DNA of 64,000 nt from NCBI RefSeq assembly GCF_947488565.1, contig NZ_CANKZC010000005.1, forward strand, positions 150,927-214,926, given 5' to 3'. The position numbers and the translations under genes were made by a program. The notes under the pieces were generated by a model. The model searched no databases. It worked only from the letters and a program-made list of their open reading frames with translations, and was not told where the DNA came from. This stretch comes from an uncultured Psychrobacter sp. GTDB lineage: Bacteria > Pseudomonadota > Gammaproteobacteria > Pseudomonadales > Moraxellaceae. Shown piece after piece: positions 1-64,000 of this stretch (its first letter is position 1; each line of letters begins with the position of its first letter).

Positions 1-397
1 CCAGTCCAGTTTGCGCCATTGCTTGCGTGTAATAGCCTTCCCCGCAACCGATATCTAGCCAGCGTATAGGCTGTGCATCCTCCTCAATTGCTGCTCTGTT
101 TACTGCCAATAACTGGGTCATTTTCTGACAGACAAGCGTTTGCAGAGGCTGATAGTAACCTGCGTCCAAAAACCGCTTGCGGGCATCAATAGATTGCTGA
201 CTATCCCCTGGTGCTTTGGATTTTTTTTGTTGGACTGGCAATAGGTTGACATAGCCTTGCCGTGCTACATCAAACGGATGCGAGGTTTGTTTAGGATGCA
301 GGCTACCATCACAGCGCCATGTATCTTTAGCAGGCTGCATAGGTGAGTGGCAAATAGGACAAGTAAATAAAGACACAGGCAACTCAAGATCAGACAT
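1..397 (-). CDS. rlmA: 23S rRNA (guanine-N1)-methyltransferase RlmA, N-terminal part
   Basis: The first 132 codons of a gene that continues beyond the left edge. The N-terminus carries a zinc-finger-like pattern (CPIC near residue 13, then a Cys and a His about 18 residues later), followed by HPFDVARQGYVNLLP and a PGDS/ARKRFLDAG segment. This order is typical of RlmA, the S-adenosylmethionine-dependent enzyme that methylates G745 of 23S rRNA. The SAM-binding motif I follows at the edge (LDIGCGEGYY). The ATG at 395-397 opens with MSDLELP. It is transcribed towards the left, behind the mraY terminator, so it is probably its own unit. The identification rests on the N-terminal third only. Confidence 0.82.
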   Translation of the reverse strand, partial: MSDLELPVSLFTCPICHSPMQPAKDTWRCDGSLHPKQTSHPFDVARQGYVNLLPVQQKKSKAPGDSQQSIDARKRFLDAGYYQPLQTLVCQKMTQLLAVNRAAIEEDAQPIRWLDIGCGEGYYTQAMAQTGL

Positions 398-460
398 AGT
401 TGATGAGCATATTAGCAAAATTTATGGACAACGGATGACATTAACCCTCATTAAATAATA

Positions 461-496
461 AAAAAGCCATCTCAACAGATTAAAGATGGCTTTTTA
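461..496 (-). terminator. Intrinsic terminator after mraY
   Basis: A 12-base-pair perfect stem (AAAAAGCCATCT at 461-472 with AGATGGCTTTTT at 484-495) and an 11-base loop. On the minus strand it follows the mraY stop codon by about 20 bases and ends in a T-rich tract. It closes the cell-wall gene cluster at mraY and separates it from rlmA. Confidence 0.85.
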
Positions 497-518
497 TTGG
501 ACAATTTAAGACGCTAGG

Positions 519-1637
519 CTAGCGTAGCTTGAGCGTCATTAAACCTAATACCACTAACACAATGGCGATAATCCAAAAACGGGCAACCACTTGGGTCTCT
601 TTCCAACCGATCTCCTCAAAGTGGTGATGCAATGGCGCCATACGAAAAACGCGCTTTTTACGAAGTTTATATGAGCCTACTTGAATCATGACTGACATTG
701 CTTCGGCGACGAATAGACCGCCCATAATAGCAAAAGCAATCTCTTGCCGCGTCATGACTGCAATCGTACCTAGCATTGCGCCAAGCGCTAGCGCACCTAC
801 ATCACCCATAAAGACTTGTGCTGGATGGGCGTTAAACCATAAGAATCCAAGACCGGCGCCAATCATCGCACCGCAAACGATAATAACTTCTGAGTTATAG
901 GCTATATAGGGAACATGCAAATACTCAGAGAATCTAACATCACCTGACACATATGCCATCGCACCCAGACCTGCTGCGACAAGCACGATGGGCAAAATAG
1001 CCAAGCCATCTAAGCCATCCGTTAAGTTGACTGCGTTAGAGGCACCATTAATGACAAAGTAGGTAAAAACAATAAAACCGATACCAAATGGAACTGCCGA
1101 AAATGGAATCGTTAAGTTTTTAAAGATGGGAATCAGCAGATCCTGCATCTCACGTGTCGTTGCCATATCAGGCTGTAGCGTAGCTATATAGTAAAGGGAA
1201 GCCCCGACAAATAATGCACCAACAGACAACCAAAAATACTTTTTGCGGGCAATGAGACCTTGAGGGTTTTTATATTTAATTTTTAGCCAATCATCTGCCC
1301 AGCCAACCGCGCCAAAGATAATCATTACAATCAGCAATATCCAAATGTAAGGATTACTCAGCCTTGCCCATAGCAGTGTGGCGACCCCAATGGAGGTCAG
1401 AATCAAAACGCCGCCCATCGTGGGCGTTCCAGTCTTGATTAGATGCGACTGAGGACCATCATCACGAACCGCCTGCCCATACTTAAGTGAGCGTAGATGA
1501 CGGATGACCCGTCCGCCAAAAAACAAGCTAAAACTAAGCGCAGTAATGACCGCAAGTAACGCTCGTAGTGTCAACGAAGAAACCGCAAAAAACGGTGTGT
1601 AATACTGACCAAGCCATTCAAACAACCAAACTAACAC
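519..1637 (-). CDS. mraY: Phospho-N-acetylmuramoyl-pentapeptide-transferase MraY
   Basis: An integral inner-membrane enzyme of 372 residues with about ten hydrophobic segments. It moves phospho-MurNAc-pentapeptide from UDP onto undecaprenyl phosphate to make lipid I. Family signatures are visible: the Asp pair in GWADDWLK, the [10 protein letters not shown] motif, [11 protein letters not shown] and the cytoplasmic MAPLHHHFE histidine motif near the C-terminus. Length matches the usual 360 residues. The start is a GTG at 1635-1637 behind GAGGAG, three bases after the murF stop, so translation is probably coupled to murF. It is the last gene of the cluster here; murD, ftsW and murG, which follow mraY in E. 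coli, are absent. Confidence 0.97.
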
Positions 1638-1640
1638 CGT

Positions 1641-3071
1641 CTACTCCTCAACTAGCGCATCAATAAGTGTTTCCATTTGCATGGAACGAGAACCCTTGAA
1701 CAACACGGTACAAGGCTTGGCTTGCTGCGCTTGCAAAAACGTCTGCAAGTATTGTAGTAGACTTTCTTTGTCATCAAAGGCATGAGCACTGATCGCACTC
1801 ACCTCATTTGCACCGGCAACGCTATAGGCTGCATATTCGCCCACACAGAGCAGTACATCGATACCCGTGGCACCAATAGTCCGTCCAAGGCTTTGATGCT
1901 CACTGACAGCGGCATCACCTAGCTCTCCAATATCACCCAATACCATGACTTGCGTACCTGTTTGGGCTGCCAATACTTTTGCGGCAGCACGTACTGAATG
2001 AGGGTTGGCGTTATAAGTATCGTCGATGAGCCGATGCATACCTAATAGCTGACTGTTTAAACGCCCCTTAGCAGGTCGGGCATTTTCTAAACCGATGACG
2101 ATATCGCTGACATCGATATTTAGCGCATGAGCACAAGCAGCAGCCGCCAGAGCATTATTCACATTATGCTCGCCTGCCAAAGGCAAATTGATATCATGGA
2201 CCTGATCGCCCACATGTAGCTTAAACTCACTGCGCTCAGGCTCTACGTCTAAGTGGCTGGCACTGACATCAGTATTGCCAAAACCAATCACGTGTGAGGT
2301 ATGCTTTTCAGCGATGCGGCGCAGTTGGTTGGTAAAATCATCTTTATCAGGGACAATAGCAAATTGAGCGTCCGTTAACGTGTGATAGATTTCAGCTTTA
2401 GTCTGACATATGCCTTCACGACTACCAAATTCGCCTAAATGCGCTGTACCGATATTTAATATACAGGCAACATCAGGGCGGACAATCTCAGTCGTATAAG
2501 CAATTTCACCAATATGGTTGGCGCCCAGCTCTAATATGGCATAACGATGATGATCAGACAGCTCAAGCAGCATCATCGGAACCCCCAAATCGTTATTGAG
2601 GTTGCCGCGAGTAATAAGCGTCGGTGCCAAGCGGCCAAAGATACTCCCGAGCATCTCTTTACAAGTTGTCTTACCACTAGAGCCCGTAATGGCGATGACC
2701 GTCAAGTTTTGATGCTGCTGACGACGATAAGCGGCTAGATGCCCCAAAGCCAAACGGGTATCGCTTACCACCAACTGCGGAATACTTGTAGAAATCGGAC
2801 GTGATACGATCGCTGCGACCGCGCCTTGAGCAGCAGCGACATTGATATAGTCATGTCCATCAAAATTATCGCCACTGAGTGCTAAAAATATATCACCTGC
2901 CTTGATGGTGCGCGTGTCGGTTGTGATACGATTGCTTGTAACGCCAATCTCTGTGTCTGATTGGTCTTGTTGCCAGTGACTGCTAAGCGCCTCTGTAGCC
3001 GCCAGCAAGTTGTCTGCTTGCCAGACATAAAGTCCTTGCGACTGAATGGTATTGTTGTTGCCAGCTGTCAT
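1641..3071 (-). CDS. murF: UDP-MurNAc-tripeptide--D-alanyl-D-alanine ligase MurF
   Basis: A Mur ligase of 476 residues that adds D-Ala-D-Ala to the UDP-MurNAc-tripeptide in the cytoplasm, giving the substrate of MraY encoded next. The ATP-binding loop ITGSSGKTTCKEM and the downstream NLNNDLGVP and LELGANHIGEI motifs identify the Mur ligase central domain, and DDTYNANPHSVRAA is typical of MurF. The N-terminal domain (about residues 1-120) is the substrate-binding domain and the C-terminal third the mobile ligase domain. The ATG at 3069-3071 fits. It lies 91 bases after murE and three bases before mraY in one left-going unit. Confidence 0.96.
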   Translation of the reverse strand: MTAGNNNTIQSQGLYVWQADNLLAATEALSSHWQQDQSDTEIGVTSNRITTDTRTIKAGDIFLALSGDNFDGHDYINVAAAQGAVAAIVSRPISTSIPQLVVSDTRLALGHLAAYRRQQHQNLTVIAITGSSGKTTCKEMLGSIFGRLAPTLITRGNLNNDLGVPMMLLELSDHHRYAILELGANHIGEIAYTTEIVRPDVACILNIGTAHLGEFGSREGICQTKAEIYHTLTDAQFAIVPDKDDFTNQLRRIAEKHTSHVIGFGNTDVSASHLDVEPERSEFKLHVGDQVHDINLPLAGEHNVNNALAAAACAHALNIDVSDIVIGLENARPAKGRLNSQLLGMHRLIDDTYNANPHSVRAAAKVLAAQTGTQVMVLGDIGELGDAAVSEHQSLGRTIGATGIDVLLCVGEYAAYSVAGANEVSAISAHAFDDKESLLQYLQTFLQAQQAKPCTVLFKGSRSMQMETLIDALVEE

Positions 3072-3162
3072 AATAATTGCCCTATATGGTGACTACGGTA
3101 TTTCGTTATTTTTGTTTGACTTGGCTTGATGGTTATATTTGGTTATGCATAAAACTCTGAAT

Positions 3163-4782
3163 TTATATGCGTCCCGCTTGTTGTAGCGCCTGCTGCAAAA
3201 CAACGCTGTCATCAAAATCATGACGGACACCTCTGATCTCTTGGTAGGTCTCATGACCTTTGCCCGCAATAACCACAATGTCATTGGCGCTGGCGTGACT
3301 TACTGCATACTCAATCGCTCGTTGGCGGGCAGGCTCGATATGCGTACGCTGATACTGCTCTTCATTCATGCCAGCCTGCATATCTTGCAAAATGACGTTG
3401 GGATCTTCAGTGCGCGGATTGTCGGCAGTTAATATTACTTGATCAGCACCAGACAACCCCGCCTGTGCCATCAATGGACGTTTACCTGCATCGCGGTCGC
3501 CGCCACAACCAAACACCGCCCATAGCTGACCTTGGCAATGCGTTCTTAAGCTATCTAGCACTTGTGTCAACGCATCGGGAGTATGCGCGTAATCCACGAT
3601 AAAGCACCCATCGGTCGATGGTACACGCTGCATACGTCCAACTGCACCTTGTAACTGTGGTACCAAGCTTGCAATGCGCTCAAGACTGATGCCCAACGCT
3701 ACCGCTGCTGCAATTGCCGCCAGCAGATTGGCCACATTAAAACGCCCCAACAAAGGACTAATAATATTGACATTATTCACATCATTACCTTGACTGCCCT
3801 CTAATACACTTCGTAAAGCGATTTTTACCCCTTGTAGACTAGGCTCAATCTTAGTAGCGACAAAAGTAGCAACCTCTGACGCATTATCCGCATGCAAACT
3901 ATATGTCCATACGGTGAGATTACTGGCTTTGGCCGTATCCATCATTACGGTCGCATGCTCATCATCGATATTAATAATAGCGTGCGTCAAGGTTGGAAAA
4001 TGGGCTTTATCAAATAGCTTGGCTTTTGCAGCGACATACTCTGCCATATCGGCGTGATAATCCAGATGGTCTCGGCTTAGATTGGTATAAATAGCGACTT
4101 TTATGGGTACACCTTGCAACCGCTGTTGATCCAATCCATGCGAGCTTGCCTCAAGTGCTAATAAGTCAACGTTTTGCTCACCCATTTGATACAAAAACTG
4201 CTGCACTGCTAACGCATCACCCGTGGTATGGCGCGCTTGTAACAATGCATCAAGCTTACCATTACCTGCTGTGCCCATGACCGCACTATCGTGACCAGCC
4301 AGCTGTGCCAATTGTGCAACAAGTTGACTGATCGTGGTTTTACCATTGGTACCAGTGACCGCGACGACTGTTGGCAATGTGATTGGCTGCTGATATTGCA
4401 AACGTGCTTGTATCAAGCTTCCTAAAAAATGGCGAATGTTAGGTACGTACAAGATAGGGCAAGGTAGTATAGCGGTATTATCAAACAGTGCTGATGGATT
4501 GATCTCTGAAAAAATAAGAGCTGCCCGTTTGCCAGCTTGTGATAGATAATCACGAATCTTTTGCGGGTCTTGACCTTGCTGCGTCTGACTCTTTAATAGT
4601 ATAAACGCATCATTGTCAGCGACATGACGGCTATCTAAACGTAATTTATTAAAAGCAATATTTGCTATAACTTCTGGATTTTTAGCACTGTGCACCATCT
4701 GTGATAATTGCTGCCCCAACGCCTCACTACTACTCTCTATAAGTTGTTGCAACGTAACAGCATTATGGGCTGATGGGGTCAT
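3163..4782 (-). CDS. murE: UDP-MurNAc-L-Ala-D-Glu:meso-diaminopimelate ligase MurE
   Basis: Mur ligase adding the third stem-peptide residue. The ATP-binding loop VTGTNGKTT, the ALEASSHGLDQ motif and the C-terminal ADNPRTEDP motif are present. The DNPR sequence is the known hallmark of enzymes that use meso-diaminopimelate rather than lysine, so the peptidoglycan is of the Gram-negative DAP type. I choose the ATG at 4780-4782 (539 residues, behind AGGA) over a TTG two codons upstream. It sits 131 bases after ftsI and 91 bases before murF, so some internal regulation is possible, but no convincing promoter was seen. Confidence 0.95.
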   Translation of the reverse strand: MTPSAHNAVTLQQLIESSSEALGQQLSQMVHSAKNPEVIANIAFNKLRLDSRHVADNDAFILLKSQTQQGQDPQKIRDYLSQAGKRAALIFSEINPSALFDNTAILPCPILYVPNIRHFLGSLIQARLQYQQPITLPTVVAVTGTNGKTTISQLVAQLAQLAGHDSAVMGTAGNGKLDALLQARHTTGDALAVQQFLYQMGEQNVDLLALEASSHGLDQQRLQGVPIKVAIYTNLSRDHLDYHADMAEYVAAKAKLFDKAHFPTLTHAIINIDDEHATVMMDTAKASNLTVWTYSLHADNASEVATFVATKIEPSLQGVKIALRSVLEGSQGNDVNNVNIISPLLGRFNVANLLAAIAAAVALGISLERIASLVPQLQGAVGRMQRVPSTDGCFIVDYAHTPDALTQVLDSLRTHCQGQLWAVFGCGGDRDAGKRPLMAQAGLSGADQVILTADNPRTEDPNVILQDMQAGMNEEQYQRTHIEPARQRAIEYAVSHASANDIVVIAGKGHETYQEIRGVRHDFDDSVVLQQALQQAGRI

Positions 4783-4913
4783 GGGCAAATCCTAAACGAT
4801 TGAGAAAATGAAAAATTAAGACGTAACATACATAAGTCATGCGTTAAAACCGCAGGTGACCTTTATGACAGGTACCCTTTATAAATCACCAAAAAGACAC
4901 CTGTTTGCTAGGC

Positions 4914-7013
4914 TTATTCAGTTTTTAATGGCTTATCTAAAGGCACGTTATACAAGCGCAAAGCCTCTTTCATGACATTGTGAAAGACTGGAGCTGTAGT
5001 CAGGCCTGCATAAATTTGACTACGAGGGTCTTCGATCAAAACGACACCGACTAGCTTTGGATTTGATGCAGGAGCCATGCCAGCGAACACGTTGCGATAT
5101 TGGTCAGTATAGTAGCCACCATCTGGGTTAATCCGGCGCGATGTCCCTGTTTTACCCGCGACACGGTAACCATCAATAGCAGCTGCCTTCGCGGTTCCAC
5201 CTGGCTCTGTTACTGCCTCAAGCATTTTGACAATCGACATCGCTTGCTCATGCTCCATGATACGCTTACTGGGCAGTGCCTTATCAGTTTTAGTCAAAGT
5301 TAACGGGTGCATGACACCGCCAGAAGCCAATGCTGCATAAGCCTGTGCTACTTGCGCAAGCGTCACTTGTAGACCGTAGCCATAGCTGACCGTCGCGCGG
5401 CGAGCCGTTTCTTTTTCTTTTGGGGTAGTCACCAAGCCTGCGCCCTCACCTGGAAATTTAAGCGGGGTTTTGGCCCCAAAGCCAAATTGTTTTTGCATGT
5501 TGGTAATGGCATCAGGCGGTAGAGATAAGGCAATCTTGGTCGAGGCAACGTTACTCGATTTTTGTAGTAGCGTCGCCATATTAATCCGTCCTAGATTGTT
5601 ATGGTCACGAATGGTATAGCCACGGACACGGATAGAACCTGGGTTGGTATCGATTAAAGAGTTGGCCGTATATTTACCAGAGTCTAACGCAGCCGCGACC
5701 GTAAACGGCTTCATCACCGAACCTGGCTCAAAAACATCAAGTAACGCGCGATTACGTTGGTTTTCACCAGTCATCTCATTAAGATTATTAGAGTTAAATG
5801 ATGGCCATGTCGATAGCGCCAATACTTCACCAGTCTGTACATCGACCACCATACCAGTCGACCAACGTGCTTGCTGTAAGCGTCCTGCTTTCTCTAACTC
5901 TTTATAAAGCAGATACTGCAAACGCGAATCAATGGTCAACGCCACGTCCTGTCCTGCAATCTCTGGTTCGACTTGTTTGATTTCTCTTAGGCTGTTTTGT
6001 TTGGCATCTTTTAACACCAAAACTTTGCCATCATCCCCTGCCAATGTTTTTTCGTACTGACGCTCAATACCGGCACGACCCTCGTAACCTCCCTCAGGAT
6101 CGCTGGCATTTTGTCCCATAAACCCGAGCAGCTGTGAATTGGGCTGCGGCTGAGGATAATAACGCTGAAAAAAGTTTTTCTCGTAAACACCAGGGAAATC
6201 AAGCGAGCTGACACTTTGAGCAATCTCAGGCGTGACCTTATTTAACAACGGCAAATAATGCGAGCCGGCGCCCGATGGCAGTGCCGCTTTGACCGCTTCT
6301 TCATCGGTGACGTCGATACTCTCATCAATGGCAGCCGCTTTTTCAAGCTCAGCGACTGGAATATTAGCAGCAGCCGCTAAGCGGGTCAGATCCATATTGT
6401 CTAAGCGTTTTTGCATACGCGCTTGTAGCTGCGGACTATCGGGATTGGCGATTTTGACACGATTGAGCTCATAGTATTCGCGCGCATAATCATGTGGGCT
6501 AAACGACACAGTCGCAAGCGGTGCGCTGACGGCTAAAGGCAAATCGTTGCGATCGGTAATCATACCGCGATAGGATTTTTGTGTGCGTACGCTCGTGATG
6601 AGCTCATTACCTTTATCTTGATAAAACTGTGCGTTGGCTACTTGCAGATAATAGGCGCGTGCTATCAACAAGCCCAATATGACTAAGGCAATAGCCCAAA
6701 TAGTACGAAAACGATTTTTGTCGTTTTCAAAACCGCCACGTGAGGAGGCGCCAGAGGCTTTGCTAAAAATGACTTTTTTACGGTTTTTGACACTGGTATA
6801 AGCGCCTTGATTGTCGTTGTTCTTTAGGCGTCCAAATAGCTTACCAGCACGATTGTTCGTTCCCGTTTTGGAAGATGTTGTGTTTGAAGTCTTACTGCCT
6901 GATTTGGCAGTATTAGTACGGCGTAGGGGCTTAATCACTTTACCACTGGCTGTTTTTTTGTTGGTATTTTTTGTTGTGCTTTTGCCAGTGCTTTTTGGTT
7001 TTTTATCACTCAT
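4914..7013 (-). CDS. ftsI: Peptidoglycan D,D-transpeptidase FtsI (penicillin-binding protein 3)
   Basis: The septal class B penicillin-binding protein, 699 residues, that cross-links peptidoglycan at the division site. Order: a basic, Lys/Thr/Asn-rich cytoplasmic tail (about 1-103), one membrane anchor (about 104-122), the PBP dimerisation domain, then the transpeptidase with the active-site serine motif SVMK, SSN and KTGTSR. E. coli FtsI is 588 residues; the extra length is mainly the N-terminal tail. The start ATG overlaps the ftsL stop by one base (TAATG), indicating translational coupling with its divisome partner FtsL. Confidence 0.96.
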   Translation of the reverse strand: MSDKKPKSTGKSTTKNTNKKTASGKVIKPLRRTNTAKSGSKTSNTTSSKTGTNNRAGKLFGRLKNNDNQGAYTSVKNRKKVIFSKASGASSRGGFENDKNRFRTIWAIALVILGLLIARAYYLQVANAQFYQDKGNELITSVRTQKSYRGMITDRNDLPLAVSAPLATVSFSPHDYAREYYELNRVKIANPDSPQLQARMQKRLDNMDLTRLAAAANIPVAELEKAAAIDESIDVTDEEAVKAALPSGAGSHYLPLLNKVTPEIAQSVSSLDFPGVYEKNFFQRYYPQPQPNSQLLGFMGQNASDPEGGYEGRAGIERQYEKTLAGDDGKVLVLKDAKQNSLREIKQVEPEIAGQDVALTIDSRLQYLLYKELEKAGRLQQARWSTGMVVDVQTGEVLALSTWPSFNSNNLNEMTGENQRNRALLDVFEPGSVMKPFTVAAALDSGKYTANSLIDTNPGSIRVRGYTIRDHNNLGRINMATLLQKSSNVASTKIALSLPPDAITNMQKQFGFGAKTPLKFPGEGAGLVTTPKEKETARRATVSYGYGLQVTLAQVAQAYAALASGGVMHPLTLTKTDKALPSKRIMEHEQAMSIVKMLEAVTEPGGTAKAAAIDGYRVAGKTGTSRRINPDGGYYTDQYRNVFAGMAPASNPKLVGVVLIEDPRSQIYAGLTTAPVFHNVMKEALRLYNVPLDKPLKTE

Positions 7014-7489
7014 TACTCTGCCTCCACAGCCGGCACTTCAGGAGATAAGTCCGTAGTGGCTCGTGGTCCCATATCGTACGAACCATTCTCAGCTGAGTCA
7101 GTTACCACCGGTTCCAACGCAGTAGCGACACCTGGCTGAATAATCAGCTTGTCCTTTAGCGTTGGTGAATACATCCCCAACTCGGCGACAGCGCGACTGG
7201 CAATTTGCGGTGTGGCACTAAAGGTTTGCTGCTCAATAAGCAAACGCTGGTGTTCTACTTGTAGCTTACGCTCTTGTTTCTTCATGTCTTGCAAGGTTCT
7301 ATAATCCTGATGATATTGTTGAACATTTTCAGCCGTTTTGATACCGCTCCATACGATTGCACCTGCCAATAGCAACAGTACAACCACATAAATACTGACG
7401 ACATTGAATCGACGCGCGAATAATTCGCCAACATCGGTCGTATTGGACATAGCGGCGTGGTGGTTTGCAGGTTTGTCAGATATTGCCAT
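7013..7489 (-). CDS. ftsL: Cell division protein FtsL
   Basis: A small bitopic membrane protein of 158 residues: short cytoplasmic N-terminus, one transmembrane helix at about 32-50 (YVVVLLLLAGAIVW), then a Gln/Glu/Lys-rich coiled coil at about 55-95 and a short acidic C-tail. FtsL pairs with FtsB and FtsQ and helps activate FtsWI at the septum. Sequence conservation in this family is weak, so the call rests on topology plus position between rsmH and ftsI. The acidic tail after about residue 125 is longer than in E. coli FtsL (121 residues). Confidence 0.9.
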   Translation of the reverse strand: MAISDKPANHHAAMSNTTDVGELFARRFNVVSIYVVVLLLLAGAIVWSGIKTAENVQQYHQDYRTLQDMKKQERKLQVEHQRLLIEQQTFSATPQIASRAVAELGMYSPTLKDKLIIQPGVATALEPVVTDSAENGSYDMGPRATTDLSPEVPAVEAE

Positions 7490-7751
7490 GACGATCTCAA
7501 AAAGTGGACTTGAAGTATAAAAGCGCTAACTGTTTTAGATTTACAAATAACTTATCAGCACTATCAATAAAACATAAAATCAAATATCTCAGTCAACTGG
7601 CCAAAAAACAACCAAACGAAAAGTTAACTGCTGAGCCTAGCAGACAATATTTACAGCTTTTTAACAGTGGCGTAGCGATTAACACATTCGCGCACTATTT
7701 AGATAAACATTAGCAACCATACGTGGTTCATCTAATGATTTCACCTAGGGT

Positions 7752-8942
7752 TTAAGATGCATCTGTCTGCTGATAAGCTGTATCAGTACGCGTTGCCATA
7801 CGTAGCCATGCACTACGAGCACGCGGATTCTGACTCGTCTCAGCTTTGCTTGGGCCGATACGTTTGGGCTTACTAAAATAACGTGGGCGTTTGGGCGGCA
7901 TAGGTAAGTTTTCATCTTCTGGATACTGACCTTTACTATGGCGCTGCAAAAACTGCTTGATACGCCGATCTTCTAATGAGTGAAAGCTGATCACAGCCAG
8001 CTGCCCTCCCGTTTTTAAAATCGGAATACTTTGTGCTAAAAAGTCATCGACATCGCCAAGCTCGTTATTAATAAAGATGCGCATGGCTTGAAAGCTTTGC
8101 GTCGCTGGATGCTTACCGCGTTGCCAATTAGGGTGCGCAACTTTGATCACTTCTGCCAGCTCAAGTGTGGACTCGTAACTATGCATCTGTTTGATAGCGC
8201 GCGCAATACGGCGGCTATGACGCTCTTCGCCAAACTCATAAAGTACGTTAGCCAAAGTTTCATCATCGACTTGCTCGAGCCATTCGGCAACCGACTGGCC
8301 ACGACTGGTATCCATCCGCATATCGACTGCGCCATCACGCATAAAACTAAAGCCGCGCCTGCCATCATCAATCTGCGGTGATGAGATACCCAAGTCTGCC
8401 ATTAGTCCATCAACTTCCATGATGCCCATGGCTGCCAGACTATCGGTCAACGTAGCAAAGCTATCATGAATGACATGTACGCGGCTATCTTCACTTGCCA
8501 GCTTACGGGCCACGCTAATAGCGGTCGGGTCTTTGTCAAAGACAATCAGCTGCGCATCATCTGCAAGCTGGCTTAGTAGTAGCCTGCTATGACCGCCACG
8601 GCCAAAAGTCGCATCAACGTAAATACCACTTAACTGTAAGCTATTTTGGACATCACCCTCTGTCTGTTTGGGCAGTGCTTTTACGCCGAGCACCGCAGCG
8701 ACGGTCTCTTGTAGCAGCACCGCATCATGGACAAAACTTGAATCATCAACCACCGTATCACCTTGACTAAGCGCTTGAGTCGTTTGATCAAGCTGTTGGG
8801 CGGGCGCTTTAGTAGAGGCGTTTTTTATAGAAGATGAGCTAACCATTGATTCAGGTATTCCGGTAGTAGAAGAAGGGTTGGCTTTGGTATCTGACGATGT
8901 TAATTTAGATTTTGGCTTATATTTTGACAATGACACAAACAA
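7752..8942 (-). CDS. rsmH: 16S rRNA (cytosine(1402)-N4)-methyltransferase RsmH
   Basis: S-adenosylmethionine-dependent enzyme that N4-methylates C1402 in the 16S rRNA decoding centre; traditionally mraW and the first gene of this cluster. Seen: the SAM motif DATFGRGGHS, the LMADLGISSPQ segment, ATQSFQAMRIFINNE and FHSLEDRRIKQF. The conserved enzyme begins only near residue 68 (SFVHDAVLLQE) of the longest reading frame, which starts at a TTG; GTG at 8936 and ATG at 8846 are alternatives, and all leave a Ser/Thr-rich N-terminal extension. mraZ, normally upstream, is missing; gltX points the other way instead. Confidence 0.94.
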   Translation of the reverse strand: MFVSLSKYKPKSKLTSSDTKANPSSTTGIPESMVSSSSIKNASTKAPAQQLDQTTQALSQGDTVVDDSSFVHDAVLLQETVAAVLGVKALPKQTEGDVQNSLQLSGIYVDATFGRGGHSRLLLSQLADDAQLIVFDKDPTAISVARKLASEDSRVHVIHDSFATLTDSLAAMGIMEVDGLMADLGISSPQIDDGRRGFSFMRDGAVDMRMDTSRGQSVAEWLEQVDDETLANVLYEFGEERHSRRIARAIKQMHSYESTLELAEVIKVAHPNWQRGKHPATQSFQAMRIFINNELGDVDDFLAQSIPILKTGGQLAVISFHSLEDRRIKQFLQRHSKGQYPEDENLPMPPKRPRYFSKPKRIGPSKAETSQNPRARSAWLRMATRTDTAYQQTDAS

Positions 8943-9058
8943 CTCAATAGATGACGACCACCAAGGCCAATAATTAGATAAAAATAAACAAGTTATGACT
9001 TATCTAGCGTTATTATCGCAAGGATACATCTGTAGTCAAGCGCTAGACGGCCTTTTCG

Positions 9059-9087
9059 TTAAAAATATCATGTCTCTCTGTTATACT
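9059..9087 (+). promoter_or_regulatory. Possible gltX promoter
   Basis: TTAAAA at 9059-9064, a 17-base spacer and TATACT at 9082-9087. The -10 box is good and the -35 box weak. It lies about 115 bases upstream of the gltX ATG in the divergent gap between rsmH and gltX. Confidence 0.4.
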
Positions 9088-9202
9088 AGCGCTATATTTT
9101 ACGCTATTTTTCTACTTTAACTTCTATTCATTCGCATTTCTTACTCATTCTTATTTTTCATTGTCATTTTTTATCATAAACAACCTTTTTGAGAACTTTA
9201 TC

Positions 9203-10735
9203 ATGCAAACCTCTACTCAAACTACTCCTAATGGCTCGCGTCCTGTCCGTACTCGTATTGCGCCATCACCGACTGGTTTTCCACATGTCGGTACTGCTTA
9301 TATTGCGCTGTTTAACTTAGCGTTTGCTAAAGCGAATGGTGGTGAATTTATTTTGCGTATCGAAGACACCGACCAAACCCGCTCAACCGAACAATCTGAA
9401 CAAATGATTTTGGATGCGCTACGCTGGGTCGGCCTGGACTGGAGCGAGGGGCCAGATATTGGTGGACCACACGCCCCCTATCGTCAAAGCGAGCGCAGCG
9501 ATATTTATAAAGAACATGCAAACAAGCTATTAGATAACAATCATGCGTTTCGCTGTTTTTGTACTAGCGAGGAGCTAGATGCCATGCGCGCTGAACAAAT
9601 GGCCAATGGCGAAACCCCGCGCTATGACGGGCGCTGTGCTCATCTTGCTCCCGGAAAAACTGAGCAATTGGTCAATGAGGGCAAACCAAACGTCATTCGT
9701 ATGCGCGTGCCGACCGAAGGCGTCTGCCAAGTACATGACATGCTACGCGGTACTGTTGAGATACCCTGGGCGCAAGTTGACATGCAAGTACTGCTCAAAA
9801 CCGACGGCATGCCAACATATCATTTAGCCAACGTCGTCGACGACCATTTAATGGACATCAGTCATGTCATGCGCGGCGAAGAATGGCTAAATTCAGCACC
9901 TAAGCATCAGCTACTTTATGAGTATTTTGGTTGGGAGATGCCGACCCTTTGTCATATGCCATTACTGCGTAACCCAGATAAGTCAAAACTGTCGAAACGT
10001 AAAAACCCAACCTCGATTACCTACTATCGTGATGCTGGCGTACTACCTGAAGCGTTACTCAACTATCTAGGCCGTATGGGCTACTCAACGCCTGACGAAG
10101 CTGAAAAATTCACCTTAGATGAGATGATTGCCAGTTTTGATATTCAGCGTGTGTCACTTGGCGGGCCTATCTTCGATATCGAAAAGCTTAATTGGTTAAA
10201 TAGCGAGTGGCTACGCGCGCTCACGCCTGAAGAGCTAAAAAATAAAATTCTTGACTGGGCCAGTGACAGCGATAAACTCACCGCTATCGCTGCTGCCATT
10301 CAGCCACGCATTGAGTTATTGTCTGATGCGGTCAATTGGGGTGGCTTTTATTTTCAGAACCTACCTGATATTAATGCAGAAAGCTTTACTCATAAATCGC
10401 TTGCGCCTGAGCAAATCATCGAGATGCTACAACTCGCGCTTTGGCAGTTAGAAACCTTGCCAACATGGTCGGAGGAAAACATCTACGCCACGCTAAAAGG
10501 TCTGGCGGCGCATATGGATATTAAGATGCGCGACTTTATGGCACCATTCTTTATTGCTATCGCGGGTAGCACCTCATCGACACCCGTTATGAACTCTATG
10601 GCGATTATCGGCGCTGATATGACTTTGACGCGTCTACGTCATGCGGTTGATGTACTGGGCGGCCTCGGTAAAAAGAAACTGAAGAAGCTTGAAAAACAAG
10701 CAGCAGAGTTGCCGGACTTTTTAGCTGCTGAATAG
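9203..10735 (+). CDS. gltX: Glutamate--tRNA ligase GltX
   Basis: A class I aminoacyl-tRNA synthetase of 510 residues that charges tRNA-Glu. The HIGH-type motif appears as [13 protein letters not shown] close to the N-terminus, RIEDTDQTR follows, and the KMSKS-type loop is KLSKRKN near residue 253. The C-terminal third is the anticodon-binding domain. The reading frame is open upstream to a TTG at 9161, but the ATG at 9203 fits the family N-terminus best. Its own substrate, a tRNA-Glu gene, lies 511 bases downstream. Whether the enzyme also mischarges tRNA-Gln cannot be decided from the sequence by eye. Confidence 0.96.
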
Positions 10736-10788
10736 TTTTAATCATCGTTTAATAAAGCTGTTGTTGAATCACATGGCTAGTGGCCAAT

Positions 10789-10821
10789 GAGGAGGTCAGT
10801 TCAATATAAGCTGACCCCTTC
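10789..10821 (+). terminator. Possible terminator after gltX
   Basis: GAGGAGGTCAG at 10789-10799 pairs with CTGACCCCTTC at 10811-10821 with one wobble and one mismatch. No clean T-run follows directly (only TTTT six bases on), so termination is uncertain. Confidence 0.35.
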
Positions 10822-10967
10822 TGACGTTTTAGTAGTGCATAGAAGGAAGTTTTGAATTTTAATGCATGTTATTAAGCAGAATTCACACTATTTTGGTCTG
10901 AATTATTAGAAAAAATAGCTATAAACACTTTTTTATATATATTTATGAATTATTTTTAAAATAGCAG

Positions 10968-10996
10968 TTGACAAGACAGCCGCTCTTACCTAAAAT
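10968..10996 (+). promoter_or_regulatory. Sigma-70 promoter of the tRNA genes
   Basis: A consensus TTGACA at 10968-10973, exactly 17 bases, then TAAAAT at 10991-10996. Transcription would start near 11003, about 11 bases before tRNA-Ala. An AT-rich stretch, possibly an UP element, precedes it. This is the best-looking promoter in the window. Confidence 0.85.
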
Positions 10997-11013
10997 ACGC
11001 ACACTCTTAGCGA

Positions 11014-11089
11014 GGGGCTATAGCTCAGTTGGTAGAGCACTTGCATGGCATGCAAGGGGTCAACGGTTCGACTCCGTTTAGCTCCACCA
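11014..11089 (+). tRNA. tRNA-Ala(GGC)
   Basis: 76 bases including encoded CCA. The acceptor stem GGGGCTA pairs with TAGCTCC (one G-T), the anticodon stem CTTGC/GCAAG encloses ATGGCAT with anticodon GGC, and the T arm is AACGG-TTCGACT-CCGTT. The D arm has the usual AGCTCAGTTGGTAGAGC. Confidence 0.97.
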
Positions 11090-11246
11090 TACTATTTATA
11101 GCAACGCTCAGTACGACTGAAACGTAACCATAAATACTCGCTAGTAGGACGATATCAGCACCTAGGCAATGCTTGCTTTATTAATAGATAAGCACTCTGA
11201 TATTGTGAAGTACCGTTGTAGCCTTTTTGGTTATAACACTCTATGC

Positions 11247-11322
11247 GTCCCCATCGTCTAGAGGCCTAGGACACCGCCCTTTCACGGCGGTAACGGGGGT
11301 TCGAATCCCCCTGGGGACGCCA
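11247..11322 (+). tRNA. tRNA-Glu(TTC)
   Basis: 76 bases including encoded CCA. The acceptor stem GTCCCCA pairs with TGGGGAC, the anticodon stem CCGCC/GGCGG encloses CTTTCAC with anticodon TTC, and the T arm is GGGGG-TTCGAAT-CCCCC. It lies 157 bases after tRNA-Ala with no obvious second promoter and ahead of a shared terminator, so the two are probably co-transcribed. Confidence 0.97.
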
Positions 11323-11385
11323 CTATTCGGCGTCACTTATTAGCACTTTTGCTTAGCATCAGGTCAGACTAATAAGCGAACAATA

Positions 11386-11421
11386 AAAAGCCCAGTCATC
11401 ATATGATGACTGGGCTTTTTT
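11386..11421 (+). terminator. Intrinsic terminator of the tRNA operon
   Basis: A near-perfect palindrome, AAAAGCCCAGTCATCA running into TGATGACTGGGCTTTT, ending in six T. It lies about 65 bases after tRNA-Glu. Confidence 0.9.
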
Positions 11422-11422
11422 A

Positions 11423-11770
11423 TGCCTGTTTATCTACAAGTACGGTAGAGACACAAACTTGCTATTACATCTGATAATTTTCCAATTCTTAGATGAAGAA
11501 ACCCAAAAGTAATAAATTTCGGCTTTACAATCAATACTTTAACTCTATTAACGACAAAAATACACAAGTTTACATTTAGTGGATTTAGTCACACAGGTTA
11601 ACACACTTATACACAAAGTTAGTGTTTTTCTACTTAACGCTATTATGAATATATTTCTCTATTAATTAAGATTGCCTTGTACCTAGTGAAGACTTGTATA
11701 AGCCTCTTTATAGAAATCAACCATAATGATATGCAAATTAGCGTTAAATAACATGTGATAAGGAATTGTT
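11423..11770. other. AT-rich gap without a gene
   Basis: 348 bases between the tRNA terminator and the next gene. No open frame with a ribosome site was seen. It contains one DnaA-box-like nonamer (11607-11615) that I do not consider meaningful. The promoter for the downstream membrane protein gene is presumably here, but I could not pick a convincing pair of boxes. Confidence 0.5.
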
Positions 11771-12829
11771 ATGTTACCTACCTATACGCCTCAACGTCGC
11801 CCTTCTTGGCGCGGTGTACTAGCAGGTCTTATTATGGGACTGCTCGTAGTCATGGCGATGATTGCCATCGCTTTAATCCTAAGCTCATTTATACCGTTTG
11901 ACCTAAAAGGTACTAGTATTGCTGCTGGTATCTATGCTGCTATTACTGCTTTAGTCAGCGCTTATGTTGCAGGCTATTTTGCTATCAAATACTCTGCACC
12001 CGAGGCCTTGTTTGGTGATGGTACAGATGTCGATCAAAAAGACGCTACGTTGACTGGTATGTTGACTGCGGCTTTAATTGTATTGGTAACCACGTTTTTC
12101 ACTCTAAGTAGTGCAACTGGTATCCTAGCGACGGCTGGTAATACTGTTGGCGGTACGGTTAGTACAGTAGCAAAAACTGCAGGTGGCGTAGCAGCGGCTG
12201 GTACATCAGCGGCAAGTACAGCAGCCATCGCTGCACCTGATAGTACTGTTACGCAGGTTCAGCAAAAAGCGCAAGAAGTTTACCAAACCGTATCTGGTAA
12301 TATCAGCAAAGCAGATATCAGCGCTATGGTAGCCAAGAATACTCAAGATTTAAACGATCAACAAATCCAAGCGACGACTAACGTATTGGATGAGATGATT
12401 AACGAAACCAAAACTGACGTTACTGATATGGACTTCACCAGTATCGACACATGGCGCAATATTGATGAGTATGCAAAACAACGCATGGCATCTATTGAGC
12501 AGACACTAAAAGGTCCTGAGCTAATCAACCGCTTACAGCAAGAAGGATTGAGCGAAGTGCAAGCGACTGAAGTACGTTCAGAAGTAGTACAGTCATTTAA
12601 TGAGTACAAAACAAAAACTGAGCAGTATATCGCCCAAGCCCAACAAACCGTTGATCAAAACTTACAACAAGCTGAAGACGTTGCTCGTAAAGCTGCCTTG
12701 TATAGTGGTCTATTTTGGTTAATCAGTACTATCTTAACTTTCATCGCTGCTACTATGGGTGCCAAAAGCGCTGCTACTAAGCATCGTTTAGATAAGCCTA
12801 TTGTTACTTGGGGTGACAACGTTAGATAA
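11771..12829 (+). CDS. Membrane protein of unknown function with a coiled-coil middle
   Basis: 352 residues, not recognised as a named family. Three hydrophobic segments lie at the N-terminus (about 16-40, 48-72 and 93-115), then an Ala/Gly/Thr-rich stretch (about 120-155), a long Gln/Glu/Asp/Lys-rich helical region with coiled-coil character (about 160-305), and a last hydrophobic segment (about 311-333). The WRGVLAG/AAGIYAA/YVAGYFA pattern resembles small YrzE/PhnA-like bacterial membrane proteins, but that is a topology-level resemblance. AAGGAATTGTT precedes the ATG. It is monocistronic, with its own terminator. A structural or stress role in the envelope is possible but not shown. Confidence 0.7.
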   Translation: MLPTYTPQRRPSWRGVLAGLIMGLLVVMAMIAIALILSSFIPFDLKGTSIAAGIYAAITALVSAYVAGYFAIKYSAPEALFGDGTDVDQKDATLTGMLTAALIVLVTTFFTLSSATGILATAGNTVGGTVSTVAKTAGGVAAAGTSAASTAAIAAPDSTVTQVQQKAQEVYQTVSGNISKADISAMVAKNTQDLNDQQIQATTNVLDEMINETKTDVTDMDFTSIDTWRNIDEYAKQRMASIEQTLKGPELINRLQQEGLSEVQATEVRSEVVQSFNEYKTKTEQYIAQAQQTVDQNLQQAEDVARKAALYSGLFWLISTILTFIAATMGAKSAATKHRLDKPIVTWGDNVR

Positions 12830-12887
12830 GAGCATGTTAGATTATAGATCTGGTAAAACTGATTATTAGTCAATAGTACTTACCCAT

Positions 12888-12924
12888 AATAAGCTCAATT
12901 ACATACGATGATTGGGCTTATTTT
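12888..12924 (+). terminator. Intrinsic terminator
   Basis: AATAAGCTCAAT at 12888-12899 pairs with ATTGGGCTTATT at 12911-12922 (one wobble), followed by TT. It ends the preceding single-gene unit. Confidence 0.75.
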
Positions 12925-13097
12925 ATGGCTATCACTTTTAAAACACTTCTTGATTTTATTCTCACTACTTTATAACTACCCGCGCTATTGCCAACCTATC
13001 CAATGCTCGCTACTATCTACCCCATAAGTATTTTATACAACATAAAAATGCTCTAGAACGTATGAATTTTTAGAACTATCAAAGGGAAGTGATTGCG

Positions 13098-13751
13098 ATG
13101 TTCGGTATCGAGAATTATCTAGGGTTTGTTTTAGCGGCTATTTTGTTGAACCTGACACCTGGCACAGATAGCATGTATATCATCACTCGCAGCGTCTCAC
13201 AAGGGCACAAAGCTGGTTTCTATTCTGTACTGGGCATTGTCACTGGAATACTAATGCACACGGTATTGGCGGCATTAGGACTATCAATCATTTTAGCCAA
13301 CTCTCCACTAGCATTTACTATCGTTAAATATATTGGTGCCAGCTACCTATGCTATTTAGGGATTAAAATGTTAACCAGTAAATCGAAATCTATCCTATCA
13401 GACAGTTTGCCCAATAACAGAAAACTTGTACAAGCTGAGTCTTTGAATTATAGGCGAATCTATAAACAAGGCATATTGACCAATACTTTTAACCCAAAAG
13501 TGGCTTTATTCTTCCTCGCGTTTTTCCCGCAGTTTATTGATCCTAACTATACCTATAGCGCATTGTCTTTTCTAATTTTAGGGTTGAGTTTTGCTATTAC
13601 TGGTTTTATATGGTGCTTATGTCTAGCTTTACTGGCATCAAAATTTAGTGCCAACTTAAGAAAAAATCCGTCTATCGAAGTTCTTTTAAATAAAATAAGC
13701 GGCGCGGTATTTATCGGCTTGGGAGTTAAGTTGTTAATTGATAAGGGTTGA
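13098..13751 (+). CDS. LysE/RhtB family amino-acid exporter
   Basis: 217 residues with six hydrophobic segments. The N-terminal NLTPGTDSMYIITRS motif and the Gly-rich GIVTGILMH segment are typical of the LysE/RhtB translocator family, which exports amino acids such as homoserine, threonine or lysine across the inner membrane. FNPKVALFFLAFFPQF in the middle is a second family hallmark. The ATG at 13098 is preferred over a GTG at 13089, because the AGGGA at 13083-13087 is well spaced only for the ATG. The substrate cannot be told from sequence. It is convergent with acnA and shares its terminator. Confidence 0.9.
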   Translation: MFGIENYLGFVLAAILLNLTPGTDSMYIITRSVSQGHKAGFYSVLGIVTGILMHTVLAALGLSIILANSPLAFTIVKYIGASYLCYLGIKMLTSKSKSILSDSLPNNRKLVQAESLNYRRIYKQGILTNTFNPKVALFFLAFFPQFIDPNYTYSALSFLILGLSFAITGFIWCLCLALLASKFSANLRKNPSIEVLLNKISGAVFIGLGVKLLIDKG

Positions 13752-13805
13752 GAAAACTGCTATAAACGATTAAATAAGCCACTTCCTATAAAATTTAACT
13801 ACCTA

Positions 13806-13846
13806 TAAAAAAGCCCAGTCCCCTACATTGAGGAGACTGGGCTTTA
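13806..13846. terminator. Bidirectional terminator between the LysE-family gene and acnA
   Basis: AAAAAGCCCAGTC pairs with GACTGGGCTTT around a 17-base centre. Each strand ends in T residues. It serves two convergent genes. Confidence 0.8.
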
Positions 13847-13870
13847 TATCATTCTAACTCTAATCAATCA

Positions 13871-16678
13871 CTACGCAGCGTCTTTGTTGTCAGCCGCTAG
13901 CTGACGCAGCACATAGTGTAATACGCCGCCATGACGCACATACTCGCGCTCTTTTGGCGTCTGTAAACCAACGTTAACTTCAAAGACTTCCTCCGAGCCA
14001 TCGGCACGAGTAGCAGTGACTTTGGCGGTTTTGCTCTCACCATTGTCAAGGCCTGTGATACTCATCACCTCTGAGCCGTCTAGCTTATAAGTGTCTGCAT
14101 TCTCACCATCTTTAAAGGTCAGCGGCAACACGCCCATACCGACTAGGTTTGAACGGTGGATACGCTCAAACGAGGTAGTCAGTACTGCTTTTACACCAAG
14201 CAAAATCGTACCTTTCGCTGCCCAGTCACGGCTTGAGCCAGAGCCATACTCTGCACCGCCTAATACTACTAGCGGACGCTTGTCTTCTTTATACTTCATA
14301 GCCGCATCATAGATAGCCATCTCTTCGCCATCTTGTAGCGTTGCGCTGTCATCTTTGAAGTAATACGTATAACCGCCCTCTTTGCCATCCATCATGCTGT
14401 TTTTGATACGGATGTTGGCGAATGTGCCGCGAGTCATGACCGCATCATTACCACGGCGTGAGCCATAGCTGTTGAAGTCAGCTTCCATGACACCGCGCTC
14501 TTGCAAGTACTTGCCAGCAGGCGATTCGGCATCAATATTACCCGCCGGTGAGATATGGTCAGTGGTGATTGAATCGCCGAACAGACCCAAGATACGTGCG
14601 CCTTCGATATCAGGGATGCCTTCTGGCTCCATGGTCATGCCATCAAAGAACGGCGGGTTTTTAATATAAGTGGAAGCTTCACTCCATGGATACAACTGAC
14701 TATCTGCTGAGCTAATGGCATTCCACGCTTTACTACCATCAAACACTTCACCGTAGTTTTTGCGGAACATATCAGCATCGATATTATTGGCAATCAGCTC
14801 GTTGATCTCTTCCGAGGTCGGCCAGATATCTTTTAGATAAACATCGTTACCCTCTAAATCTTGGCCTAGTGGATGCGTAGTCAAGTCAATATCGACGGTA
14901 CCTGCTAGCGCGTAAGCAACGACGAGTGGTGGTGAAGCCAAATAGCTGGCTTTTACATGTGAGTGAATACGACCTTCAAAGTTGCGGTTACCTGATAGTA
15001 CGGCTGAGGCAACCAAATCATTTTCTTCGATGGCCTCTTCAATCGCATCTAACAACGGACCTGAGTTACCGATACAAGTAGTACAACCATAACCGACTAG
15101 ATAGAAACCTACTTTCTCAAGTTCATCCATGAGCTGAGACTTTTCGAGATAGTCGGTCACAACTTTTGAGCCTGGTGCAAGAGAGGTTTTGACCCATGGG
15201 CGAGCTGTCAGTCCTTTAGCCGCTGCTTTTTTGGCGACAAGTCCGGCACCAATCATAACGGCAGGGTTTGAAGTATTGGTACAAGAGGTAATCGCTGCGA
15301 TCACGACAGAACCATCACGCAGTCTATATTCTTCGTCCTCGATTGTAACCTTACAAGAGGTACTACCTTCAGCGCAGAAAGGCTTGGGTTTGGCTGCTAA
15401 TTTTTTAGCTTGCTCTTGCTTACCGCCCTCTTCATCGAAACGCACCTTGGCATCGACTTCAGCTTTACGACCTTTAGTCATCTCTAGTAAGGTCTCGCCA
15501 AACTTTTCATGCATATCAGATAGATTGATACGCTGCTGCGGTAGGTTAGGACCCGCAAGAGCTGGTTGGACAGTACTGAGATCTAGATACAAATTGCTTG
15601 AATAGGTTGCCGCTTTCGTGTCGGCATCATGCCACATGCCTTGCGCTTTAGCGTACTTTTCAACCAATTCAATTTGTGCTTCGTCACGACCTGATAGACG
15701 TAAATAATCAATCGCCATTTGGTCAACTGGGAAAATACCGCACGTGGCGCCATATTCTGGCGACATATTGGCAATCGTTGCTCGATCAGCAAGCGGCATT
15801 TGATGTAAGCCTTCACCGTAAAACTCGACGAACTTACCAACTACGCCATGTTTACGCAACATCTCAACCACACGTAATACTAAATCAGTTGCCGTAACGC
15901 CTTCAGACAGCTCACCTGTCATCTCAAACCCAACCACTTGTGGAATCAGCATTGAAGAGGGCTGACCTAGCATCGCCGCTTCCGCTTCGATACCGCCAAC
16001 GCCCCAACCAAGCACACCAATACCATTAATCATTGTGGTATGACTGTCGGTACCAAACACGGTATCAGGGTAAGCAGTCAACTCGCCATCAACTTCCGCT
16101 GCCATGACGACGCGCGCAAGATATTCTAAGTTAACTTGGTGCACGATACCGGTCGCTGGTGGAACGACGACAAAGTTTTTGAAAGCGCTCTTACCCCAAT
16201 GCAAGAATTCATAACGCTCATTATTGCGTTTAAATTCAATTTTTTCATTTAAATCAAGCGAGTCTTCACGGCCATACACATCGACTTGCACCGAGTGGTC
16301 AACGACGAGCTCACTGGGAATAAATGGATTGATTTGTTCAGCTTTACCGCCAAGCTCGACTACCGCATCACGCATCGCTGCCAGATCGACGACTGATGGT
16401 ACACCGGTGAAATCCTGCAATACCACCCGCGCTGGCATAAAGGCAATCTCTTTTGAGGCCTCTGCTGCTGCATCCCAGTTGGCGACTGCCTCAATATGGT
16501 TTTTACCGACAGACTGCCCGCCATCTTCGTTACGCAGCAGGTTCTCTAGTACGATTTTCATACAGTATGGTAGCGTATTAATATTATCGTAAGTCTCAGC
16601 AAGTTTGGGCAAGCTGTAGTAGGCATGCTCTTTGCCATCGACTGAAATAGTGTCTTTTACGTTAAAGATATCGCTCAT
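13871..16678 (-). CDS. acnA: Aconitate hydratase AcnA
   Basis: A monomeric [4Fe-4S] aconitase of the AcnA/IRP type, 935 residues, interconverting citrate and isocitrate in the TCA cycle. Cluster ligand contexts are visible: TSCTNTSNP and, further on, GCTTCIGNSGPL. FGTDSHTTMINGIGVLGWGVGGIEAE near the N-terminus is the usual substrate-binding segment (quoted in parts: FGTDSHTTM, GVLGWGVGG). The C-terminal swivel domain contains GAEYGSGSSRDWAAKG. I choose the ATG at 16678 behind AAGGAAGC rather than one 12 codons earlier. E. coli AcnA is 891 residues; an acidic/Lys-rich insert before the first cluster Cys explains part of the difference. Confidence 0.96.
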   Translation of the reverse strand: MSDIFNVKDTISVDGKEHAYYSLPKLAETYDNINTLPYCMKIVLENLLRNEDGGQSVGKNHIEAVANWDAAAEASKEIAFMPARVVLQDFTGVPSVVDLAAMRDAVVELGGKAEQINPFIPSELVVDHSVQVDVYGREDSLDLNEKIEFKRNNERYEFLHWGKSAFKNFVVVPPATGIVHQVNLEYLARVVMAAEVDGELTAYPDTVFGTDSHTTMINGIGVLGWGVGGIEAEAAMLGQPSSMLIPQVVGFEMTGELSEGVTATDLVLRVVEMLRKHGVVGKFVEFYGEGLHQMPLADRATIANMSPEYGATCGIFPVDQMAIDYLRLSGRDEAQIELVEKYAKAQGMWHDADTKAATYSSNLYLDLSTVQPALAGPNLPQQRINLSDMHEKFGETLLEMTKGRKAEVDAKVRFDEEGGKQEQAKKLAAKPKPFCAEGSTSCKVTIEDEEYRLRDGSVVIAAITSCTNTSNPAVMIGAGLVAKKAAAKGLTARPWVKTSLAPGSKVVTDYLEKSQLMDELEKVGFYLVGYGCTTCIGNSGPLLDAIEEAIEENDLVASAVLSGNRNFEGRIHSHVKASYLASPPLVVAYALAGTVDIDLTTHPLGQDLEGNDVYLKDIWPTSEEINELIANNIDADMFRKNYGEVFDGSKAWNAISSADSQLYPWSEASTYIKNPPFFDGMTMEPEGIPDIEGARILGLFGDSITTDHISPAGNIDAESPAGKYLQERGVMEADFNSYGSRRGNDAVMTRGTFANIRIKNSMMDGKEGGYTYYFKDDSATLQDGEEMAIYDAAMKYKEDKRPLVVLGGAEYGSGSSRDWAAKGTILLGVKAVLTTSFERIHRSNLVGMGVLPLTFKDGENADTYKLDGSEVMSITGLDNGESKTAKVTATRADGSEEVFEVNVGLQTPKEREYVRHGGVLHYVLRQLAADNKDAA

Positions 16679-16972
16679 GGTAGCTTCCTTATCGTTGTTA
16701 TAAATCCTGAACATAAATCATCATGAACTTATGCTTGTGACTGGTGGCTAAATAGCTGATTAATCGTTTTGATGAAAAATAGTGCAATATAGAGTAATAA
16801 ATAATTAGGTGTAAGTTTCAATTAAACCTAAACATAACTTCGCATTTAGAATTTAATATTCACTTGTTTTTACCATAACAAATATTCAAGACTTTGTTAA
16901 CGCTTAGACGTAGTCAAATCGTGGCACAATCGTAACCGTCACCAGGCTCTAACAGTATGATTGTCATTAACT

Positions 16973-18019
16973 TTATATATCTTGGCTTTTACCCTGTTTA
17001 CGGCGACCGCTCCTAAACACATAAGCGTCCTTATAAAAGTCAGCATCTACATTCTTCGCCCAAAAATGCGGTACGCCTAAAATAGGCAATGGCGATAAAT
17101 GACGCGGTGTGACCTCATTGCATGATAGCAACTCGTTCATATAATCAGCGACTCTATCGTCTAAATACTGCAGACGCTCAGATAATGATAACGCAAAGAA
17201 ATCTTGCGAGACATGTATCACCACACTATGCGCGCATAAAGGTTTCCGCGGTTGTATAAGTTGCTCAAGCAGGGCATGACCAAAGATATAAACTGCCGCT
17301 TGCGCCTGCGTACAGGGTTTTTTAGGGTCATCCCACTGCCTGCGCGGCTGTACCAAACTACCCTGCCAATCAAAATCAATGAGCGCCTCGCCAATACTAG
17401 GGTCAGCTGTAACTAGCACCGCACCATTTTCATCAAACACAGTGATGGTATCGCGGACGCGGCCTCGACTGGCACCGACCCCTTGCTGCTCAATCTCAAG
17501 TATATGATAGTGGTTTAGCAGGGCTTTGGTTTTGGGAAAGGTCAGCCAAATACTACCGTTAAATAAGTCATGTAAGTTATCACGCGTCGGAATATTGCCA
17601 GTCGTGGCGATAAAACTCTCGTAAGCCTCGCCTTCTGGTAGTGCATCCTGTGAGACAAAACTCAAAGTATGCGCTCGCTGATTTTTAATAGGTTTAGTGG
17701 TCGGCAGTGGCCTTTGTACAGTTTCGCTTTGTTGCTTTGAGGCAGCGTTAAGTATACCTGCGACAATATCTATAGACTTGTCATTGAGTATCGAGACCTC
17801 TGCCTGCTGAGGTGAATGACTTAGCTCATTTATACTTTTACTAATGTCGTTCAATTGACTTAAATGACTAAGCCACGGGGCATGCCAGTCAATCTGAGCA
17901 AAGCTGTCATCAAGCTTACTGGTAAATATAACGGACTTATGAGCAGACGAATCATTTATCAAAGGTTGATCAAAAAGAGCATCAGCACGATGCAGATGTG
18001 GCAAATTACTAGCGGTCAT
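16973..18019 (-). CDS. DUF3025 domain-containing protein
   Basis: 348 residues. The N-terminal third is variable and Ser/Gln/Asp-rich. The C-terminal two thirds fit the DUF3025 pattern: HDLFNGSIWLTFPKTKALLN, then RGRVRDTITVFDENGAV, then AVYIFGHALLEQL and a PLPILGVPHFW close. The function of this family is unknown. No signal peptide or membrane helix is apparent, so it is probably cytosolic. It reads leftwards towards acnA with a 294-base gap and is divergent from the YdjM-like gene, 114 bases away. Confidence 0.85.
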   Translation of the reverse strand: MTASNLPHLHRADALFDQPLINDSSAHKSVIFTSKLDDSFAQIDWHAPWLSHLSQLNDISKSINELSHSPQQAEVSILNDKSIDIVAGILNAASKQQSETVQRPLPTTKPIKNQRAHTLSFVSQDALPEGEAYESFIATTGNIPTRDNLHDLFNGSIWLTFPKTKALLNHYHILEIEQQGVGASRGRVRDTITVFDENGAVLVTADPSIGEALIDFDWQGSLVQPRRQWDDPKKPCTQAQAAVYIFGHALLEQLIQPRKPLCAHSVVIHVSQDFFALSLSERLQYLDDRVADYMNELLSCNEVTPRHLSPLPILGVPHFWAKNVDADFYKDAYVFRSGRRKQGKSQDI

Positions 18020-18133
18020 ATTGACGATCTCTATTAGGCGACTGGCGGCTCTATGGTATCATGGTGCGCTTTTTTACGGCTAGACAAGCAGCTCGAAACA
18101 ATGTTTTCGCGCGCTATTTATTAATGAGTTTTT

Positions 18134-18850
18134 ATGGCAAATTTTAATACCCACCTAAATGTTGCATTTATGGTCAGCGGCACGCTGAGTTTGGCGGTCT
18201 ATAAAGCTGGATTGGTTGACGACTCAGGTTTTTTGATGTGTGTGGCGCTCGGTACCATCGGCGGGCTATTGCCTGATTTGGACTCTGATCACTCAACCCC
18301 GATCAAGCTTGGGTTTAATATCATCTCTTTTGTCTTTGCCTTTGGTTTGGTGATGCATTGGCGCAGTGAGCTAAGTTTACTTGCTCTGATGGCGTTATGG
18401 CTGGCAGGCTATGGCTTTATGCGTTATGTGGTTTTTTATATTTTTACCAATATGACGGTGCACCGCGGTGTCATCCATTCTGTCCCTTATATGGCGATAA
18501 TGGGACTTGGGATGACTTGTTTGAGCTATTATGGATTACAGATGCCGCTGACCGCCAGCTGGTTTTATGGGCTGTTTTTATTCGGTGGGGCAATGGTGCA
18601 TTTGACACTGGATGAGCTGTATAGCGTCAATTTATCCAACATGAAAATGAAGCGCTCATCGGGCACGGCCATGAAGTTTTATCAACACAAAGACAAATGG
18701 TGGTATTTGCTACTGTACGCTATTCTTTTGCTTTTGATATATATAGCGCCGCCTTTTGAGATTTTTTGGTCGCGGTTAAGTGACCCATCAGCATGGGCGC
18801 AGCTCAAGGTTGGTATATTGCCAGAATTATTAAAAAGTATGCTGCAATAA
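18134..18850 (+). CDS. YdjM-like membrane-bound metal-dependent hydrolase family protein
   Basis: 238 residues with several hydrophobic helices. Acidic and His motifs sit between helices: HLNVAF near the N-terminus, GGLLPDLDSDHS at about 48-58, TVHRGVIHSVPY at about 115-126 and HLTLDELYSV at about 158-167. This arrangement is that of the YdjM/DUF457 family of predicted inner-membrane metal-dependent hydrolases, some of which are LexA-regulated. The reaction is not known. It lies 60 bases before the YchJ-like gene on the same strand. Confidence 0.85.
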   Translation: MANFNTHLNVAFMVSGTLSLAVYKAGLVDDSGFLMCVALGTIGGLLPDLDSDHSTPIKLGFNIISFVFAFGLVMHWRSELSLLALMALWLAGYGFMRYVVFYIFTNMTVHRGVIHSVPYMAIMGLGMTCLSYYGLQMPLTASWFYGLFLFGGAMVHLTLDELYSVNLSNMKMKRSSGTAMKFYQHKDKWWYLLLYAILLLLIYIAPPFEIFWSRLSDPSAWAQLKVGILPELLKSMLQ

Positions 18851-18909
18851 AATTATCATAAGACCATTAAACCTAAACGAATAAGCCCAAACGAAAATTA
18901 GAGTAAAAC

Positions 18910-19470
18910 ATGCAGACCTCCCTACATCCTTGCCCTTGCCAAACCAATCCAACAGCAGAGACGACAGACGCTCTATTATCCTATCAAGACTGCTGCCAAC
19001 CTTATCATGATGCTTTTTATAATGACGACGTTGATAAAGTAGATAGTATAAGAGCGGAGTCAGCGCAGCGTCTGATGCGCACGCGTTATAGCGCTTTTGT
19101 GCTCATCAAGCCAGAATATATTGTCAAGACCACCCTGCCCGCCCAGCAAAATTTGCTGGATATCAAGGCGATTGAGATATGGGCCACTGAGACCGATTGG
19201 GCAGGACTAGAAATCGTAGAACACACGCCAAAGCTTGGCAAACGTCATGCGAAGGTCGAGTTTAAAGCATTTTATATTGAGCCAGACGGAGAACCAGCAG
19301 CACACCATGAGCTATCTACTTTTGTAAAGGTAGTAAATAAAACTGCTAAAGAAAAAGACGAGCGTTGGTATTTTTTAGATCCAACGGTTGCCATGACTGT
19401 GACGCAAAAGCAGCCGTGTATTTGTGGATCTGGCGAGAAGTTTAAACGCTGTTGTGGATTATATAGTTAA
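18910..19470 (+). CDS. YchJ-family SEC-C motif protein
   Basis: 186 residues. The N-terminus has a Cys cluster (CPCQTN, then YQDCCQPYH), the middle a YchJ-like domain beginning AQRLMRTRYSAFVL, and the C-terminus a SEC-C zinc motif, CICGSGEKFKRCCG. SEC-C motifs bind zinc; in SecA they contact SecB and the ribosome. YchJ proteins are of unknown function, and the family is usually about 150-160 residues. It probably forms a small unit with the YdjM-like gene upstream. Confidence 0.88.
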   Translation: MQTSLHPCPCQTNPTAETTDALLSYQDCCQPYHDAFYNDDVDKVDSIRAESAQRLMRTRYSAFVLIKPEYIVKTTLPAQQNLLDIKAIEIWATETDWAGLEIVEHTPKLGKRHAKVEFKAFYIEPDGEPAAHHELSTFVKVVNKTAKEKDERWYFLDPTVAMTVTQKQPCICGSGEKFKRCCGLYS

Positions 19471-19490
19471 TTCACTGTAAAACCGATACA

Positions 19491-19566
19491 GTGCAGCTGG
19501 TATGAATTTTGCGCAGCATCTGTCAGCGTAGACACAGCAAGCAAGGAAAATTTGTACCAGTTGCAC
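19491..19566 (+). repeat. Hairpin repeat family, copy A
   Basis: 76 bases in the convergent gap after the YchJ-like gene. The ends GTGCAGCTGGTA (19491-19502) and TACCAGTTGCAC (19555-19566) pair along all 12 positions with one G-T, and pairing continues inward for eight more positions (two wobbles). The centre (about 19511-19546: GCGCAGC, CTGTCAGCGTAGACACAGC, AAGCAAGG) is shared with the copies at 23110 and 37567, while the stems differ. Confidence 0.8.
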
Positions 19567-19636
19567 GTTGATATGAGCATATCGATCTTATTCCAAACTG
19601 ACTATATCTGTAGCTGATATTGATGACGCGCCAACT

Positions 19637-20545
19637 TTAAACACTCGCCCCAACCGCGCGTGCCACCGCAATCCCTTCGTCAATGGTCAAAAATTTACGC
19701 TGACTTGGGCTGTCTTTATAAATAATTTCACCCTCTTGAAATATCAGGCACTCATTGACAGCCAATTGTTGCCATTTTTCATTTTCAGTGAGTGGTACGG
19801 TAACTAGTATCGTTACTTTATCCGTATCTGTAGTCACATCACTAAAGTTAATCGCCAAATCATCATCCGCCAATTTTGCTTCACCAAATGGCGCTTGGCG
19901 GGTCAAATAAAATAACAAGCTACCTGCATAAGCCAGTTGCCAGCGTCCGTTGGATATTAGGCAATTAAACAAGCCATTGGCGGATAAATAACGGCATTGG
20001 GTGGTCAAAAAGTTAAACAGCGTCTTGTCGTCAGGACGGGTCTTAAAGCTACTCTTTAAGCGATTGACCAGATAACAAAAAGCCATTTCAGAGTCTGTTG
20101 AGCCAACAGGCTGGCAGTGCGTGGCGTTGCCATTATCTTGCAGACGCTGGCAGCGCTTGATAAATTCGCTATTCATCTGTCCATTGTGGGCAAATACCCA
20201 CTGCTCACCCCAGACTTCACGGACAAAAGGATGGGTGTTAGCCAAGCAGTTCTGTCCTTGGGTCGCTTTACGAATATGAGCGATGACATTCATGGCTTTA
20301 ATCGGATAATTATTGACCAAATCAGCCACCGGTGACAGATGGCTTGGGCGATTGTCATGAAACAAGCGTAGTCCGGTTGAGTCATTTGCTCCTTCGCCAT
20401 TATTGGTGCAGTCACTACGTTCAAAAAAAGCAATACCAAAACCATCTTCATGGCTATCAGTCATACCGCCGCGGCGACGAAACCCTGCAAAGCTAAAACC
20501 GATATCGGTTGGGGTATTACAGTTCATTCCTAGGAGTTGGCACAT
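19637..20545 (-). CDS. Class II glutamine amidotransferase, YafJ type
   Basis: 302 residues starting Met-Cys: Cys2 would be the N-terminal nucleophile of Gn-AT-II enzymes after Met removal. GFRRRGGMTDSHEDGFGIAF, IAHIRKATQG, NTHPFVRE and WVFAHNGQMN follow in the expected order for the glutaminase domain. No synthetase or isomerase domain is attached, so the acceptor of the released ammonia is unknown; YafJ-like proteins are similarly stand-alone. The ATG directly abuts the TAA of the DUF2007 gene (TAAATG), so the two are translationally linked. Confidence 0.9.
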   Translation of the reverse strand: MCQLLGMNCNTPTDIGFSFAGFRRRGGMTDSHEDGFGIAFFERSDCTNNGEGANDSTGLRLFHDNRPSHLSPVADLVNNYPIKAMNVIAHIRKATQGQNCLANTHPFVREVWGEQWVFAHNGQMNSEFIKRCQRLQDNGNATHCQPVGSTDSEMAFCYLVNRLKSSFKTRPDDKTLFNFLTTQCRYLSANGLFNCLISNGRWQLAYAGSLLFYLTRQAPFGEAKLADDDLAINFSDVTTDTDKVTILVTVPLTENEKWQQLAVNECLIFQEGEIIYKDSPSQRKFLTIDEGIAVARAVGASV

Positions 20546-20890
20546 TTATGATTTACCGCCTTGGTTACTTTGATTGTCTAAGCTGTGTTTGTGTTCTTGC
20601 ATGACATTGTCCTGTGTCACTGTTGTAATACCAAGCTCTGCATCGCTCATATTATCCAGTAGCACTTCACCTGCCGTCTCGCTATCGATATTATCTAATA
20701 TACTCTGCGCGTGCGCCAAATCTTCATCTTGCACCCAAAGCACGATACCAGAATTCATACCCGGAATGGCGCTAAGGGCTTGTAAAGACACAGTAATGCC
20801 GTTATTACGTAGCAAATTGGCATGCAGCTCACCTTGGATGTTGGTGTCATAGCGTGCCAGTTTGTGCCAGTTATCAACTTGATCGGTCAT
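20546..20890 (-). CDS. DUF2007 domain-containing small protein
   Basis: 114 residues. The first 70 residues fit the DUF2007 pattern (KLARYDTNIQGELHANLLRNNGI, then VLWVQDEDLAHAQSIL; a ferredoxin-like fold sometimes described as a putative signal-transducing or PII-like small domain). The rest is an acidic then Gln/Asn-rich tail. AAGG precedes the ATG. It lies 41 bases after thrB and abuts the amidotransferase gene. Confidence 0.82.
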   Translation of the reverse strand: MTDQVDNWHKLARYDTNIQGELHANLLRNNGITVSLQALSAIPGMNSGIVLWVQDEDLAHAQSILDNIDSETAGEVLLDNMSDAELGITTVTQDNVMQEHKHSLDNQSNQGGKS

Positions 20891-20931
20891 AGGGTTACCT
20901 TTGGGGTTAAGACAGAAATCGTTAAAACACT

Positions 20932-22104
20932 CTATACCAATTGATCGAGCGCATACTCTTTGATGATAACATTACTATTATCGTTTAAAGTAGCACGCGC
21001 TTGCTCAGCCTGGGTAATATCACTAAATATGCCCTCGACATAATTATTGCTTTCACTATTTAATAATACAAATACTGTCTCTTGTGCTTTTTCGACATGC
21101 GACCAGTGATAAGCGGCCAAACGCTTCATCAAATCAGGGTTTTTGACCATGATATTGTCGCCAGTCCGTCCCTCAGTGCGGTTATAGTAAATGACGTTAA
21201 GACGTAGTAGCCAAAAAATCACGGCCGCTTTGGCAAGCATCACTGGCAATGCACGTTTTTCATCTTCGCCAAGCGCACGTTTAGACTCATACCCTTGCAA
21301 AAAGGCGTTCATTTTTTGACGATCAAAATTGACCGTTTCGCTTTGCTCAGCGTCACCCCACGTGGTACAAAAATCATTAATGGTAATAGCAATATCCATC
21401 ACGTAATGCTCAACGCTAACCTCAGTAAAATCAAGTAAGCCCGTTAATGTCTCATTATCTTTTTGCAAATTCCACAAAGTATTATCCGCAAACATATCGA
21501 GATGACACAAGCCTTTTGGTAAGCTGGTAAGTGGTAAGTTCGAGTAAGCCTGCCAAATATCGCGCATTAATTTGGCTTCATCACCGGGCATAAACTGCAT
21601 TTCACGGTCGCTTACCTCTCCCCATGGATAAAGTGGCACGCCGTAATCCTGCGCAGGCTGTAGCGCTTGCAGGGTTTCATGCAACATCGCTAACGCTGCG
21701 CCAATCTCGTGACACATCGCCGGCGTAGTCTGCTTGGGATGCGCCCCTGCCAAACACGGTACGATCGTAATGGCTTTATCTTCATAGCGGATGACATAGC
21801 GTTTATCATCTTGACTATCGCTAGGCTTTTCGTGACCTTCACGCAAAGCTAGTGGCGCGGCTACTGGTAACTTGCCCGTTAGCTGATTGAGAATAACGGC
21901 CATTTTTTCGATATCTTCTGGTGGTCGCTCTTCAAATAAAGTGAAAACATAGGAGTGCTGACCGTCGTGGTCATCAGTGGTCTGAATAAACCAGTTCGAG
22001 TTTTTGATGCCTTGGGTAATGGGTATAGCGCGCTTAAAGGACACACCAAAACTTGAGCAAAAGGCGGCAAATTGATCATCGGTTAACTGGGTATAGACGG
22101 ACAT
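20932..22104 (-). CDS. thrB: Homoserine kinase, ThrB2 (phosphotransferase-fold) type
   Basis: 390 residues. It resembles the aminoglycoside-phosphotransferase-fold homoserine kinases used by pseudomonads and Moraxellaceae instead of the GHMP-type ThrB of E. coli. Visible: the GIKNSNWFIQT nucleotide-binding start, the catalytic-loop HLDMFADNTLW and the metal-binding LLDFTEVSVEHY. It phosphorylates homoserine on the way to threonine. It is longer than the usual 316 residues, with an insert around 100-115 and a C-terminal extension of about 50 residues. It is first in an operon with DUF2007 and a glutamine amidotransferase. Confidence 0.88.
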   Translation of the reverse strand: MSVYTQLTDDQFAAFCSSFGVSFKRAIPITQGIKNSNWFIQTTDDHDGQHSYVFTLFEERPPEDIEKMAVILNQLTGKLPVAAPLALREGHEKPSDSQDDKRYVIRYEDKAITIVPCLAGAHPKQTTPAMCHEIGAALAMLHETLQALQPAQDYGVPLYPWGEVSDREMQFMPGDEAKLMRDIWQAYSNLPLTSLPKGLCHLDMFADNTLWNLQKDNETLTGLLDFTEVSVEHYVMDIAITINDFCTTWGDAEQSETVNFDRQKMNAFLQGYESKRALGEDEKRALPVMLAKAAVIFWLLRLNVIYYNRTEGRTGDNIMVKNPDLMKRLAAYHWSHVEKAQETVFVLLNSESNNYVEGIFSDITQAEQARATLNDNSNVIIKEYALDQLV

Positions 22105-22290
22105 GACATCTCACTTTTGGCAAAAAAATAAAGAAATAAGGTAAATTTAGACGCTGACGACAGCAATTGTACCGCGTATGACAAAACTATGATGAAAAGC
22201 ATAATAATCTTGCGAAAACCTGCCTGATATGGCGGTGATTTTGCTAGACTAGCGCTTAAAGAATGAATTAATTATAAGGTGAAAGACCCT

Positions 22291-23073
22291 ATGTTAGCAA
22301 AGCGTATCATCCCTTGTTTGGACGTAGACAATGGACGCGTGGTCAAAGGCGTACAGTTTGTCGATATCAAAGATGCAGGTGACCCTGTCGAAGTGGCGCA
22401 GCGTTACAACGAACAAGGCGCTGACGAGATTACTTTTTTAGATATTACTGCCACCAGTGATGAACGCGATACCACCTATCATACCGTTGAGCGCATGGCT
22501 GAGACGGTGTTTGTGCCCTTAACCGTTGGCGGTGGCGTGCGAAAAATCGCCGATATTCGCAATTTGCTTAACGCGGGCGCCGACAAAGTCGCCATTAACT
22601 CAGCTGCCGTATTTACTCCGGAGTTCGTCGGTGAAGCTGCGCAAAAATTTGGTAACCAATGTATTGTCGTCGCTATCGATGCCAAGCGCGTTGCAGATAT
22701 CGAAGTGAATGGCATCATCACACCGCGTTGGGAGATTTTTACTCATGGCGGCCGTAAGCCAACGGGTATTGATGCGGTCGCTTGGGCGAGCAAAATGGCC
22801 GATCTTGGCGCAGGCGAATTGCTCGTCACCTCGATGGACGGTGACGGTACCAAAAAAGGCTATGATTTGGCGCTGATGCGTGAAATTACCAGCCGCGTTA
22901 ATGTGCCTGTCATTGCCTCTGGCGGCGTTGGTAATTTAGAACATTTAGCGGAAGGGGTATTACAAGGCGGCGTCGATGCAGTGCTGGCTGCCAGCATTTT
23001 TCACTTTGGCGAGTACACGGTACAAGAAGCCAAACAATATATGGCCGCACGCGGTATTGAAATGCGCTTATAA
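22291..23073 (+). CDS. hisF: Imidazole glycerol phosphate synthase, cyclase subunit HisF
   Basis: 260 residues, a TIM barrel that uses ammonia from HisH to form the imidazole ring in histidine synthesis and release AICAR. The N-terminus [20 protein letters not shown] carries the first catalytic Asp; the second is in [15 protein letters not shown]. Phosphate-binding Gly motifs ([16 protein letters not shown]) are present. The ATG at 22291 matches the family start and has AAGGTGA eight bases upstream; a GTG four codons earlier is less likely. hisH and hisA are not in the window. Confidence 0.96.
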
Positions 23074-23109
23074 TACAGACATTATAAAATAGATACATTA
23101 TATTTTAAC

Positions 23110-23192
23110 GCGCGGCTGGGATGCTTTTTTTAAACATAAGTTGCGCAGCCTCTGGGCACGCAGCACGCAAGGAAAATTTATACCAGTCGCGC
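23110..23192 (+). repeat. Hairpin repeat family, copy B
   Basis: 83 bases between hisF and ribH. GCGCGGCTGG at the left end pairs with CCAGTCGCGC at the right end with one wobble, and pairing resumes further in. The centre shares GCGCAGCCTCTG, CAGCACGCAAGG and AAAATTTATACCAG with copy A, but the outer stem bases differ from A and change together on both sides. Confidence 0.75.
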
Positions 23193-23331
23193 TGTATCGT
23201 TTTTACATTAGATCAGGGCCTGTAAAGTAAAAACTTATTGCTAAAAAATGCTATCATAGTCAACGACTTATTTTCGCTTGTTTCATTATTTAATCACTAT
23301 TCAACAATTAATAAAATCAGAGGATACCTTT

Positions 23332-23853
23332 ATGTCAAATTTACAGCAGCAGCGCAATGACGTTACTCATATCGATGGTAACTTACACCAAAATGAGAAC
23401 GCCCGTATCGGTATCGTGGTCGGTCGTTTTAATGGTTTTGTCGTTGAGTCATTAGTCGATGGTGCTATCGATGCCCTACTACGTCATGGTGTATTGGGTA
23501 GCAATATTACTGTCATTCGTGTGCCGGGCGCGTTTGAGTTGCCATTGGTTGCCCAGCGTGCTGCTGAGTCTGATCGCTTTGATGCGATTGTTGCGCTAGG
23601 CGCGATTATCCGTGGTAGCACGCCGCATTTTGACTTTGTCGCTAGCGAATCAGCCAAAGGTCTTAGCAGCGTTGCGATTGATTATAATATCCCTGTGGCC
23701 AATGGCGTGATCACAACCGATAGTATCGAGCAAGCGATTGAGCGCTCTGGCACTAAAGCGGGTAATAAAGGCTCTGAAGCAGCGATGGTGGTGCTTGAGA
23801 TGTTGGCGGTATTATCACAGCTAGATATCGACGACGACAGTGACGACGCTTAA
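23332..23853 (+). CDS. ribH: 6,7-dimethyl-8-ribityllumazine synthase RibH
   Basis: 173 residues; condenses the ribityl-aminouracil with dihydroxybutanone phosphate in riboflavin synthesis. Motifs: [41 protein letters not shown] (containing the catalytic His) and a C-terminal GNKGSEAAM. The ATG at 23332 follows AGAGGAT; an open frame extends 18 codons upstream but lacks a good site. No FMN riboswitch-like element was recognised upstream. The acidic C-tail is short. It heads the run ribH-nusB-thiL-pgpA, a gene order common in gammaproteobacteria. Confidence 0.96.
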
Positions 23854-24059
23854 TTGCTTTTCAAAATGATTGATTGCTAATTGTATTAATTAGCTTATAC
23901 ATATGATTCTCGGTTATTTTTATTGGAACGATGGTCATAACTATGGCTCTGATAAAACTGTAGTAAACATTTAAAACTGACTGGTGATATCTGCCTGTCG
24001 ACCACTATTTAACATCTTATTTTTACCCTTATTATTTTAAAACTAGGTATAAACCCCTT

Positions 24060-24923
24060 ATGACTGACCAACTCAAACGTGCGATTAATGCAGCAAAAAC
24101 CGAGCAACCCAATACTGAACAAGCTAAAGCAACCGGTATAGCGAGCAGTAGTGCGGGTGATCAAAATTTTGATATGAGTGAGTCTTCTTATAAGACCAGC
24201 CATACTGCTGTCCGTAAAGCACGACGTTTTGCTATGCAAGGCCTGTACGAATGGCTGGTGACTGACCGCCGTTTCGATATAGATGGCAAGCTTGGCTGGA
24301 AAGACAATGCACCCCATGATATCGCTGCCCGTACTCGCGCCACCAATGCCATGCATACCGTCCATATCGGCTACTATCATGAAATGATGCGCGATATTCC
24401 AGAGCAAATCGAGGCATTGGACGTACTTATCAGTCAGCATCTTGATCGTGACATCAACAAATTAGACACCGTTGAGCACGCTATTTTATTGATTGGAGCT
24501 TATGAGCTACAAAACCGCTTAGAGATTCCATATAAAGTCGTACTCGATGAAGCCATGAAGCTCAATAACCACTTTGGTGCGACTGACGCCCATAAATTGA
24601 TTAACGCTGTCCTTGATAAAATGGCAGTTGAGTTACGCGAAGTGGAAGTACAAGCAGATACCAAAGCCAATCTACGCACTTCACAAAAAACGGCTGCTAA
24701 ACCTGTAGTAAAAACTGATACGAATACAGATAACACTACCGATACACGTAGCATTGAAGAAAAACCAACTGCTTCAAATAAGCCACGTATCAGTGCTAAT
24801 AATACCAACGTCAAACGCAATAGCGCTAGCAAAGCCAGTGCAAACATTAGTGACTTTAAGGCAAGTAAAAAAGATAATGCCAAAAAAGATGACATTACTT
24901 CTGATGAAAAAAGCCAAGACTGA
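24060..24923 (+). CDS. nusB: Transcription antitermination factor NusB with long disordered tail
   Basis: 287 residues, about twice the family length (139 in E. coli). The NusB core lies at about 50-195 ([61 protein letters not shown]). NusB with NusE/S10 binds boxA RNA to allow rRNA antitermination. The first 48 residues and the last 92 are low-complexity, rich in Lys, Thr, Asn and Ser, and presumably disordered. The stop lies two bases before the thiL ATG. Confidence 0.93.
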
Positions 24924-24925
24924 CC

Positions 24926-25942
24926 ATGAATGAATTTGAGCTGATCGAGCGCATATTTACACAAATGCAAGCAGCACATTCTTTAGCTGATGATGTCGAA
25001 AAAGGCATTGGCGATGATGCGTCGGTGATGGCATTGCCTGCAGGCACGCGCTTGGTCAGCTGTATTGACACCTTGGTTCAAGGTCGACACTTTAGTGCCG
25101 ATTGGGATGAAATAAACAAACTGGCCTTCCAAATTGGTTATAAAGCAGTGGCAGTCAATGTTTCAGATATCGCTGCTATGGGCGCAACGCCGCATAGTAT
25201 TTTGCTGGCGCTGGCACTGCCTGAGCGTTTGGCAACTGAGACTTGGCTCATAAACTTTGCTAAAGGCTTGTTTCATGCCTGCAAGCTGTTTGACGTGACC
25301 CTTATTGGCGGTGATACCACGCGCAGTGAGAACTTAGTACTCAGCGTTAGCGCACAAGGGTTATTAGCCGCAAGCACGCCAGCAGTCTATCGCTCGGGCG
25401 CCCAAGTCGGCGACAAAGTTTATGTCTCAGGCACCCTTGGTGATGCCGCCTATGCTCTACAGCACCCTAACAGCCGCCAAGGTTTAGAGCTGGCTCATCG
25501 TTTGCATACGCCTACGCCGCGTATTGCCTTAGGTTCAGCGTTAGCACAAATTGGCGCAACGGCGATGATAGATATCTCAGATGGCCTATATCAAGACCTT
25601 GGACATATCTGCAAGCAGAGCGCTGTTGGTATGCGCATTGATTTGGAGCAGCTGCCGGCTAGCCAACCCTTAGCAAGCGTTGATTTAGCTGAACGTTTAT
25701 TATGTCAGCTGACGGGTGGCGATGATTACGAATTGGCGTTTACCTTACCTGCTCATATTGAGCCGCCTACTATTAATAGCAGTAACACGCAAGTCACCTG
25801 TATTGGTGAAGTGATAGCCGTAAACGAGGCAGATAGTTTACGACCAGAGCTTTTGTATCAGGGCCAGCCAGTAACGCCTACGCACCCTACCCCTTTTGCC
25901 ACTTGGCCGACTCTTACTGGTTACCAACATTTTGCAGGTTAA
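24926..25942 (+). CDS. thiL: Thiamine-monophosphate kinase ThiL
   Basis: 338 residues; ATP-dependent phosphorylation of thiamine monophosphate to the diphosphate cofactor. The PurM-like N-terminal domain has IGDDASVM, the metal-binding SCIDTLVQGRHF and AVNVSDIAAMGATP; LIGGDTTRSENL and MIDISDGLYQDLGHI follow, then a GGDDYELAFTLP motif in the C-terminal domain. All are standard for ThiL. The start follows the nusB stop by two bases and the stop precedes pgpA by three, so the three genes are tightly coupled. Confidence 0.95.
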   Translation: MNEFELIERIFTQMQAAHSLADDVEKGIGDDASVMALPAGTRLVSCIDTLVQGRHFSADWDEINKLAFQIGYKAVAVNVSDIAAMGATPHSILLALALPERLATETWLINFAKGLFHACKLFDVTLIGGDTTRSENLVLSVSAQGLLAASTPAVYRSGAQVGDKVYVSGTLGDAAYALQHPNSRQGLELAHRLHTPTPRIALGSALAQIGATAMIDISDGLYQDLGHICKQSAVGMRIDLEQLPASQPLASVDLAERLLCQLTGGDDYELAFTLPAHIEPPTINSSNTQVTCIGEVIAVNEADSLRPELLYQGQPVTPTHPTPFATWPTLTGYQHFAG

Positions 25943-25945
25943 TCC

Positions 25946-26527
25946 ATGACGGATCATGACTTATCTAAGCCCGATATTCGTAAAGCAAACGATTGCCCAC
26001 CGCTACCTACTAATGCCAGCCTACTTGACCGTATTATTTATTGGCTTGGTATTGGTTTAGGAAGCGGTCTACCTCGCCGTGCTCCGGGTACTTGGGGAAC
26101 GGTTGGTGGTTTGATCGTTGCGATACCGCTTATGAGCTTAGGTTTTGTACCGTTTCTGATTATCACAATACTATCTTGCATTATTGGTATCTGGATATGC
26201 GGTCGTACCTCTGATTTGATGCAAGGACATGACGATCCGCATATCGTTTGGGATGAGTGGGCTGGTATGTGGATTACTTTATTGCCTTTTTCTTATACAG
26301 GTATTACTGTTACGAATTTTTGGCACGATATTTCACAAATTTTGTCTATTATTGCTCTTGTCATCGCATTTGTACTTTTCCGCTTCTTTGATATCATTAA
26401 ACCACCACCCATTGGTTGGGCAGATAAAAAAGTCTCAGGTGGTCTTGGTATTATGCTCGACGACATTATTGCCGGTATTATGGCCGCAGCTGTTTGGATT
26501 GTTGTTATGATAGGCATGCTAGTATAA
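25946..26527 (+). CDS. pgpA: Phosphatidylglycerophosphatase A
   Basis: 193 residues with four hydrophobic segments. PGTWGTVGG near residue 48 and the acidic WDEWAGMWITLLP motif (about 96-108), RFFDIIKPPPIGWAD and GGLGIMLDDIIAGI are family signatures. It dephosphorylates phosphatidylglycerol phosphate in the inner membrane. It is the last gene of the ribH-nusB-thiL-pgpA run; this coupling is usual in proteobacteria. Confidence 0.95.
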   Translation: MTDHDLSKPDIRKANDCPPLPTNASLLDRIIYWLGIGLGSGLPRRAPGTWGTVGGLIVAIPLMSLGFVPFLIITILSCIIGIWICGRTSDLMQGHDDPHIVWDEWAGMWITLLPFSYTGITVTNFWHDISQILSIIALVIAFVLFRFFDIIKPPPIGWADKKVSGGLGIMLDDIIAGIMAAAVWIVVMIGMLV

Positions 26528-26682
26528 ATAACTGCTATTTTAGCTAATTATGTTACAAACTACCTCATTACTATAAACCCAACCATAACAAAGCATCATA
26601 ATATTCACTTAAATGAATATGTTTTTCTCGACATTTGCGTTATAATCTTATCATATTCTGTTACACCTATTATAGAGTACTT

Positions 26683-28065
26683 ATGACAAATTCCCTTTCT
26701 GTAATTATCCTTGCTGCCGGAAAAGGCACGCGTATGCAGTCTGCTAAGCCAAAAGTTTTGCAGACATTAGCAGGTAAACCTCTATTAGGACACGTCTTAG
26801 ACACTTGTGATGAGTTGACTGTTACTAAAACTATCGTGGTTTATGGTTTTGGTGGCGATCAAGTACAGACGGCGATGGATAGTCAATATGCGCATTTACC
26901 AATTACATGGGTCGCGCAGACTGAACAGTTAGGTACAGGTCATGCTGTTAAAGTTGCCTTAGAGCAATTGCCAAAAGATGGCCAAAGCCTTATTTTATAT
27001 GGTGACGTACCCCTAGTAAGCTGTCAGACTTTAGCGACACTACAAACAGCTAACATTGATGGCATGTCGATGCTGACGTTAACCGTGGACAATCCATTTG
27101 GATTGGGTCGTATCAAGCGTGATGCATCAGGAAATGTTGAAGCCATCGTTGAGCAAAAAGACGCTAGCACCGATGAACAGCGTATTAAAGAGATCAACAG
27201 TGGCATTTATTGCGTTGATAATGCTCTGCTTCATAAATACTTGCCTGAATTATCAAATGACAATGCGCAACAAGAATACTATTTGACCGATATCGTCAAA
27301 ATGGCGGTTGCTGATGGTGTGACGATTGCAGCAATCGAGCCTGAACATACGTTTGAGATTGAAGGGGTTAACAACCGTCAACAATTGGCCAGCTTAGAAC
27401 GTACTTGGCAAAATAAGCTCGTCGCTGACTTGCAAGAAGATGGTGTACAGTTTGCTGACCCGACTCGTGTTGATATACGTGGTACGCTAAGCGTGGGTCA
27501 AGATGTGTTCGTCGATGTCGGTGTAGTATTTGAAGGTGACTGTACTTTAGGTGACAATGTCTATATCGAAGCTGGCTGTGTTATCAAAAATACTCAGATT
27601 GGCAATGCTTGTCATATCAAACCGTACTGCGTGCTTGATCGCGCTGAAGTCGGCGCTGGCGTTGATGTTGGCCCTTTTGCAAACTTGCGCCCTGACACCG
27701 TATTATCTGACAACAGTAAAGTTGGCAACTTTGTTGAGATTAAAAAGTCGACTATCGGTCATGGCAGTAAAGTCAATCACCTCAGTTACGTTGGCGATGC
27801 GACCGTAGGTACTGATGTCAATATTGGTGCTGGGGTCATTACCTGTAACTATGATGGTGTGAATAAGTCGCAAACTATTATTAACAATAATGCTTTTGTT
27901 GGCTCCAATGTGAGTTTGGTTGCTCCAGTAACGGTTGGCGATACTGCGGTAGTTGCGGCAGGATCTGTAATTACAGAAGATGTTGATAGTAATGCGTTGG
28001 CTTTGGGCCGTGCTCGTCAGGTACAAAAAGCAGATTTTCAACGTCCAACTAAAAAGTCGAAATAG
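26683..28065 (+). CDS. glmU: Bifunctional GlmU (N-acetylglucosamine-1-P uridyltransferase / glucosamine-1-P acetyltransferase)
   Basis: 460 residues. The N-terminal pyrophosphorylase domain (about 1-230) opens with ILAAGKGTRMQS and has the GTGHAV and YGDVPL motifs. The C-terminal left-handed beta helix (hexapeptide repeats, about 255-440) contains NYDGVNKSQT and ends with the acetyltransferase active-site region. It makes UDP-GlcNAc for cell wall and LPS. The ATG at 26683 fits the family N-terminus. A TATAAT at 26641-26646 could be its -10 box. It precedes glmS, which makes its precursor, by 220 bases. Confidence 0.96.
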   Translation: MTNSLSVIILAAGKGTRMQSAKPKVLQTLAGKPLLGHVLDTCDELTVTKTIVVYGFGGDQVQTAMDSQYAHLPITWVAQTEQLGTGHAVKVALEQLPKDGQSLILYGDVPLVSCQTLATLQTANIDGMSMLTLTVDNPFGLGRIKRDASGNVEAIVEQKDASTDEQRIKEINSGIYCVDNALLHKYLPELSNDNAQQEYYLTDIVKMAVADGVTIAAIEPEHTFEIEGVNNRQQLASLERTWQNKLVADLQEDGVQFADPTRVDIRGTLSVGQDVFVDVGVVFEGDCTLGDNVYIEAGCVIKNTQIGNACHIKPYCVLDRAEVGAGVDVGPFANLRPDTVLSDNSKVGNFVEIKKSTIGHGSKVNHLSYVGDATVGTDVNIGAGVITCNYDGVNKSQTIINNNAFVGSNVSLVAPVTVGDTAVVAAGSVITEDVDSNALALGRARQVQKADFQRPTKKSK

Positions 28066-28285
28066 TTAGCTGATAGTAGTAAGTTTATAGTTAAGCGTTT
28101 AGTAGTAAAATTATAACCAACTTGAGCAGCGCGGCAGTTTTGCGGTGCTGCTTAATAATATGACTTATATATTAAATAACTTTTGAACACTCAAAGCTTT
28201 TTTACTTACTACTGATTTGTATACATTGTTTTTGATTCACTTTTATTTGTCTAACATCATTAAAAATTTAACTTAAGGAATAGCT

Positions 28286-30130
28286 ATGTGCGGAATTGTA
28301 GGCGCAGTTGCTGAGCGTAATATCGCTAATATTTTACTTGAAGGCCTAAAGCGTTTGGAATATCGAGGCTATGATTCTGCGGGCTTGACGGTAATTCGTA
28401 ATGGTGAATTACATCGTGAACGTCAAGTAGGCAAAGTACTGGCATTGGTTAATGCCGTCGCAAATGATCCAGCCAATTTTGATGGTCATATTGGTATTGC
28501 GCACACACGCTGGGCAACTCATGGCGAGCCTGCACAACGTAACGCGCATCCCCACGTCTCAGGTAAAATCGCGGTCGTTCATAACGGTATCGTTGAAAAC
28601 TACGCTGAGCTAAAAGAAGACTTGATGGCCAAAGGTTATGAGTTTACATCACAGACAGATACCGAAGTAGTCGCGCATCTGATCAATGATGTTTATCAAA
28701 AAACATCTGATCTACTAGAAGCTGTCCGCACAGTTACGCCGTTACTACATGGTGCATTTGCCCTTGGCATCGTCCACGTAGACAGTCCAGAAGAGCTCAT
28801 TGCTGTACGTTTGGGCTCACCTTTGGTCATCGGTGTGGGTATCGGTGAGAACTTTATTGCGTCAGATCAATTGGCGCTATTGCCAGTCACCAACCGCTTT
28901 ATGTACCTAGAAGAAGGTGATATTGCCAATATTACGCGTGAACATATTCGTGTGTATGCGGACGGCGTAGAAGTCAGTCGCAAAGTACATGAGATAGATG
29001 CCAAGCAGCACAACGCCGATAAGGGCGAGTTTAAGCATTATATGCTCAAAGAAATCTACGAGCAGCCAGATGCGGTCGCTCGTACGGTTGAGATGGCAGT
29101 AGATAATGGTGAAACGACCAAACTACGCGATGACTTTTTAGACCGTCACGAAACAAAGCTTGCTGGTGTTAAACACATTCAAGTGCTCGCTTGTGGTACC
29201 AGTTATCATGCGGGTATGGTTGCAAAGTATTGGTTTGAAAATTTAACACGTCTGCCCTGCTCGGTCGAAATCGCAAGCGAGTTCCGTTACCGTAATCCTG
29301 TCGTTGTCGATAATTCGCTCGTCGTTTGTATCTCACAATCTGGTGAAACAGCCGATACTTTATCGGCGTTACGTGAGATTCAAAAGCACAAACCAGAAGG
29401 GTTAGTGAGTTTGGCACTGTGTAACGTACCAACGTCATCATTAGTACGCGAGACGGATATCTTTTTGCCAACACTTGCAGGGCCTGAAATTGGTGTCGCG
29501 TCTACCAAAGCCTTTACCACCCAGCTTGTCGCGCTAGTGCTATTATTGTTAAAGATTGGTGTCGTACAACAGCGTATCGATAATGAGCGTTTGACGTCAC
29601 TACTAGAAAACTTGCATAAGCTACCAGGTCAGCTTCATGCCAGCTTAAAGCTTGATACTCCTATTAAAGCGATGAGTGAAAGCTTTGAAGAGAAAAAGAG
29701 CTGCTTGTTCTTAGGTCGCGGTTTGCAGTTCCCAATTGCCTTAGAAGGCGCGCTTAAGCTGAAAGAAATCTCTTATATCCATGCTGAAGGCTATGCGGCA
29801 GGTGAGCTAAAACACGGTCCGTTGGCATTGGTAGATAAAGACATGCCAATCGTGGTACTTGCACCAAAAGACAATATGTTCGATAAGCTTAAAGCCAACA
29901 TGCAAGAGGTACACGCGCGCCACGGTGAGCTGTTTGTATTCGCCAGTGAAGCCAGCCAAATGGTTGCAGAAGATAGATTGCACGTGGTCTATGTACCTGA
30001 TGTCTGCGAGATACTCGCACCGATCGTTTATAGTGTTCCTGTGCAGCTGTTGTCGTACCATGTTGCTGTTATGCGCGGTACAGATGTCGACCAGCCACGT
30101 AACTTGGCCAAATCGGTAACGGTTGAATAA
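28286..30130 (+). CDS. glmS: Glutamine--fructose-6-phosphate aminotransferase GlmS
   Basis: 614 residues. It starts MCGIVGAV, so Cys2 is the glutaminase nucleophile; the Gn-AT-II domain covers about 1-220 and two SIS sugar-isomerase domains about 290-420 and 460-600 (CISQSGETADTL, ACGTSYHAG). The C-terminus LAKSVTVE is the conserved GlmS end. It makes glucosamine-6-phosphate, the entry to UDP-GlcNAc via GlmU upstream. AAGGAATAGCT precedes the ATG. The 220-base leader showed nothing resembling the Gram-positive glmS ribozyme. Confidence 0.97.
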   Translation: MCGIVGAVAERNIANILLEGLKRLEYRGYDSAGLTVIRNGELHRERQVGKVLALVNAVANDPANFDGHIGIAHTRWATHGEPAQRNAHPHVSGKIAVVHNGIVENYAELKEDLMAKGYEFTSQTDTEVVAHLINDVYQKTSDLLEAVRTVTPLLHGAFALGIVHVDSPEELIAVRLGSPLVIGVGIGENFIASDQLALLPVTNRFMYLEEGDIANITREHIRVYADGVEVSRKVHEIDAKQHNADKGEFKHYMLKEIYEQPDAVARTVEMAVDNGETTKLRDDFLDRHETKLAGVKHIQVLACGTSYHAGMVAKYWFENLTRLPCSVEIASEFRYRNPVVVDNSLVVCISQSGETADTLSALREIQKHKPEGLVSLALCNVPTSSLVRETDIFLPTLAGPEIGVASTKAFTTQLVALVLLLLKIGVVQQRIDNERLTSLLENLHKLPGQLHASLKLDTPIKAMSESFEEKKSCLFLGRGLQFPIALEGALKLKEISYIHAEGYAAGELKHGPLALVDKDMPIVVLAPKDNMFDKLKANMQEVHARHGELFVFASEASQMVAEDRLHVVYVPDVCEILAPIVYSVPVQLLSYHVAVMRGTDVDQPRNLAKSVTVE

Positions 30131-30198
30131 TTTAAGTTGTTGATTTTACACTAAATTTAACCAATACAGCTTTATTCTAAATATTACCGTAACATGCC

Positions 30199-30245
30199 AA
30201 ATCCTCCGCTATCTTATGCAAAGCAGATGGCGGAGGATTTTTTTG
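30199..30245 (+). terminator. Strong intrinsic terminator after glmS
   Basis: A 16-base-pair stem (AAATCCTCCGCTATCT with AGATGGCGGAGGATTT, one wobble), then a T-run. It lies about 70 bases after the glmS stop. Confidence 0.92.
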
Positions 30246-30404
30246 TATAAAAAATTGAAAAGTTTAATAACTTAATGGCACTTCAATTATAACCGTTCAT
30301 TTGTGTACAGCGTATAAACACAGTACCAATTTATTATGCCATTATGAGTGTGATAAAAAGATATTTATAAGAGACAGTAAATATATAATGATGGCATCTA
30401 CATT

Positions 30405-31220
30405 ATGAGCATTGAAGACACAAACATGAACCTGAATATGGATATCGAAAACGGCAACGTTGACCAAAACACCGATCCAATAGAAATCATTTATGAAGAT
30501 GAGTTTTTAGTAGCCATTAATAAAGAGGCGGGACTACTCGTCCATCGCAGTTGGCTGGACAAAGGTGAGACACGCTTTGCTCTGCAGCTGACCCGCGATG
30601 CGGTAGGGTGTCATGTATTTCCAGTACATAGGTTAGATAGACCGACATCAGGGGTGTTGCTGTTTGCTAAAAGCTCAAGCGTCGCGCGCAGCCTTACCGA
30701 GGCTTTTACTGAGCGCAAGGTAACCAAACACTATTTAGCGGTAGTACGCGGTTACATGCCAGAGCAAGGCTCTATTGATCATGCACTCAGCTTTAAGCCT
30801 GATGCCATCGCTGATAAATTTGCCAGTTTGGATAAACCTGCCCAAGAGGCGGTGACCCATTGGCAAAGCTTGGCGCAAATTGAATTGTCCTTTGCCGTAT
30901 CAAGAAAGCATGATACCAGTCGCTATAGTCTTATACGCTTAATACCTGAGACAGGGCGCAAGCATCAGCTGCGCAGGCATATGAAACATCTATTTCATCC
31001 TATAGTGGGTGATACTAGCCACGGCGATGGACGACATAATCGATTTTTCCGTAGTCAGTATGATTGCACGCGCATGCTACTGCATGCTCAGACTTTAGCA
31101 CTCAGTCATCCAGTTACTGGTGAGCCGTTGCTTTTAAAAGCAGGATTAGATGATCAATGGATGCGCATTTTAGAAGAGTTTGATTGGGTTGAGAGTGTTG
31201 AGGGTTTGGTTCCCTATTGA
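30405..31220 (+). CDS. truC: tRNA pseudouridine(65) synthase TruC
   Basis: 271 residues of the RluA superfamily. EIIYEDEFLVAINKEAGLLVHRSWLD (in parts: YEDEFLVAINK, LLVHRSWLD) is the TruC-type opening, HRLDRPTSGVLLF carries the catalytic Asp, and RLIPETGRKHQLRRH with HPIVGDTSHGDG follow. TruC makes pseudouridine at position 65 of some tRNAs. The first 25 residues are acidic and Asn-rich, beyond the usual start; another ATG lies at 30426. It is monocistronic. Confidence 0.9.
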   Translation: MSIEDTNMNLNMDIENGNVDQNTDPIEIIYEDEFLVAINKEAGLLVHRSWLDKGETRFALQLTRDAVGCHVFPVHRLDRPTSGVLLFAKSSSVARSLTEAFTERKVTKHYLAVVRGYMPEQGSIDHALSFKPDAIADKFASLDKPAQEAVTHWQSLAQIELSFAVSRKHDTSRYSLIRLIPETGRKHQLRRHMKHLFHPIVGDTSHGDGRHNRFFRSQYDCTRMLLHAQTLALSHPVTGEPLLLKAGLDDQWMRILEEFDWVESVEGLVPY

Positions 31221-31404
31221 GGATTTGAATATTAGGCTATAGGCTAATAGTCTCAATATTTTAACTTGCTGACATAGCTGTCAAATTCATAAATATTAAC
31301 TGGGAAGGTTTTAGTTATATAGCTTAACGATAATAATCAAACCAAAAATTGTGCGTTTATTAAAATCAGCTCTACGGTTTTTTAGCAAGCTTACTGGTTT
31401 TCAT

Positions 31405-32322
31405 TTACTTCACTCGATTAGATAAAATAACGCCAATTGAGCTTAACACTATGCCGCATACCACTACTATTGTTAAAGGCTCATGAAGTATCAACGCTGC
31501 AAGTAAGGCGGTCAGTCCAGGAGACAAGGAACCAAGCAGCAAGGTACGAATAGAGCCCAGTTTGTTGACTGCATAAGAAAACCCAATGGTTGAGACCACC
31601 CCAACACCAACGCCTTGTACTAAGATAAAAGGTAGCGCGTCGTCAAAAGAAACGACCCCTAGGTTTGTCTTTAAAATGCCAACCAGAACCATCACTAATA
31701 CTATAAAAAATGATGTGTAAGAAAGGACAATAGCCACCGCTATTGGACTTAACTTTGTATTTTTTAGACCCAAGGTATAACCTGCCCAGACCAAGCTTGC
31801 AAGTAATAAGAAGGCCACGCCATGTAGCAGGCTTTTAGGCGGAGACCCTGCATTCCCTACAATCATAGCGGTTACACCAAATAAAATCAGGATGAATGCC
31901 AAAAATTTCTTTAACGAGATCTTTTGACGATAAAGAATAAAAGACAAGAGGGCAGCAAAGAATACTGGCGTCCCTGTCAAAATAGTACCAACGTAAGCAG
32001 CAGGAGCAGTTCTTGCGCCAAAGGAAGCTAGTAATAGAAAGGGCACGCCGCCACATAATATAAATAAGACATCAATCCATTTGATACTTTTGACTTCCCT
32101 CAAACTGGAGTATGCCCAAGGCGTCAATAAAAGTAATGGCACACTAAATCGAATGAGCATGACATCAGCAATACTTAGCGATGACCCACCAATAGCTCGG
32201 ACAGTCAATGCAAAACCTGACCAAATAAGTAGCACGGCAATCATAGCCACATAGCCTTTCGCTAGCGGAGACATTGCAAATAAGGTGTTTTTGCGCGGAG
32301 AGGATTGAAAGATTGTATTCAT
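31405..32322 (-). CDS. EamA/DMT-family transporter
   Basis: 305 residues with ten hydrophobic helices in two EamA repeats (about 20-145 and 170-300). VAMIAVLLIWSGFALTVRA-like opening (in short: LLIWSGFAL) and the second-repeat WAGYTLGLK are typical of drug/metabolite exporters. It is divergent from an Lrp/AsnC regulator 148 bases away, the usual layout for a regulator controlling an amino-acid or metabolite exporter. The substrate is unknown. A palindrome in the shared gap (32424-32447) may be the operator. Confidence 0.88.
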   Translation of the reverse strand: MNTIFQSSPRKNTLFAMSPLAKGYVAMIAVLLIWSGFALTVRAIGGSSLSIADVMLIRFSVPLLLLTPWAYSSLREVKSIKWIDVLFILCGGVPFLLLASFGARTAPAAYVGTILTGTPVFFAALLSFILYRQKISLKKFLAFILILFGVTAMIVGNAGSPPKSLLHGVAFLLLASLVWAGYTLGLKNTKLSPIAVAIVLSYTSFFIVLVMVLVGILKTNLGVVSFDDALPFILVQGVGVGVVSTIGFSYAVNKLGSIRTLLLGSLSPGLTALLAALILHEPLTIVVVCGIVLSSIGVILSNRVK

Positions 32323-32423
32323 GTCGATATCTTAAGCTTGTATACAAAGCCTAATTATCAATCAAACATCGCGCTTTTATCTCTATTCTTTTATTGCAAA
32401 TCTATAGTTATTTAGTGGATAAT

Positions 32424-32447
32424 GCCAATTAATATAGAATTATTGGC
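32424..32447. promoter_or_regulatory. Candidate Lrp-type operator
   Basis: GCCAAT at 32424-32429 and ATTGGC at 32442-32447 are perfect inverted arms around a 12-base AT-rich centre, placed just upstream of the regulator start and within the divergent EamA/Lrp gap. Position and symmetry suggest autoregulation; this is inference. Confidence 0.4.
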
Positions 32448-32470
32448 TTAAAACACCAGAAAGGTAATAC

Positions 32471-32926
32471 ATGGATAAAATTGATCGTCATATTTTGGAA
32501 GTGCTTCAGAAAGAAGGACGCTTATCGACAGCTGAATTAGCCGAGCGCATTGGTCTGTCACCCTCACCTTGTGCTAGGCGCCTGAAACGTTTAGAAGATG
32601 AATCCTATATAGAGAGTTACCAAGCGAACGTTAGTAGAGTGAAAGCTGGCATTGAGATGAGCTTTTTTGTGGAAGTTAGTCTCAATAACCATCAAGAAGC
32701 GTCAATTATCGCTTTTGAAAATGCATTATCTGAGATGGAAGAAGTCATTAATGGCCATGTGGTCTCGGGCCCTTATGATTACTTATTGGAAGTAGTCAGC
32801 GCAGACCTCAACGGTTATGAAGAGTTTACGCGTAAATTGCATAAGCTGACTAGCGTTAAAGACATACATACCCACTTATCAGTGAGAAAAGTGGTTAATA
32901 AAACAACGTTGCCTATTTTTACATGA
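32471..32926 (+). CDS. Lrp/AsnC family transcriptional regulator
   Basis: 151 residues. An N-terminal winged helix-turn-helix (about 2-60: DRHILEVLQKEGRLSTAELAERIG in family style, then SPSPCARRLKRLE) is followed by the RAM ligand-binding domain (about 68-140) with the VVSGPYDYLLEV segment. Such regulators bind amino acids and often control a neighbouring exporter. AAGGTAATAC precedes the ATG. It is divergent from the EamA transporter. Confidence 0.93.
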   Translation: MDKIDRHILEVLQKEGRLSTAELAERIGLSPSPCARRLKRLEDESYIESYQANVSRVKAGIEMSFFVEVSLNNHQEASIIAFENALSEMEEVINGHVVSGPYDYLLEVVSADLNGYEEFTRKLHKLTSVKDIHTHLSVRKVVNKTTLPIFT

Positions 32927-33014
32927 TATCTTTTAACACCTATTAGGGTCTGCGCTCAATTTAAAAGACAGTCATTTAAATGACTTAAGTAGTGAATAAA
33001 CTCAAGAAGATGCC

Positions 33015-33686
33015 ATGAAGACTTTACAACTCAGCTCAATCATTTTATTAGCAGCCTTATCCGCGCTAACCGGTTACCAAAAAACTGACAAGGCATTAGA
33101 GACATCACTAGAAACACAGTCCCCTAGCGTCATGAAAAAGTTATTCAATATTGATGTTGATAAAGCATTTTATATCACTTTTCCCGATCATAAGAATCAA
33201 ATCCAATTGACAGAGTTTACTAAGTTGAGCACTAGTAAAAATGAAAAGCCTTATGTAAAAGGCGTCCTGTCAAACAATGAACATTATGCAGCATGGCTTG
33301 ACTATACTAATATCACTGCGTTGAATATTTCAAATGATAAGAACATTTTTAAATTTGTTGCGCCTTATACTTTAACGAATACCAATCCTGATACGGATAA
33401 AAAATCCAGTCTAGATAGCCCTGATCTACCTAGTAGCGCACTCTATCTAGGTGCTTTTGAGCTAGATTACCATACTAATAATATCAACCAATACGGGCAA
33501 CAGCTTTTAGGTAAGTACAGTACACTGACTGCGATAGATTATGATGGACAAAAGACTGTTGATGTCACTATACGTCAGTATCCAACACACGCTGACCAAG
33601 ATAAAGAAATCAACTCAAGTGCTCATAGGCTGACGTTTGATGTAGATGAAGAGTTGAGCTTAGTTGATGATGCTATCGTAGAATAA
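33015..33686 (+). CDS. Exported protein of unknown function with a damaged lipobox
   Basis: 223 residues, no family recognised. The N-terminus is a clear signal peptide (MKTL, hydrophobic core at about 6-17) ending LSALTGYQKTDK. At the place where a lipoprotein would have Cys (ALTGC) there is Tyr21, codon TAC at 33075-33077; one base (A to G at 33076) would give TGC. The mature part is Asp/Asn/Ser/Thr-rich with beta-strand character and no further helices. It stands alone between the Lrp gene and a small convergent gene. Confidence 0.72.
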   Translation: MKTLQLSSIILLAALSALTGYQKTDKALETSLETQSPSVMKKLFNIDVDKAFYITFPDHKNQIQLTEFTKLSTSKNEKPYVKGVLSNNEHYAAWLDYTNITALNISNDKNIFKFVAPYTLTNTNPDTDKKSSLDSPDLPSSALYLGAFELDYHTNNINQYGQQLLGKYSTLTAIDYDGQKTVDVTIRQYPTHADQDKEINSSAHRLTFDVDEELSLVDDAIVE

Positions 33687-33699
33687 GCATTTAGTGGCT

Positions 33700-33915
33700 T
33701 TAATTATGGGTTAGTCTCGTTTTTACCTGCATGATTAGTGATAAAGCATAAAAAGTTACTGATAAAGCTAGACAGATAAAAGTCAGAGGTAAAAACAGAC
33801 TTTCTTGAAGTACGCCTTCAGAATCAATGTCGCCGTAAAACATGGTTTCCATCAGTCCAGAAAACGCAGCAAGCGCTAGCAGGATTGAGCCACCGATAAA
33901 CAGTTTAGATTTCAT
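33700..33915 (-). CDS. DUF3955-type small membrane protein
   Basis: 71 residues with two transmembrane helices (about 5-24 and 42-64). The loop FYGDIDSEGVLQESLFLPLTF matches the DUF3955 pattern (FYG.ID..GVL.ESLFLPL), a family of small bacterial inner-membrane proteins of unknown function. The ATG at 33915 is behind AAAGGAGC; an ATG 12 codons earlier has no such site. Confidence 0.75.
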   Translation of the reverse strand: MKSKLFIGGSILLALAAFSGLMETMFYGDIDSEGVLQESLFLPLTFICLALSVTFYALSLIMQVKTRLTHN

Positions 33916-33977
33916 AAAAGCTCCTTTAGATGATAAATTGAGGGCATACACACGCTTTCCTCATCGTTGTAGTATAG

Positions 33978-34133
33978 TTATCGATCAATGACACAAATAG
34001 GATAGTTTCCTGGATTCTGACCACCACCTAGATCTAAGCAAATATCATTATAATGACGTTCGTGAGCTTTGATACCTAGCCAAAAAGCAAGAATGGCAGT
34101 AACAGCAATGATTATCATCATCTTAATATTCAT
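33978..34133 (-). CDS. 51-residue single-helix membrane protein
   Basis: A short gene with an AGGATCT site ahead of its ATG. MNIKMMIIIAVTAIL starts a membrane helix (about 4-20), followed by a short polar segment with two Cys in YNDICLDLGGGQ and NYPICVIDR. The C-L-D-x-G-G-G ... C pattern looks like small single-pass proteins of unknown function in related bacteria. It is 62 bases upstream of the DUF3955 gene on the same strand, so the two may be co-transcribed. Confidence 0.6.
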   Translation of the reverse strand: MNIKMMIIIAVTAILAFWLGIKAHERHYNDICLDLGGGQNPGNYPICVIDR

Positions 34134-34907
34134 ATAGAGATCCTAAGTAAACAAGTAACCACAACAATATTGAATTGGATCTATCTTATATGAGTTACAA
34201 ATAAATAGAACTGTAGCTTGTTCTTTTCACAAACTCTTCATACTTGTGTTCTTTAAAGCAATTCCAATTACGAGTAAGTATATTAAAAGTGATTTGTTTG
34301 TCATGCAGTTTGTTGTTGTATTTTTCTTAATTTTAGGTCTTACCGCATTATTCATATATCGTATAAACATGATGTAGCGTAGTGAATGAAAAATTTGATA
34401 AATAAGTCCTGATAGGGCTTTTTTTATGCTTGTCATTTAGATATAGCGCTTCACTAGGAACAAATAAGACGCTACAGTCCTAATTTTGGGGTCTTTGCTG
34501 ATTGTATATTTTAACTATACCTGCAATCGTATTTTTTTGAATGTTTACTTTTTTTCGTAATAGCGTTACCAGTATTTTAAATTAATATTTACTCATATTT
34601 TAAGGAAACATTTTGGCAATTATTGGTACAATTTGTGCTTTTCTTGCTTTGACTATAATCGCAATAATAGATAATTTTCTATTTGTACCTAAAAGGAGTA
34701 AACACAATCCTAGTAGTAAGTAAACACTGTCCCGATCAATCATAAGACTTTTTATGGTTTCGTTGTTTATAACTCTTTATTAACATCTTAAACGATTAAC
34801 CCAGATATTTTAATATTAGTTCTTAGTTGTCCGAAAACCTCTAAGATATAGATCTCGGCTCGATGACTTTTCAAGCCTCAAGATCATTTGTCATGATCCA
34901 TAAATAC
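34134..34907. other. AT-rich stretch with possible gene remnants
   Basis: 774 bases without a confident gene. A plus-strand frame open at 34174-34377 ends in a plausible membrane segment (QFVVVFFLILGLTALFIYR) but has no ATG before 34303; only a GTG at 34246 would make it 43 residues. A weak hairpin with T7 (34404-34425) follows it. It could be a decayed small membrane-protein gene. A 36-residue frame at 34613 is listed separately. Confidence 0.4.
34613..34723 (+). CDS. Possible 36-residue membrane peptide (TTG start)
   Basis: AAGGAAAC eight bases ahead of a TTG at 34613. The frame encodes one membrane helix (about 2-21, ALTIIAIIDNFLFV) and a basic tail PKRSKHNPSSK. It is too short for any family to be recognised, and a non-ATG start lowers confidence; it may be a remnant. 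Confidence 0.3.
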   Translation: MAIIGTICAFLALTIIAIIDNFLFVPKRSKHNPSSK

Positions 34908-35732
34908 TCAAACCACTCCCTTATAAAGAAAATAAAGTCCTACTACAAATAACAATACCGAAAAACACTTTTTCAATAATTGCGGTGAGAGCATATGAGC
35001 AACTTTTGCGCCGATTTTAGCGGTAAAAAAGCTCATAATACTGATACCCAAAAAGGCATACACATGCACAAAGCCAATGGTATTAGGTACATTCACTTCT
35101 TGTTGCATACCAAAGAACATAAATCCTAACGCGCCAGCTATAGCAATAGGTAGACCACATGCCGCTGAGGTGCCAACCGCCTTTTGCATGACCACATTAT
35201 AACGGGTGAGATAAGGCACCGTTAAGCTGCCGCCACCGATACCAAAGATAGCAGAGGCGATGCCAATGACCCCGCCTGCTGCCAACTGTTTCGGCTTAGA
35301 CGGTAGCTGCATAACGTTGTTATTAGCATCATTAAAATCTTTACCTACCTGTTTTTTACCCCCAAAAAACATCTTATAGGCAACCCACAGCAAAAACACA
35401 CCAACGATAAGCTGAAGGTATAACCCAGATATCTGTCCTGCAATCCCCGCGCCAAAAAAACAACCAAGCACCAAACCGGGAGCGAGGTTTTTAAAGACCG
35501 GCCACATGACGCCGCCTTTTTTATGGTGCGCCATCAGCGAGCTGATAGAGGTGATAATAATGGTTGCAAGGGAGGTACCCAATGCCAGATGCATGACGTT
35601 ATCAGCGGGGAAATCCATTTGGGTAAAGACAATAAATAGCAGCGGCACAATGATAGTACCGCCACCTACGCCAAAAAGCCCTGCCGCAAACCCTGCTAGC
35701 GCGCCAATGATTAAAAAAATGAATAATTCCAC
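34908..35732 (-). CDS. TauE/SafE family sulfite/organosulfur exporter
   Basis: 274 residues with eight hydrophobic helices in two repeats. GLFGVGGGTIIVPLL near the N-terminus and the matching IFGIGGGSLTVPYL at about residue 164 are the family hallmark. TauE/SafE proteins are linked to export of sulfite, sulfoacetate and similar anions across the inner membrane. The start is a GTG. It lies 43 bases after the flavin reductase gene, so it probably belongs to the mesX-mesD-reductase unit. Confidence 0.9.
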   Translation of the reverse strand: MELFIFLIIGALAGFAAGLFGVGGGTIIVPLLFIVFTQMDFPADNVMHLALGTSLATIIITSISSLMAHHKKGGVMWPVFKNLAPGLVLGCFFGAGIAGQISGLYLQLIVGVFLLWVAYKMFFGGKKQVGKDFNDANNNVMQLPSKPKQLAAGGVIGIASAIFGIGGGSLTVPYLTRYNVVMQKAVGTSAACGLPIAIAGALGFMFFGMQQEVNVPNTIGFVHVYAFLGISIMSFFTAKIGAKVAHMLSPQLLKKCFSVLLFVVGLYFLYKGVV

Positions 35733-35775
35733 AGGTGAGTACTTTTTAGTTGGTTAAAGTTAAAGAGTGAATCAC

Positions 35776-36279
35776 TTAAGCCTTCTGTATTTGACGAACG
35801 TGATGATAAGCGCGATTAAAATAGACCAAACTCTCGCCACTTTCAGAGTCTTGCTCAGATTGGCTGATAGCGACTACTCGGCACATAAACACACTATGAG
35901 TGCCCACTTGCTGAATATCCTCAATAACGCAATCAAAGCTCACCAACGCATCTTGTAGAACGGGCGCGCCAGTGACCAGCTCAGTCCAAGTGCCCTGCGC
36001 AAAACGCTCCTTTGCACTTAATTTAGAAGCAAAGGCATTGGATAAATGCTCGTGCTGCGCGCCTAGCACATTAACCGTTAAGATTTTATTCTCTACAAAA
36101 TGCACGTGCGAGCGTGCCGCCGTATTCATACAGACCAGCAAAGTTGGCGGCGTATCGCTGACACTACATACCGCAGATGCGGTAAAACCATGACTGCCGG
36201 ACACGCCTTTAGTCGTGATCACATTCACCGCTGTCGTGAGCAACGACATGGCATTTCTAAAATCAGTGACTTCAATCAT
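35776..36279 (-). CDS. Flavin reductase family protein
   Basis: 167 residues, the split-barrel FMN-binding flavin reductase fold: FRNAMSLLTTAVNVITT, then GFTASAVCSVSDTPPTLLVC, SHVHFVENKILTVNVL and a late YFNRAYHHV. These enzymes use NAD(P)H to make free reduced FMN for partner monooxygenases (HpaC, RutF, SsuE-like roles). No monooxygenase of a known class is next to it; instead it follows mesD after 188 bases and precedes the TauE/SafE gene. This suggests it serves the oxygen-dependent MesX/MesD reaction (inference). Confidence 0.88.
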   Translation of the reverse strand: MIEVTDFRNAMSLLTTAVNVITTKGVSGSHGFTASAVCSVSDTPPTLLVCMNTAARSHVHFVENKILTVNVLGAQHEHLSNAFASKLSAKERFAQGTWTELVTGAPVLQDALVSFDCVIEDIQQVGTHSVFMCRVVAISQSEQDSESGESLVYFNRAYHHVRQIQKA

Positions 36280-36327
36280 AACTAATATCCTAAATTTATC
36301 ACAGCTTGTTTCTCAAATGCGCTTAGC

Positions 36328-36399
36328 TGTAGGCTGGGTTTTTAACCCAGCATCATAACTTTGTAATATATAAAAGCTGGGCTAAAAGCCCAGCCTACA
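36328..36399. repeat. Double-hairpin palindromic repeat
   Basis: 72 bases between mesD and the flavin reductase gene. TGTAGGCTGGG at the left end and CCCAGCCTACA at the right end are perfect inverted repeats. Each end also folds alone: GCTGGG-TTTTTAA-CCCAGC and GCTGGG-CTAAAAG-CCCAGC. This is the build of REP/MITE-like elements and could act as an mRNA processing or attenuation point in the operon. Confidence 0.8.
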
Positions 36400-36467
36400 C
36401 GAATATATGTATGCTTGTAACTGAGGCCACTCATGGGGATAAACAAGCTAAGGGGTGTTAAGAAACG

Positions 36468-37511
36468 CTAAGTCGTCAGCTCTTGACGCACGATTGCCGC
36501 GCCAGCGCTTAATGCTTGTAGCTTACCGCGGGCAACCTCACGAGAGAGCGGTGCCATGCCGCAGTTGGTCGACGGATATAGCTTATCGGCATCGACGAAC
36601 TGCAAGGCTTTGCGTAAGGTATCGGCCACTTCCTCAGCCGTTTCAATGGTGTTGGTGGCGACATCGATAGCACCGATCATCACTTTTTTACCGCGAATCA
36701 GCTCAATCAAGTCCATAGGCACATGCGAGTTTTGACATTCAAGCGAGATAATATCGATATTCGACTGCTGCAATTTGGGAAACGCTTGCTCGTATTGACG
36801 CCACTCGGAACCCAGTGTTTTTTTCCAATTATTATTGGCTTCGATACCATAACCGTAGCAGATATGCACCGCCGTTTCACACTTTAGCCCTTCGATAGCG
36901 CGCTCAAGCGTAGCCACGCCCCAATCATTAACATCATCAAAGAACACGTTAAATGCAGGCTCATCGAACTGAATAATATCGACACCAGCCGCTTCTAATT
37001 CGCGCGCTTCCTCGTTAAGGATTTTAGCAAATTCCCAAGCGAGCTTTTCACGGCTTTTATAATGCGCATCGTATAGCGTATCGATCATGGTCATCGGGCC
37101 TGGTAGCGCCCATTTGATCGGCTGATCGGTTTGCGCGCGCAAAAACTTGGCATCGTCAACAAACACGGGCTTAGTACGGCTGACCGCGCCTACCACTGTT
37201 GGTACGCTCGCCTCATAGCGATCACGTATTTTGACCGTTTCACGATTCTCAAAATCCACACCTTGCAGGTGCTCAATAAAGGTCGTCACAAAATGCTGGC
37301 GGGTCTGCTCGCCATCGCTGACGATATCGATACCAGCTTGTAATTGCTCTTGCAAAGACACGCGCAAGGCGTCTTGTTTGGCTTCTAATAACTGCTCGCC
37401 ATCTAATGCCCAAGGCGACCAAATTTTTTCAGGTTCTGCCAACCAAGATGGTTTGGGTAAGCTACCAGCGGTTGAGGTTGGTAATAGTAATTTTGATGAT
37501 AATGTTGTCAT
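36468..37511 (-). CDS. mesD: Core methionine synthase MesD (MetE C-domain-like, folate-independent)
   Basis: 347 residues, equal to only the C-terminal catalytic half of MetE. Zinc ligands expected of MetE are in place: His216 and Cys218 in AVHICYG, Glu258 in SLECQNS and Cys317 in STNCGMAP. The N-terminal folate-binding duplicate domain of MetE is absent. Stand-alone core enzymes in aerobic bacteria next to DUF1852 form the MesD family, shown by genetics in Acinetobacter to make methionine without methyl-folate or cobalamin but needing DUF1852 and oxygen. The methyl donor is unknown. mesX lies just upstream on the same strand. Confidence 0.9.
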   Translation of the reverse strand: MTTLSSKLLLPTSTAGSLPKPSWLAEPEKIWSPWALDGEQLLEAKQDALRVSLQEQLQAGIDIVSDGEQTRQHFVTTFIEHLQGVDFENRETVKIRDRYEASVPTVVGAVSRTKPVFVDDAKFLRAQTDQPIKWALPGPMTMIDTLYDAHYKSREKLAWEFAKILNEEARELEAAGVDIIQFDEPAFNVFFDDVNDWGVATLERAIEGLKCETAVHICYGYGIEANNNWKKTLGSEWRQYEQAFPKLQQSNIDIISLECQNSHVPMDLIELIRGKKVMIGAIDVATNTIETAEEVADTLRKALQFVDADKLYPSTNCGMAPLSREVARGKLQALSAGAAIVRQELTT

Positions 37512-37566
37512 AGTGATTTGTCTTTTATATTTTGGTTTTTATAGTAAATGTATGGTGATTTGAGAA

Positions 37567-37638
37567 GAGACTGTTATCTATTTTTTACAGCCTCTGTCAG
37601 CGTAGACACAGCAAGCAAGAAAAATGTATAACAGTCTC
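37567..37638 (+). repeat. Hairpin repeat family, copy C
   Basis: 72 bases in the mesX-mesD gap. The ends GAGACTGTTAT (37567-37577) and ATAACAGTCTC (37628-37638) are perfect inverted repeats. The centre (ACAGCCTCTGTCAGCGTAGA, CACAGCAAGCAAG) is almost identical to copy A, but the stem sequence is different from A and B. Confidence 0.8.
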
Positions 37639-37691
37639 CCTAAATAATCTCTACATCGAACTAGTTTCATATCTTGGCGAATAGCATACTA

Positions 37692-38699
37692 TTAAGCCGC
37701 GCGTTTTCTAACCGTTGAACGGCTAACCTCAAAGTCTGCCGCCCACTCCTCTAAAATATTTTGATACGGCTTAATAAACTGCTCTTCGGTGAACTTACCT
37801 TGCGTTACCGCCATCTGACTACGCTCTTCACGGTCATAGACCACTTGTGTCAGCGAATAGTCTTGATAGGTTAAACTCGGCTGATACACTTGTGCAGCGG
37901 TCGAGTTGGCATTATAAATCTCAGGGCGGTAGATCTTTTGGAACGACTCCATCGTCGCAATAGCGCTGATCAGCTCAAGATCGGTGTAATCACTGAGCAA
38001 ATCACCAGCGAAATAAAACGCCAGCGGTGCCACGCTACCGGTAGGCATGAAATAGCGCACGGTTAAGCCCATCTTATGAAAATAATCATCCGTCAAAGAG
38101 TACTCATCCTGTCTATACTCCACCCCTAATACTGGATGCTGATTGGCAGTGCGATGATAGGCTTTACTGGTTGAGACACTCAGGCAAATCACTGGTGTCT
38201 TGCTAAAGTTAGCTTTGTAGGCCTCTGACTGTAATAAATACTGAAACAGTTTGCCATGTAATTCACCAAACTCCGCTGGCGGCGGGCATCCTGGGTTTTT
38301 ATCGAAATGCTCAGGCAGGACCACGCTAAAGTCGTAATCGCGCACATAGGATGAAAAGCTGTTGCCGATCATGCCATCAATACGGGTATTGTCTTTATGA
38401 TCGACAATAGTGGTTTGTAGCATCTCAATGATCGGAAAGGCGTCGCCCTTACCTTCGATATCCATATTCGCTGAAATAATATCCACCTCAACAGAGTAAC
38501 GATCGGCGTTTGGGTTATCTGAATGCGCTAAAGCATTAAAACGATTGTTAATCATATTAAGCGTCTTGCGCAAATTATCCTCACGCTGCTCACCACGTGC
38601 TAGATTAGCAAAATTGGTGGTCAGACGCGTGCTCTCTGCAGGCTGATAGTTTTCATCGAAACGGATGCGCTTAATTGAACAGCTAAATTCTTTACTCAT
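37692..38699 (-). CDS. mesX: MesX (DUF1852), partner of MesD
   Basis: 335 residues of the DUF1852 family: SCSIKRIRFDENYQPAESTR opening, then NLRKTLNMINNRFN, NRYDFS-type VRDYDFSVVLPEH and the YRQDEYSLTDDYFHKMG segment. No membrane helix or signal peptide. DUF1852 is genetically required for MesD activity in Acinetobacter baylyi; its chemistry is unknown. The name is used because both partners are adjacent here. It is the first gene of the left-going unit, and a MetR-type palindrome lies about 100 bases upstream of the ATG. Confidence 0.9.
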   Translation of the reverse strand: MSKEFSCSIKRIRFDENYQPAESTRLTTNFANLARGEQREDNLRKTLNMINNRFNALAHSDNPNADRYSVEVDIISANMDIEGKGDAFPIIEMLQTTIVDHKDNTRIDGMIGNSFSSYVRDYDFSVVLPEHFDKNPGCPPPAEFGELHGKLFQYLLQSEAYKANFSKTPVICLSVSTSKAYHRTANQHPVLGVEYRQDEYSLTDDYFHKMGLTVRYFMPTGSVAPLAFYFAGDLLSDYTDLELISAIATMESFQKIYRPEIYNANSTAAQVYQPSLTYQDYSLTQVVYDREERSQMAVTQGKFTEEQFIKPYQNILEEWAADFEVSRSTVRKRAA

Positions 38700-38747
38700 G
38701 ATAGATTGCCTTTATTCAAGATAAAACCAAATTTGTGTATGAGGTAG

Positions 38748-38811
38748 ATCATACCCAAACTCTGACATGAATAAAAACGATGTTAATTAAATTTAAGATG
38801 AATATAATTCA
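38748..38811 (-). promoter_or_regulatory. Candidate MetR-activated promoter of mesX
   Basis: A perfect TGAA-N5-TTCA palindrome (38799-38811, the known MetR/LysR-type consensus) lies upstream of a TATGAT box read on the minus strand (38748-38753). No good -35 hexamer is at the right distance, as expected for an activator-dependent promoter. The palindrome centre would be near -64. One such palindrome is expected by chance in a window this size, so its position is the argument. Confidence 0.5.
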
Positions 38812-39092
38812 CTTATGAGCTGATAATATTAGGTAATAATGGTTTTCATGATTAATTTAGACAAATTTGTTAGGTAAAAAAATAGCCTTGTAAAAGCGTG
38901 AACAGTACTAAGGAAGACAAATCTAAGAGTTGACAAACCAATCGTCAATAATCTTACTACGACGAATACAAACCATATATAACGCATGGTACAAAGGGGC
39001 TATTAAGAAAATAGTGGCTGTATTATGGTAACTAACTAACAAATGATAGCAATTAATTATCAATTTCATAGTAGGACAGTTATTAAACCTAA
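38812..39092. other. AT-rich gap upstream of mesX
   Basis: No gene seen between the MetR-like site and the terminator of the orphan Cys-rich gene. A TTGACA at about 38935 has no matching -10 box. Confidence 0.4.
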
Positions 39093-39131
39093 AAAACCCT
39101 ACTATTATTTTATTAATAGTAGGGTTTTCTT
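39093..39131 (-). terminator. Strong terminator after the Cys-rich gene
   Basis: A 15-base-pair perfect stem (AAAACCCTACTATTA at 39093-39107 with TAATAGTAGGGTTTT at 39114-39128) and a six-base loop. On the minus strand it is followed by a T-rich tract and lies about 40 bases after the stop of the 88-residue gene. Confidence 0.85.
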
Positions 39132-39170
39132 ATTAAATATCATGTGAGTTAACGTATTAAATTTATAAAA

Positions 39171-39437
39171 CTAGCATGTTCCACTCGGCGTTTTTCTCTT
39201 TTTAAAACATAACTTTATATTATAAAATGTTTCCGTTCCAAATACATTAACACAGGGACTATACCAAGTATATTTTTCCCCATCCATACAACCATTGTTG
39301 TAACAGAAAAATAGCCATCTATATTCTTTTACTCTTTTAAAGTTATAACACCACTCATCTCTATACTTTTTACATGGATAAGGAAAAATCCATTTCCAAC
39401 ATACTGTCCAATAGCTTACTGTTTCATGGGTAACCAT
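39171..39437 (-). CDS. Cysteine- and aromatic-rich 88-residue orphan protein
   Basis: No family recognised. The ATG has an excellent site (GCGGAGGTG, five bases ahead), and a strong terminator follows, so it is likely a real gene. Eight Cys (positions 13, 22, 30, 45, 50, 62, 77, 88, the last residue) and very many Trp/Tyr/Phe in a basic protein; GCMDGEKYTWYSPC in the centre. No signal peptide. It stands alone in an AT-rich stretch, suggesting acquired DNA. A small secreted or toxin-like peptide is possible but unproven. Confidence 0.6.
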   Translation of the reverse strand: MVTHETVSYWTVCWKWIFPYPCKKYRDEWCYNFKRVKEYRWLFFCYNNGCMDGEKYTWYSPCVNVFGTETFYNIKLCFKKRKTPSGTC

Positions 39438-40024
39438 TTCACACCTCCGCTGTCTTAATTATGAGACTTAAGAACGCTATGTATATAGTATATTACATAT
39501 ATAATATGTATATTAGATTAAGAGTGAAATAACTACAATTAAAAACATTATTGTCAATAATTTTGGATAGATACATTCTAGTAAAGTTTTAATCTCAATT
39601 TAATATGATTTGAATAATCTAGTTAATTAATAAGACACCATGCTGTTGATCAAAAATTCAAGTTACGTAAATAGTAAAGGACAGTTTAAAAAAAGTGGTA
39701 CGAATTTAAAATGGCTAATACATAAACATTCTAGCTAATATTTACTTTTTTAATATATTAAATCATTAAACAATTACTTATATTACTTTTTAACATCGTT
39801 AATTGAAACAGTATGGATACTTCCTTCTCAGAGCTTCATCACAGTAGACACAGCTCTTTCGAGTACAAATTGTAAGCAGGCATTTGACATACTGTGGATA
39901 CACAACTGGGAAACCATTTTTAGAATGATATAACTTATAGTGTTAAGTGCAGTCTTTTAATTTTATTACGTTATTGATACTGCTCGTATAGGTAGCCAAT
40001 ATCTTTTGTAAGAGAATTAGGCGA
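39438..40024. other. AT-rich gene desert
   Basis: About 590 bases without a supported gene. It contains a possible decayed copy of the hairpin repeat (39809-39894): CAGTATG and CATACTG at the ends and GTAGACACAGC in the centre, as in copies A and C. Confidence 0.45.
39809..39894 (+). repeat. Possible decayed hairpin repeat, copy E
   Basis: CAGTATG (39809-39815) and CATACTG (39888-39894) are inverted ends, and the interior shares the 11-mer GTAGACACAGC with copies A and C. The rest has diverged, so assignment is tentative. Confidence 0.35.
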
Positions 40025-40066
40025 TAAAAAAGGCCAAGACTTGTTCATTCAGTCTTAGCCTTTTCT
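40025..40066 (-). terminator. Terminator after the RND pump genes
   Basis: AAAAAGGCCAAGACT pairs with AGTCTTAGCCTTTT, with one mismatch. On the minus strand it lies about 15 bases after the RND transporter stop and ends in T residues. Confidence 0.8.
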
Positions 40067-40079
40067 ATGCTTACTAAAG

Positions 40080-43000
40080 CTATATTTTGTCAGCAGCCGG
40101 ATTATTGTTATCTTTACCATGCGGTGTCAACCATTTAGCAAACCATCCTGACAAATCATCCATCAAAGTATATACGACTGGAATTACGACCAAACTTAAT
40201 AGCGTTGAGGTTACCAGACCGCCTAACACAGCAGCTGCCATCGGGCGTCTAAAGGTAGGATCGGCATCACCCCAGCCAAACACGAGCGGCAACATGCCAG
40301 CACCCATTGCAATAGTCGTCATAATGATAGGACGGGCGCGCTTGCGACAGGCATCGATAATAGCCTCAAAACGTGCTAAGCCTCTGTTTTGCGCAATAAT
40401 GGCATAATCGACCAATAAAATAGAATTTTTGGTTGCGATACCCATTAGCATAATAAAACCAATCATCGACGGCATCGATAGACTACTACCCGTAATAACT
40501 AAGCCCACGAACGCACCGCCTATCGATAACGGCAGTGCCATTAAAATAGTAAAGGGCTGTAAAAGCTTACCAAAGAGTAGAATTAAGACGCCTAAGATAC
40601 AGATAATACCCACTGACATGGCAATGACAAAACCGCTAAATAGCTCAGCCATGTTTTCTGCTTGACCCTGTGCAATCATCGTAATAGAAGCTGGAAGTTG
40701 CTGCATGGAAGAGGTGTTTTTGACTGCATTTATCAATTCACCAAGCTCACCTGCACCAGGCTGCACTGTAATAGTGATTGAACGTTCACGGTCAAGTCGG
40801 CTGATCTTTGCAGGCCCTGTACCAAACTTGAGATCAGCAACTTCGCCGACACGTACACCTTGTCCGGCTGGGTTTGTACTAGGTACATACAAGCCTTCTA
40901 ACTGATTGACGTTTTGTTTGGCCACATCAGGTAAGCGCACCACGATAGGGATCTGCCGCGTATCTAAATTGAGCTTGGATAGACGCTGCTCATAATCACC
41001 CACTGTCGCAATCCGTAAGGTGGTTGCGATATCTTGTGTAGTGACGCCTTTATCTGCCATTGCTAGCCGATTAGGGGTTACAGTCAGCTCTTGTTGCGGT
41101 AAGCTGCGATCACTGGTGACCGCGCCTACAATTGGTAATGCGCGGATATCTGTCATAATTTGCTGGGCAGTCTGCTCTAGCACTTGCGGATTGGTACTGG
41201 TCAATGAAAAGCTATATCCCGTCTCGCCGCCGCTTGATAACCCTACTGTAAAACGCGCACTAGGCACTTCTGTCAATATGGCACTAATATGTTGTTCAAT
41301 CTCCTTTTTGGAGATACGCTCGGCACGCGGTGTCAAAACGATATCTAAACTGGCAATATTCTTTGCGCCGCCACTGCCGCTAGAGCTGTTTGGACCCATC
41401 GCCTCTTGTGCTTGTCCAACTGAAGAAAAAACATGAGCAACTTCAGGCAATACTAAAATACGCTCACGTGCTAATGCGGTCACTCGCTCGGTATCTTGAA
41501 GCTCAACATCAGGTGTCAGCTCAATCCCTACTCGCGTTTGATCAATGTCATTATCAGGAATAAACGAGGTCGGTAGTAGCTGTACTAATGCCAATGACCC
41601 TACAAATAGTAATAAGGTGGCGCCCATCGTTAACCAGCGATGATGAAGTGTCCAGGATACTATCTTTAGATACCAGGTCATCAAGGCGCTTTGTTTTTCG
41701 ACCCGATGTTTTTCTGGTCGCAAAATGTAGGCTGCCATCATTGGTGTAATCAAGCGCGCGACCAATAACGAGGCAAAGATAGCCATCGCTGCTGTCCAAC
41801 CAAATTGGCGGAAGAACTGTCCAACCACACCGCCCATAAAGGCTGTGGGTAAAAATACTGCGATTAAGGTAAAGGTAGTGGCAATAACTGCAAGACCGAT
41901 TTCATCAGCGGCTTCCATTGCCGCTTCATAAGGTGTTTTACCCATCCGTAAATGGCGAATGATATTTTCGACCTCAACGATAGCATCATCGACCAACACT
42001 CCGATGACCAGCGACAACGCCAATAATGAAATAATATTGAGACTAAAATCAAACAGATACATCCCCAAAAAAGTAGGAATGACCGACAATGGCAAAGCCA
42101 CAGCGGCGACGATAGTGGCGCGAATATTGCGTAAAAATAAGAACACCACAACGACTGCTAAAATACCGCCTTCAATCAACATGCGTAACGAAGACTCATA
42201 GTCCTCTTCCACTGGAGTCGCACGGTCGTAGACTTTTTCGACCTCGATATTACTCATCTCAGCACTTAACTGCGCCAGTGCTGCGTCCACTCTCTTGGTA
42301 ACTTCGACTTCACTGGCACCGCGTGAGCGCGTAATGTTAAAGGCGACAACCGTTTTGCCATCTAGCTTGGCAACGGAGCTAGGATCAGCCGCGCCATCCG
42401 TCACTTCAGCCATACGCCCTAACGCTTGTGTGCCGCCAGTAGGTACGGCAATCTGTAACTCGGTAAGCTCACGCGCACGCTCTACCGCTCCCAACACTCG
42501 AATGGTCTGAGTCGTAGTACCAACTTCAGCTTCTCCGCCTGCGCTATCTTGCTGAATACCAGTGATTTGCTGAGACAACTGAGGGATAGAGAGCTGTAAG
42601 CCACTAAGCACGATAGGGTCAGCGGCAACCGTAATCTCACGCTCAAGACCACCAATACGACTGATAGCGCTTACTCCTTGAATATCAGATAAGCGCTTGG
42701 TAATCGTGTCGTCCACGAACCATGATAAGTCCTCAACACTCATATTATTTCCAGTCACAGAATAGGTGACTACTGGAAATCCTGCGGTTGAGACTTTAGT
42801 AATAATAGGATCATTCGCGGCGGCGGGTAAGTCTCCACGTACCTCACCGACAGCTGAACGCACATCATCCATGGCTTCTTGAATGTCTTTTTCTAACACA
42901 AACTCGGTTGCGATAGTCGCAGCGCCTGTTTGTAAGGTAGTACGAATATGCTTAATACCTTCAATGCTAGTCAGTCTGTTTTCAATCTTTTTAGCCACAT

Positions 43001-43190
43001 CGTTTTCAAGCTGGGCTGGGGCGGCTCCTGGCAAAGTAACCGTGACTACGACCGCTGGTAGATCAATATCAGGGAACTGCTGCACTTTCATTTGTTGAAA
43101 GCCAAACAAACCACCGAAAGTGAGCAAGACAAATAATAAAATCGCAACGAGCGGGTTTTTGATAGAATAGGTAGATACATTCATATTCAT
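40080..43190 (-). CDS. RND efflux pump, inner-membrane transporter (HAE1 family)
   Basis: 1036 residues with the AcrB-like plan: one helix at the N-terminus, a large periplasmic loop, helices 2-6, a second periplasmic loop and helices 8-12. The charged relay pair appears in LVIGVLVDDAIVEVENI in helix 4. MKVQQFPDIDLP and the LPGAAPAQLENDV porter segment are typical. The pump uses proton flow to export drugs or metabolites through an outer-membrane channel. The ATG overlaps the adaptor gene stop (ATGA). No outer-membrane partner is encoded nearby, so a TolC/OprM-like channel from elsewhere is presumed. Confidence 0.94.
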   Translation of the reverse strand: MNMNVSTYSIKNPLVAILLFVLLTFGGLFGFQQMKVQQFPDIDLPAVVVTVTLPGAAPAQLENDVAKKIENRLTSIEGIKHIRTTLQTGAATIATEFVLEKDIQEAMDDVRSAVGEVRGDLPAAANDPIITKVSTAGFPVVTYSVTGNNMSVEDLSWFVDDTITKRLSDIQGVSAISRIGGLEREITVAADPIVLSGLQLSIPQLSQQITGIQQDSAGGEAEVGTTTQTIRVLGAVERARELTELQIAVPTGGTQALGRMAEVTDGAADPSSVAKLDGKTVVAFNITRSRGASEVEVTKRVDAALAQLSAEMSNIEVEKVYDRATPVEEDYESSLRMLIEGGILAVVVVFLFLRNIRATIVAAVALPLSVIPTFLGMYLFDFSLNIISLLALSLVIGVLVDDAIVEVENIIRHLRMGKTPYEAAMEAADEIGLAVIATTFTLIAVFLPTAFMGGVVGQFFRQFGWTAAMAIFASLLVARLITPMMAAYILRPEKHRVEKQSALMTWYLKIVSWTLHHRWLTMGATLLLFVGSLALVQLLPTSFIPDNDIDQTRVGIELTPDVELQDTERVTALARERILVLPEVAHVFSSVGQAQEAMGPNSSSGSGGAKNIASLDIVLTPRAERISKKEIEQHISAILTEVPSARFTVGLSSGGETGYSFSLTSTNPQVLEQTAQQIMTDIRALPIVGAVTSDRSLPQQELTVTPNRLAMADKGVTTQDIATTLRIATVGDYEQRLSKLNLDTRQIPIVVRLPDVAKQNVNQLEGLYVPSTNPAGQGVRVGEVADLKFGTGPAKISRLDRERSITITVQPGAGELGELINAVKNTSSMQQLPASITMIAQGQAENMAELFSGFVIAMSVGIICILGVLILLFGKLLQPFTILMALPLSIGGAFVGLVITGSSLSMPSMIGFIMLMGIATKNSILLVDYAIIAQNRGLARFEAIIDACRKRARPIIMTTIAMGAGMLPLVFGWGDADPTFRRPMAAAVLGGLVTSTLLSLVVIPVVYTLMDDLSGWFAKWLTPHGKDNNNPAADKI

Positions 43191-44470
43191 GATGTTGCCT
43201 GCACAGCCTGACTCTCAATGACCCGTACCAAGTCACCATCATTTAAAAAACTACCGCCTTGCTTGACCACTCTAGTATCGCTCGGCAAAGGCTCTGCAAG
43301 TATGGCGCTGTTGTCAATACGATCTCCTAAGGTCACGCGCTGCTGTTGAATACGGCCAACCGTTTTGCCATTTTGGGTTTTGATATCCGTCACTAGCATC
43401 ACATAATCATAGCCATCGTTGCTGACAATGGCGCTATTGGGCACCGTTTGCATGCTTTCGCTACCGAGCAAAAACTCACCAGTTTGGTACATACCTGCAC
43501 GCGCTGCAGAGTTGTCATTTAAGCTTGCATAGATAGTAATTTGACGGTTATTGTCCGCTGTCGGCGCGATACGACTGACTTGCCCCATCACCGACTGGTC
43601 CCTTGGCAAGCTGACTTTAACAGGCGTGCCCACGTTTATATCACCAATTAACTTAGGATCGATATCAGCACGCCACTCTAAAACACCCCCCTTAATAATC
43701 GTAAATAGCGGCTCACCACCTGCGACCATGCCGACCTCAGCCATCTTTTCACTGATTACCCCACTTACGGGCGCGACGACGTTGGCATTCTCAAAGTTTA
43801 GGCGCTGATTGCTTAAGCGCGCTTTTGAGGCTTGCAGGGATGCTCTAGCACGAATCTCAGAAGTACGGTAACGGTCCGCCTCTTGTTTACTGATAGCATC
43901 GATATCAAGTAGCGGTAGCACGCGTGCCGCATCTGCACTCGCATTGGCAAGCGTGGCTTCGGCTTCGGCCACGTCTGCTTCTGCTTGCAACACCTGTTGT
44001 TCCATCGCGTCGGTATCGAATATTGCCAAAACCTGACCTGCCTTAACGCGCGCACCTTCTTCAACCAATACACGCTCAATCGCCACCCCATTGACCTTGG
44101 CACTGACATTGGCAATATCCTTGGCACTAATCGTACCGTCAGCTGTTAGCGTGTTGCCGACACTATCTTGACTCGGCTGTACGGTTTCGACCGTTAAAAC
44201 GGCTTGATCGCTATCGGTATCAATGGGCACCTTATCATTTTGTGTCCCAGAGACAACGGTCGACTCATCCGTAGTCGAGTCATTGCCACCCCAATATTTG
44301 CCTAACAGCACACCAATGACCAGCACTGCTACCAGCACAGGCAATAGCCACACAGGCAGCTTTTTTGAGGGTTTATGCTTAGGCGTATCAGGGTTGCGAT
44401 AAGGCGGCAGCTCACTCTCAGGTGTAGAATTAGACACTTGCTTATCATTAGGGTCTTGAAGGTCACTCAT
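43187..44470 (-). CDS. RND efflux pump, periplasmic adaptor (membrane fusion protein)
   Basis: 427 residues. A cytoplasmic N-terminus of about 35 residues is followed by a signal-anchor helix (about 37-58, WLLPVLVAVLVIGVLLG). After an acidic linker come the biotinyl-lipoyl half motifs (VNGVAIERVLVEEGARVKAG in family style), a coiled-coil hairpin (about 160-220) and beta-barrel domains (IAPTADNNRQITIYASL). It would bridge the transporter to an outer-membrane channel. It overlaps the transporter gene by four bases, so both are made together. Confidence 0.92.
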   Translation of the reverse strand: MSDLQDPNDKQVSNSTPESELPPYRNPDTPKHKPSKKLPVWLLPVLVAVLVIGVLLGKYWGGNDSTTDESTVVSGTQNDKVPIDTDSDQAVLTVETVQPSQDSVGNTLTADGTISAKDIANVSAKVNGVAIERVLVEEGARVKAGQVLAIFDTDAMEQQVLQAEADVAEAEATLANASADAARVLPLLDIDAISKQEADRYRTSEIRARASLQASKARLSNQRLNFENANVVAPVSGVISEKMAEVGMVAGGEPLFTIIKGGVLEWRADIDPKLIGDINVGTPVKVSLPRDQSVMGQVSRIAPTADNNRQITIYASLNDNSAARAGMYQTGEFLLGSESMQTVPNSAIVSNDGYDYVMLVTDIKTQNGKTVGRIQQQRVTLGDRIDNSAILAEPLPSDTRVVKQGGSFLNDGDLVRVIESQAVQATS

Positions 44471-44920
44471 AGTTGGTCTCTATAAATAAGCACATTGGTA
44501 AAAAAGAGGATAAACGTTAATTTTTAGCGGGGTGGTATAGACAGTTTATATTATTGAACGCTTTTTGCATTGTAGTCTATCGTACCAACAGGTCAACTGT
44601 CGTTTATCCTTTTTTATCAATAACTCACCAAGAACTATCGTTAGAATATGAAGTAAACGTGCAGTAATAAAAATATAGAGGTAGGAGTCTATGAGTGGGG
44701 AGTTGTATGATTAACTAAAGAGCCTTTCATGACTCATAAAAAAAGGCTAAAAAATATAAGAACAAGAAAGTATAAGAGTGAAGCAATCTCTAAATAAAAC
44801 TTCTTTTAAAATATACCAATTGGTCAGATGCATAGAAAAGGATAGCACTGACTATTGTTTTTGCATTTATAGTTTATATATGGTTAAAGTTCTACTTGCC
44901 AAACTATCTTATACGTTTTT
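44471..44920. other. Gap between recG and the RND pump genes
   Basis: 450 AT-rich bases. A 10-base palindrome ACCAATTGGT (44815-44824) and a short AGCCTTT/AAAGGCT hairpin (44721-44748) are present but no TetR-type regulator gene. The pump promoter presumably lies here; I could not place it. Confidence 0.45.
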
Positions 44921-47284
44921 TTAAGCATTGGTATAGCGGCTGGCTTCTGGCATCCAGCGATGAATTAGTTGGCTGACGTCGGCTTTACGCGTGGGGTCGG
45001 CAATTAGATGCTTGGCCAAACGTTGAGCGATGGCAAATAGCTCTTCATCACGAATCAAATCCGCCAGATAATAGCCTACATTACCCGTTTGGCGTTTGCC
45101 TAGCAGCTCACCTGGTCCGCGCAGCTCAAGATCTTTTTGGGCAATGACAAAGCCATCGGTGCTATCGCGCAGCACATTTAACCGTTCTGTACCTGTCTCT
45201 GATAAAGGTTTTTGATACAGTAGAACGCAGAAACTTTTGGTCGAGCCGCGTCCAACGCGACCACGCAATTGATGCAGTTGTGACAGACCCAAACGCTCGG
45301 CGTTTTCAATGACCATTAACGATGCGTTCGGTACATCAACGCCGACTTCGATGACCGTTGTAGCAATCAACAAATCAAGATTGCCTGCCTTAAACTCTTG
45401 CATGATGGCTTGTTTATCAGCGGACTTCATTTTGCCGTGAACCAGGCCAATACGAATATCCAAACGCTCATTTAAGTCCTCAAAAGTCGCCTCGGCAGCT
45501 TGTGCATCAAGTACGCTCGACTCTTCTACCAAGGAGCACACCCAGTACGCTTGCCTACCTGACTCACAGTTAATTGCAATGCGTTCGATCACTTCATCGC
45601 GGCGGTTACGATCAATGGTCACGGTCGTAATCGGTGTACGCCCGGGTGGTAGCTCATCGATAATTGAGGTGTCCATATCGCCATAGACACTCATCGCGAG
45701 CGTACGCGGAATAGGCGTTGCGGTCATAATTAGCTGATGCGGCGTACTATTCGCCACACCTTTATTAGTCAAGGCCATGCGCTGCTCAACCCCAAAACGA
45801 TGCTGCTCATCAATAATGACTAAACCCAATTTGGCAAATTGTACTTGCTCTTGAAATAAAGCATGAGTACCAACCACCACTTGCACCGTATTTTCGCTCA
45901 CGGCTTCTAACGCTTCGCGGCGCTGCTTTGCGGTTTGTTTGCCAGCCAGCCAACCGACTTGGATACCCAACGGCTCAAACCACTGTTTAAAGTTTAACAA
46001 ATGCTGTTCTGCTAAAATCTCAGTCGGTGCCATGACCGCCACCTGCCAGCCGCTATCAAGCGCGTAGCCTGCTGCGCCTGCTGCGACTAACGTTTTACCT
46101 GCGCCTACATCACCCTGTACCAGTCGCAGCATTGGAATAGAAGTCGCCATATCAGTGGTAATATCTTTCATCACACGCTGCTGCGCACCGGTTAGATCAA
46201 AGGGCAATGCTGCAAACAACTTATCAGCCAATGGGCTTTGAGTGGTGCATTTGGGCGCTTTATACTGGTGCAGCTGCTGACGGCGATATAACAGACTGAG
46301 CTGATGCGCGGTCAGCTCTTCGATAATAAGGCGCTGACAAGCCGCATGTGTACGCGCGCTTAATTGAGTGAGTAGTTTATACTGCTGTCCAGCGTCGGTA
46401 TAAGTAGGCGGTGTATGCAGTAGCACCAACGCTTCAAATATCGTTAAGTTGTAGACATTGCTGTGTGCATTGTTATGAGCGCCACTAGCGGCGATCGAAT
46501 TGCCTTTATTGCTTGCGTCATAAGTAGTCACACCAGCTTTGTTACCGTGATCAGTAGCAGCGTTGTCTGGCACACTACGCGCCAATGCGGAGAATATGTC
46601 TTCTGAATAATCCGTCTCTGTAACCAGTAGTTTAGTCGGCTCAAAGGGCGCTAATGGCAAATCTGCTACCACAGCAAAATCCTCTGGCGTAAATAGCGTC
46701 ATTGGTAGACCTTGGCCGCGTACGGTTTGTAGGGCCAGCTTAATCAAAGTACGTAATTTATTTTGATGCAGGCCTTTGACGCTCGGATAGATGGGCTGTA
46801 GGCCCGTGTTGGTAATGGCGACACTATCAGTCAAAATCTGATATTCAGGATGATGCATCTGCTTGCCGTAACGGCTGACTTTTACTTCTCCAAACAGCTG
46901 TAGTCGCGTGCCCACACTCATGGTCTGGGCAAGGCCACGATAAACCTTGAAGAAGCGTAGAGAGATTGTGCCAGTATCATCGTCTACAATCACCGTCATG
47001 CCACTGCGTTTGGTCTCGACATGTACCACCCGCCCCGTGATTAATGCCGCTTGCCCATGCCCTACATCTGCGATAGATACGAGTCGGCTACGGTCTTCAT
47101 AATCTCGCGGCAAATGGAGTAATAAATCAAAAATCCGTGTAATACTCAGTTGCGTTAATTGCTCTGCTACTTTTGGTCCGACACCTGCCAGCGCCGTCAC
47201 TGGCATATCTAATGCTGAAGCCGACTGTTTGGGCAACACACTGTTTGATAAGTCGGCTATGGAATGGCTAGATATTGGCATCAA
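44921..47284 (-). CDS. recG: ATP-dependent DNA helicase RecG
   Basis: 787 residues. N-terminal helix-hairpin and wedge/OB domain (GVGPKVAEQLTQL, then HLPRDYEDRS), Walker A as GDVGAGKTLVAA, the DExH-like box LVIIDEQHRFGVEQR, the TATPIPRTLAMS motif III and the C-terminal RGRVGRG arginine-finger motif. RecG remodels stalled forks and branched DNA. Usual length is about 690 residues; extra length comes from an insert around residues 210-290 (Asn/Ala/Thr/His-rich) within the region between wedge and helicase domains. It reads leftwards, divergent from the patatin gene. Confidence 0.95.
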   Translation of the reverse strand: MMPISSHSIADLSNSVLPKQSASALDMPVTALAGVGPKVAEQLTQLSITRIFDLLLHLPRDYEDRSRLVSIADVGHGQAALITGRVVHVETKRSGMTVIVDDDTGTISLRFFKVYRGLAQTMSVGTRLQLFGEVKVSRYGKQMHHPEYQILTDSVAITNTGLQPIYPSVKGLHQNKLRTLIKLALQTVRGQGLPMTLFTPEDFAVVADLPLAPFEPTKLLVTETDYSEDIFSALARSVPDNAATDHGNKAGVTTYDASNKGNSIAASGAHNNAHSNVYNLTIFEALVLLHTPPTYTDAGQQYKLLTQLSARTHAACQRLIIEELTAHQLSLLYRRQQLHQYKAPKCTTQSPLADKLFAALPFDLTGAQQRVMKDITTDMATSIPMLRLVQGDVGAGKTLVAAGAAGYALDSGWQVAVMAPTEILAEQHLLNFKQWFEPLGIQVGWLAGKQTAKQRREALEAVSENTVQVVVGTHALFQEQVQFAKLGLVIIDEQHRFGVEQRMALTNKGVANSTPHQLIMTATPIPRTLAMSVYGDMDTSIIDELPPGRTPITTVTIDRNRRDEVIERIAINCESGRQAYWVCSLVEESSVLDAQAAEATFEDLNERLDIRIGLVHGKMKSADKQAIMQEFKAGNLDLLIATTVIEVGVDVPNASLMVIENAERLGLSQLHQLRGRVGRGSTKSFCVLLYQKPLSETGTERLNVLRDSTDGFVIAQKDLELRGPGELLGKRQTGNVGYYLADLIRDEELFAIAQRLAKHLIADPTRKADVSQLIHRWMPEASRYTNA

Positions 47285-47537
47285 AAACCTTAAAGATATT
47301 ATTTTAAATTCTACATACTCAAATGTTTTATACTTGATTATTGTATGACACTGATGATGAAAGTATACCTAACTATGACGACAATCAATACGCTATAAAG
47401 TGTACTTTAATCATTATAGCTGACAATACTATTAATAAGACTAAGCTATTTGGTGATCGTGCGTCTATAGACTCAACCCTTAATCAACCATTCATTTGAC
47501 CAATATTTTGCTTTCAAAATGCTTTTAAGGCCTTTCT

Positions 47538-48548
47538 ATGTCCGTTCAGCCTATTCACAATCTAGATTCTCAAACCTTCTATGAAAAAGTCATACGCACA
47601 AGCCTACTGACGACTCTAGGCGTCATTGTCAGTGCTTGTAACAGCATTGGACCATCCACTCCAATCACACAAACTCAGCCAGTCACAAAAGCACCAACCG
47701 TCGCTTTAGTGTTAGGTGGCGGCGGTGCTAAAGGCTTTGCTCACGTTGGTGTTATTAAAGTATTAGAAGAAAGCGGTATCACGCCGACACTCGTGGTAGG
47801 AACGAGTGTCGGCAGTTTGGTTGGTAGCCTTTACGCAAGTGGTTACACACCAATGCAGCTTGAGCAGGTGGCTCTGAGTACCCCCGATAGCGAATTAACA
47901 GACTTTGTCTTATCCAACCAAGGCTTTATCGAAGGCATCAAACTCAAAAATTTTATCAACGCTAAAGTTGGTGGTCGTACAATAGAGGACTTTCCGATCC
48001 GTTTTGCGGCTATCGCAGCTGAGAAGCACACACTCAAAAAAGCGGTCTTTACCTCAGGAGACGCAGGCCTTGCCGTCCAAGCTTCTTGTAGCGTACCAAA
48101 TATTTTTATTGCCCCGCGTATTCCCGAAAAAGTCGGTAAAAAATATATTGATGGCGGTGTGGTCAGCTTGGTGCCTGTCGATAGTGCTCGAGACTTGGGC
48201 GCTGATATTGTCATTGCTGTCGATGTCACTATGCCCACGTTTAGTAAAAATAATCTGACTAGCAATCTACTACCGGCTATTACTTCATTAAGTAGCTTTT
48301 GGGCATTACTGGAAAACAACCTAGCCTCGAACGTTGCTTATTCGAGTACCAGTCGTCACTTATCAGTACGTAACGAACGCGAGCGCGCCGACATTGTGAT
48401 TACTCCTAATGTCGGTCACATCAGCTCGTTAGATACCAGTCAACGTAGCGCACTAATTACCGCTGGCGCGCAAGCCACTTCCCTGCAAGTCAATGTCATC
48501 AAACAACTTATTAAAGAGAAATCTAGTAGTAAGCACGCCACCCTTTAA
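47538..48548 (+). CDS. Patatin-like phospholipase family lipoprotein
   Basis: 336 residues. The patatin signature is complete: oxyanion glycines LGGGGAKGFAHVGV (about 59-72), nucleophile Ser90 in GTSVGS, and the Asp of the dyad in YIDGGVVSLVP. This is the bacterial RssA-like group of serine lipid hydrolases. The N-terminus has a late hydrophobic stretch (about 23-33) ending VSAC, so Cys34 may be lipidated after signal peptidase II cleavage, placing the enzyme in the periplasm; the 20-residue polar head before it is unusual. It is followed by its own terminator. Confidence 0.9.
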   Translation: MSVQPIHNLDSQTFYEKVIRTSLLTTLGVIVSACNSIGPSTPITQTQPVTKAPTVALVLGGGGAKGFAHVGVIKVLEESGITPTLVVGTSVGSLVGSLYASGYTPMQLEQVALSTPDSELTDFVLSNQGFIEGIKLKNFINAKVGGRTIEDFPIRFAAIAAEKHTLKKAVFTSGDAGLAVQASCSVPNIFIAPRIPEKVGKKYIDGGVVSLVPVDSARDLGADIVIAVDVTMPTFSKNNLTSNLLPAITSLSSFWALLENNLASNVAYSSTSRHLSVRNERERADIVITPNVGHISSLDTSQRSALITAGAQATSLQVNVIKQLIKEKSSSKHATL

Positions 48549-48591
48549 CACCTTATAAACTGTTTTTTACCTGCTCTAAAGATGGCATAAA

Positions 48592-48628
48592 AAAAGCACC
48601 GCAATTATTAATTGCCGTGCTTTTTTAT
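48592..48628. terminator. Bidirectional terminator
   Basis: AAAAGCACCGCAATT pairs with AATTGCCGTGCTTTT with one C-C mismatch and T-runs on both strands. It separates the convergent patatin gene and the exported-protein gene. Confidence 0.85.
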
Positions 48629-48654
48629 TTTACCAAGTATATCGACTGTGGCTA

Positions 48655-49248
48655 TTATTTTACTTTTGCACGATATTTAACCATGACAGTATCGTTGAGA
48701 CCGACACCTTCGATATCCCAGCGTACTGCTTTATAATGCTTGAGATCAACTTCTTGTAGTTGGTTATCCACTCGCGTACGTAACGGCATCCGAGCAAAAG
48801 TATCACCATCGACACTACCGTATGGAAAATCAGGAGACACCGTGCGTAACAGCTCCACTTGCTCAGGAATAGTCAAGGTAACCGTCATCTTACGCACCCG
48901 ATCTGGATTGGTATTGGTAAAATATCCTTGATACTCTAGAACGTTACCTGGCTGCAAGCGCGTATTGGCATCTACAGGCACCAATGTCTCTTGTCCATTC
49001 GCATCCACGCTTATAAGAGAAGCTGTAATCTTGGTATCAACGGCTTGCATATTTGAGTTGCTACCATTAGCATTTGCAACTGTCTTTACAGCAGCAGAGC
49101 CATCAAGTGCAGGCTCTGGTGTTGGCAGCATAGCTGACGCTTGGGTTGTGACTACCATTGCACCGATAAGGGTACCGGCGACGACTTGAAATAAGCGATG
49201 ACCGCTCCAAGCAGTAAAAGGACTGGCTAAATGGTTTATTTTCTTCAT
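48655..49248 (-). CDS. Exported DUF11-like beta-domain protein
   Basis: 197 residues. A signal sequence (basic start, hydrophobic core at about 20-36, TTQASA cleavage) is followed by a Ser/Asn/Ala-rich linker and a single beta-rich domain: PGNVLEYQGYFTNTNPDRVRK, VTLTIPEQVELL, and a closing WDIEGVGLNDTVMVKYRAKV. The layout resembles one DUF11/conserved-repeat domain, usually found in cell-surface adhesin-like proteins, here alone. Its role is unknown; it is probably periplasmic. It stands between two terminators. Confidence 0.75.
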   Translation of the reverse strand: MKKINHLASPFTAWSGHRLFQVVAGTLIGAMVVTTQASAMLPTPEPALDGSAAVKTVANANGSNSNMQAVDTKITASLISVDANGQETLVPVDANTRLQPGNVLEYQGYFTNTNPDRVRKMTVTLTIPEQVELLRTVSPDFPYGSVDGDTFARMPLRTRVDNQLQEVDLKHYKAVRWDIEGVGLNDTVMVKYRAKVK

Positions 49249-49627
49249 GATATTCGTTATTCCTAGTTAATGTATCGGTAAAACAGTGCTACTCAAGGTT
49301 TATTGATGAGACAAAGCTGTAATCTTTTTTCGTATTTCTTCCTACATATTTTTCAAACACAGGTTATGTACTCTACATTATGCGTTGAAAATACAATTTA
49401 TGCGTGTCATTGATCATGTGATAGGGCTTAGCATAGCAAAAAGCTTTTATAGGTATACTAACCCCGTGTTTAGGTTGTGTATATAGACAACTGACCAAAT
49501 TCAAACAGCGATCGTCAAAATAAAAAGATAGCTCATACCGACGTTTTTTGCTATGGTAAATCTTTAATATTCGTTAAATCTTTAATGTCTCTTATCTTTT
49601 ACCATACCTACTATTATTGCTCCTACT
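49249..49627. other. Divergent gap upstream of argA
   Basis: 379 bases without a gene. It includes a 9-base inverted repeat TATGGTAAA (49552-49560) / TTTACCATA (49598-49606) that encloses two direct copies of TAAATCTTTAAT (49557-49568 and 49575-49586). No exact ArgR box was seen. Confidence 0.5.
49552..49606 (+). promoter_or_regulatory. Possible operator upstream of argA
   Basis: Perfect 9-base inverted repeat with two 12-base direct repeats (18 bases apart) inside, ending about 20 bases before the argA ATG. The layout looks regulatory but the factor is unknown. Confidence 0.35.
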
Positions 49628-50950
49628 ATGACTATTAGCGCCATGCCCCAGATTAAACCTGAATACGTCCATTGGTTCCGTAACTCTGCGCCTTATATCA
49701 ACACGCATCGCGGCAAGACTTTCGTGATTATGTTTGGTGGTGAGGCAGTCAATCATCCCAATTTTAACACCCTTATTCATGACTTTGCTTTGTTACACAG
49801 CTTAGGAATCAAGCTAGTATTGGTGCATGGTGCGCGTCCGCAAATAGAAAAAAATCTACAAGAAGCTGGTATCGACTCTCCCCTACATCACGACGTTCGC
49901 ATTACGCCACGTAACGCCATGCCATCTATCTTACAAGCGGTCGGTGCTATTCGTCTACAGATCGAAGCCCAATTATCAATGGGGCTTGCCAACTCGCCCA
50001 TGTACGGCTCACGTATTGATGCGGTTTCTGGTAACTTTGTGACCGCGCGTCCTTATGGTATTCGCAATGGCGTCGATCATCAGATGACAGGTGAAGTACG
50101 CTCCATCGATATCGAGGCGATTAAGAACAACCTACTACACGATCATATTGTCATTTTAGGCTCAATGGGCTATTCAGCAACAGGTGAAGTTTTCAACTTG
50201 TTGAGTGAAGATGTGGCGCTTAGTGCGGCAGTGGCGCTTGCTGCAGACAAGCTTATCTTCTTAGGTGAAGAGGCTGACATCAATGATAACGGTCGCTTAT
50301 TGCACGAAATGATTCCAAATGAAGTGGATCGTTTTTTGCGAGAACGTGATTTGAACAATGAAATTAATTACTTCTTGCATTGTGCCAGTTTGGCTTGTCG
50401 CCAAGGTGTTCATCGTACACATATCATCTCGTATGCCAAAGATGGCGCGCTACTTGAAGAGCTGTTTACACGTGATGGCTCCGGTACGCTAATCAGTCAC
50501 GACCCATACGAAGAGATTCGTCATGCCAATATAGATGATGTGGTCGGTCTTATTGAGCTGCTAACACCATTAGAAGAGCAAGGCATCTTGGTCAGCCGCT
50601 CACGCGAACGTCTAGAACAAGAGATCGACAACTATAGTGTGATTGAGCGCGATGGTATGATTTTGGGCTGTGCGGCACTATATCCACTTAATGATGATTC
50701 AGCAGAAGTTGCTTGTGTGGCTGTGCATCCAGAATATCGTAATGGTAGCCGCGGTGCAGACTTGCTGGCATTTTTAGAACAGCAAGCGCGCAGTCATGGC
50801 CTACATAAGTTGTTTGTATTAACCACACGTACGGCGCACTGGTTTGTAGAACAAGGCTTCGCTGAAGTCAATGCTAGTGCATTACCAGAAGCTCGCCAAG
50901 AAAAGTACCATAATGGTCGCAACTCTAAAGTATTTCAAAAGACCCTTTAA
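49628..50950 (+). CDS. argA: Amino-acid N-acetyltransferase (N-acetylglutamate synthase) ArgA
   Basis: 440 residues: an amino-acid-kinase-like domain (about 20-285; KTFVIMFGGEAV, LVHGARPQIEKNL) that usually binds the arginine feedback inhibitor, then a GNAT acetyltransferase domain (about 290-440; VACVAVHPEYRNGSRGADLLAFL carries the acetyl-CoA site, shown here as HPEYRNGSRG). It makes N-acetylglutamate, the first step of arginine synthesis. The start ATG has a weak ribosome site; a second ATG lies five codons on. It is convergent with the FKBP gene. Confidence 0.95.
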   Translation: MTISAMPQIKPEYVHWFRNSAPYINTHRGKTFVIMFGGEAVNHPNFNTLIHDFALLHSLGIKLVLVHGARPQIEKNLQEAGIDSPLHHDVRITPRNAMPSILQAVGAIRLQIEAQLSMGLANSPMYGSRIDAVSGNFVTARPYGIRNGVDHQMTGEVRSIDIEAIKNNLLHDHIVILGSMGYSATGEVFNLLSEDVALSAAVALAADKLIFLGEEADINDNGRLLHEMIPNEVDRFLRERDLNNEINYFLHCASLACRQGVHRTHIISYAKDGALLEELFTRDGSGTLISHDPYEEIRHANIDDVVGLIELLTPLEEQGILVSRSRERLEQEIDNYSVIERDGMILGCAALYPLNDDSAEVACVAVHPEYRNGSRGADLLAFLEQQARSHGLHKLFVLTTRTAHWFVEQGFAEVNASALPEARQEKYHNGRNSKVFQKTL

Positions 50951-50986
50951 ATACGGCACTTTATCTTATACAAAAATCCTGTGACT

Positions 50987-51021
50987 AAAAAAGCCCTCAT
51001 ATCCAATATGAGGGCTTTTTC
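50987..51021. terminator. Bidirectional terminator between argA and the FKBP gene
   Basis: AAAAAGCCCTCATAT pairs perfectly with ATATGAGGGCTTTTT around a short loop, with a T-run for argA. Confidence 0.88.
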
Positions 51022-51068
51022 AGTTATCTAATATTATATGCTTAACGCAGCATTAGTTTACTTTTGTG

Positions 51069-51800
51069 CTATTTTACTTTTAATAGCTCAACAGTGAATA
51101 TGAGCGTGCTATTAGGTTCAATACCTGAATTTCCAGCTTCGCCATAAGCGATATCTGCTGGAATATAGAACTCATATTTGCCGCCTTCTTTCATCAGCTG
51201 TAAACCTTCAGTCCAGCCAGCGATGACTTGGTTCAATGGGAATTCGATCGGCTCGCCGCGCTCATAAGAGCTATCAAACACAGTGCCATCGATCAATTTG
51301 CCCTCGTAGTTTACTTCAACCACGTCAGTCGCTTTTGGTGATTTGCCCGTACCTACTGTTAGTACTTTATATTGCAGACCAGAATCCGTCTCTTTTACGC
51401 CCTCTTTTTTAGCATTTTCTGCTAAGAACGCAGCACCTTTGGTTTTATTCTCTTCTGCTTTGTTCTGCATATCTGCAACAAACTTCTCTTCTTGTTCTTT
51501 TTGGTACGTCGTTAGTACCTCTTCCATCTGCTCTTGGGTCAAGGCAGACTCTTCACCTTCATAGCCATCACGAAAGCCTTGCTCAAAGGTATCAAGGTCT
51601 AAATCTTGTACCGCTTCTTTATTACCTTCTGCCATCATAAAGCCCAAGCTATAGCCTACTTTTTCTTTCGCTGTACTTTGCTCAGTAATAGAAACACTTG
51701 GAGTAGCGCTTTCTTGGTTGCCATTGTTGGTACTACAGCCTGTAGCCAATAACATTGCACTGGCCAGCGTACTGATAGTTAAAGTGGTAATTTTTTTCAT
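51069..51800 (-). CDS. FKBP-type peptidyl-prolyl cis-trans isomerase, FkpA/Mip type
   Basis: 243 residues. A signal sequence ends LLATGCSTNN, so Cys22 is a plausible though not ideal lipidation site. The Mip/FkpA N-terminal dimerisation domain (about 45-140, highly Glu/Lys-rich helices; VGYSLGFMMAEG) is followed by the FKBP domain (about 150-243: VEVNYEGKLIDGTVFDSSYERG, IAGWTEGLQLM, IPADIAYGEAG, LIFTVELL). Such proteins catalyse proline isomerisation and act as chaperones for periplasmic or outer-membrane proteins. It is divergent from the channel-like gene, 427 bases away. Confidence 0.93.
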   Translation of the reverse strand: MKKITTLTISTLASAMLLATGCSTNNGNQESATPSVSITEQSTAKEKVGYSLGFMMAEGNKEAVQDLDLDTFEQGFRDGYEGEESALTQEQMEEVLTTYQKEQEEKFVADMQNKAEENKTKGAAFLAENAKKEGVKETDSGLQYKVLTVGTGKSPKATDVVEVNYEGKLIDGTVFDSSYERGEPIEFPLNQVIAGWTEGLQLMKEGGKYEFYIPADIAYGEAGNSGIEPNSTLIFTVELLKVK

Positions 51801-52227
51801 ATATTACTCTCAATCTGTTAAATCAATTAGGAAGAACACTAAAATATTATTTGCCAGCTATCATAGCAAATCTTAGTTTTATGAGCTATGTTTCCGATAA
51901 AATTAACATAACAATGTACAGTCTTTGTTAATTTTTGCCCCAAAAATAACAACTTATCACACAATTATAGCGTCAGGTAAAGCATTCTAACTTTAACTGC
52001 ATCATTATATCAGCTAAGCTTAATCAGCTAAATTGATAAGTCAATTAAAGTAATTTTTTAATACTATCTTTCTTTGTAATGGTTTAGGCAAAACTTTTAT
52101 AAGAAAACATTAAATTAGTCAATAATGTTAAATACAACAATACTATTTTTAAAATACTGTGTATCCGTCGATAATATAATCCATGATTGTTTTATGACTT
52201 ACTATATAGTGATTAAAGGAGGACAGG
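51801..52227. other. AT-rich divergent gap
   Basis: 427 bases without a gene between the FKBP and channel-like genes. It contains two TCAGCTAA copies (about 52009-52032), one overlapping an AAGCTT palindrome. No clear promoter could be chosen. Confidence 0.45.
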
Positions 52228-53943
52228 ATGAACCCAATGTTTGCATCTTTTAATGGTTATCTTGGTGGACCTATCGGCTCCATCATTGGTGCTATTTTGA
52301 TCTTTGTGATCGGTTGGCTCGTTGCCCTTGGCATCGCAGCTTTGGTACGCAATGTATTGGCTAAGGTCAATTTAAACCAGCGTATGAATTCTTCTACAGG
52401 CAAAACCTACGATTTAGAGGGTATTATCTCTAAAGTCGTTTTCTGGTTTATCTTCGTTATTGCTATTTCAGGCGCGTTGACTCAGTTAAACTTAAATTCA
52501 ATTTCAGCACCGTTTGCAAATATGGTTAATCAAGTACTTGCCTTTATTCCAAATCTTATAGGCGCTATTGCTGTCGGTATCATTGGTTGGGTTATTGCAA
52601 CTGTTGTGCGTACGGCGCTTAACACTGCTTTGTCAAAGACGACTATGGATGAGCGTTTAAGTGCTCAAGCTGGCGTTAAACCTATGAGCAGTACTATTGC
52701 TGATATGGTTTATTGGTTTATTTTGTTGGTTGTATTGACGATGGTACTTGGCCAGTTAGAGCTTGATGGTTTGTTTGCTCCATTGACCAATATGGTTGAC
52801 AAAATCTTTAGCTTTATCCCTAATATTCTTATCGCTATTGTGGTTTTTGTGGTGGGTTATATCATCGCCAAAGTCGTACGCGGTATCGTGACCAACCTTG
52901 TATCTACCTTTAACGTACAAGCATTGGCTACCAAAGCAGGTTTGAGTGAAGAAAATAGCTTACCTAATATCGCTGGTTCTTTAGCGTTTTTGGTTGTTAT
53001 CATCCCAACCGTCATCGCTGCATTAAATGCTCTAAAAATTGAAGTAATTGCTCGCCCAGCGACTAATATGCTTAATAAGATTATGGAAGCATTGCCTAAC
53101 ATTTTCATGGCCATAGCGATCCTTGTTGTGACTTATTATGTCATACGTATGGTAGCAGACATCATTAAAGGCTTGATCGAGAATACTCAGGTTAACCAAT
53201 TACCTGCTAAAGTTGGCCTGCAAGAAACCATGGGCGACAAAAAGATCTCTGATCTAGTCGGTTATGCCATTATCTTCTTTGCTATGTTGTTTGCTGCAAT
53301 CGCGGCAGCTGATTTGCTTGGTTTTGAACCTATCTCAGCGATCATCACGATGTTTATCGCCTTTGGTGCAAACATCATCTTAGGTGCGATCATTCTATTC
53401 ATCGGTTTTTGGCTTGCCAATATCATTGCTGGTGTCGTTGAGCGTTCTGAAAAAGGCTCACAATTTTTAGCCAATATCGTACGCGTATTGATCATGGGCT
53501 TAGTGTTAGCAATGGGCTTAAAAGCCATGGGTATCGCTGACTCTATTGTAAATCTAGCATTTGGCTTAACTTTAGGTGCCGTAGCCGTTGCTTTTGCTCT
53601 ATCGTTTGGTCTTGGTGGTCAAGAAGCTGCTGCTCGTTTCTTACGTAAAATGCAAGACAAGATGGATAAAGAACAGGACAAAGCAGAAGCAAAGTCTACT
53701 GTTCATACCAGCTCGTCGACTCAGGAAAAAGTCGCTGACTCAGTTCGTGATAATACACCTACTGCTTCTACTAGCCCATCGACTAGCGACTTGCACACAG
53801 ACGTAGTTGACACCACTAAGCTTGGTAGTGATCATGTAGATATCACGCATGTAGAGACACGTGATAACAATACAGACACTGGTTCAAACTTAGATTCAGG
53901 TACAGACTTTACTGACATCGATAACAACGATAATCTAAAGTAA
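52228..53943 (+). CDS. Mechanosensitive-channel-like protein built from repeated TM-helix units
   Basis: 571 residues. Five similar units (about 13-47, 96-140, 186-230, 278-320, 370-412) each have a hydrophobic helix of the form NMVNxVLxFIPNLIxAIxVxxxGWxIAxVVR, the conserved TM-helix (PF05552) module, separated by second helices. Then a MscS TM3-like segment, GAVAVAFALSFGLGGQEAAARF, precedes a charged Ser/Thr/Asp-rich tail (about 490-571). The plan resembles CmpX-like proteins of pseudomonads, which are linked to membrane-stress responses. The MscS beta domain is absent. AAAGGAGGAC is a very strong ribosome site. Confidence 0.85.
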   Translation: MNPMFASFNGYLGGPIGSIIGAILIFVIGWLVALGIAALVRNVLAKVNLNQRMNSSTGKTYDLEGIISKVVFWFIFVIAISGALTQLNLNSISAPFANMVNQVLAFIPNLIGAIAVGIIGWVIATVVRTALNTALSKTTMDERLSAQAGVKPMSSTIADMVYWFILLVVLTMVLGQLELDGLFAPLTNMVDKIFSFIPNILIAIVVFVVGYIIAKVVRGIVTNLVSTFNVQALATKAGLSEENSLPNIAGSLAFLVVIIPTVIAALNALKIEVIARPATNMLNKIMEALPNIFMAIAILVVTYYVIRMVADIIKGLIENTQVNQLPAKVGLQETMGDKKISDLVGYAIIFFAMLFAAIAAADLLGFEPISAIITMFIAFGANIILGAIILFIGFWLANIIAGVVERSEKGSQFLANIVRVLIMGLVLAMGLKAMGIADSIVNLAFGLTLGAVAVAFALSFGLGGQEAAARFLRKMQDKMDKEQDKAEAKSTVHTSSSTQEKVADSVRDNTPTASTSPSTSDLHTDVVDTTKLGSDHVDITHVETRDNNTDTGSNLDSGTDFTDIDNNDNLK

Positions 53944-53972
53944 GTTTGAATATAGCTATCGTTTGAATATAG

Positions 53973-53998
53973 AAAAGACAGCCTAGGCTGTCTTTTTT
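53973..53998 (+). terminator. Intrinsic terminator after the channel-like gene
   Basis: AAAAGACAGCC pairs with GGCTGTCTTTT around TA, followed by T's. It lies between the channel-like gene and the convergent orphan gene. Confidence 0.85.
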
Positions 53999-54017
53999 TA
54001 TGGTTCAGATTTTATGT

Positions 54018-55418
54018 TTATAACTTAATAGGTCGTGCAGGTACATTTAAATTCAACTGTATTCGTGTTGATGGACCATCGTCTACTGACTGACTGTTTT
54101 GTACTTGCGCTTTGTTTTGCTGATTTAAGCGCTGTAACTGCTTGGTTAATTGACGCTCCCTTTGAGTCATAGACTCAACTGGCTGAATCCATGCATCTAT
54201 GTCTAAATAAGTGTCGTCACTCTCTAAGACAAACTCGATGCCCAGTACAATAATATGGTGTAGCTCAACGAGTGGCAAACGCAGGGCAACATCTTGTGCA
54301 ATTGCTTGTAGCCTTGGTTGGATAACCGCTCTACTCTGCGCGGTATCTTTGCCTTTTCCATAAAATATCATCACATAATGACGGCCCAAACTTGTATAAG
54401 AGTGCTGATGAATAACATACCCATTCTCCTTCATAGTAAGTGCGCGCTCAGGATGTTTATATAGGGTACGTATAAGCTCATGACGTGAAAATAAAGACTC
54501 ATCTAAGAGCTGTCGTTGCCATATAGTCTGTGCGTCTACCACCTTTTTATTGGTTGTAATAGACGGCTCGCTAGCCAAGCTAATGATTTGCCCACTAAGC
54601 TGTGACCACAATATAGACGCCTGTTTTTGGTGCTGCTGATAGGCATGCTGTAAACTCACGTCTTGTTGTTTTTGCGCCAAACTCATCGCGACCAAAGCCG
54701 AATTTGGCTTATCCTGCAAGCCATTTTTGATAAGCGCATTGTCTACACCTATAGCCTGCGCCAACAAAGTATCACTATGCATAAATTGGTTGATAATTGC
54801 TGTTTCAGTCTCAAAGCTCGCTACCCCGCTTATGAGCGATTGATTAATATGCGTTAAGTGAAAATCCAAAAATTGCCATAGATCACAAGGAGTCTGAACC
54901 CTTTCGATAGCTAGATACCAATCCTGACGACTAAATACTTGTAACAATTGCTCGTCTTTACCAACATCTGCTATCAGATGCTCCATAAAGTAACGCGCCC
55001 CAAAGCTATGATTGATAGACGTCGTCACCGATAGTCTCTTGTCTTCTTTAATACCATCATTATCTGATATTTGATGATCTACAAGTTGAACATCCAGTAC
55101 TAACACCTTGTGAGTCACAGTATTACTATCTTCATCACGCTGCACACTTTGCTTTTGCCATATCATTGCAGCTTTGACAATAGCGAGGCGTGCCGTTTCA
55201 ATATCAGCCGTACTACTCATGATAGATAGGGGCAACGACACTTCTAGTATGCGTAGCGCTCCTTTTGGCAACTTATAGGCATATTGACAGGCAGAATACT
55301 CTACATCTGCTGTTTGTGGTATAGACAAGCTCACAGTAGAAGGTGACAACTGTAGATAACAGTTTAGCGCTTCTAGGGCAAGAGGACGTTCAGATAAAGG
55401 TTTGATAGCGTCTGGCAC
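54018..55418 (-). CDS. 466-residue protein of unknown function
   Basis: No family recognised. Starts with a GTG behind AGAGTG. No signal peptide or membrane helices; mixed alpha/beta composition, many Gln, Ser and His. Residues about 195-310 look helical and Gln-rich (QQDVSLQHAYQQHQKQ). A late segment, VMIFYGKGKDTAQSRAVIQPRL, and hydrophobic LRLPLVELHHIIVLGIEFVL (about 380-415) are the most distinctive. The Gln/Asn/Arg-rich end after about 425 is probably disordered. It is convergent with the channel-like gene and stands alone. Confidence 0.7.
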   Translation of the reverse strand: MPDAIKPLSERPLALEALNCYLQLSPSTVSLSIPQTADVEYSACQYAYKLPKGALRILEVSLPLSIMSSTADIETARLAIVKAAMIWQKQSVQRDEDSNTVTHKVLVLDVQLVDHQISDNDGIKEDKRLSVTTSINHSFGARYFMEHLIADVGKDEQLLQVFSRQDWYLAIERVQTPCDLWQFLDFHLTHINQSLISGVASFETETAIINQFMHSDTLLAQAIGVDNALIKNGLQDKPNSALVAMSLAQKQQDVSLQHAYQQHQKQASILWSQLSGQIISLASEPSITTNKKVVDAQTIWQRQLLDESLFSRHELIRTLYKHPERALTMKENGYVIHQHSYTSLGRHYVMIFYGKGKDTAQSRAVIQPRLQAIAQDVALRLPLVELHHIIVLGIEFVLESDDTYLDIDAWIQPVESMTQRERQLTKQLQRLNQQNKAQVQNSQSVDDGPSTRIQLNLNVPARPIKL

Positions 55419-55725
55419 AATGCATCACTCTTATGGTTGAAAAATAGCATTCTTTTGAACAAGTATAATTGCGAGCTAATACGCAAAGTAAAAAATAACA
55501 GCGTGATAAATATCCATATAAAAAACCTTAACCATCGTAACACTCCTATACAAGAAGACTGTTATACATCGCAGCTTTGCTGTCGCTTTCAAAGCAGTGA
55601 CTTGTTATGATAATAATAAAGCAATACCATTTGAGGGTCGATTCATGGATGATAAACTGATCGAAACTCCCTTTGCCGGTTTTGCTTATATAGTTACTCT
55701 CTTATAATAACAAGGATTGAAGGCC
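55419..55725. other. Gap upstream of the SDR gene
   Basis: 307 bases. It holds a possible decayed hairpin repeat near 55556-55580 (GACTGTTATACAT is identical to the complement of the right stem of copy C) and a 20-codon frame (55645-55707). Confidence 0.45.
55645..55707 (+). CDS. Possible 20-residue leader peptide
   Basis: ATG at 55645, seven bases after GAGGG, encoding a 20-residue peptide (starts MDDKLIETPF, hydrophobic end) that stops 18 bases before the SDR ATG. It could be a translated leader, or chance. Confidence 0.3.
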   Translation: MDDKLIETPFAGFAYIVTLL

Positions 55726-56508
55726 ATGAAACGTTTTAAAGAAAAGACAGTTATCGTTACAGGAGCAGGGTCAGGTATTGGTCGTGCAACCGCTATTCGA
55801 TTTGCTCAAGAAGGTGCCAGTGTGGTCTTAGTAGGTCGTACTGCTGAAACTTTAGAAGAGACCGCAAAAGAGTTTCCCTTAGATCGTACATGGATTCATA
55901 GCGACAATTATCTTACAGTTACCTGTGATATTAGTGTACAAGACCAAGTACAAGAAATGATGAAAAGAGTCATAGAAAAGTTTGAAAAGATTGATGTATT
56001 GGTGAATAACGCTGGCAAGGCAACACAAGGTAAAATCACTGAGATGTCAGCTGAAGAGTGGAAATCTGCAATCGATGTCAACTTAAATGGTACGTTTTAT
56101 GTCTGTCAAGCTGCAATGCCGTATCTGATCAAGACGAAAGGCAATATCATCAATGTCTCATCGCTTTCAGGTATCGGAGGCGATTGGAACATGGCGGCCT
56201 ACAATGCGGCCAAAGCTGGCATTACCAATCTAACTCGTACGTTGGCTCTCGATCACGGTCCAGATGGGGTACGTGTCAATGCCGTTAATCCCAGCGTGAC
56301 GGAGACCAATATGACCAGTGCTATTCAAAACAACAAGGCCAAAACTGACAAATTTTTGGCCCGTTGCCCACTAGGACGTCTTGCCACTCCTGAGGATATT
56401 GCAGCAGCGATCACCTTTTTAGCAAGTGATGATGCCTCGATGATTACTGGTGTCAATCTGCCTGTTGACGGCGGTGTGAATGCTTCTAACGGACAACCAA
56501 ACTTCTAA
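55726..56508 (+). CDS. Short-chain dehydrogenase/reductase (SDR)
   Basis: 260 residues, one Rossmann domain. Cofactor motif TGAGSGIG (12-19), NNAG near residue 95, catalytic Ser in VSSLSGIGG, YNAAK (Tyr and Lys) and PVDGGVNASNG near the end. This is a classical SDR; VGRTAETLEE after beta-2 (Arg in place of Asp) suggests NADP(H). The substrate cannot be told. The ATG at 55726 has AAGGA nine bases ahead; a TTG at 55717 is less likely. It is monocistronic, with a terminator after it. Confidence 0.92.
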   Translation: MKRFKEKTVIVTGAGSGIGRATAIRFAQEGASVVLVGRTAETLEETAKEFPLDRTWIHSDNYLTVTCDISVQDQVQEMMKRVIEKFEKIDVLVNNAGKATQGKITEMSAEEWKSAIDVNLNGTFYVCQAAMPYLIKTKGNIINVSSLSGIGGDWNMAAYNAAKAGITNLTRTLALDHGPDGVRVNAVNPSVTETNMTSAIQNNKAKTDKFLARCPLGRLATPEDIAAAITFLASDDASMITGVNLPVDGGVNASNGQPNF

Positions 56509-56597
56509 ATATTAATAGCAAGACCCTCATCTCCGTTACATATTAATCATATTATTGTCAGCCTCAACGACAAGCTTAGATCACTACGGTTCAAAAT

Positions 56598-56635
56598 AAA
56601 AAAGCCTTCGATATTGAAATATCGGAGGTTTTTTG
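56598..56635. terminator. Terminator between the SDR and acyltransferase genes
   Basis: AAAGCCTTCGATAT pairs with ATATCGGAGGTTT (two wobbles) around a short loop, followed by T's. Serves the convergent genes on both sides. Confidence 0.8.
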
Positions 56636-56693
56636 GATATCAATACTTATAAGCGGGAAGTCCACCTCACAACGACCTACTTTAATAAAACTG

Positions 56694-57335
56694 TCAATCA
56701 TCTACGCTATTAACGTCTTGTAGTGGCTGCGACAAGCGCTCAGGATACCTTGGAACCACTCCCTGATATTGACTATAAATTTTTTGCAAATCTCCTGCAA
56801 TATCTCCAGTAGGATAAACCAAAGACATAAATCGTATCTCTTTGGTTTTATAATCCAGCGCTACTGGTAAGATTGGCACATTGGCCCCTACTGCCAAATA
56901 ATAAAATCCTGTTTTCCACTCTTTGGTATATTGACGCGTCCCTTCTGGAGATAACCCCAAAAATAAGGGTTCGCCAGTTTTAAACTTATCAATACTTGCC
57001 TGCAATACTGACCCTTTATTGCCACGATCAATAGGGATAATACCCATCCAACGTAGTAGCTGAGCAAGAACTGGTACCTTAAACAGAGTATGCTTGCCCA
57101 TGATACTAATTTTTAGATCTAGAGCAAATAAACTGGGTATTGCATAGACACCGTCGATATTAGATGTATGCGGAAGCGCCAATACCACTGCTTGCGGAAT
57201 ATTTGGGATCTCCCCGACCGTTCGCCAGCCAGCTGCTTTTAACATCGCTGATGCGATGATTGGCGCAACTTTATTACCACGTCTTGGAACCAGATGACCT
57301 AAGTGTTTTTTACTAAGTTTAGGGAATTTTGACAA
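56694..57335 (-). CDS. 1-acyl-glycerol-3-phosphate acyltransferase family protein
   Basis: 213 residues. The catalytic HX4D motif is HTSNID (56-61) and the substrate motif is LSPEGTRQ (about 128-135), both characteristic of PlsC-like acyltransferases. It has no N-terminal membrane helix of the usual length; a basic start (KLSKKHLGHLVPRRGNK) precedes a short amphipathic region. It is likely a phospholipid- or lipid-modifying acyltransferase bound to the inner face of the membrane. The family is broad; a peripheral role is as likely as central phospholipid synthesis. Confidence 0.85.
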   Translation of the reverse strand: MSKFPKLSKKHLGHLVPRRGNKVAPIIASAMLKAAGWRTVGEIPNIPQAVVLALPHTSNIDGVYAIPSLFALDLKISIMGKHTLFKVPVLAQLLRWMGIIPIDRGNKGSVLQASIDKFKTGEPLFLGLSPEGTRQYTKEWKTGFYYLAVGANVPILPVALDYKTKEIRFMSLVYPTGDIAGDLQKIYSQYQGVVPRYPERLSQPLQDVNSVDD

Positions 57336-57486
57336 TGTATTAAGGCCTATAAAGTAAAAACGAATACTAGCCTTAAATAAATACGACTAAATCGTCTTTT
57401 GCAAAATTTCAGCATTTTATAAATTATAAAATACTATTCAAACCAAACGACTCCTCTCCTCAAAGACTGTGACTCTCTCTATGGCG

Positions 57487-59376
57487 CTATACTGAAATAT
57501 CAGCTAGGTTACCTTTGTCCTCAAGCCACGACTTACGGTCAGCCGCTCGTTTTTTGGCGAGTAACATATCCATCATACTACTGGTTAGTACGATGTCATC
57601 CATATCCAACTGAACCAAACGCCGAGTATCACGGTTCATCGTGGTTTCACGCAATTGCTCTGCACTCATCTCACCAAGCCCTTTAAAACGTGTGATCTGC
57701 GCTTTTTTATTGCCAGGCACATTGGCCAAGATATGAGCAAGTTCAGGTTCATCTAGTGCATAATGGACTTCTTTACCCACGTCGACTCGGTATAAAGGTG
57801 GCATCGCGACAAATAAATGTCCTGCATCAACGAGCGCAGGGAAATGTTTGACAAACAAAGCACAAATCAACGTTGCAATATGTAGGCCATCAGAGTCTGC
57901 ATCGGCTAAAATGCATATTTTGTCATATCGTAGCTCAGAGAGGTCATCAGAGGCAGGATCGACACCGATAGCAATAGCGATATCATGAATCTCTTGACTC
58001 GAGAGTACCGTATCTGATGACACCTCCCACGTGTTCAAAATCTTACCTCGCAGCGGCAATATCGCTTGATAATGACGATCGCGCGCTTGCTTGGCTGAGC
58101 CGCCAGCCGAATCCCCTTCTACCAAGAATAGCTCGGCACCATCACGCAAATCTCCACGACAATCTGCTAATTTGCCGGGTAATGCTGGACCTTGAGTAAT
58201 TTTTTTACGGGCGACTTTCTTGGCAGACTTTAAGCGCCGCCCTGCTTTATTAATAGCCAATTCCGCAATTTGCGTACCCATATCAGCATGCTGATTGAGC
58301 CATAAACTAAAAGCATCTTTTGCAAGCGTCTGCACCGCACCAGCGGCTTCGCGGCTAGAGAGTCGCTCTTTGGTTTGCCCAGAGAACTGCGGCTCTGAGA
58401 ATTTGAGCGATAGGATGTAGTTGACCCCATCCCATACGTCTTCTGCCGTAAGTTTCACACTGCGTGGCAATAAATTGTGAATGTCACAAAACTCGCGCAA
58501 GGCTTCCAAAATACCGGTACGCAGTCCGTTAACGTGGGTACCACCTTGCGCGGTTGGAATCAAGTTCACGTAACTTTCTTGAATCGGTGTGCCGCCTTCA
58601 GGCAGCCAAGACAGTGCAAAGGTAATGCCTGCGCGCTCGCCTGCTTTTGCCTCATGATTATAATAAAATGGCGCGGGTGGTAACGTCTCCAGTCCATCTA
58701 GCTGCTCACTGAGGTACTCCACCACCCCATCGGTAAACTGCCAAACGACTTTTTCGTTATTGATATCATCAACGAACTCAATCGTTAGACCAGCGGCCAA
58801 CACAGCTTTGGCTTTTAGATTGTGCTTAAGCTGTTTGACATTGAACTTGGGCGTATCAAAAAAACTCCCATCCGCCCAAAAACGCACTCGAGTACCACGT
58901 TTGCGTTTATTAGAACTGACAGACTCAGTAAGCTTTGTGACTGGCGCACCATTTTCAAACGCCATATCGAACTGGGTACTGTCTCGCCATACCGTTACTT
59001 CAACTCGCGTCGATAGTGCATTGACGACAGAGATGCCAACGCCATGCAAACCACCCGATACTTCATAATTAGAGGTCGAAAATTTACCACCAGCATGCAG
59101 ACGCGTCAAGATAAGCTCTATACCTGATTGACCAAACTCAGGATGGATATCAGTTGGCATCCCGCGACCATCATCTTCAACGGACAACGAGCCATCATTA
59201 TGCAATTGAACCTTTATGATTTTAGTATAACCAGCCAACGCTTCATCAACGGAATTATCAATGACTTCTTGTGCCAGATGATTGGGACGGGTGGTGTCGG
59301 TATACATACCCGGACGACGACGTACTGGCTCAAGACCTTCTAATACTTCTAACGATTGCGCATTATATTGACTCAA
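57487..59376 (-). CDS. parE: DNA topoisomerase IV subunit B, ParE
   Basis: 629 residues. GHKL ATPase start (LEGLEPVRRRPGMY, EVIDNSVDEALAG, DDGRGMPTDIHP, GGLHGVGISVVNAL), transducer domain, then the Toprim domain with EGDSAGGSAKQARDR and DADSDGLHI, and the conserved FKGLGEMSAEQLRETT. Length matches ParE (630 in E. coli) and not GyrB (about 800). It decatenates daughter chromosomes with ParC. In E. coli parE follows yqiA, as here (the YqiA-like gene lies 125 bases upstream). Confidence 0.96.
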   Translation of the reverse strand: MSQYNAQSLEVLEGLEPVRRRPGMYTDTTRPNHLAQEVIDNSVDEALAGYTKIIKVQLHNDGSLSVEDDGRGMPTDIHPEFGQSGIELILTRLHAGGKFSTSNYEVSGGLHGVGISVVNALSTRVEVTVWRDSTQFDMAFENGAPVTKLTESVSSNKRKRGTRVRFWADGSFFDTPKFNVKQLKHNLKAKAVLAAGLTIEFVDDINNEKVVWQFTDGVVEYLSEQLDGLETLPPAPFYYNHEAKAGERAGITFALSWLPEGGTPIQESYVNLIPTAQGGTHVNGLRTGILEALREFCDIHNLLPRSVKLTAEDVWDGVNYILSLKFSEPQFSGQTKERLSSREAAGAVQTLAKDAFSLWLNQHADMGTQIAELAINKAGRRLKSAKKVARKKITQGPALPGKLADCRGDLRDGAELFLVEGDSAGGSAKQARDRHYQAILPLRGKILNTWEVSSDTVLSSQEIHDIAIAIGVDPASDDLSELRYDKICILADADSDGLHIATLICALFVKHFPALVDAGHLFVAMPPLYRVDVGKEVHYALDEPELAHILANVPGNKKAQITRFKGLGEMSAEQLRETTMNRDTRRLVQLDMDDIVLTSSMMDMLLAKKRAADRKSWLEDKGNLADISV

Positions 59377-59501
59377 AATGCCTTCCTTTATTATTCACAT
59401 ATCATTGTTTCTATCCAACCATTATAACCAAAAATGGCGCTCTTTACGTCAATCGTCAGTAGCTTACGTCAGATAATGTCGTCTCTATAAGCTAACTTGG
59501 C

Positions 59502-60125
59502 TCAGACTAACTGTCGTACCATTTCGATAACTTTAGGCAAATGCTCAGCAAAATCACTAAACCTATGATCGCCGCCTTCTTGTATAGTAACAGTCGCACC
59601 TTGCTGCTGGTAAAACGCTGCTGATAAATTGGCATCCAGTAATTCATCGTCTTTTTTGAGCATGACAGTGACCTGACTTGGATTGGCAACTGACAATAAT
59701 TGATGATGAGCAAACCACTGTAAGTCTGCCTTTGTCATCGCCCAGCCACCAGGAGTGGTATAAAGCGTCTCGTCCTTATTGTCATCCATTTTTAAAGTAT
59801 CAGCGTTTTTATCGTCTTCAAAACGCTGTAAAGTAATATGCGGCTGTGTGCTAGGGTTTAATAATAAAATAGGACAACCAGTATGATTGCTGACGAGCGT
59901 TGAAAAATATCCGCCCAATGAGCTGCCTACCAAGACGGTTTTGGCGTCCTTGCTAAGTTTACTGACTAAGTCCATTAAATAACTAAACACTTGCTCTGGC
60001 GACTGATTTAAATCAGGACGATGTACTTTGATATCAGGACAATGCTGTTGGCAATATTTCTCTAATAAAAGCCCTTTAGTAGAATTGGCATCGCTATCTA
60101 GACCATGCACGTACACAATATTCAT
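59502..60125 (-). CDS. YqiA-like alpha/beta-hydrolase
   Basis: 207 residues. It has a compact alpha/beta-hydrolase fold: YVHGLDSDANSTKG, the nucleophile elbow VGSSLGGYFST, LLNPSTQPHITL, and a late EGGDHRFSDF that supplies the catalytic His. This matches the YqiA/YcfP family of esterases, known to hydrolyse acyl-CoA or short esters. The ATG at 60125 is chosen over one four codons upstream because the family begins with this strand. It is upstream of parE on the same strand, as in E. coli. Confidence 0.88.
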   Translation of the reverse strand: MNIVYVHGLDSDANSTKGLLLEKYCQQHCPDIKVHRPDLNQSPEQVFSYLMDLVSKLSKDAKTVLVGSSLGGYFSTLVSNHTGCPILLLNPSTQPHITLQRFEDDKNADTLKMDDNKDETLYTTPGGWAMTKADLQWFAHHQLLSVANPSQVTVMLKKDDELLDANLSAAFYQQQGATVTIQEGGDHRFSDFAEHLPKVIEMVRQLV

Positions 60126-60298
60126 ATGCAATCTCATCTTTGTAATTGGTTATACTATAAAAATTGATAGATAACGAGCATAACACCAGTCATATAGCGA
60201 TAATAGTGCTAAAAACGCGAATCTATAGTCAAATCCAATTAGCATGAATACTGACTTAAAATAGGTTATTCAAATCAAAAAAGAGACAAGGAGACGTC

Positions 60299-60559
60299 AT
60301 GAGTGAGCAGATTGAACTGTTTGATATTGACAATCCTTGTATTGGGGTTTGTACCAGTAATAAAAAAGGCTATTGCTTCGGCTGTCTACGCAGTCGTACT
60401 GAACGTCAATTATGGTTAAGTATGAACACCGAACAGCGTCGTGAGGTGCTAAGACTAATCGTAGGACGCAAACAGCGTATTGAGCAAATGCGCCAACGTA
60501 AAGGGCAGCAATTGGACTTCGATTTTGAAGAAGTCATTGAGATGGGTGATTTGTTTTAA
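60299..60559 (+). CDS. DUF1289 domain-containing protein
   Basis: 86 residues. The CIGVC ... CFGC pattern (about 14-32), then LRSRTERQLWLSM, is the DUF1289 (YdhL-like) zinc-like motif. The C-terminal half is a charged helix (KQRIEQMRQRKGQQ) and an acidic end. The family function is unknown. AAGGAG precedes the ATG. A decayed second copy of its 3' part lies 1330 bases downstream (see 61692). Confidence 0.88.
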   Translation: MSEQIELFDIDNPCIGVCTSNKKGYCFGCLRSRTERQLWLSMNTEQRREVLRLIVGRKQRIEQMRQRKGQQLDFDFEEVIEMGDLF

Positions 60560-60721
60560 TTAGAACATATAGTTATTAAAATAAACTTAATAATAGATAT
60601 TATCAATATAACAATTCTACATAGTAATATTGAATTTTGTCCTGCTAACCTCGAAATATATAAGTGAAGATTGATAAAACTTAATGATTATCAACGGTTA
60701 TTAAAAAAGCAGGAAAAAATA

Positions 60722-61615
60722 ATGGATAATACTATAGCGAATAGCGTAAAAGATACCGTCACCCAGTCACGTCAAATTGAACAGCTTTTTGCTGGGGTAG
60801 ATACCCAAGACGGCGCTGGCGTTAAACTCACTCGCGTACTCACCCAGCAGCTGCAAGATCGCCTCGACCCGTATCTGATGCTCGATAACTTCAAAAGCGA
60901 CAATCCCGACGATTATGTCGCCGGATTCCCAAACCATCCACATCGTGGCTTTGAAACCATTACCTATATGATTACGGGTCGTATGCGTCACCGTGACAGC
61001 GCGGGTAACGAAGGACTATTGCAAAATGGCGGCGTGCAGTGGATGACGGCGGCTAGCGGTGTCATCCATTCAGAGCTACCGGAACAAGAAGATGGCGTGA
61101 TGGAAGGTTTTCAGCTGTGGCTCAATCTACCTGCTAAAGACAAAATGAACGATCCTTGGTATAAAGACTTCCAAAGTGATGATTTGCCTAAACACACCAC
61201 GGAAGATGGTGTTGACGTCACGGTAATCGCAGGTACATCACACGGCGTAGAAGGTGCAGTCACCCGCGACATCACTGAGCCGACGTATTTGGATATCCAT
61301 TTACCAGCAGGCACGAGCTTTAGCCAAGCGATTCCGGCTGATCACAATGCGTTTGTCTTTGTCTATCGTGGAACAGTAGATATCGAAGGCGAAACCGTGC
61401 CGGCTAAGAACATGGCTATCTTGAAAAATGATGACAATACGGATGGTGTTACCATTACCGCCGATAGTAGTGAGGATACCAAAGTGATCTTAATCACCGG
61501 ACGCCCACTACGTGAGCCGATTGTGCAATACGGTCCATTTGTGATGAACAGTCAGCAAGAAATCATGCAAGCGGTCACTGATTTTCAAAGTGGTAAATTT
61601 GGTGAAGGTGCTTAG
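60722..61615 (+). CDS. Pirin family protein
   Basis: 297 residues. The bicupin fold carries the metal-binding set NHPHRGFETITYMITG (His pair, Glu), then HSELPEQ (His, Glu) in the N-terminal cupin. Bacterial pirins include quercetinase activity and roles in stress or metabolism. The C-terminal cupin lacks these. The ATG at 60722 follows AGGA; an upstream TTG at 60671 gives 17 extra residues of poor quality. It is followed by a terminator at 61653. Confidence 0.92.
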   Translation: MDNTIANSVKDTVTQSRQIEQLFAGVDTQDGAGVKLTRVLTQQLQDRLDPYLMLDNFKSDNPDDYVAGFPNHPHRGFETITYMITGRMRHRDSAGNEGLLQNGGVQWMTAASGVIHSELPEQEDGVMEGFQLWLNLPAKDKMNDPWYKDFQSDDLPKHTTEDGVDVTVIAGTSHGVEGAVTRDITEPTYLDIHLPAGTSFSQAIPADHNAFVFVYRGTVDIEGETVPAKNMAILKNDDNTDGVTITADSSEDTKVILITGRPLREPIVQYGPFVMNSQQEIMQAVTDFQSGKFGEGA

Positions 61616-61652
61616 TTGTTAGCCTAGCTTTTTGAATAATTCATTTAATATT

Positions 61653-61687
61653 AAAGCCCGTATTATTTGTTAATATGGGCTTTTTTT
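61653..61687 (+). terminator. Intrinsic terminator after the pirin gene
   Basis: A 13-base-pair stem (AAAGCCCGTATTA with TAATATGGGCTTT, one wobble), five-base loop and seven T's. Confidence 0.9.
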
Positions 61688-61691
61688 GTGG

Positions 61692-61889
61692 AAAAAAGGC
61701 TATTATTATAACTATTTACGAAGCTTTCCTGAACATAAATTAAGGTTTAGTATGAACTTCGAACAGCACTGAGAGGTCTTAAAGCTAATCGTAGGCCGTA
61801 AGCTGCGTATTGAGCAAATGCGCCTGCTTAAAGGGTAGCAATTAGGATTTGATTTTGAGGAAGTGATTGAGGTTTGAGGGTTGTTTTAA
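61692..61889 (+). pseudogene. Decayed second copy of the DUF1289 gene (3' part)
   Basis: From 61692 to the TAA at 61887-61889 the sequence aligns with 60362-60559 at a constant offset of 1330 bases, without a single gap. Over the last 140 bases about 110 match by hand count. In the frame of the parent gene there are three stops (TGA, TAG, TGA), so it cannot encode the protein. The left end begins immediately after the pirin terminator, at AAAAAAGGCTATT. The N-terminal Cys motif is missing or lost. Confidence 0.85.
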
Positions 61890-61938
61890 GAGATTGAGGT
61901 TACGAGCTAGATAATAAATAAATTTAAGTTATGAGTTT

Positions 61939-62718
61939 TTAATCTATCCGGTTATAGTTTGCTTGATTCACCCGAAGTTCATTTTCTTTAGGTTCTACAC
62001 CGTTCTCAATAATATCAATTTTAATAATATATTTTGCTAAACCGAATTTATCTAAGAAACCTGTAGCAACTTTTTTAGATGTTTCATCAAACTCTAAATC
62101 CAAACCATTAAAGTAACGCTTTGCAAGCTGTAATGACAATGGTGTACCATAGCGATAAAGCAATGTATCTTTACCACCTGTTTCTAGAGCTAAGTTAAGA
62201 GGTACACATATAGCTCTAGTTACCGCAGAAAACGAGATTTGAGAACCTCTATGATAAGGGTAATACCCTAACACTTCTTGATACGAAGAACCTAACACAA
62301 AGTTTGTAATTTCTTCATAATCATAAAGCAAGTACTGAGAACGAGGAGCGTTCTTCAATATTTTTCTAGCTTGGGGTATTTTCATTGCACTGAAGGATGT
62401 TTTTCTCCAGTCACGCTTTTTTGCTTCAAGAAATGCAGCTCCATGAAGATCAGTGCCATCCTTATAATTAATATTTACAACTAAAGCAATATCACCAAAA
62501 TTATTTTCAAAAGTTCCCTTAAGCTTATATAGCTGCCAGTCTATTTTGTTCTTTCTATCGTTACTAGTAAAATACATACCATCTAGTTCACTTCTCAAGT
62601 CAGAAAGTAATTTTAGAGTAATGAAGTCTTCATCCCATTCGTGACCTGTTAGTTTGCTAATAGAGTTTCGAATAGTATTCTCTATTCGGCTTGTAAGTTC
62701 ATCTAAACTAGATTCCAT
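61939..62718 (-). CDS. Putative PD-(D/E)XK-fold nuclease-like protein
   Basis: 259 residues; no named family. The N-terminal 65 residues are helical. The centre has NFGDIALVVNI (Asp76) on one predicted strand and GAAFLEAKKRD (Glu98, Lys100) on the next: the D ... ExK spacing and strand-strand layout are those of PD-(D/E)XK nucleases, and LEAKKRD is the usual ExK strand ending. The C-terminal half is beta/alpha mixed (LLYDYEEI, VPLNLALETGG). It is downstream of a TIR-domain gene with a 131-base gap on the same strand, and could be the nuclease effector or partner of a defence module. Activity is inferred, not known. Confidence 0.55.
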   Translation of the reverse strand: MESSLDELTSRIENTIRNSISKLTGHEWDEDFITLKLLSDLRSELDGMYFTSNDRKNKIDWQLYKLKGTFENNFGDIALVVNINYKDGTDLHGAAFLEAKKRDWRKTSFSAMKIPQARKILKNAPRSQYLLYDYEEITNFVLGSSYQEVLGYYPYHRGSQISFSAVTRAICVPLNLALETGGKDTLLYRYGTPLSLQLAKRYFNGLDLEFDETSKKVATGFLDKFGLAKYIIKIDIIENGVEPKENELRVNQANYNRID

Positions 62719-62849
62719 TTGATGTCTCTATTTAAAGTATGATACAGAGTAAACTGTATTTTGATTAGTTTTTAATTCTGTATTATATGAATAAACTATA
62801 CGCAAAGCAGATTAGTATCTAATTAATTAGCTATCACGCATAGTTAGTC

Positions 62850-63680
62850 TTAGATCAATTTGTTCATATCAATGCTGTAGCCAGACTGTTTCATTTCCTT
62901 AGCTAGTTGCAACTGCCATGCATAGGATTCATCTAACGAAATATAAACTACGCCACTAATGTCATTTGGCAGTTCTAGCTTACCATCTACTAAAGCACAA
63001 ACATTTTCTCGTCCAAGTTTCCCAATAAGTAAACCGTGCTCAAAAACTACATTTTGTCGTGCTCGAACATTTAAGTTTCCAGCGTCTGTTTTTACATTAC
63101 CAACATCATCAGGTGTATATAAAACTATCGCGAATCCTGTATCGGAATAATGCTCTATTTTCTCAATAATTGTTCTTCCTGAGCTTGCCTTTTCGTGAAG
63201 AATAATTGCTTCAAATCCCAATCTTTCTACGAATCTAGCAGCTTTGTTTTGCGCACCCTCATCGTGACCATGTACTATAAATACTCTATTTGGTTTGGCA
63301 TCTTTAGACTCTTGCCTAACAGATCGTGTAGCTACAAGCTCTTTCTTATAGCCTACTGCACCTTCAATAAAATCATCGGTGACATTTGTAGCCCGTCCAA
63401 TAGCCTGATAGGTATCAGATGGACCACCAATTATAACCATTGATGAATTTTGATTCTCTGCTCTTATTTGAGGAATAAATGATTCAATTGTTTTTTCACT
63501 TTTAGCAATAGTTATCCTTTCAAGATCATCAGGCTGAACAGTCTTTCCATTAATAACAATTGGTTTTCCTTGCTCATAAGGTTCAACAAACCTTGAAATT
63601 AATTGTTCTTTAGTAAGATCTGTTTTGTACTCACCGTAATGTGTATCTGATTTTGGTTTTACTTTTACATGGTAATACAT
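62850..63680 (-). CDS. TIR-domain nucleotide-binding protein (PF10137 type)
   Basis: 276 residues. The N-terminal part (1-125) is a small alpha/beta adaptor-like region beginning MYYHVKVKPKSDTHYGEY. The C-terminal part (about 132-270) is a TIR-like domain: VFIVHGHDEG (first strand and BB-loop start), FAIVLYTPDDVG, RARQNVVFEHGLLIGKLGR with Glu214 where TIR NADases have the catalytic Glu. The family is described as predicted nucleotide-binding proteins with a TIR-like domain, and related domains act in bacterial antiphage signalling. AAGGAG precedes the ATG. It is in the same direction as the adjacent rRNA operon and after its terminator. Confidence 0.85.
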   Translation of the reverse strand: MYYHVKVKPKSDTHYGEYKTDLTKEQLISRFVEPYEQGKPIVINGKTVQPDDLERITIAKSEKTIESFIPQIRAENQNSSMVIIGGPSDTYQAIGRATNVTDDFIEGAVGYKKELVATRSVRQESKDAKPNRVFIVHGHDEGAQNKAARFVERLGFEAIILHEKASSGRTIIEKIEHYSDTGFAIVLYTPDDVGNVKTDAGNLNVRARQNVVFEHGLLIGKLGRENVCALVDGKLELPNDISGVVYISLDESYAWQLQLAKEMKQSGYSIDMNKLI

Positions 63681-63850
63681 TTTGACTCCTTATAGAGGCT
63701 AACAATTTACTATCCTGTAAATCTAGCATCAATATGAAAGACCAACAATCCAAATATAACAATATAAATAAAGAAAGAAATTGATTAAATAATATATAAA
63801 TATGGGCCTAAAAAAATTAAATAACTATAAACAATAATCCTGACCATAAG

Positions 63851-63885
63851 AAAAGCCCCCCAACAATCAAGTTGGGGGGCTTTTC
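63851..63885 (-). terminator. rRNA operon terminator
   Basis: A 14-base-pair perfect stem: AAAAGCCCCCCAAC (63851-63864) with GTTGGGGGGCTTTT (63871-63884), six-base loop. It lies just after the end of the 5S gene on the minus strand. Confidence 0.93.
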
Positions 63886-63893
63886 AGGAATAG

Positions 63894-64000
63894 AGAGCTG
63901 ACGATGACCTACTCTCACATGGCCGGAGCCACACTACCATTGGCGCGACGATGTTTCACTTCTGAGTTCGGGAAGGGATCAGGTGGTGCCATCGTGCTAT
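63894..64000 (-). rRNA. rrf: 5S rRNA, 3' part
   Basis: Reading the minus strand, CACCTGATCCCTTCCCGAACTCAGAAGTGAAAC and later ATGGTAGTGTGG (here given in parts: CCCGAACTCAGAAGTGAAAC, TGGTAGTGTGG, GAGAGTAGG) match the conserved 5S core. By alignment with E. coli 5S the window edge is near base 13 of the gene and the 3' end falls near 63894. The gene is therefore the last of an rRNA operon lying to the right, read leftwards. Confidence 0.93.

Follow-up and report, generated by a model that had tools for sequence, protein, structure and literature searches.

Within the 64,000-nucleotide stretch of Psychrobacter DNA analyzed here (the window), four genes follow one another on the minus strand. The first, mesX (37692..38699), encodes a 335-aa DUF1852 protein (PF08908; 578.9 bits, cut-off 25) that is the putative oxygenase partner of MesD, and mesD (36468..37511) encodes a 347-aa core methionine synthase without the folate domain (PF01717; 134.4 bits, cut-off 21). 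They are followed by genes for a 167-aa RutF/HpaC-like flavin reductase (35776..36279; PF01613, 131.0 bits, cut-off 27) and, from a GTG start, a 274-aa TauE/SafE (TSUP) family transporter (34908..35732; PF01925, 185.6 bits, cut-off 32.6). A preliminary description of this DNA had listed the same four left-going genes; all were recovered as open reading frames at these positions with agreeing Pfam families, and the 43-base gap between the reductase and TauE genes is as it reported. The 180-base mesX-mesD gap holds an inverted repeat with 19-nt arms (37567..37638). In the 188-base gap between mesD and the reductase gene lies a second inverted repeat with 24-nt arms (36328..36399), which contains a terminator-like hairpin (36374-36396); such sites numbered 6 in the scanned stretch versus 4.1 in shuffles. 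Because of this second repeat, whose function is putative, co-transcription of all four genes in this strain stays putative. The corresponding gap is only 37 to 44 bases in three other loci (L003, L039, and L040). A MetR-type box (TGAAN5TTCA; 38799..38811) is located 112 bases upstream of the mesX start.

Window MesD scored 692.9 bits against the NCBIfam model NF006589 "methionine synthase" (cut-off 392) and matched the solved protein 3RPD, whose molecule name is Methionine synthase (B12-independent), with an E value of 1.8e-197 over residues 6-345; Price et al. cite this structure as MesD with selenomethionine bound (PMC7857596). The protein was aligned with E. coli MetE (29.4% identity over 303 pairs), for which the identity of zinc and homocysteine residues was taken from Price et al. 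2021 (PMC7857596). All four zinc ligands are retained, in agreement with the preliminary description (H216/C218/E258/C317, equivalent to MetE H641/C643/E665/C726), as are the homocysteine residues S17/E68/D183 (MetE S433/E484/D599). The absence of a folate-binding half, also claimed earlier, was borne out by length (347 versus 753 aa in MetE), by a Meth_synt_1 score below cut-off (19.9, cut-off 27), and by a PF01717 match spanning nearly the whole protein. Price et al. recognized MesD by at least 560 bits to ACIAD3523 together with an adjoining DUF1852 gene; as a query, window MesD gave 681 bits with MesD of A. baylyi DSM 14961 (L066), which is from the same species as ACIAD3523 rather than the ACIAD3523 record itself.

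The MesD/MesX system itself is already published (Price et al. 2021, PMC7857596). The same two proteins were described from A. baylyi ADP1 (ACIAD3523/3524), where flavin reductase ACIAD3522 is adjacent as in the window, and from Sphingomonas koreensis (Ga0059261_2929/2928), where flavin reductase 2931 is nearby; in these relatives MesD needs oxygen and MesX, and neither MetF nor B12 (PMC7857596). The mesX-mesD-reductase order of A. baylyi DSM 14961, whose MesX is 70% identical to that of the window, is the same, but no TauE match was found at that locus, whereas the window adds TauE after the reductase.

Flavin reductases and MesX

The window reductase scored below the equivalog cut-offs for both NCBIfam RutF (205.9 bits, cut-off 254.75) and HpaC (153.6 bits, cut-off 205.95) and is assignable to PF01613 only. 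Such a reductase was present in all 36 Psychrobacter loci for which enough sequence was available. Outside this genus, 49 mesX/mesD loci from 33 genera were drawn by genome sampling, and a reductase was counted as adjacent when it lay between the two genes or no more than 600 bases from the pair. A PF01613 or PF03358 reductase adjoined or split the pair in 9 of the 49 drawn loci versus 0.12 expected, with PF01613 in four (4 genera) and PF03358 in five (3 genera). In a flank control on the same loci, 9 reductase matches fell in the 155,259 bases near the pair and none in the 553,388 bases beyond. When the Pfam families of 97 direct neighbors, not chosen by family, were tallied, TauE (8), LysR (8), Flavin_Reduct (4), and FMN_red (4) led; a fifth FMN_red (L124) sits between mesX and mesD and so falls outside this tally. 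The five MsuE-type proteins that were scanned (L191, L197, L149, L147, and L124) all passed the MsuE equivalog cut-off. Linked PF01613 proteins, with best NCBIfam matches all below cut-off, were RutF-like (window, L190, and L199) or HsaB-like (L188, L065, and L077); among those subtyped only L199 belongs to the drawn set, and L114, L198, and L201 were left out of the subtyping. Flanking of mesX/mesD by reductases of different families is thus a nonrandom association and is new.

Linkage is nonetheless a minority state. The expectation in the preliminary description that a reductase and TauE would be near most mesX/mesD loci did not hold: 40 of the 49 drawn loci lacked an adjacent reductase (within 600 bases or between the pair), 41 lacked TauE within 600 bases (40 if L199, with TauE behind the reductase, is counted as positive), and 32 had neither partner. 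Among 25 mesX-bearing genomes examined, an FMN_red gene was present somewhere in all 25 and a PF01613 gene in 24, so that missing linkage is compatible with reductase supply in trans.

HpaB/HpaC, SsuD/SsuE, and MsuD/MsuE are two-component FMNH2-dependent monooxygenases, a kind of system marked by a dedicated FMN reductase gene next to that of the oxygenase. The mesX locus shares with them reductases of the same families, encoded by a separate gene next to a putative oxygenase; it differs in that window MesX has no match to another Pfam family, solved sequence, or fold. From this gene arrangement, FMNH2 use by MesX is putative. The occurrence of two reductase families (PF01613 and MsuE-type PF03358) beside mesX/mesD in other lineages favors reduced flavin as the reductant, and it strengthens the earlier proposal that the reductase feeds FMNH2 to a flavin-using MesX, although that proposal is not new, as Price et al. 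had already suggested a flavin-using MesX from the adjoining reductase (PMC7857596). A flavin reductase could alternatively reduce a metal in MesX.

Across 149 homologues, window included, 83 MesX residues are invariant. Searches of Pfam at E values up to 10 returned PF08908 and no other family, no PDB sequence match was found, and Foldseek comparison of two MesX models (mean pLDDT 80.3 and 81.0) detected no known flavin fold (best E 0.14 and 0.16); by these three approaches MesX did not resemble an oxygenase of known fold or family. Literature searches found no MesX biochemistry later than the 2021 paper. The failure to find a flavin fold or family would also suit an oxygen-dependent MesX that works without flavin, being metal dependent or cofactor free, with the linked reductase re-reducing a metal or guarding the enzymes from oxidation. 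Invariant residues H148, H188, C172, E194, D121, D123, and E260 could bind metal, and oxygen-dependent coproporphyrinogen oxidase, which is cofactor free, appeared in both fold lists, though as noise only (E 1.0 and 0.40; TM 0.09-0.15). Against this reading, hhalign of MesX with E. coli HemF gave a probability of only 0.6%, and a dedicated FMN reductase gene adjoins the putative oxygenase. We consider a flavin-free MesX rather unlikely.

The TauE/SafE transporter

TauE was found in 35 of 36 Psychrobacter loci and was adjacent in 8 of the 49 drawn loci, compared with 0.09 expected from genome-wide density; the link to mesX/mesD put forward in the preliminary description therefore goes beyond chance. 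The eight cases comprise five from a single genus, which contributed 7 drawn genomes, and three from one TSUP branch. Linked TauE genes occupy separate TSUP branches and three arrangements (operon tail, divergent, and convergent), and TauE is missing from 17 of 35 Acinetobacter loci (18 of 36 with L078). TauE is, then, a real but clade-limited neighbor of mesX/mesD. This link was not found in print in our literature searches, and the word "TauE" is absent from the main text of Price et al. 2021 (PMC7857596).

Its adjacency would be functionally meaningless if it arose by chance or vertical hitch-hiking. The scarcity of TauE within 600 bases in the drawn set would fit this, as would the eight cases representing perhaps two independent events beyond Moraxellaceae. 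The excess over expectation speaks against it, as do the occurrence in 4 of 33 genera (P 4.6e-7 under a random-placement model, which takes no account of how the genera are related) and a flank control with 9 TauE matches near the pair (155,259 bases) versus 2 further out (553,388 bases); we regard this explanation as unlikely. A sulfur-balance gene, acting on sulfite, sulfate, or a similar anion and co-regulated with methionine demand outside the MesX reaction, is a better though still tentative candidate. Separate branches and varied arrangements are expected more from a shared need than from a fixed complex, and Acinetobacter loci often do without the gene; however, both substrate and co-regulation are putative, and "TauE" is absent from the main text of a B12 transcriptome study (PMC12892962). 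Sulfite export by the window protein is likewise putative and derives from the family name.

The MetR-type box

The MetR motif reported by Leyn et al. 2014 is ATGAA-N5-TTCAT, and PF08908-metE2 belonged to the MetR regulon in five to seven groups, PF08908 being annotated "a hypothetical reductase" in Xanthomonadales (PMC4239095). Window mesX is preceded by the same core. TGAAN5TTCA has 2 matches in the 64-kb window versus 1.74 expected, which places a single site within chance, and a search of the own genome recovered no methionine regulon; the weight of the window box comes from its being shared upstream of mesX by 70 of 149 loci (0.012 expected per 353 bases). Boxes were present in 51 of 78 Moraxellaceae loci. 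Leyn et al. found MetR in all studied gamma- and betaproteobacterial lineages except Moraxellaceae (4 genomes; PMC4239095), in contrast to the Moraxellaceae boxes and Acinetobacter MetR-like genes seen here. Of 70 loci outside L002-L080, 19 have MetR-like LysR genes at positions from -2.6 to +3.4 kb relative to mesX. In Acinetobacter L073, L080, and L225 a MetR-like gene follows TauE; the LysR gene adjoining mesX in Rhodococcus (L185) had a best match that is not MetR-like. A MetR-like regulator most likely controls transcription of the window locus, the regulator that binds in Psychrobacter being the part that we infer.

Methyl donor and a probable B12-independent route

E. coli has flavin reductases of its own. 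In this host, mutants of metE and of metF are rescued by S. koreensis mesX and mesD alone on M9 glucose, a medium for which no sulfur source other than magnesium sulfate is listed (PMC7857596). Rescue there can therefore do without an external organosulfur donor and without the reductase and TauE of the locus; for the reductase this is a point against the flavin model. Beyond mesD and mesX, most other methionine-rescued S. koreensis mutants concerned homocysteine synthesis or similar processes, and where Price et al. describe these mutants they do not name the reductase (PMC7857596). In A. baumannii AB5075, B12 lowered mesX (log2 -8.33) and flavin reductase ABUW_3196 (-2.52; PMC12892962, Table 1), and the organosulfur genes sfnG, msuE, ssuD, and tauD rose in A. 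baumannii with B12 (PMC12892962). This opposite response does not suggest a joint pathway.

The preliminary description suggested that MesX may free or activate the methyl group of an organosulfur donor, and that TauE may export sulfite or another sulfur by-product. Linked reductases of the MsuE type, a family named for methanesulfonate use, and the joint first rank of TauE/SafE with LysR among neighbor families would agree with this. Function in E. coli on sulfate without the locus TauE argues against both the donor and the sulfite by-product, as does the B12 response against the donor; further, a methionine-derived donor could, by reasoning, give no net methionine synthesis, and the 25 neighbor families listed, of 123, include no organosulfur monooxygenase. 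We consider this scheme highly improbable.

On balance, we favor with some confidence a reading in which the locus provides a route to methionine independent of B12 and methyl-folate, operating beside MetH (present in 24 of 25 mesX-bearing genomes, own genome included), with MesX as an FMNH2-dependent oxygenase, the TSUP transporter as an accessory, and MetR-like control. FMNH2 would come from an NAD(P)H:flavin reductase whose gene adjoins the pair in some lineages, while in others it sits elsewhere in the genome. MesX would use FMNH2 and O2 to oxidize a common metabolite of central metabolism, and MesD would transfer the methyl group so released to its own zinc-bound homocysteine. The transporter most likely moves a small anion connected with the pathway, either a MesX by-product or a sulfur anion from the supply of homocysteine. 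A more specific version is somewhat unlikely: MesX would be an FMNH2-dependent oxygenase with a new fold, splitting a methyl group from a central metabolite, such as a 2-oxo acid, and passing it straight to MesD without folate, cobalamin, or S-adenosylmethionine; the TSUP protein would export the leftover small carboxylate or sulfur anion, and the locus, in places with QueH, would form a B12-independence cassette.

The 2021 paper left the methyl donor and MesX chemistry open (PMC7857596). With reductases of different families recurring next to mesX, what had been a published suggestion becomes a sharper mechanism that can be tested, and the TSUP transporter, itself recurrent, offers a lead to the by-product; new here are the two-family reductase association, the TauE link, the extent of MetR-type boxes, and the QueH/MTHFR-like neighbors. 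As MesD/MesX can take the place of MetH, which depends on B12, and has been reported as insensitive to nitrous oxide (PMC13059711), the locus bears on bacterial escape from B12 limitation. Recurrent neighbors of some mesX/mesD loci are B12-independent QueH and a protein resembling MTHFR, which fits a B12 bypass.

The mesX-mesD locus and the survey

Four minus-strand genes at 34908..38699 of the window encode MesX (DUF1852, PF08908), the core methionine synthase MesD, a flavin reductase (PF01613), and a TauE/SafE transporter (TSUP family, PF01925), at the positions reported in the preliminary description and with Pfam matches that agree. The nearest MesX relatives in a species collection come from Psychrobacter (79 to 88% identity), and the genome is Psychrobacter-like. 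The window MesD is closely related to the solved protein 3rpd and retains the zinc and homocysteine residues. Because metH scored above cut-off in the same genome, MesD/MesX is not its sole methionine synthase. The observation is right, and the MesD/MesX system is already known: Price et al. 2021 (PMC7857596) demonstrated a requirement of MesD for MesX and oxygen but for neither MetF nor B12, with mesX and mesD being enough in E. coli and a flavin reductase often lying near the pair. That paper also hoped for tests of predicted flavin use by MesX; therefore, the main idea of the preliminary description, that MesX uses flavin, is not new. The word TauE is absent from its main text, and among open-licence papers we found neither MesX biochemistry later than Price 2021 nor any paper joining TauE or QueH to MesX or MesD.

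Loci (L-numbers; genomes carry G-numbers) were assembled from the 80 nearest named mesX loci; an even draw across the phylum, with MesX in 44 of 398 genomes, own genome included, and 43 others used; a draw from the order of G225 (10/300 with MesX, 4 already in the set, 6 added); a draw from the class of G277 (3/240, two already in the set, 1 added); and 19 plasmid loci hand-picked among 209 matching records. A class draw of 369 genomes gave 7 matches, six already in the set, and G872 was excluded as a fragment under the cut-off; draws from the orders of G539 and G371 matched 1/3 and 1/33 genomes, both already present. The resulting drawn set holds 49 non-Psychrobacter loci from 33 genera, the drawn Psychrobacter genome (its L116 identical to L016) being excluded. 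Actinobacterial coverage consisted of one Rhodococcus plasmid locus, and no MesX relative was confirmed in the viral contigs scanned.

Inverted repeats fill the mesD-reductase gap (36328-36399) and the mesX-mesD gap (37567-37638) in the window strain, and the same gaps are far shorter in several relatives. The Psychrobacter submarinus genome carries two mesX loci: L037 gives a full TauE score but only fragmentary matches to mesD and the flavin reductase, and L038 contains mesX, mesD, and the reductase with no TauE match.

Flavin reductases and the MesX protein

A reductase follows mesD in all 36 Psychrobacter loci that extend 3.9 kb or more downstream (4/40 were too short) and in 35/35 Acinetobacter loci, or 35/36 when Acinetobacter sp. 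A47 (L078) is counted, which gave neither a reductase nor a TauE match. Four of the 80 nearest loci belong to neither genus; among them, a PF01613 gene follows mesD in L049, L065, and L077, and no PF01613 match was seen in L081. Within the drawn set, PF01613 genes in 4 loci and FMN_red (PF03358) genes in 5 lie no more than 600 bases from mesX/mesD or between them. Reductases were thus adjacent or intervening in 9/49 loci and 7/33 genera, where 0.12 loci were expected under a chance model that places genes randomly at genome-average density and ignores relatedness. Densities were taken from 24 genomes for the reductases and 11 for TauE; as some were chosen for linked partners and relatedness is ignored, P values of this model are indicative only. 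Adjacency was counted by phmmer with a handful of queries, and a Pfam tally of direct neighbours gave the same numbers; for the flank control, near meant a gap of at most 1200 bases and further out more than 1600, with matches in between uncounted.

In L191, L147, L149, L150, and L197, the PF03358 gene precedes mesX by 44-172 bases, and in L124 it separates mesX from mesD; the proteins scanned (L191, L197, L149, L147, and L124) were MsuE equivalogs above cut-off. By best match, under cut-offs in every case, the PF01613 proteins are RutF-like in the window, L190, and L199 and HsaB-like in L188, L065, and L077. Reductases of two families or more have thus been recruited, and on both flanks of mesX/mesD; no other new finding speaks as strongly for a reduced-flavin mechanism, and the published idea that MesX uses a flavin gains independent support. 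The 40/49 drawn loci with no adjacent reductase count against that mechanism; however, FMN_red genes occur somewhere in 25/25 genomes examined and PF01613 genes in 24/25, so the reductase could be supplied in trans. In Pantoea eucrina (L193, 5073-5645), a gene resembling pyridoxamine-phosphate oxidases, a family of FMN proteins, shares the strand of mesX and lies 352 bases upstream of it.

Across 149 MesX sequences (pairwise identity at least 54%), 83 residues are invariant, including C172, H148, H188, E194, R120, D121, D123, R258, and E260. AlphaFold2 models built from 31 and 70 sequences were confident in the core (mean pLDDT 80.3 and 81.0, respectively; pTM 0.83 for both). Foldseek searches with both models gave no match at E <0.1 and matched no solved fold, and since the second alignment was shallow (Neff 1.6), a fold may have been missed. 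Coproporphyrinogen III oxidase, present in both Foldseek lists, was rejected after hhalign against E. coli HemF returned a probability of 0.6%.

The TauE/SafE transporter and the methyl donor

TauE follows the reductase in 35/36 Psychrobacter loci and 18/35 Acinetobacter loci (18/36 with L078), and lies no more than 600 bases away in 8/49 drawn loci. Its placement varies. In genus g27, which resembles Pseudoalteromonas, 5/7 genomes have it divergent and upstream of mesX, as do two named Pseudoalteromonas plasmids; three drawn loci (f9, f31) carry it after mesD in convergent orientation. In L199, a ninth drawn locus with TauE, the reductase and TauE genes are arranged as in Moraxellaceae. Among 97 direct neighbours tallied by Pfam, TauE and LysR tie as the commonest family, with 8 each.

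A TSUP tree was built from 40 proteins, 21 linked (L077 and L138 standing two genes away) and 19 other, after four duplicates and one incomplete row were left out; 7 of 30 other TauE loci gave no phmmer match and are outside it. The linked proteins fall in separate branches, with at least three label changes forced by starred branches (the tool warns of long branches), and a single orthologous TauE travelling with mesX was therefore rejected. We conclude that the link of TauE to mesX/mesD is real and read its recurrence as a shared need, not a fixed complex.

The role first suggested for the transporter was export of sulfite or another sulfur by-product, with an organosulfur compound as methyl donor. 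Magnesium sulfate is the only sulfur source listed for the E. coli complementation medium (PMC7857596), so the methyl donor must exist in sulfate-grown E. coli, and a methionine-derived donor could not, we reason, support net methionine synthesis. In A. baumannii given B12, organosulfur genes and a separate msuE go up and mesX and its reductase go down (PMC12892962). Together, these points make sulfite unlikely as a MesX by-product and disfavour both the organosulfur donor and sulfite export by TauE. The transporter could serve sulfur balance.

The four-gene order of L199 (G1003, from the order of G225) looks like horizontal transfer; a gene of the sodium/bile-acid symporter family lies upstream, and the MesX of G225 itself resembles that of Acidovorax.

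Regulation and B12-sparing neighbours

A MetR-type box, TGAAN5TTCA, lies at 38799-38811, upstream of mesX. In the window alone it is within chance (2 matches, 1.74 expected). Across the survey, it occurs no more than 350 bases upstream of mesX in 70/149 loci (145 distinct MesX sequences), which are related rather than independent and include one Psychrobacter locus twice (L016 and L116). The box was found in 51/78 Moraxellaceae loci and 19/71 others, versus 0.012 per 353 bases elsewhere in the same loci. A stricter box, TGAATNNNATTCA, matched 12 places in the window's own genome, most inside ORFs, and 4 in the backward-read control; near gene starts, no methionine gene except mesX was recognised and no methionine regulon was recovered. 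One place precedes, by 48 bases, a gene identified by eye as ArsR-type.

In the study of Leyn et al. 2014 (PMC4239095), PF08908-metE2 belongs to MetR regulons, the motif is ATGAA-N5-TTCAT, and Moraxellaceae are reported to lack MetR. Although the family is so described, TauE is followed in Acinetobacter L073, L080, and plasmid L225 by a MetR-like LysR gene, which scored 230-238 bits against E. coli MetR. B12 lowers mesX strongly and the reductase less so in A. baumannii (PMC12892962), a pattern that would fit homocysteine-driven control of the MetR type. Rfam at gathering threshold, run on the whole window, returned no riboswitch, only one 5S rRNA and two tRNAs.

QueH, an epoxyqueuosine reductase described as the cobalamin-independent counterpart of QueG (PMC11906303), is encoded no more than about 3.5 kb from mesX in 9/150 loci (six Acinetobacter, L124, L188, and L196), adjoining the pair in L124 and L196; it matches in pieces only in L068 and L070, and a comparison of the L053 protein with solved QueH gave E 1e-25. 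QueH near mesX/mesD was noted in L053, L057, L067, L068, L070, L073, L124, L188, L196, and L225. This recurrence suggests a B12-independence cassette. A long MTHFR-like protein (463-501 aa) is encoded no more than 5 kb from mesX in 11/150 loci of several lineages (L051, L053, L057, L068, L073, L075, L077, L078, L151, as two ORFs, L152, and L188). Both are rarer in the drawn set (QueH 1/49, MTHFR-like gene 2/49), and we take them as hints that the pair may be set among genes of C1 metabolism and B12 sparing. The MTHFR-like protein resembles solved MTHFR weakly (E 0.003), and its L225 counterpart is annotated 'methylenetetrahydrofolate reductase C-terminal domain-containing protein'.
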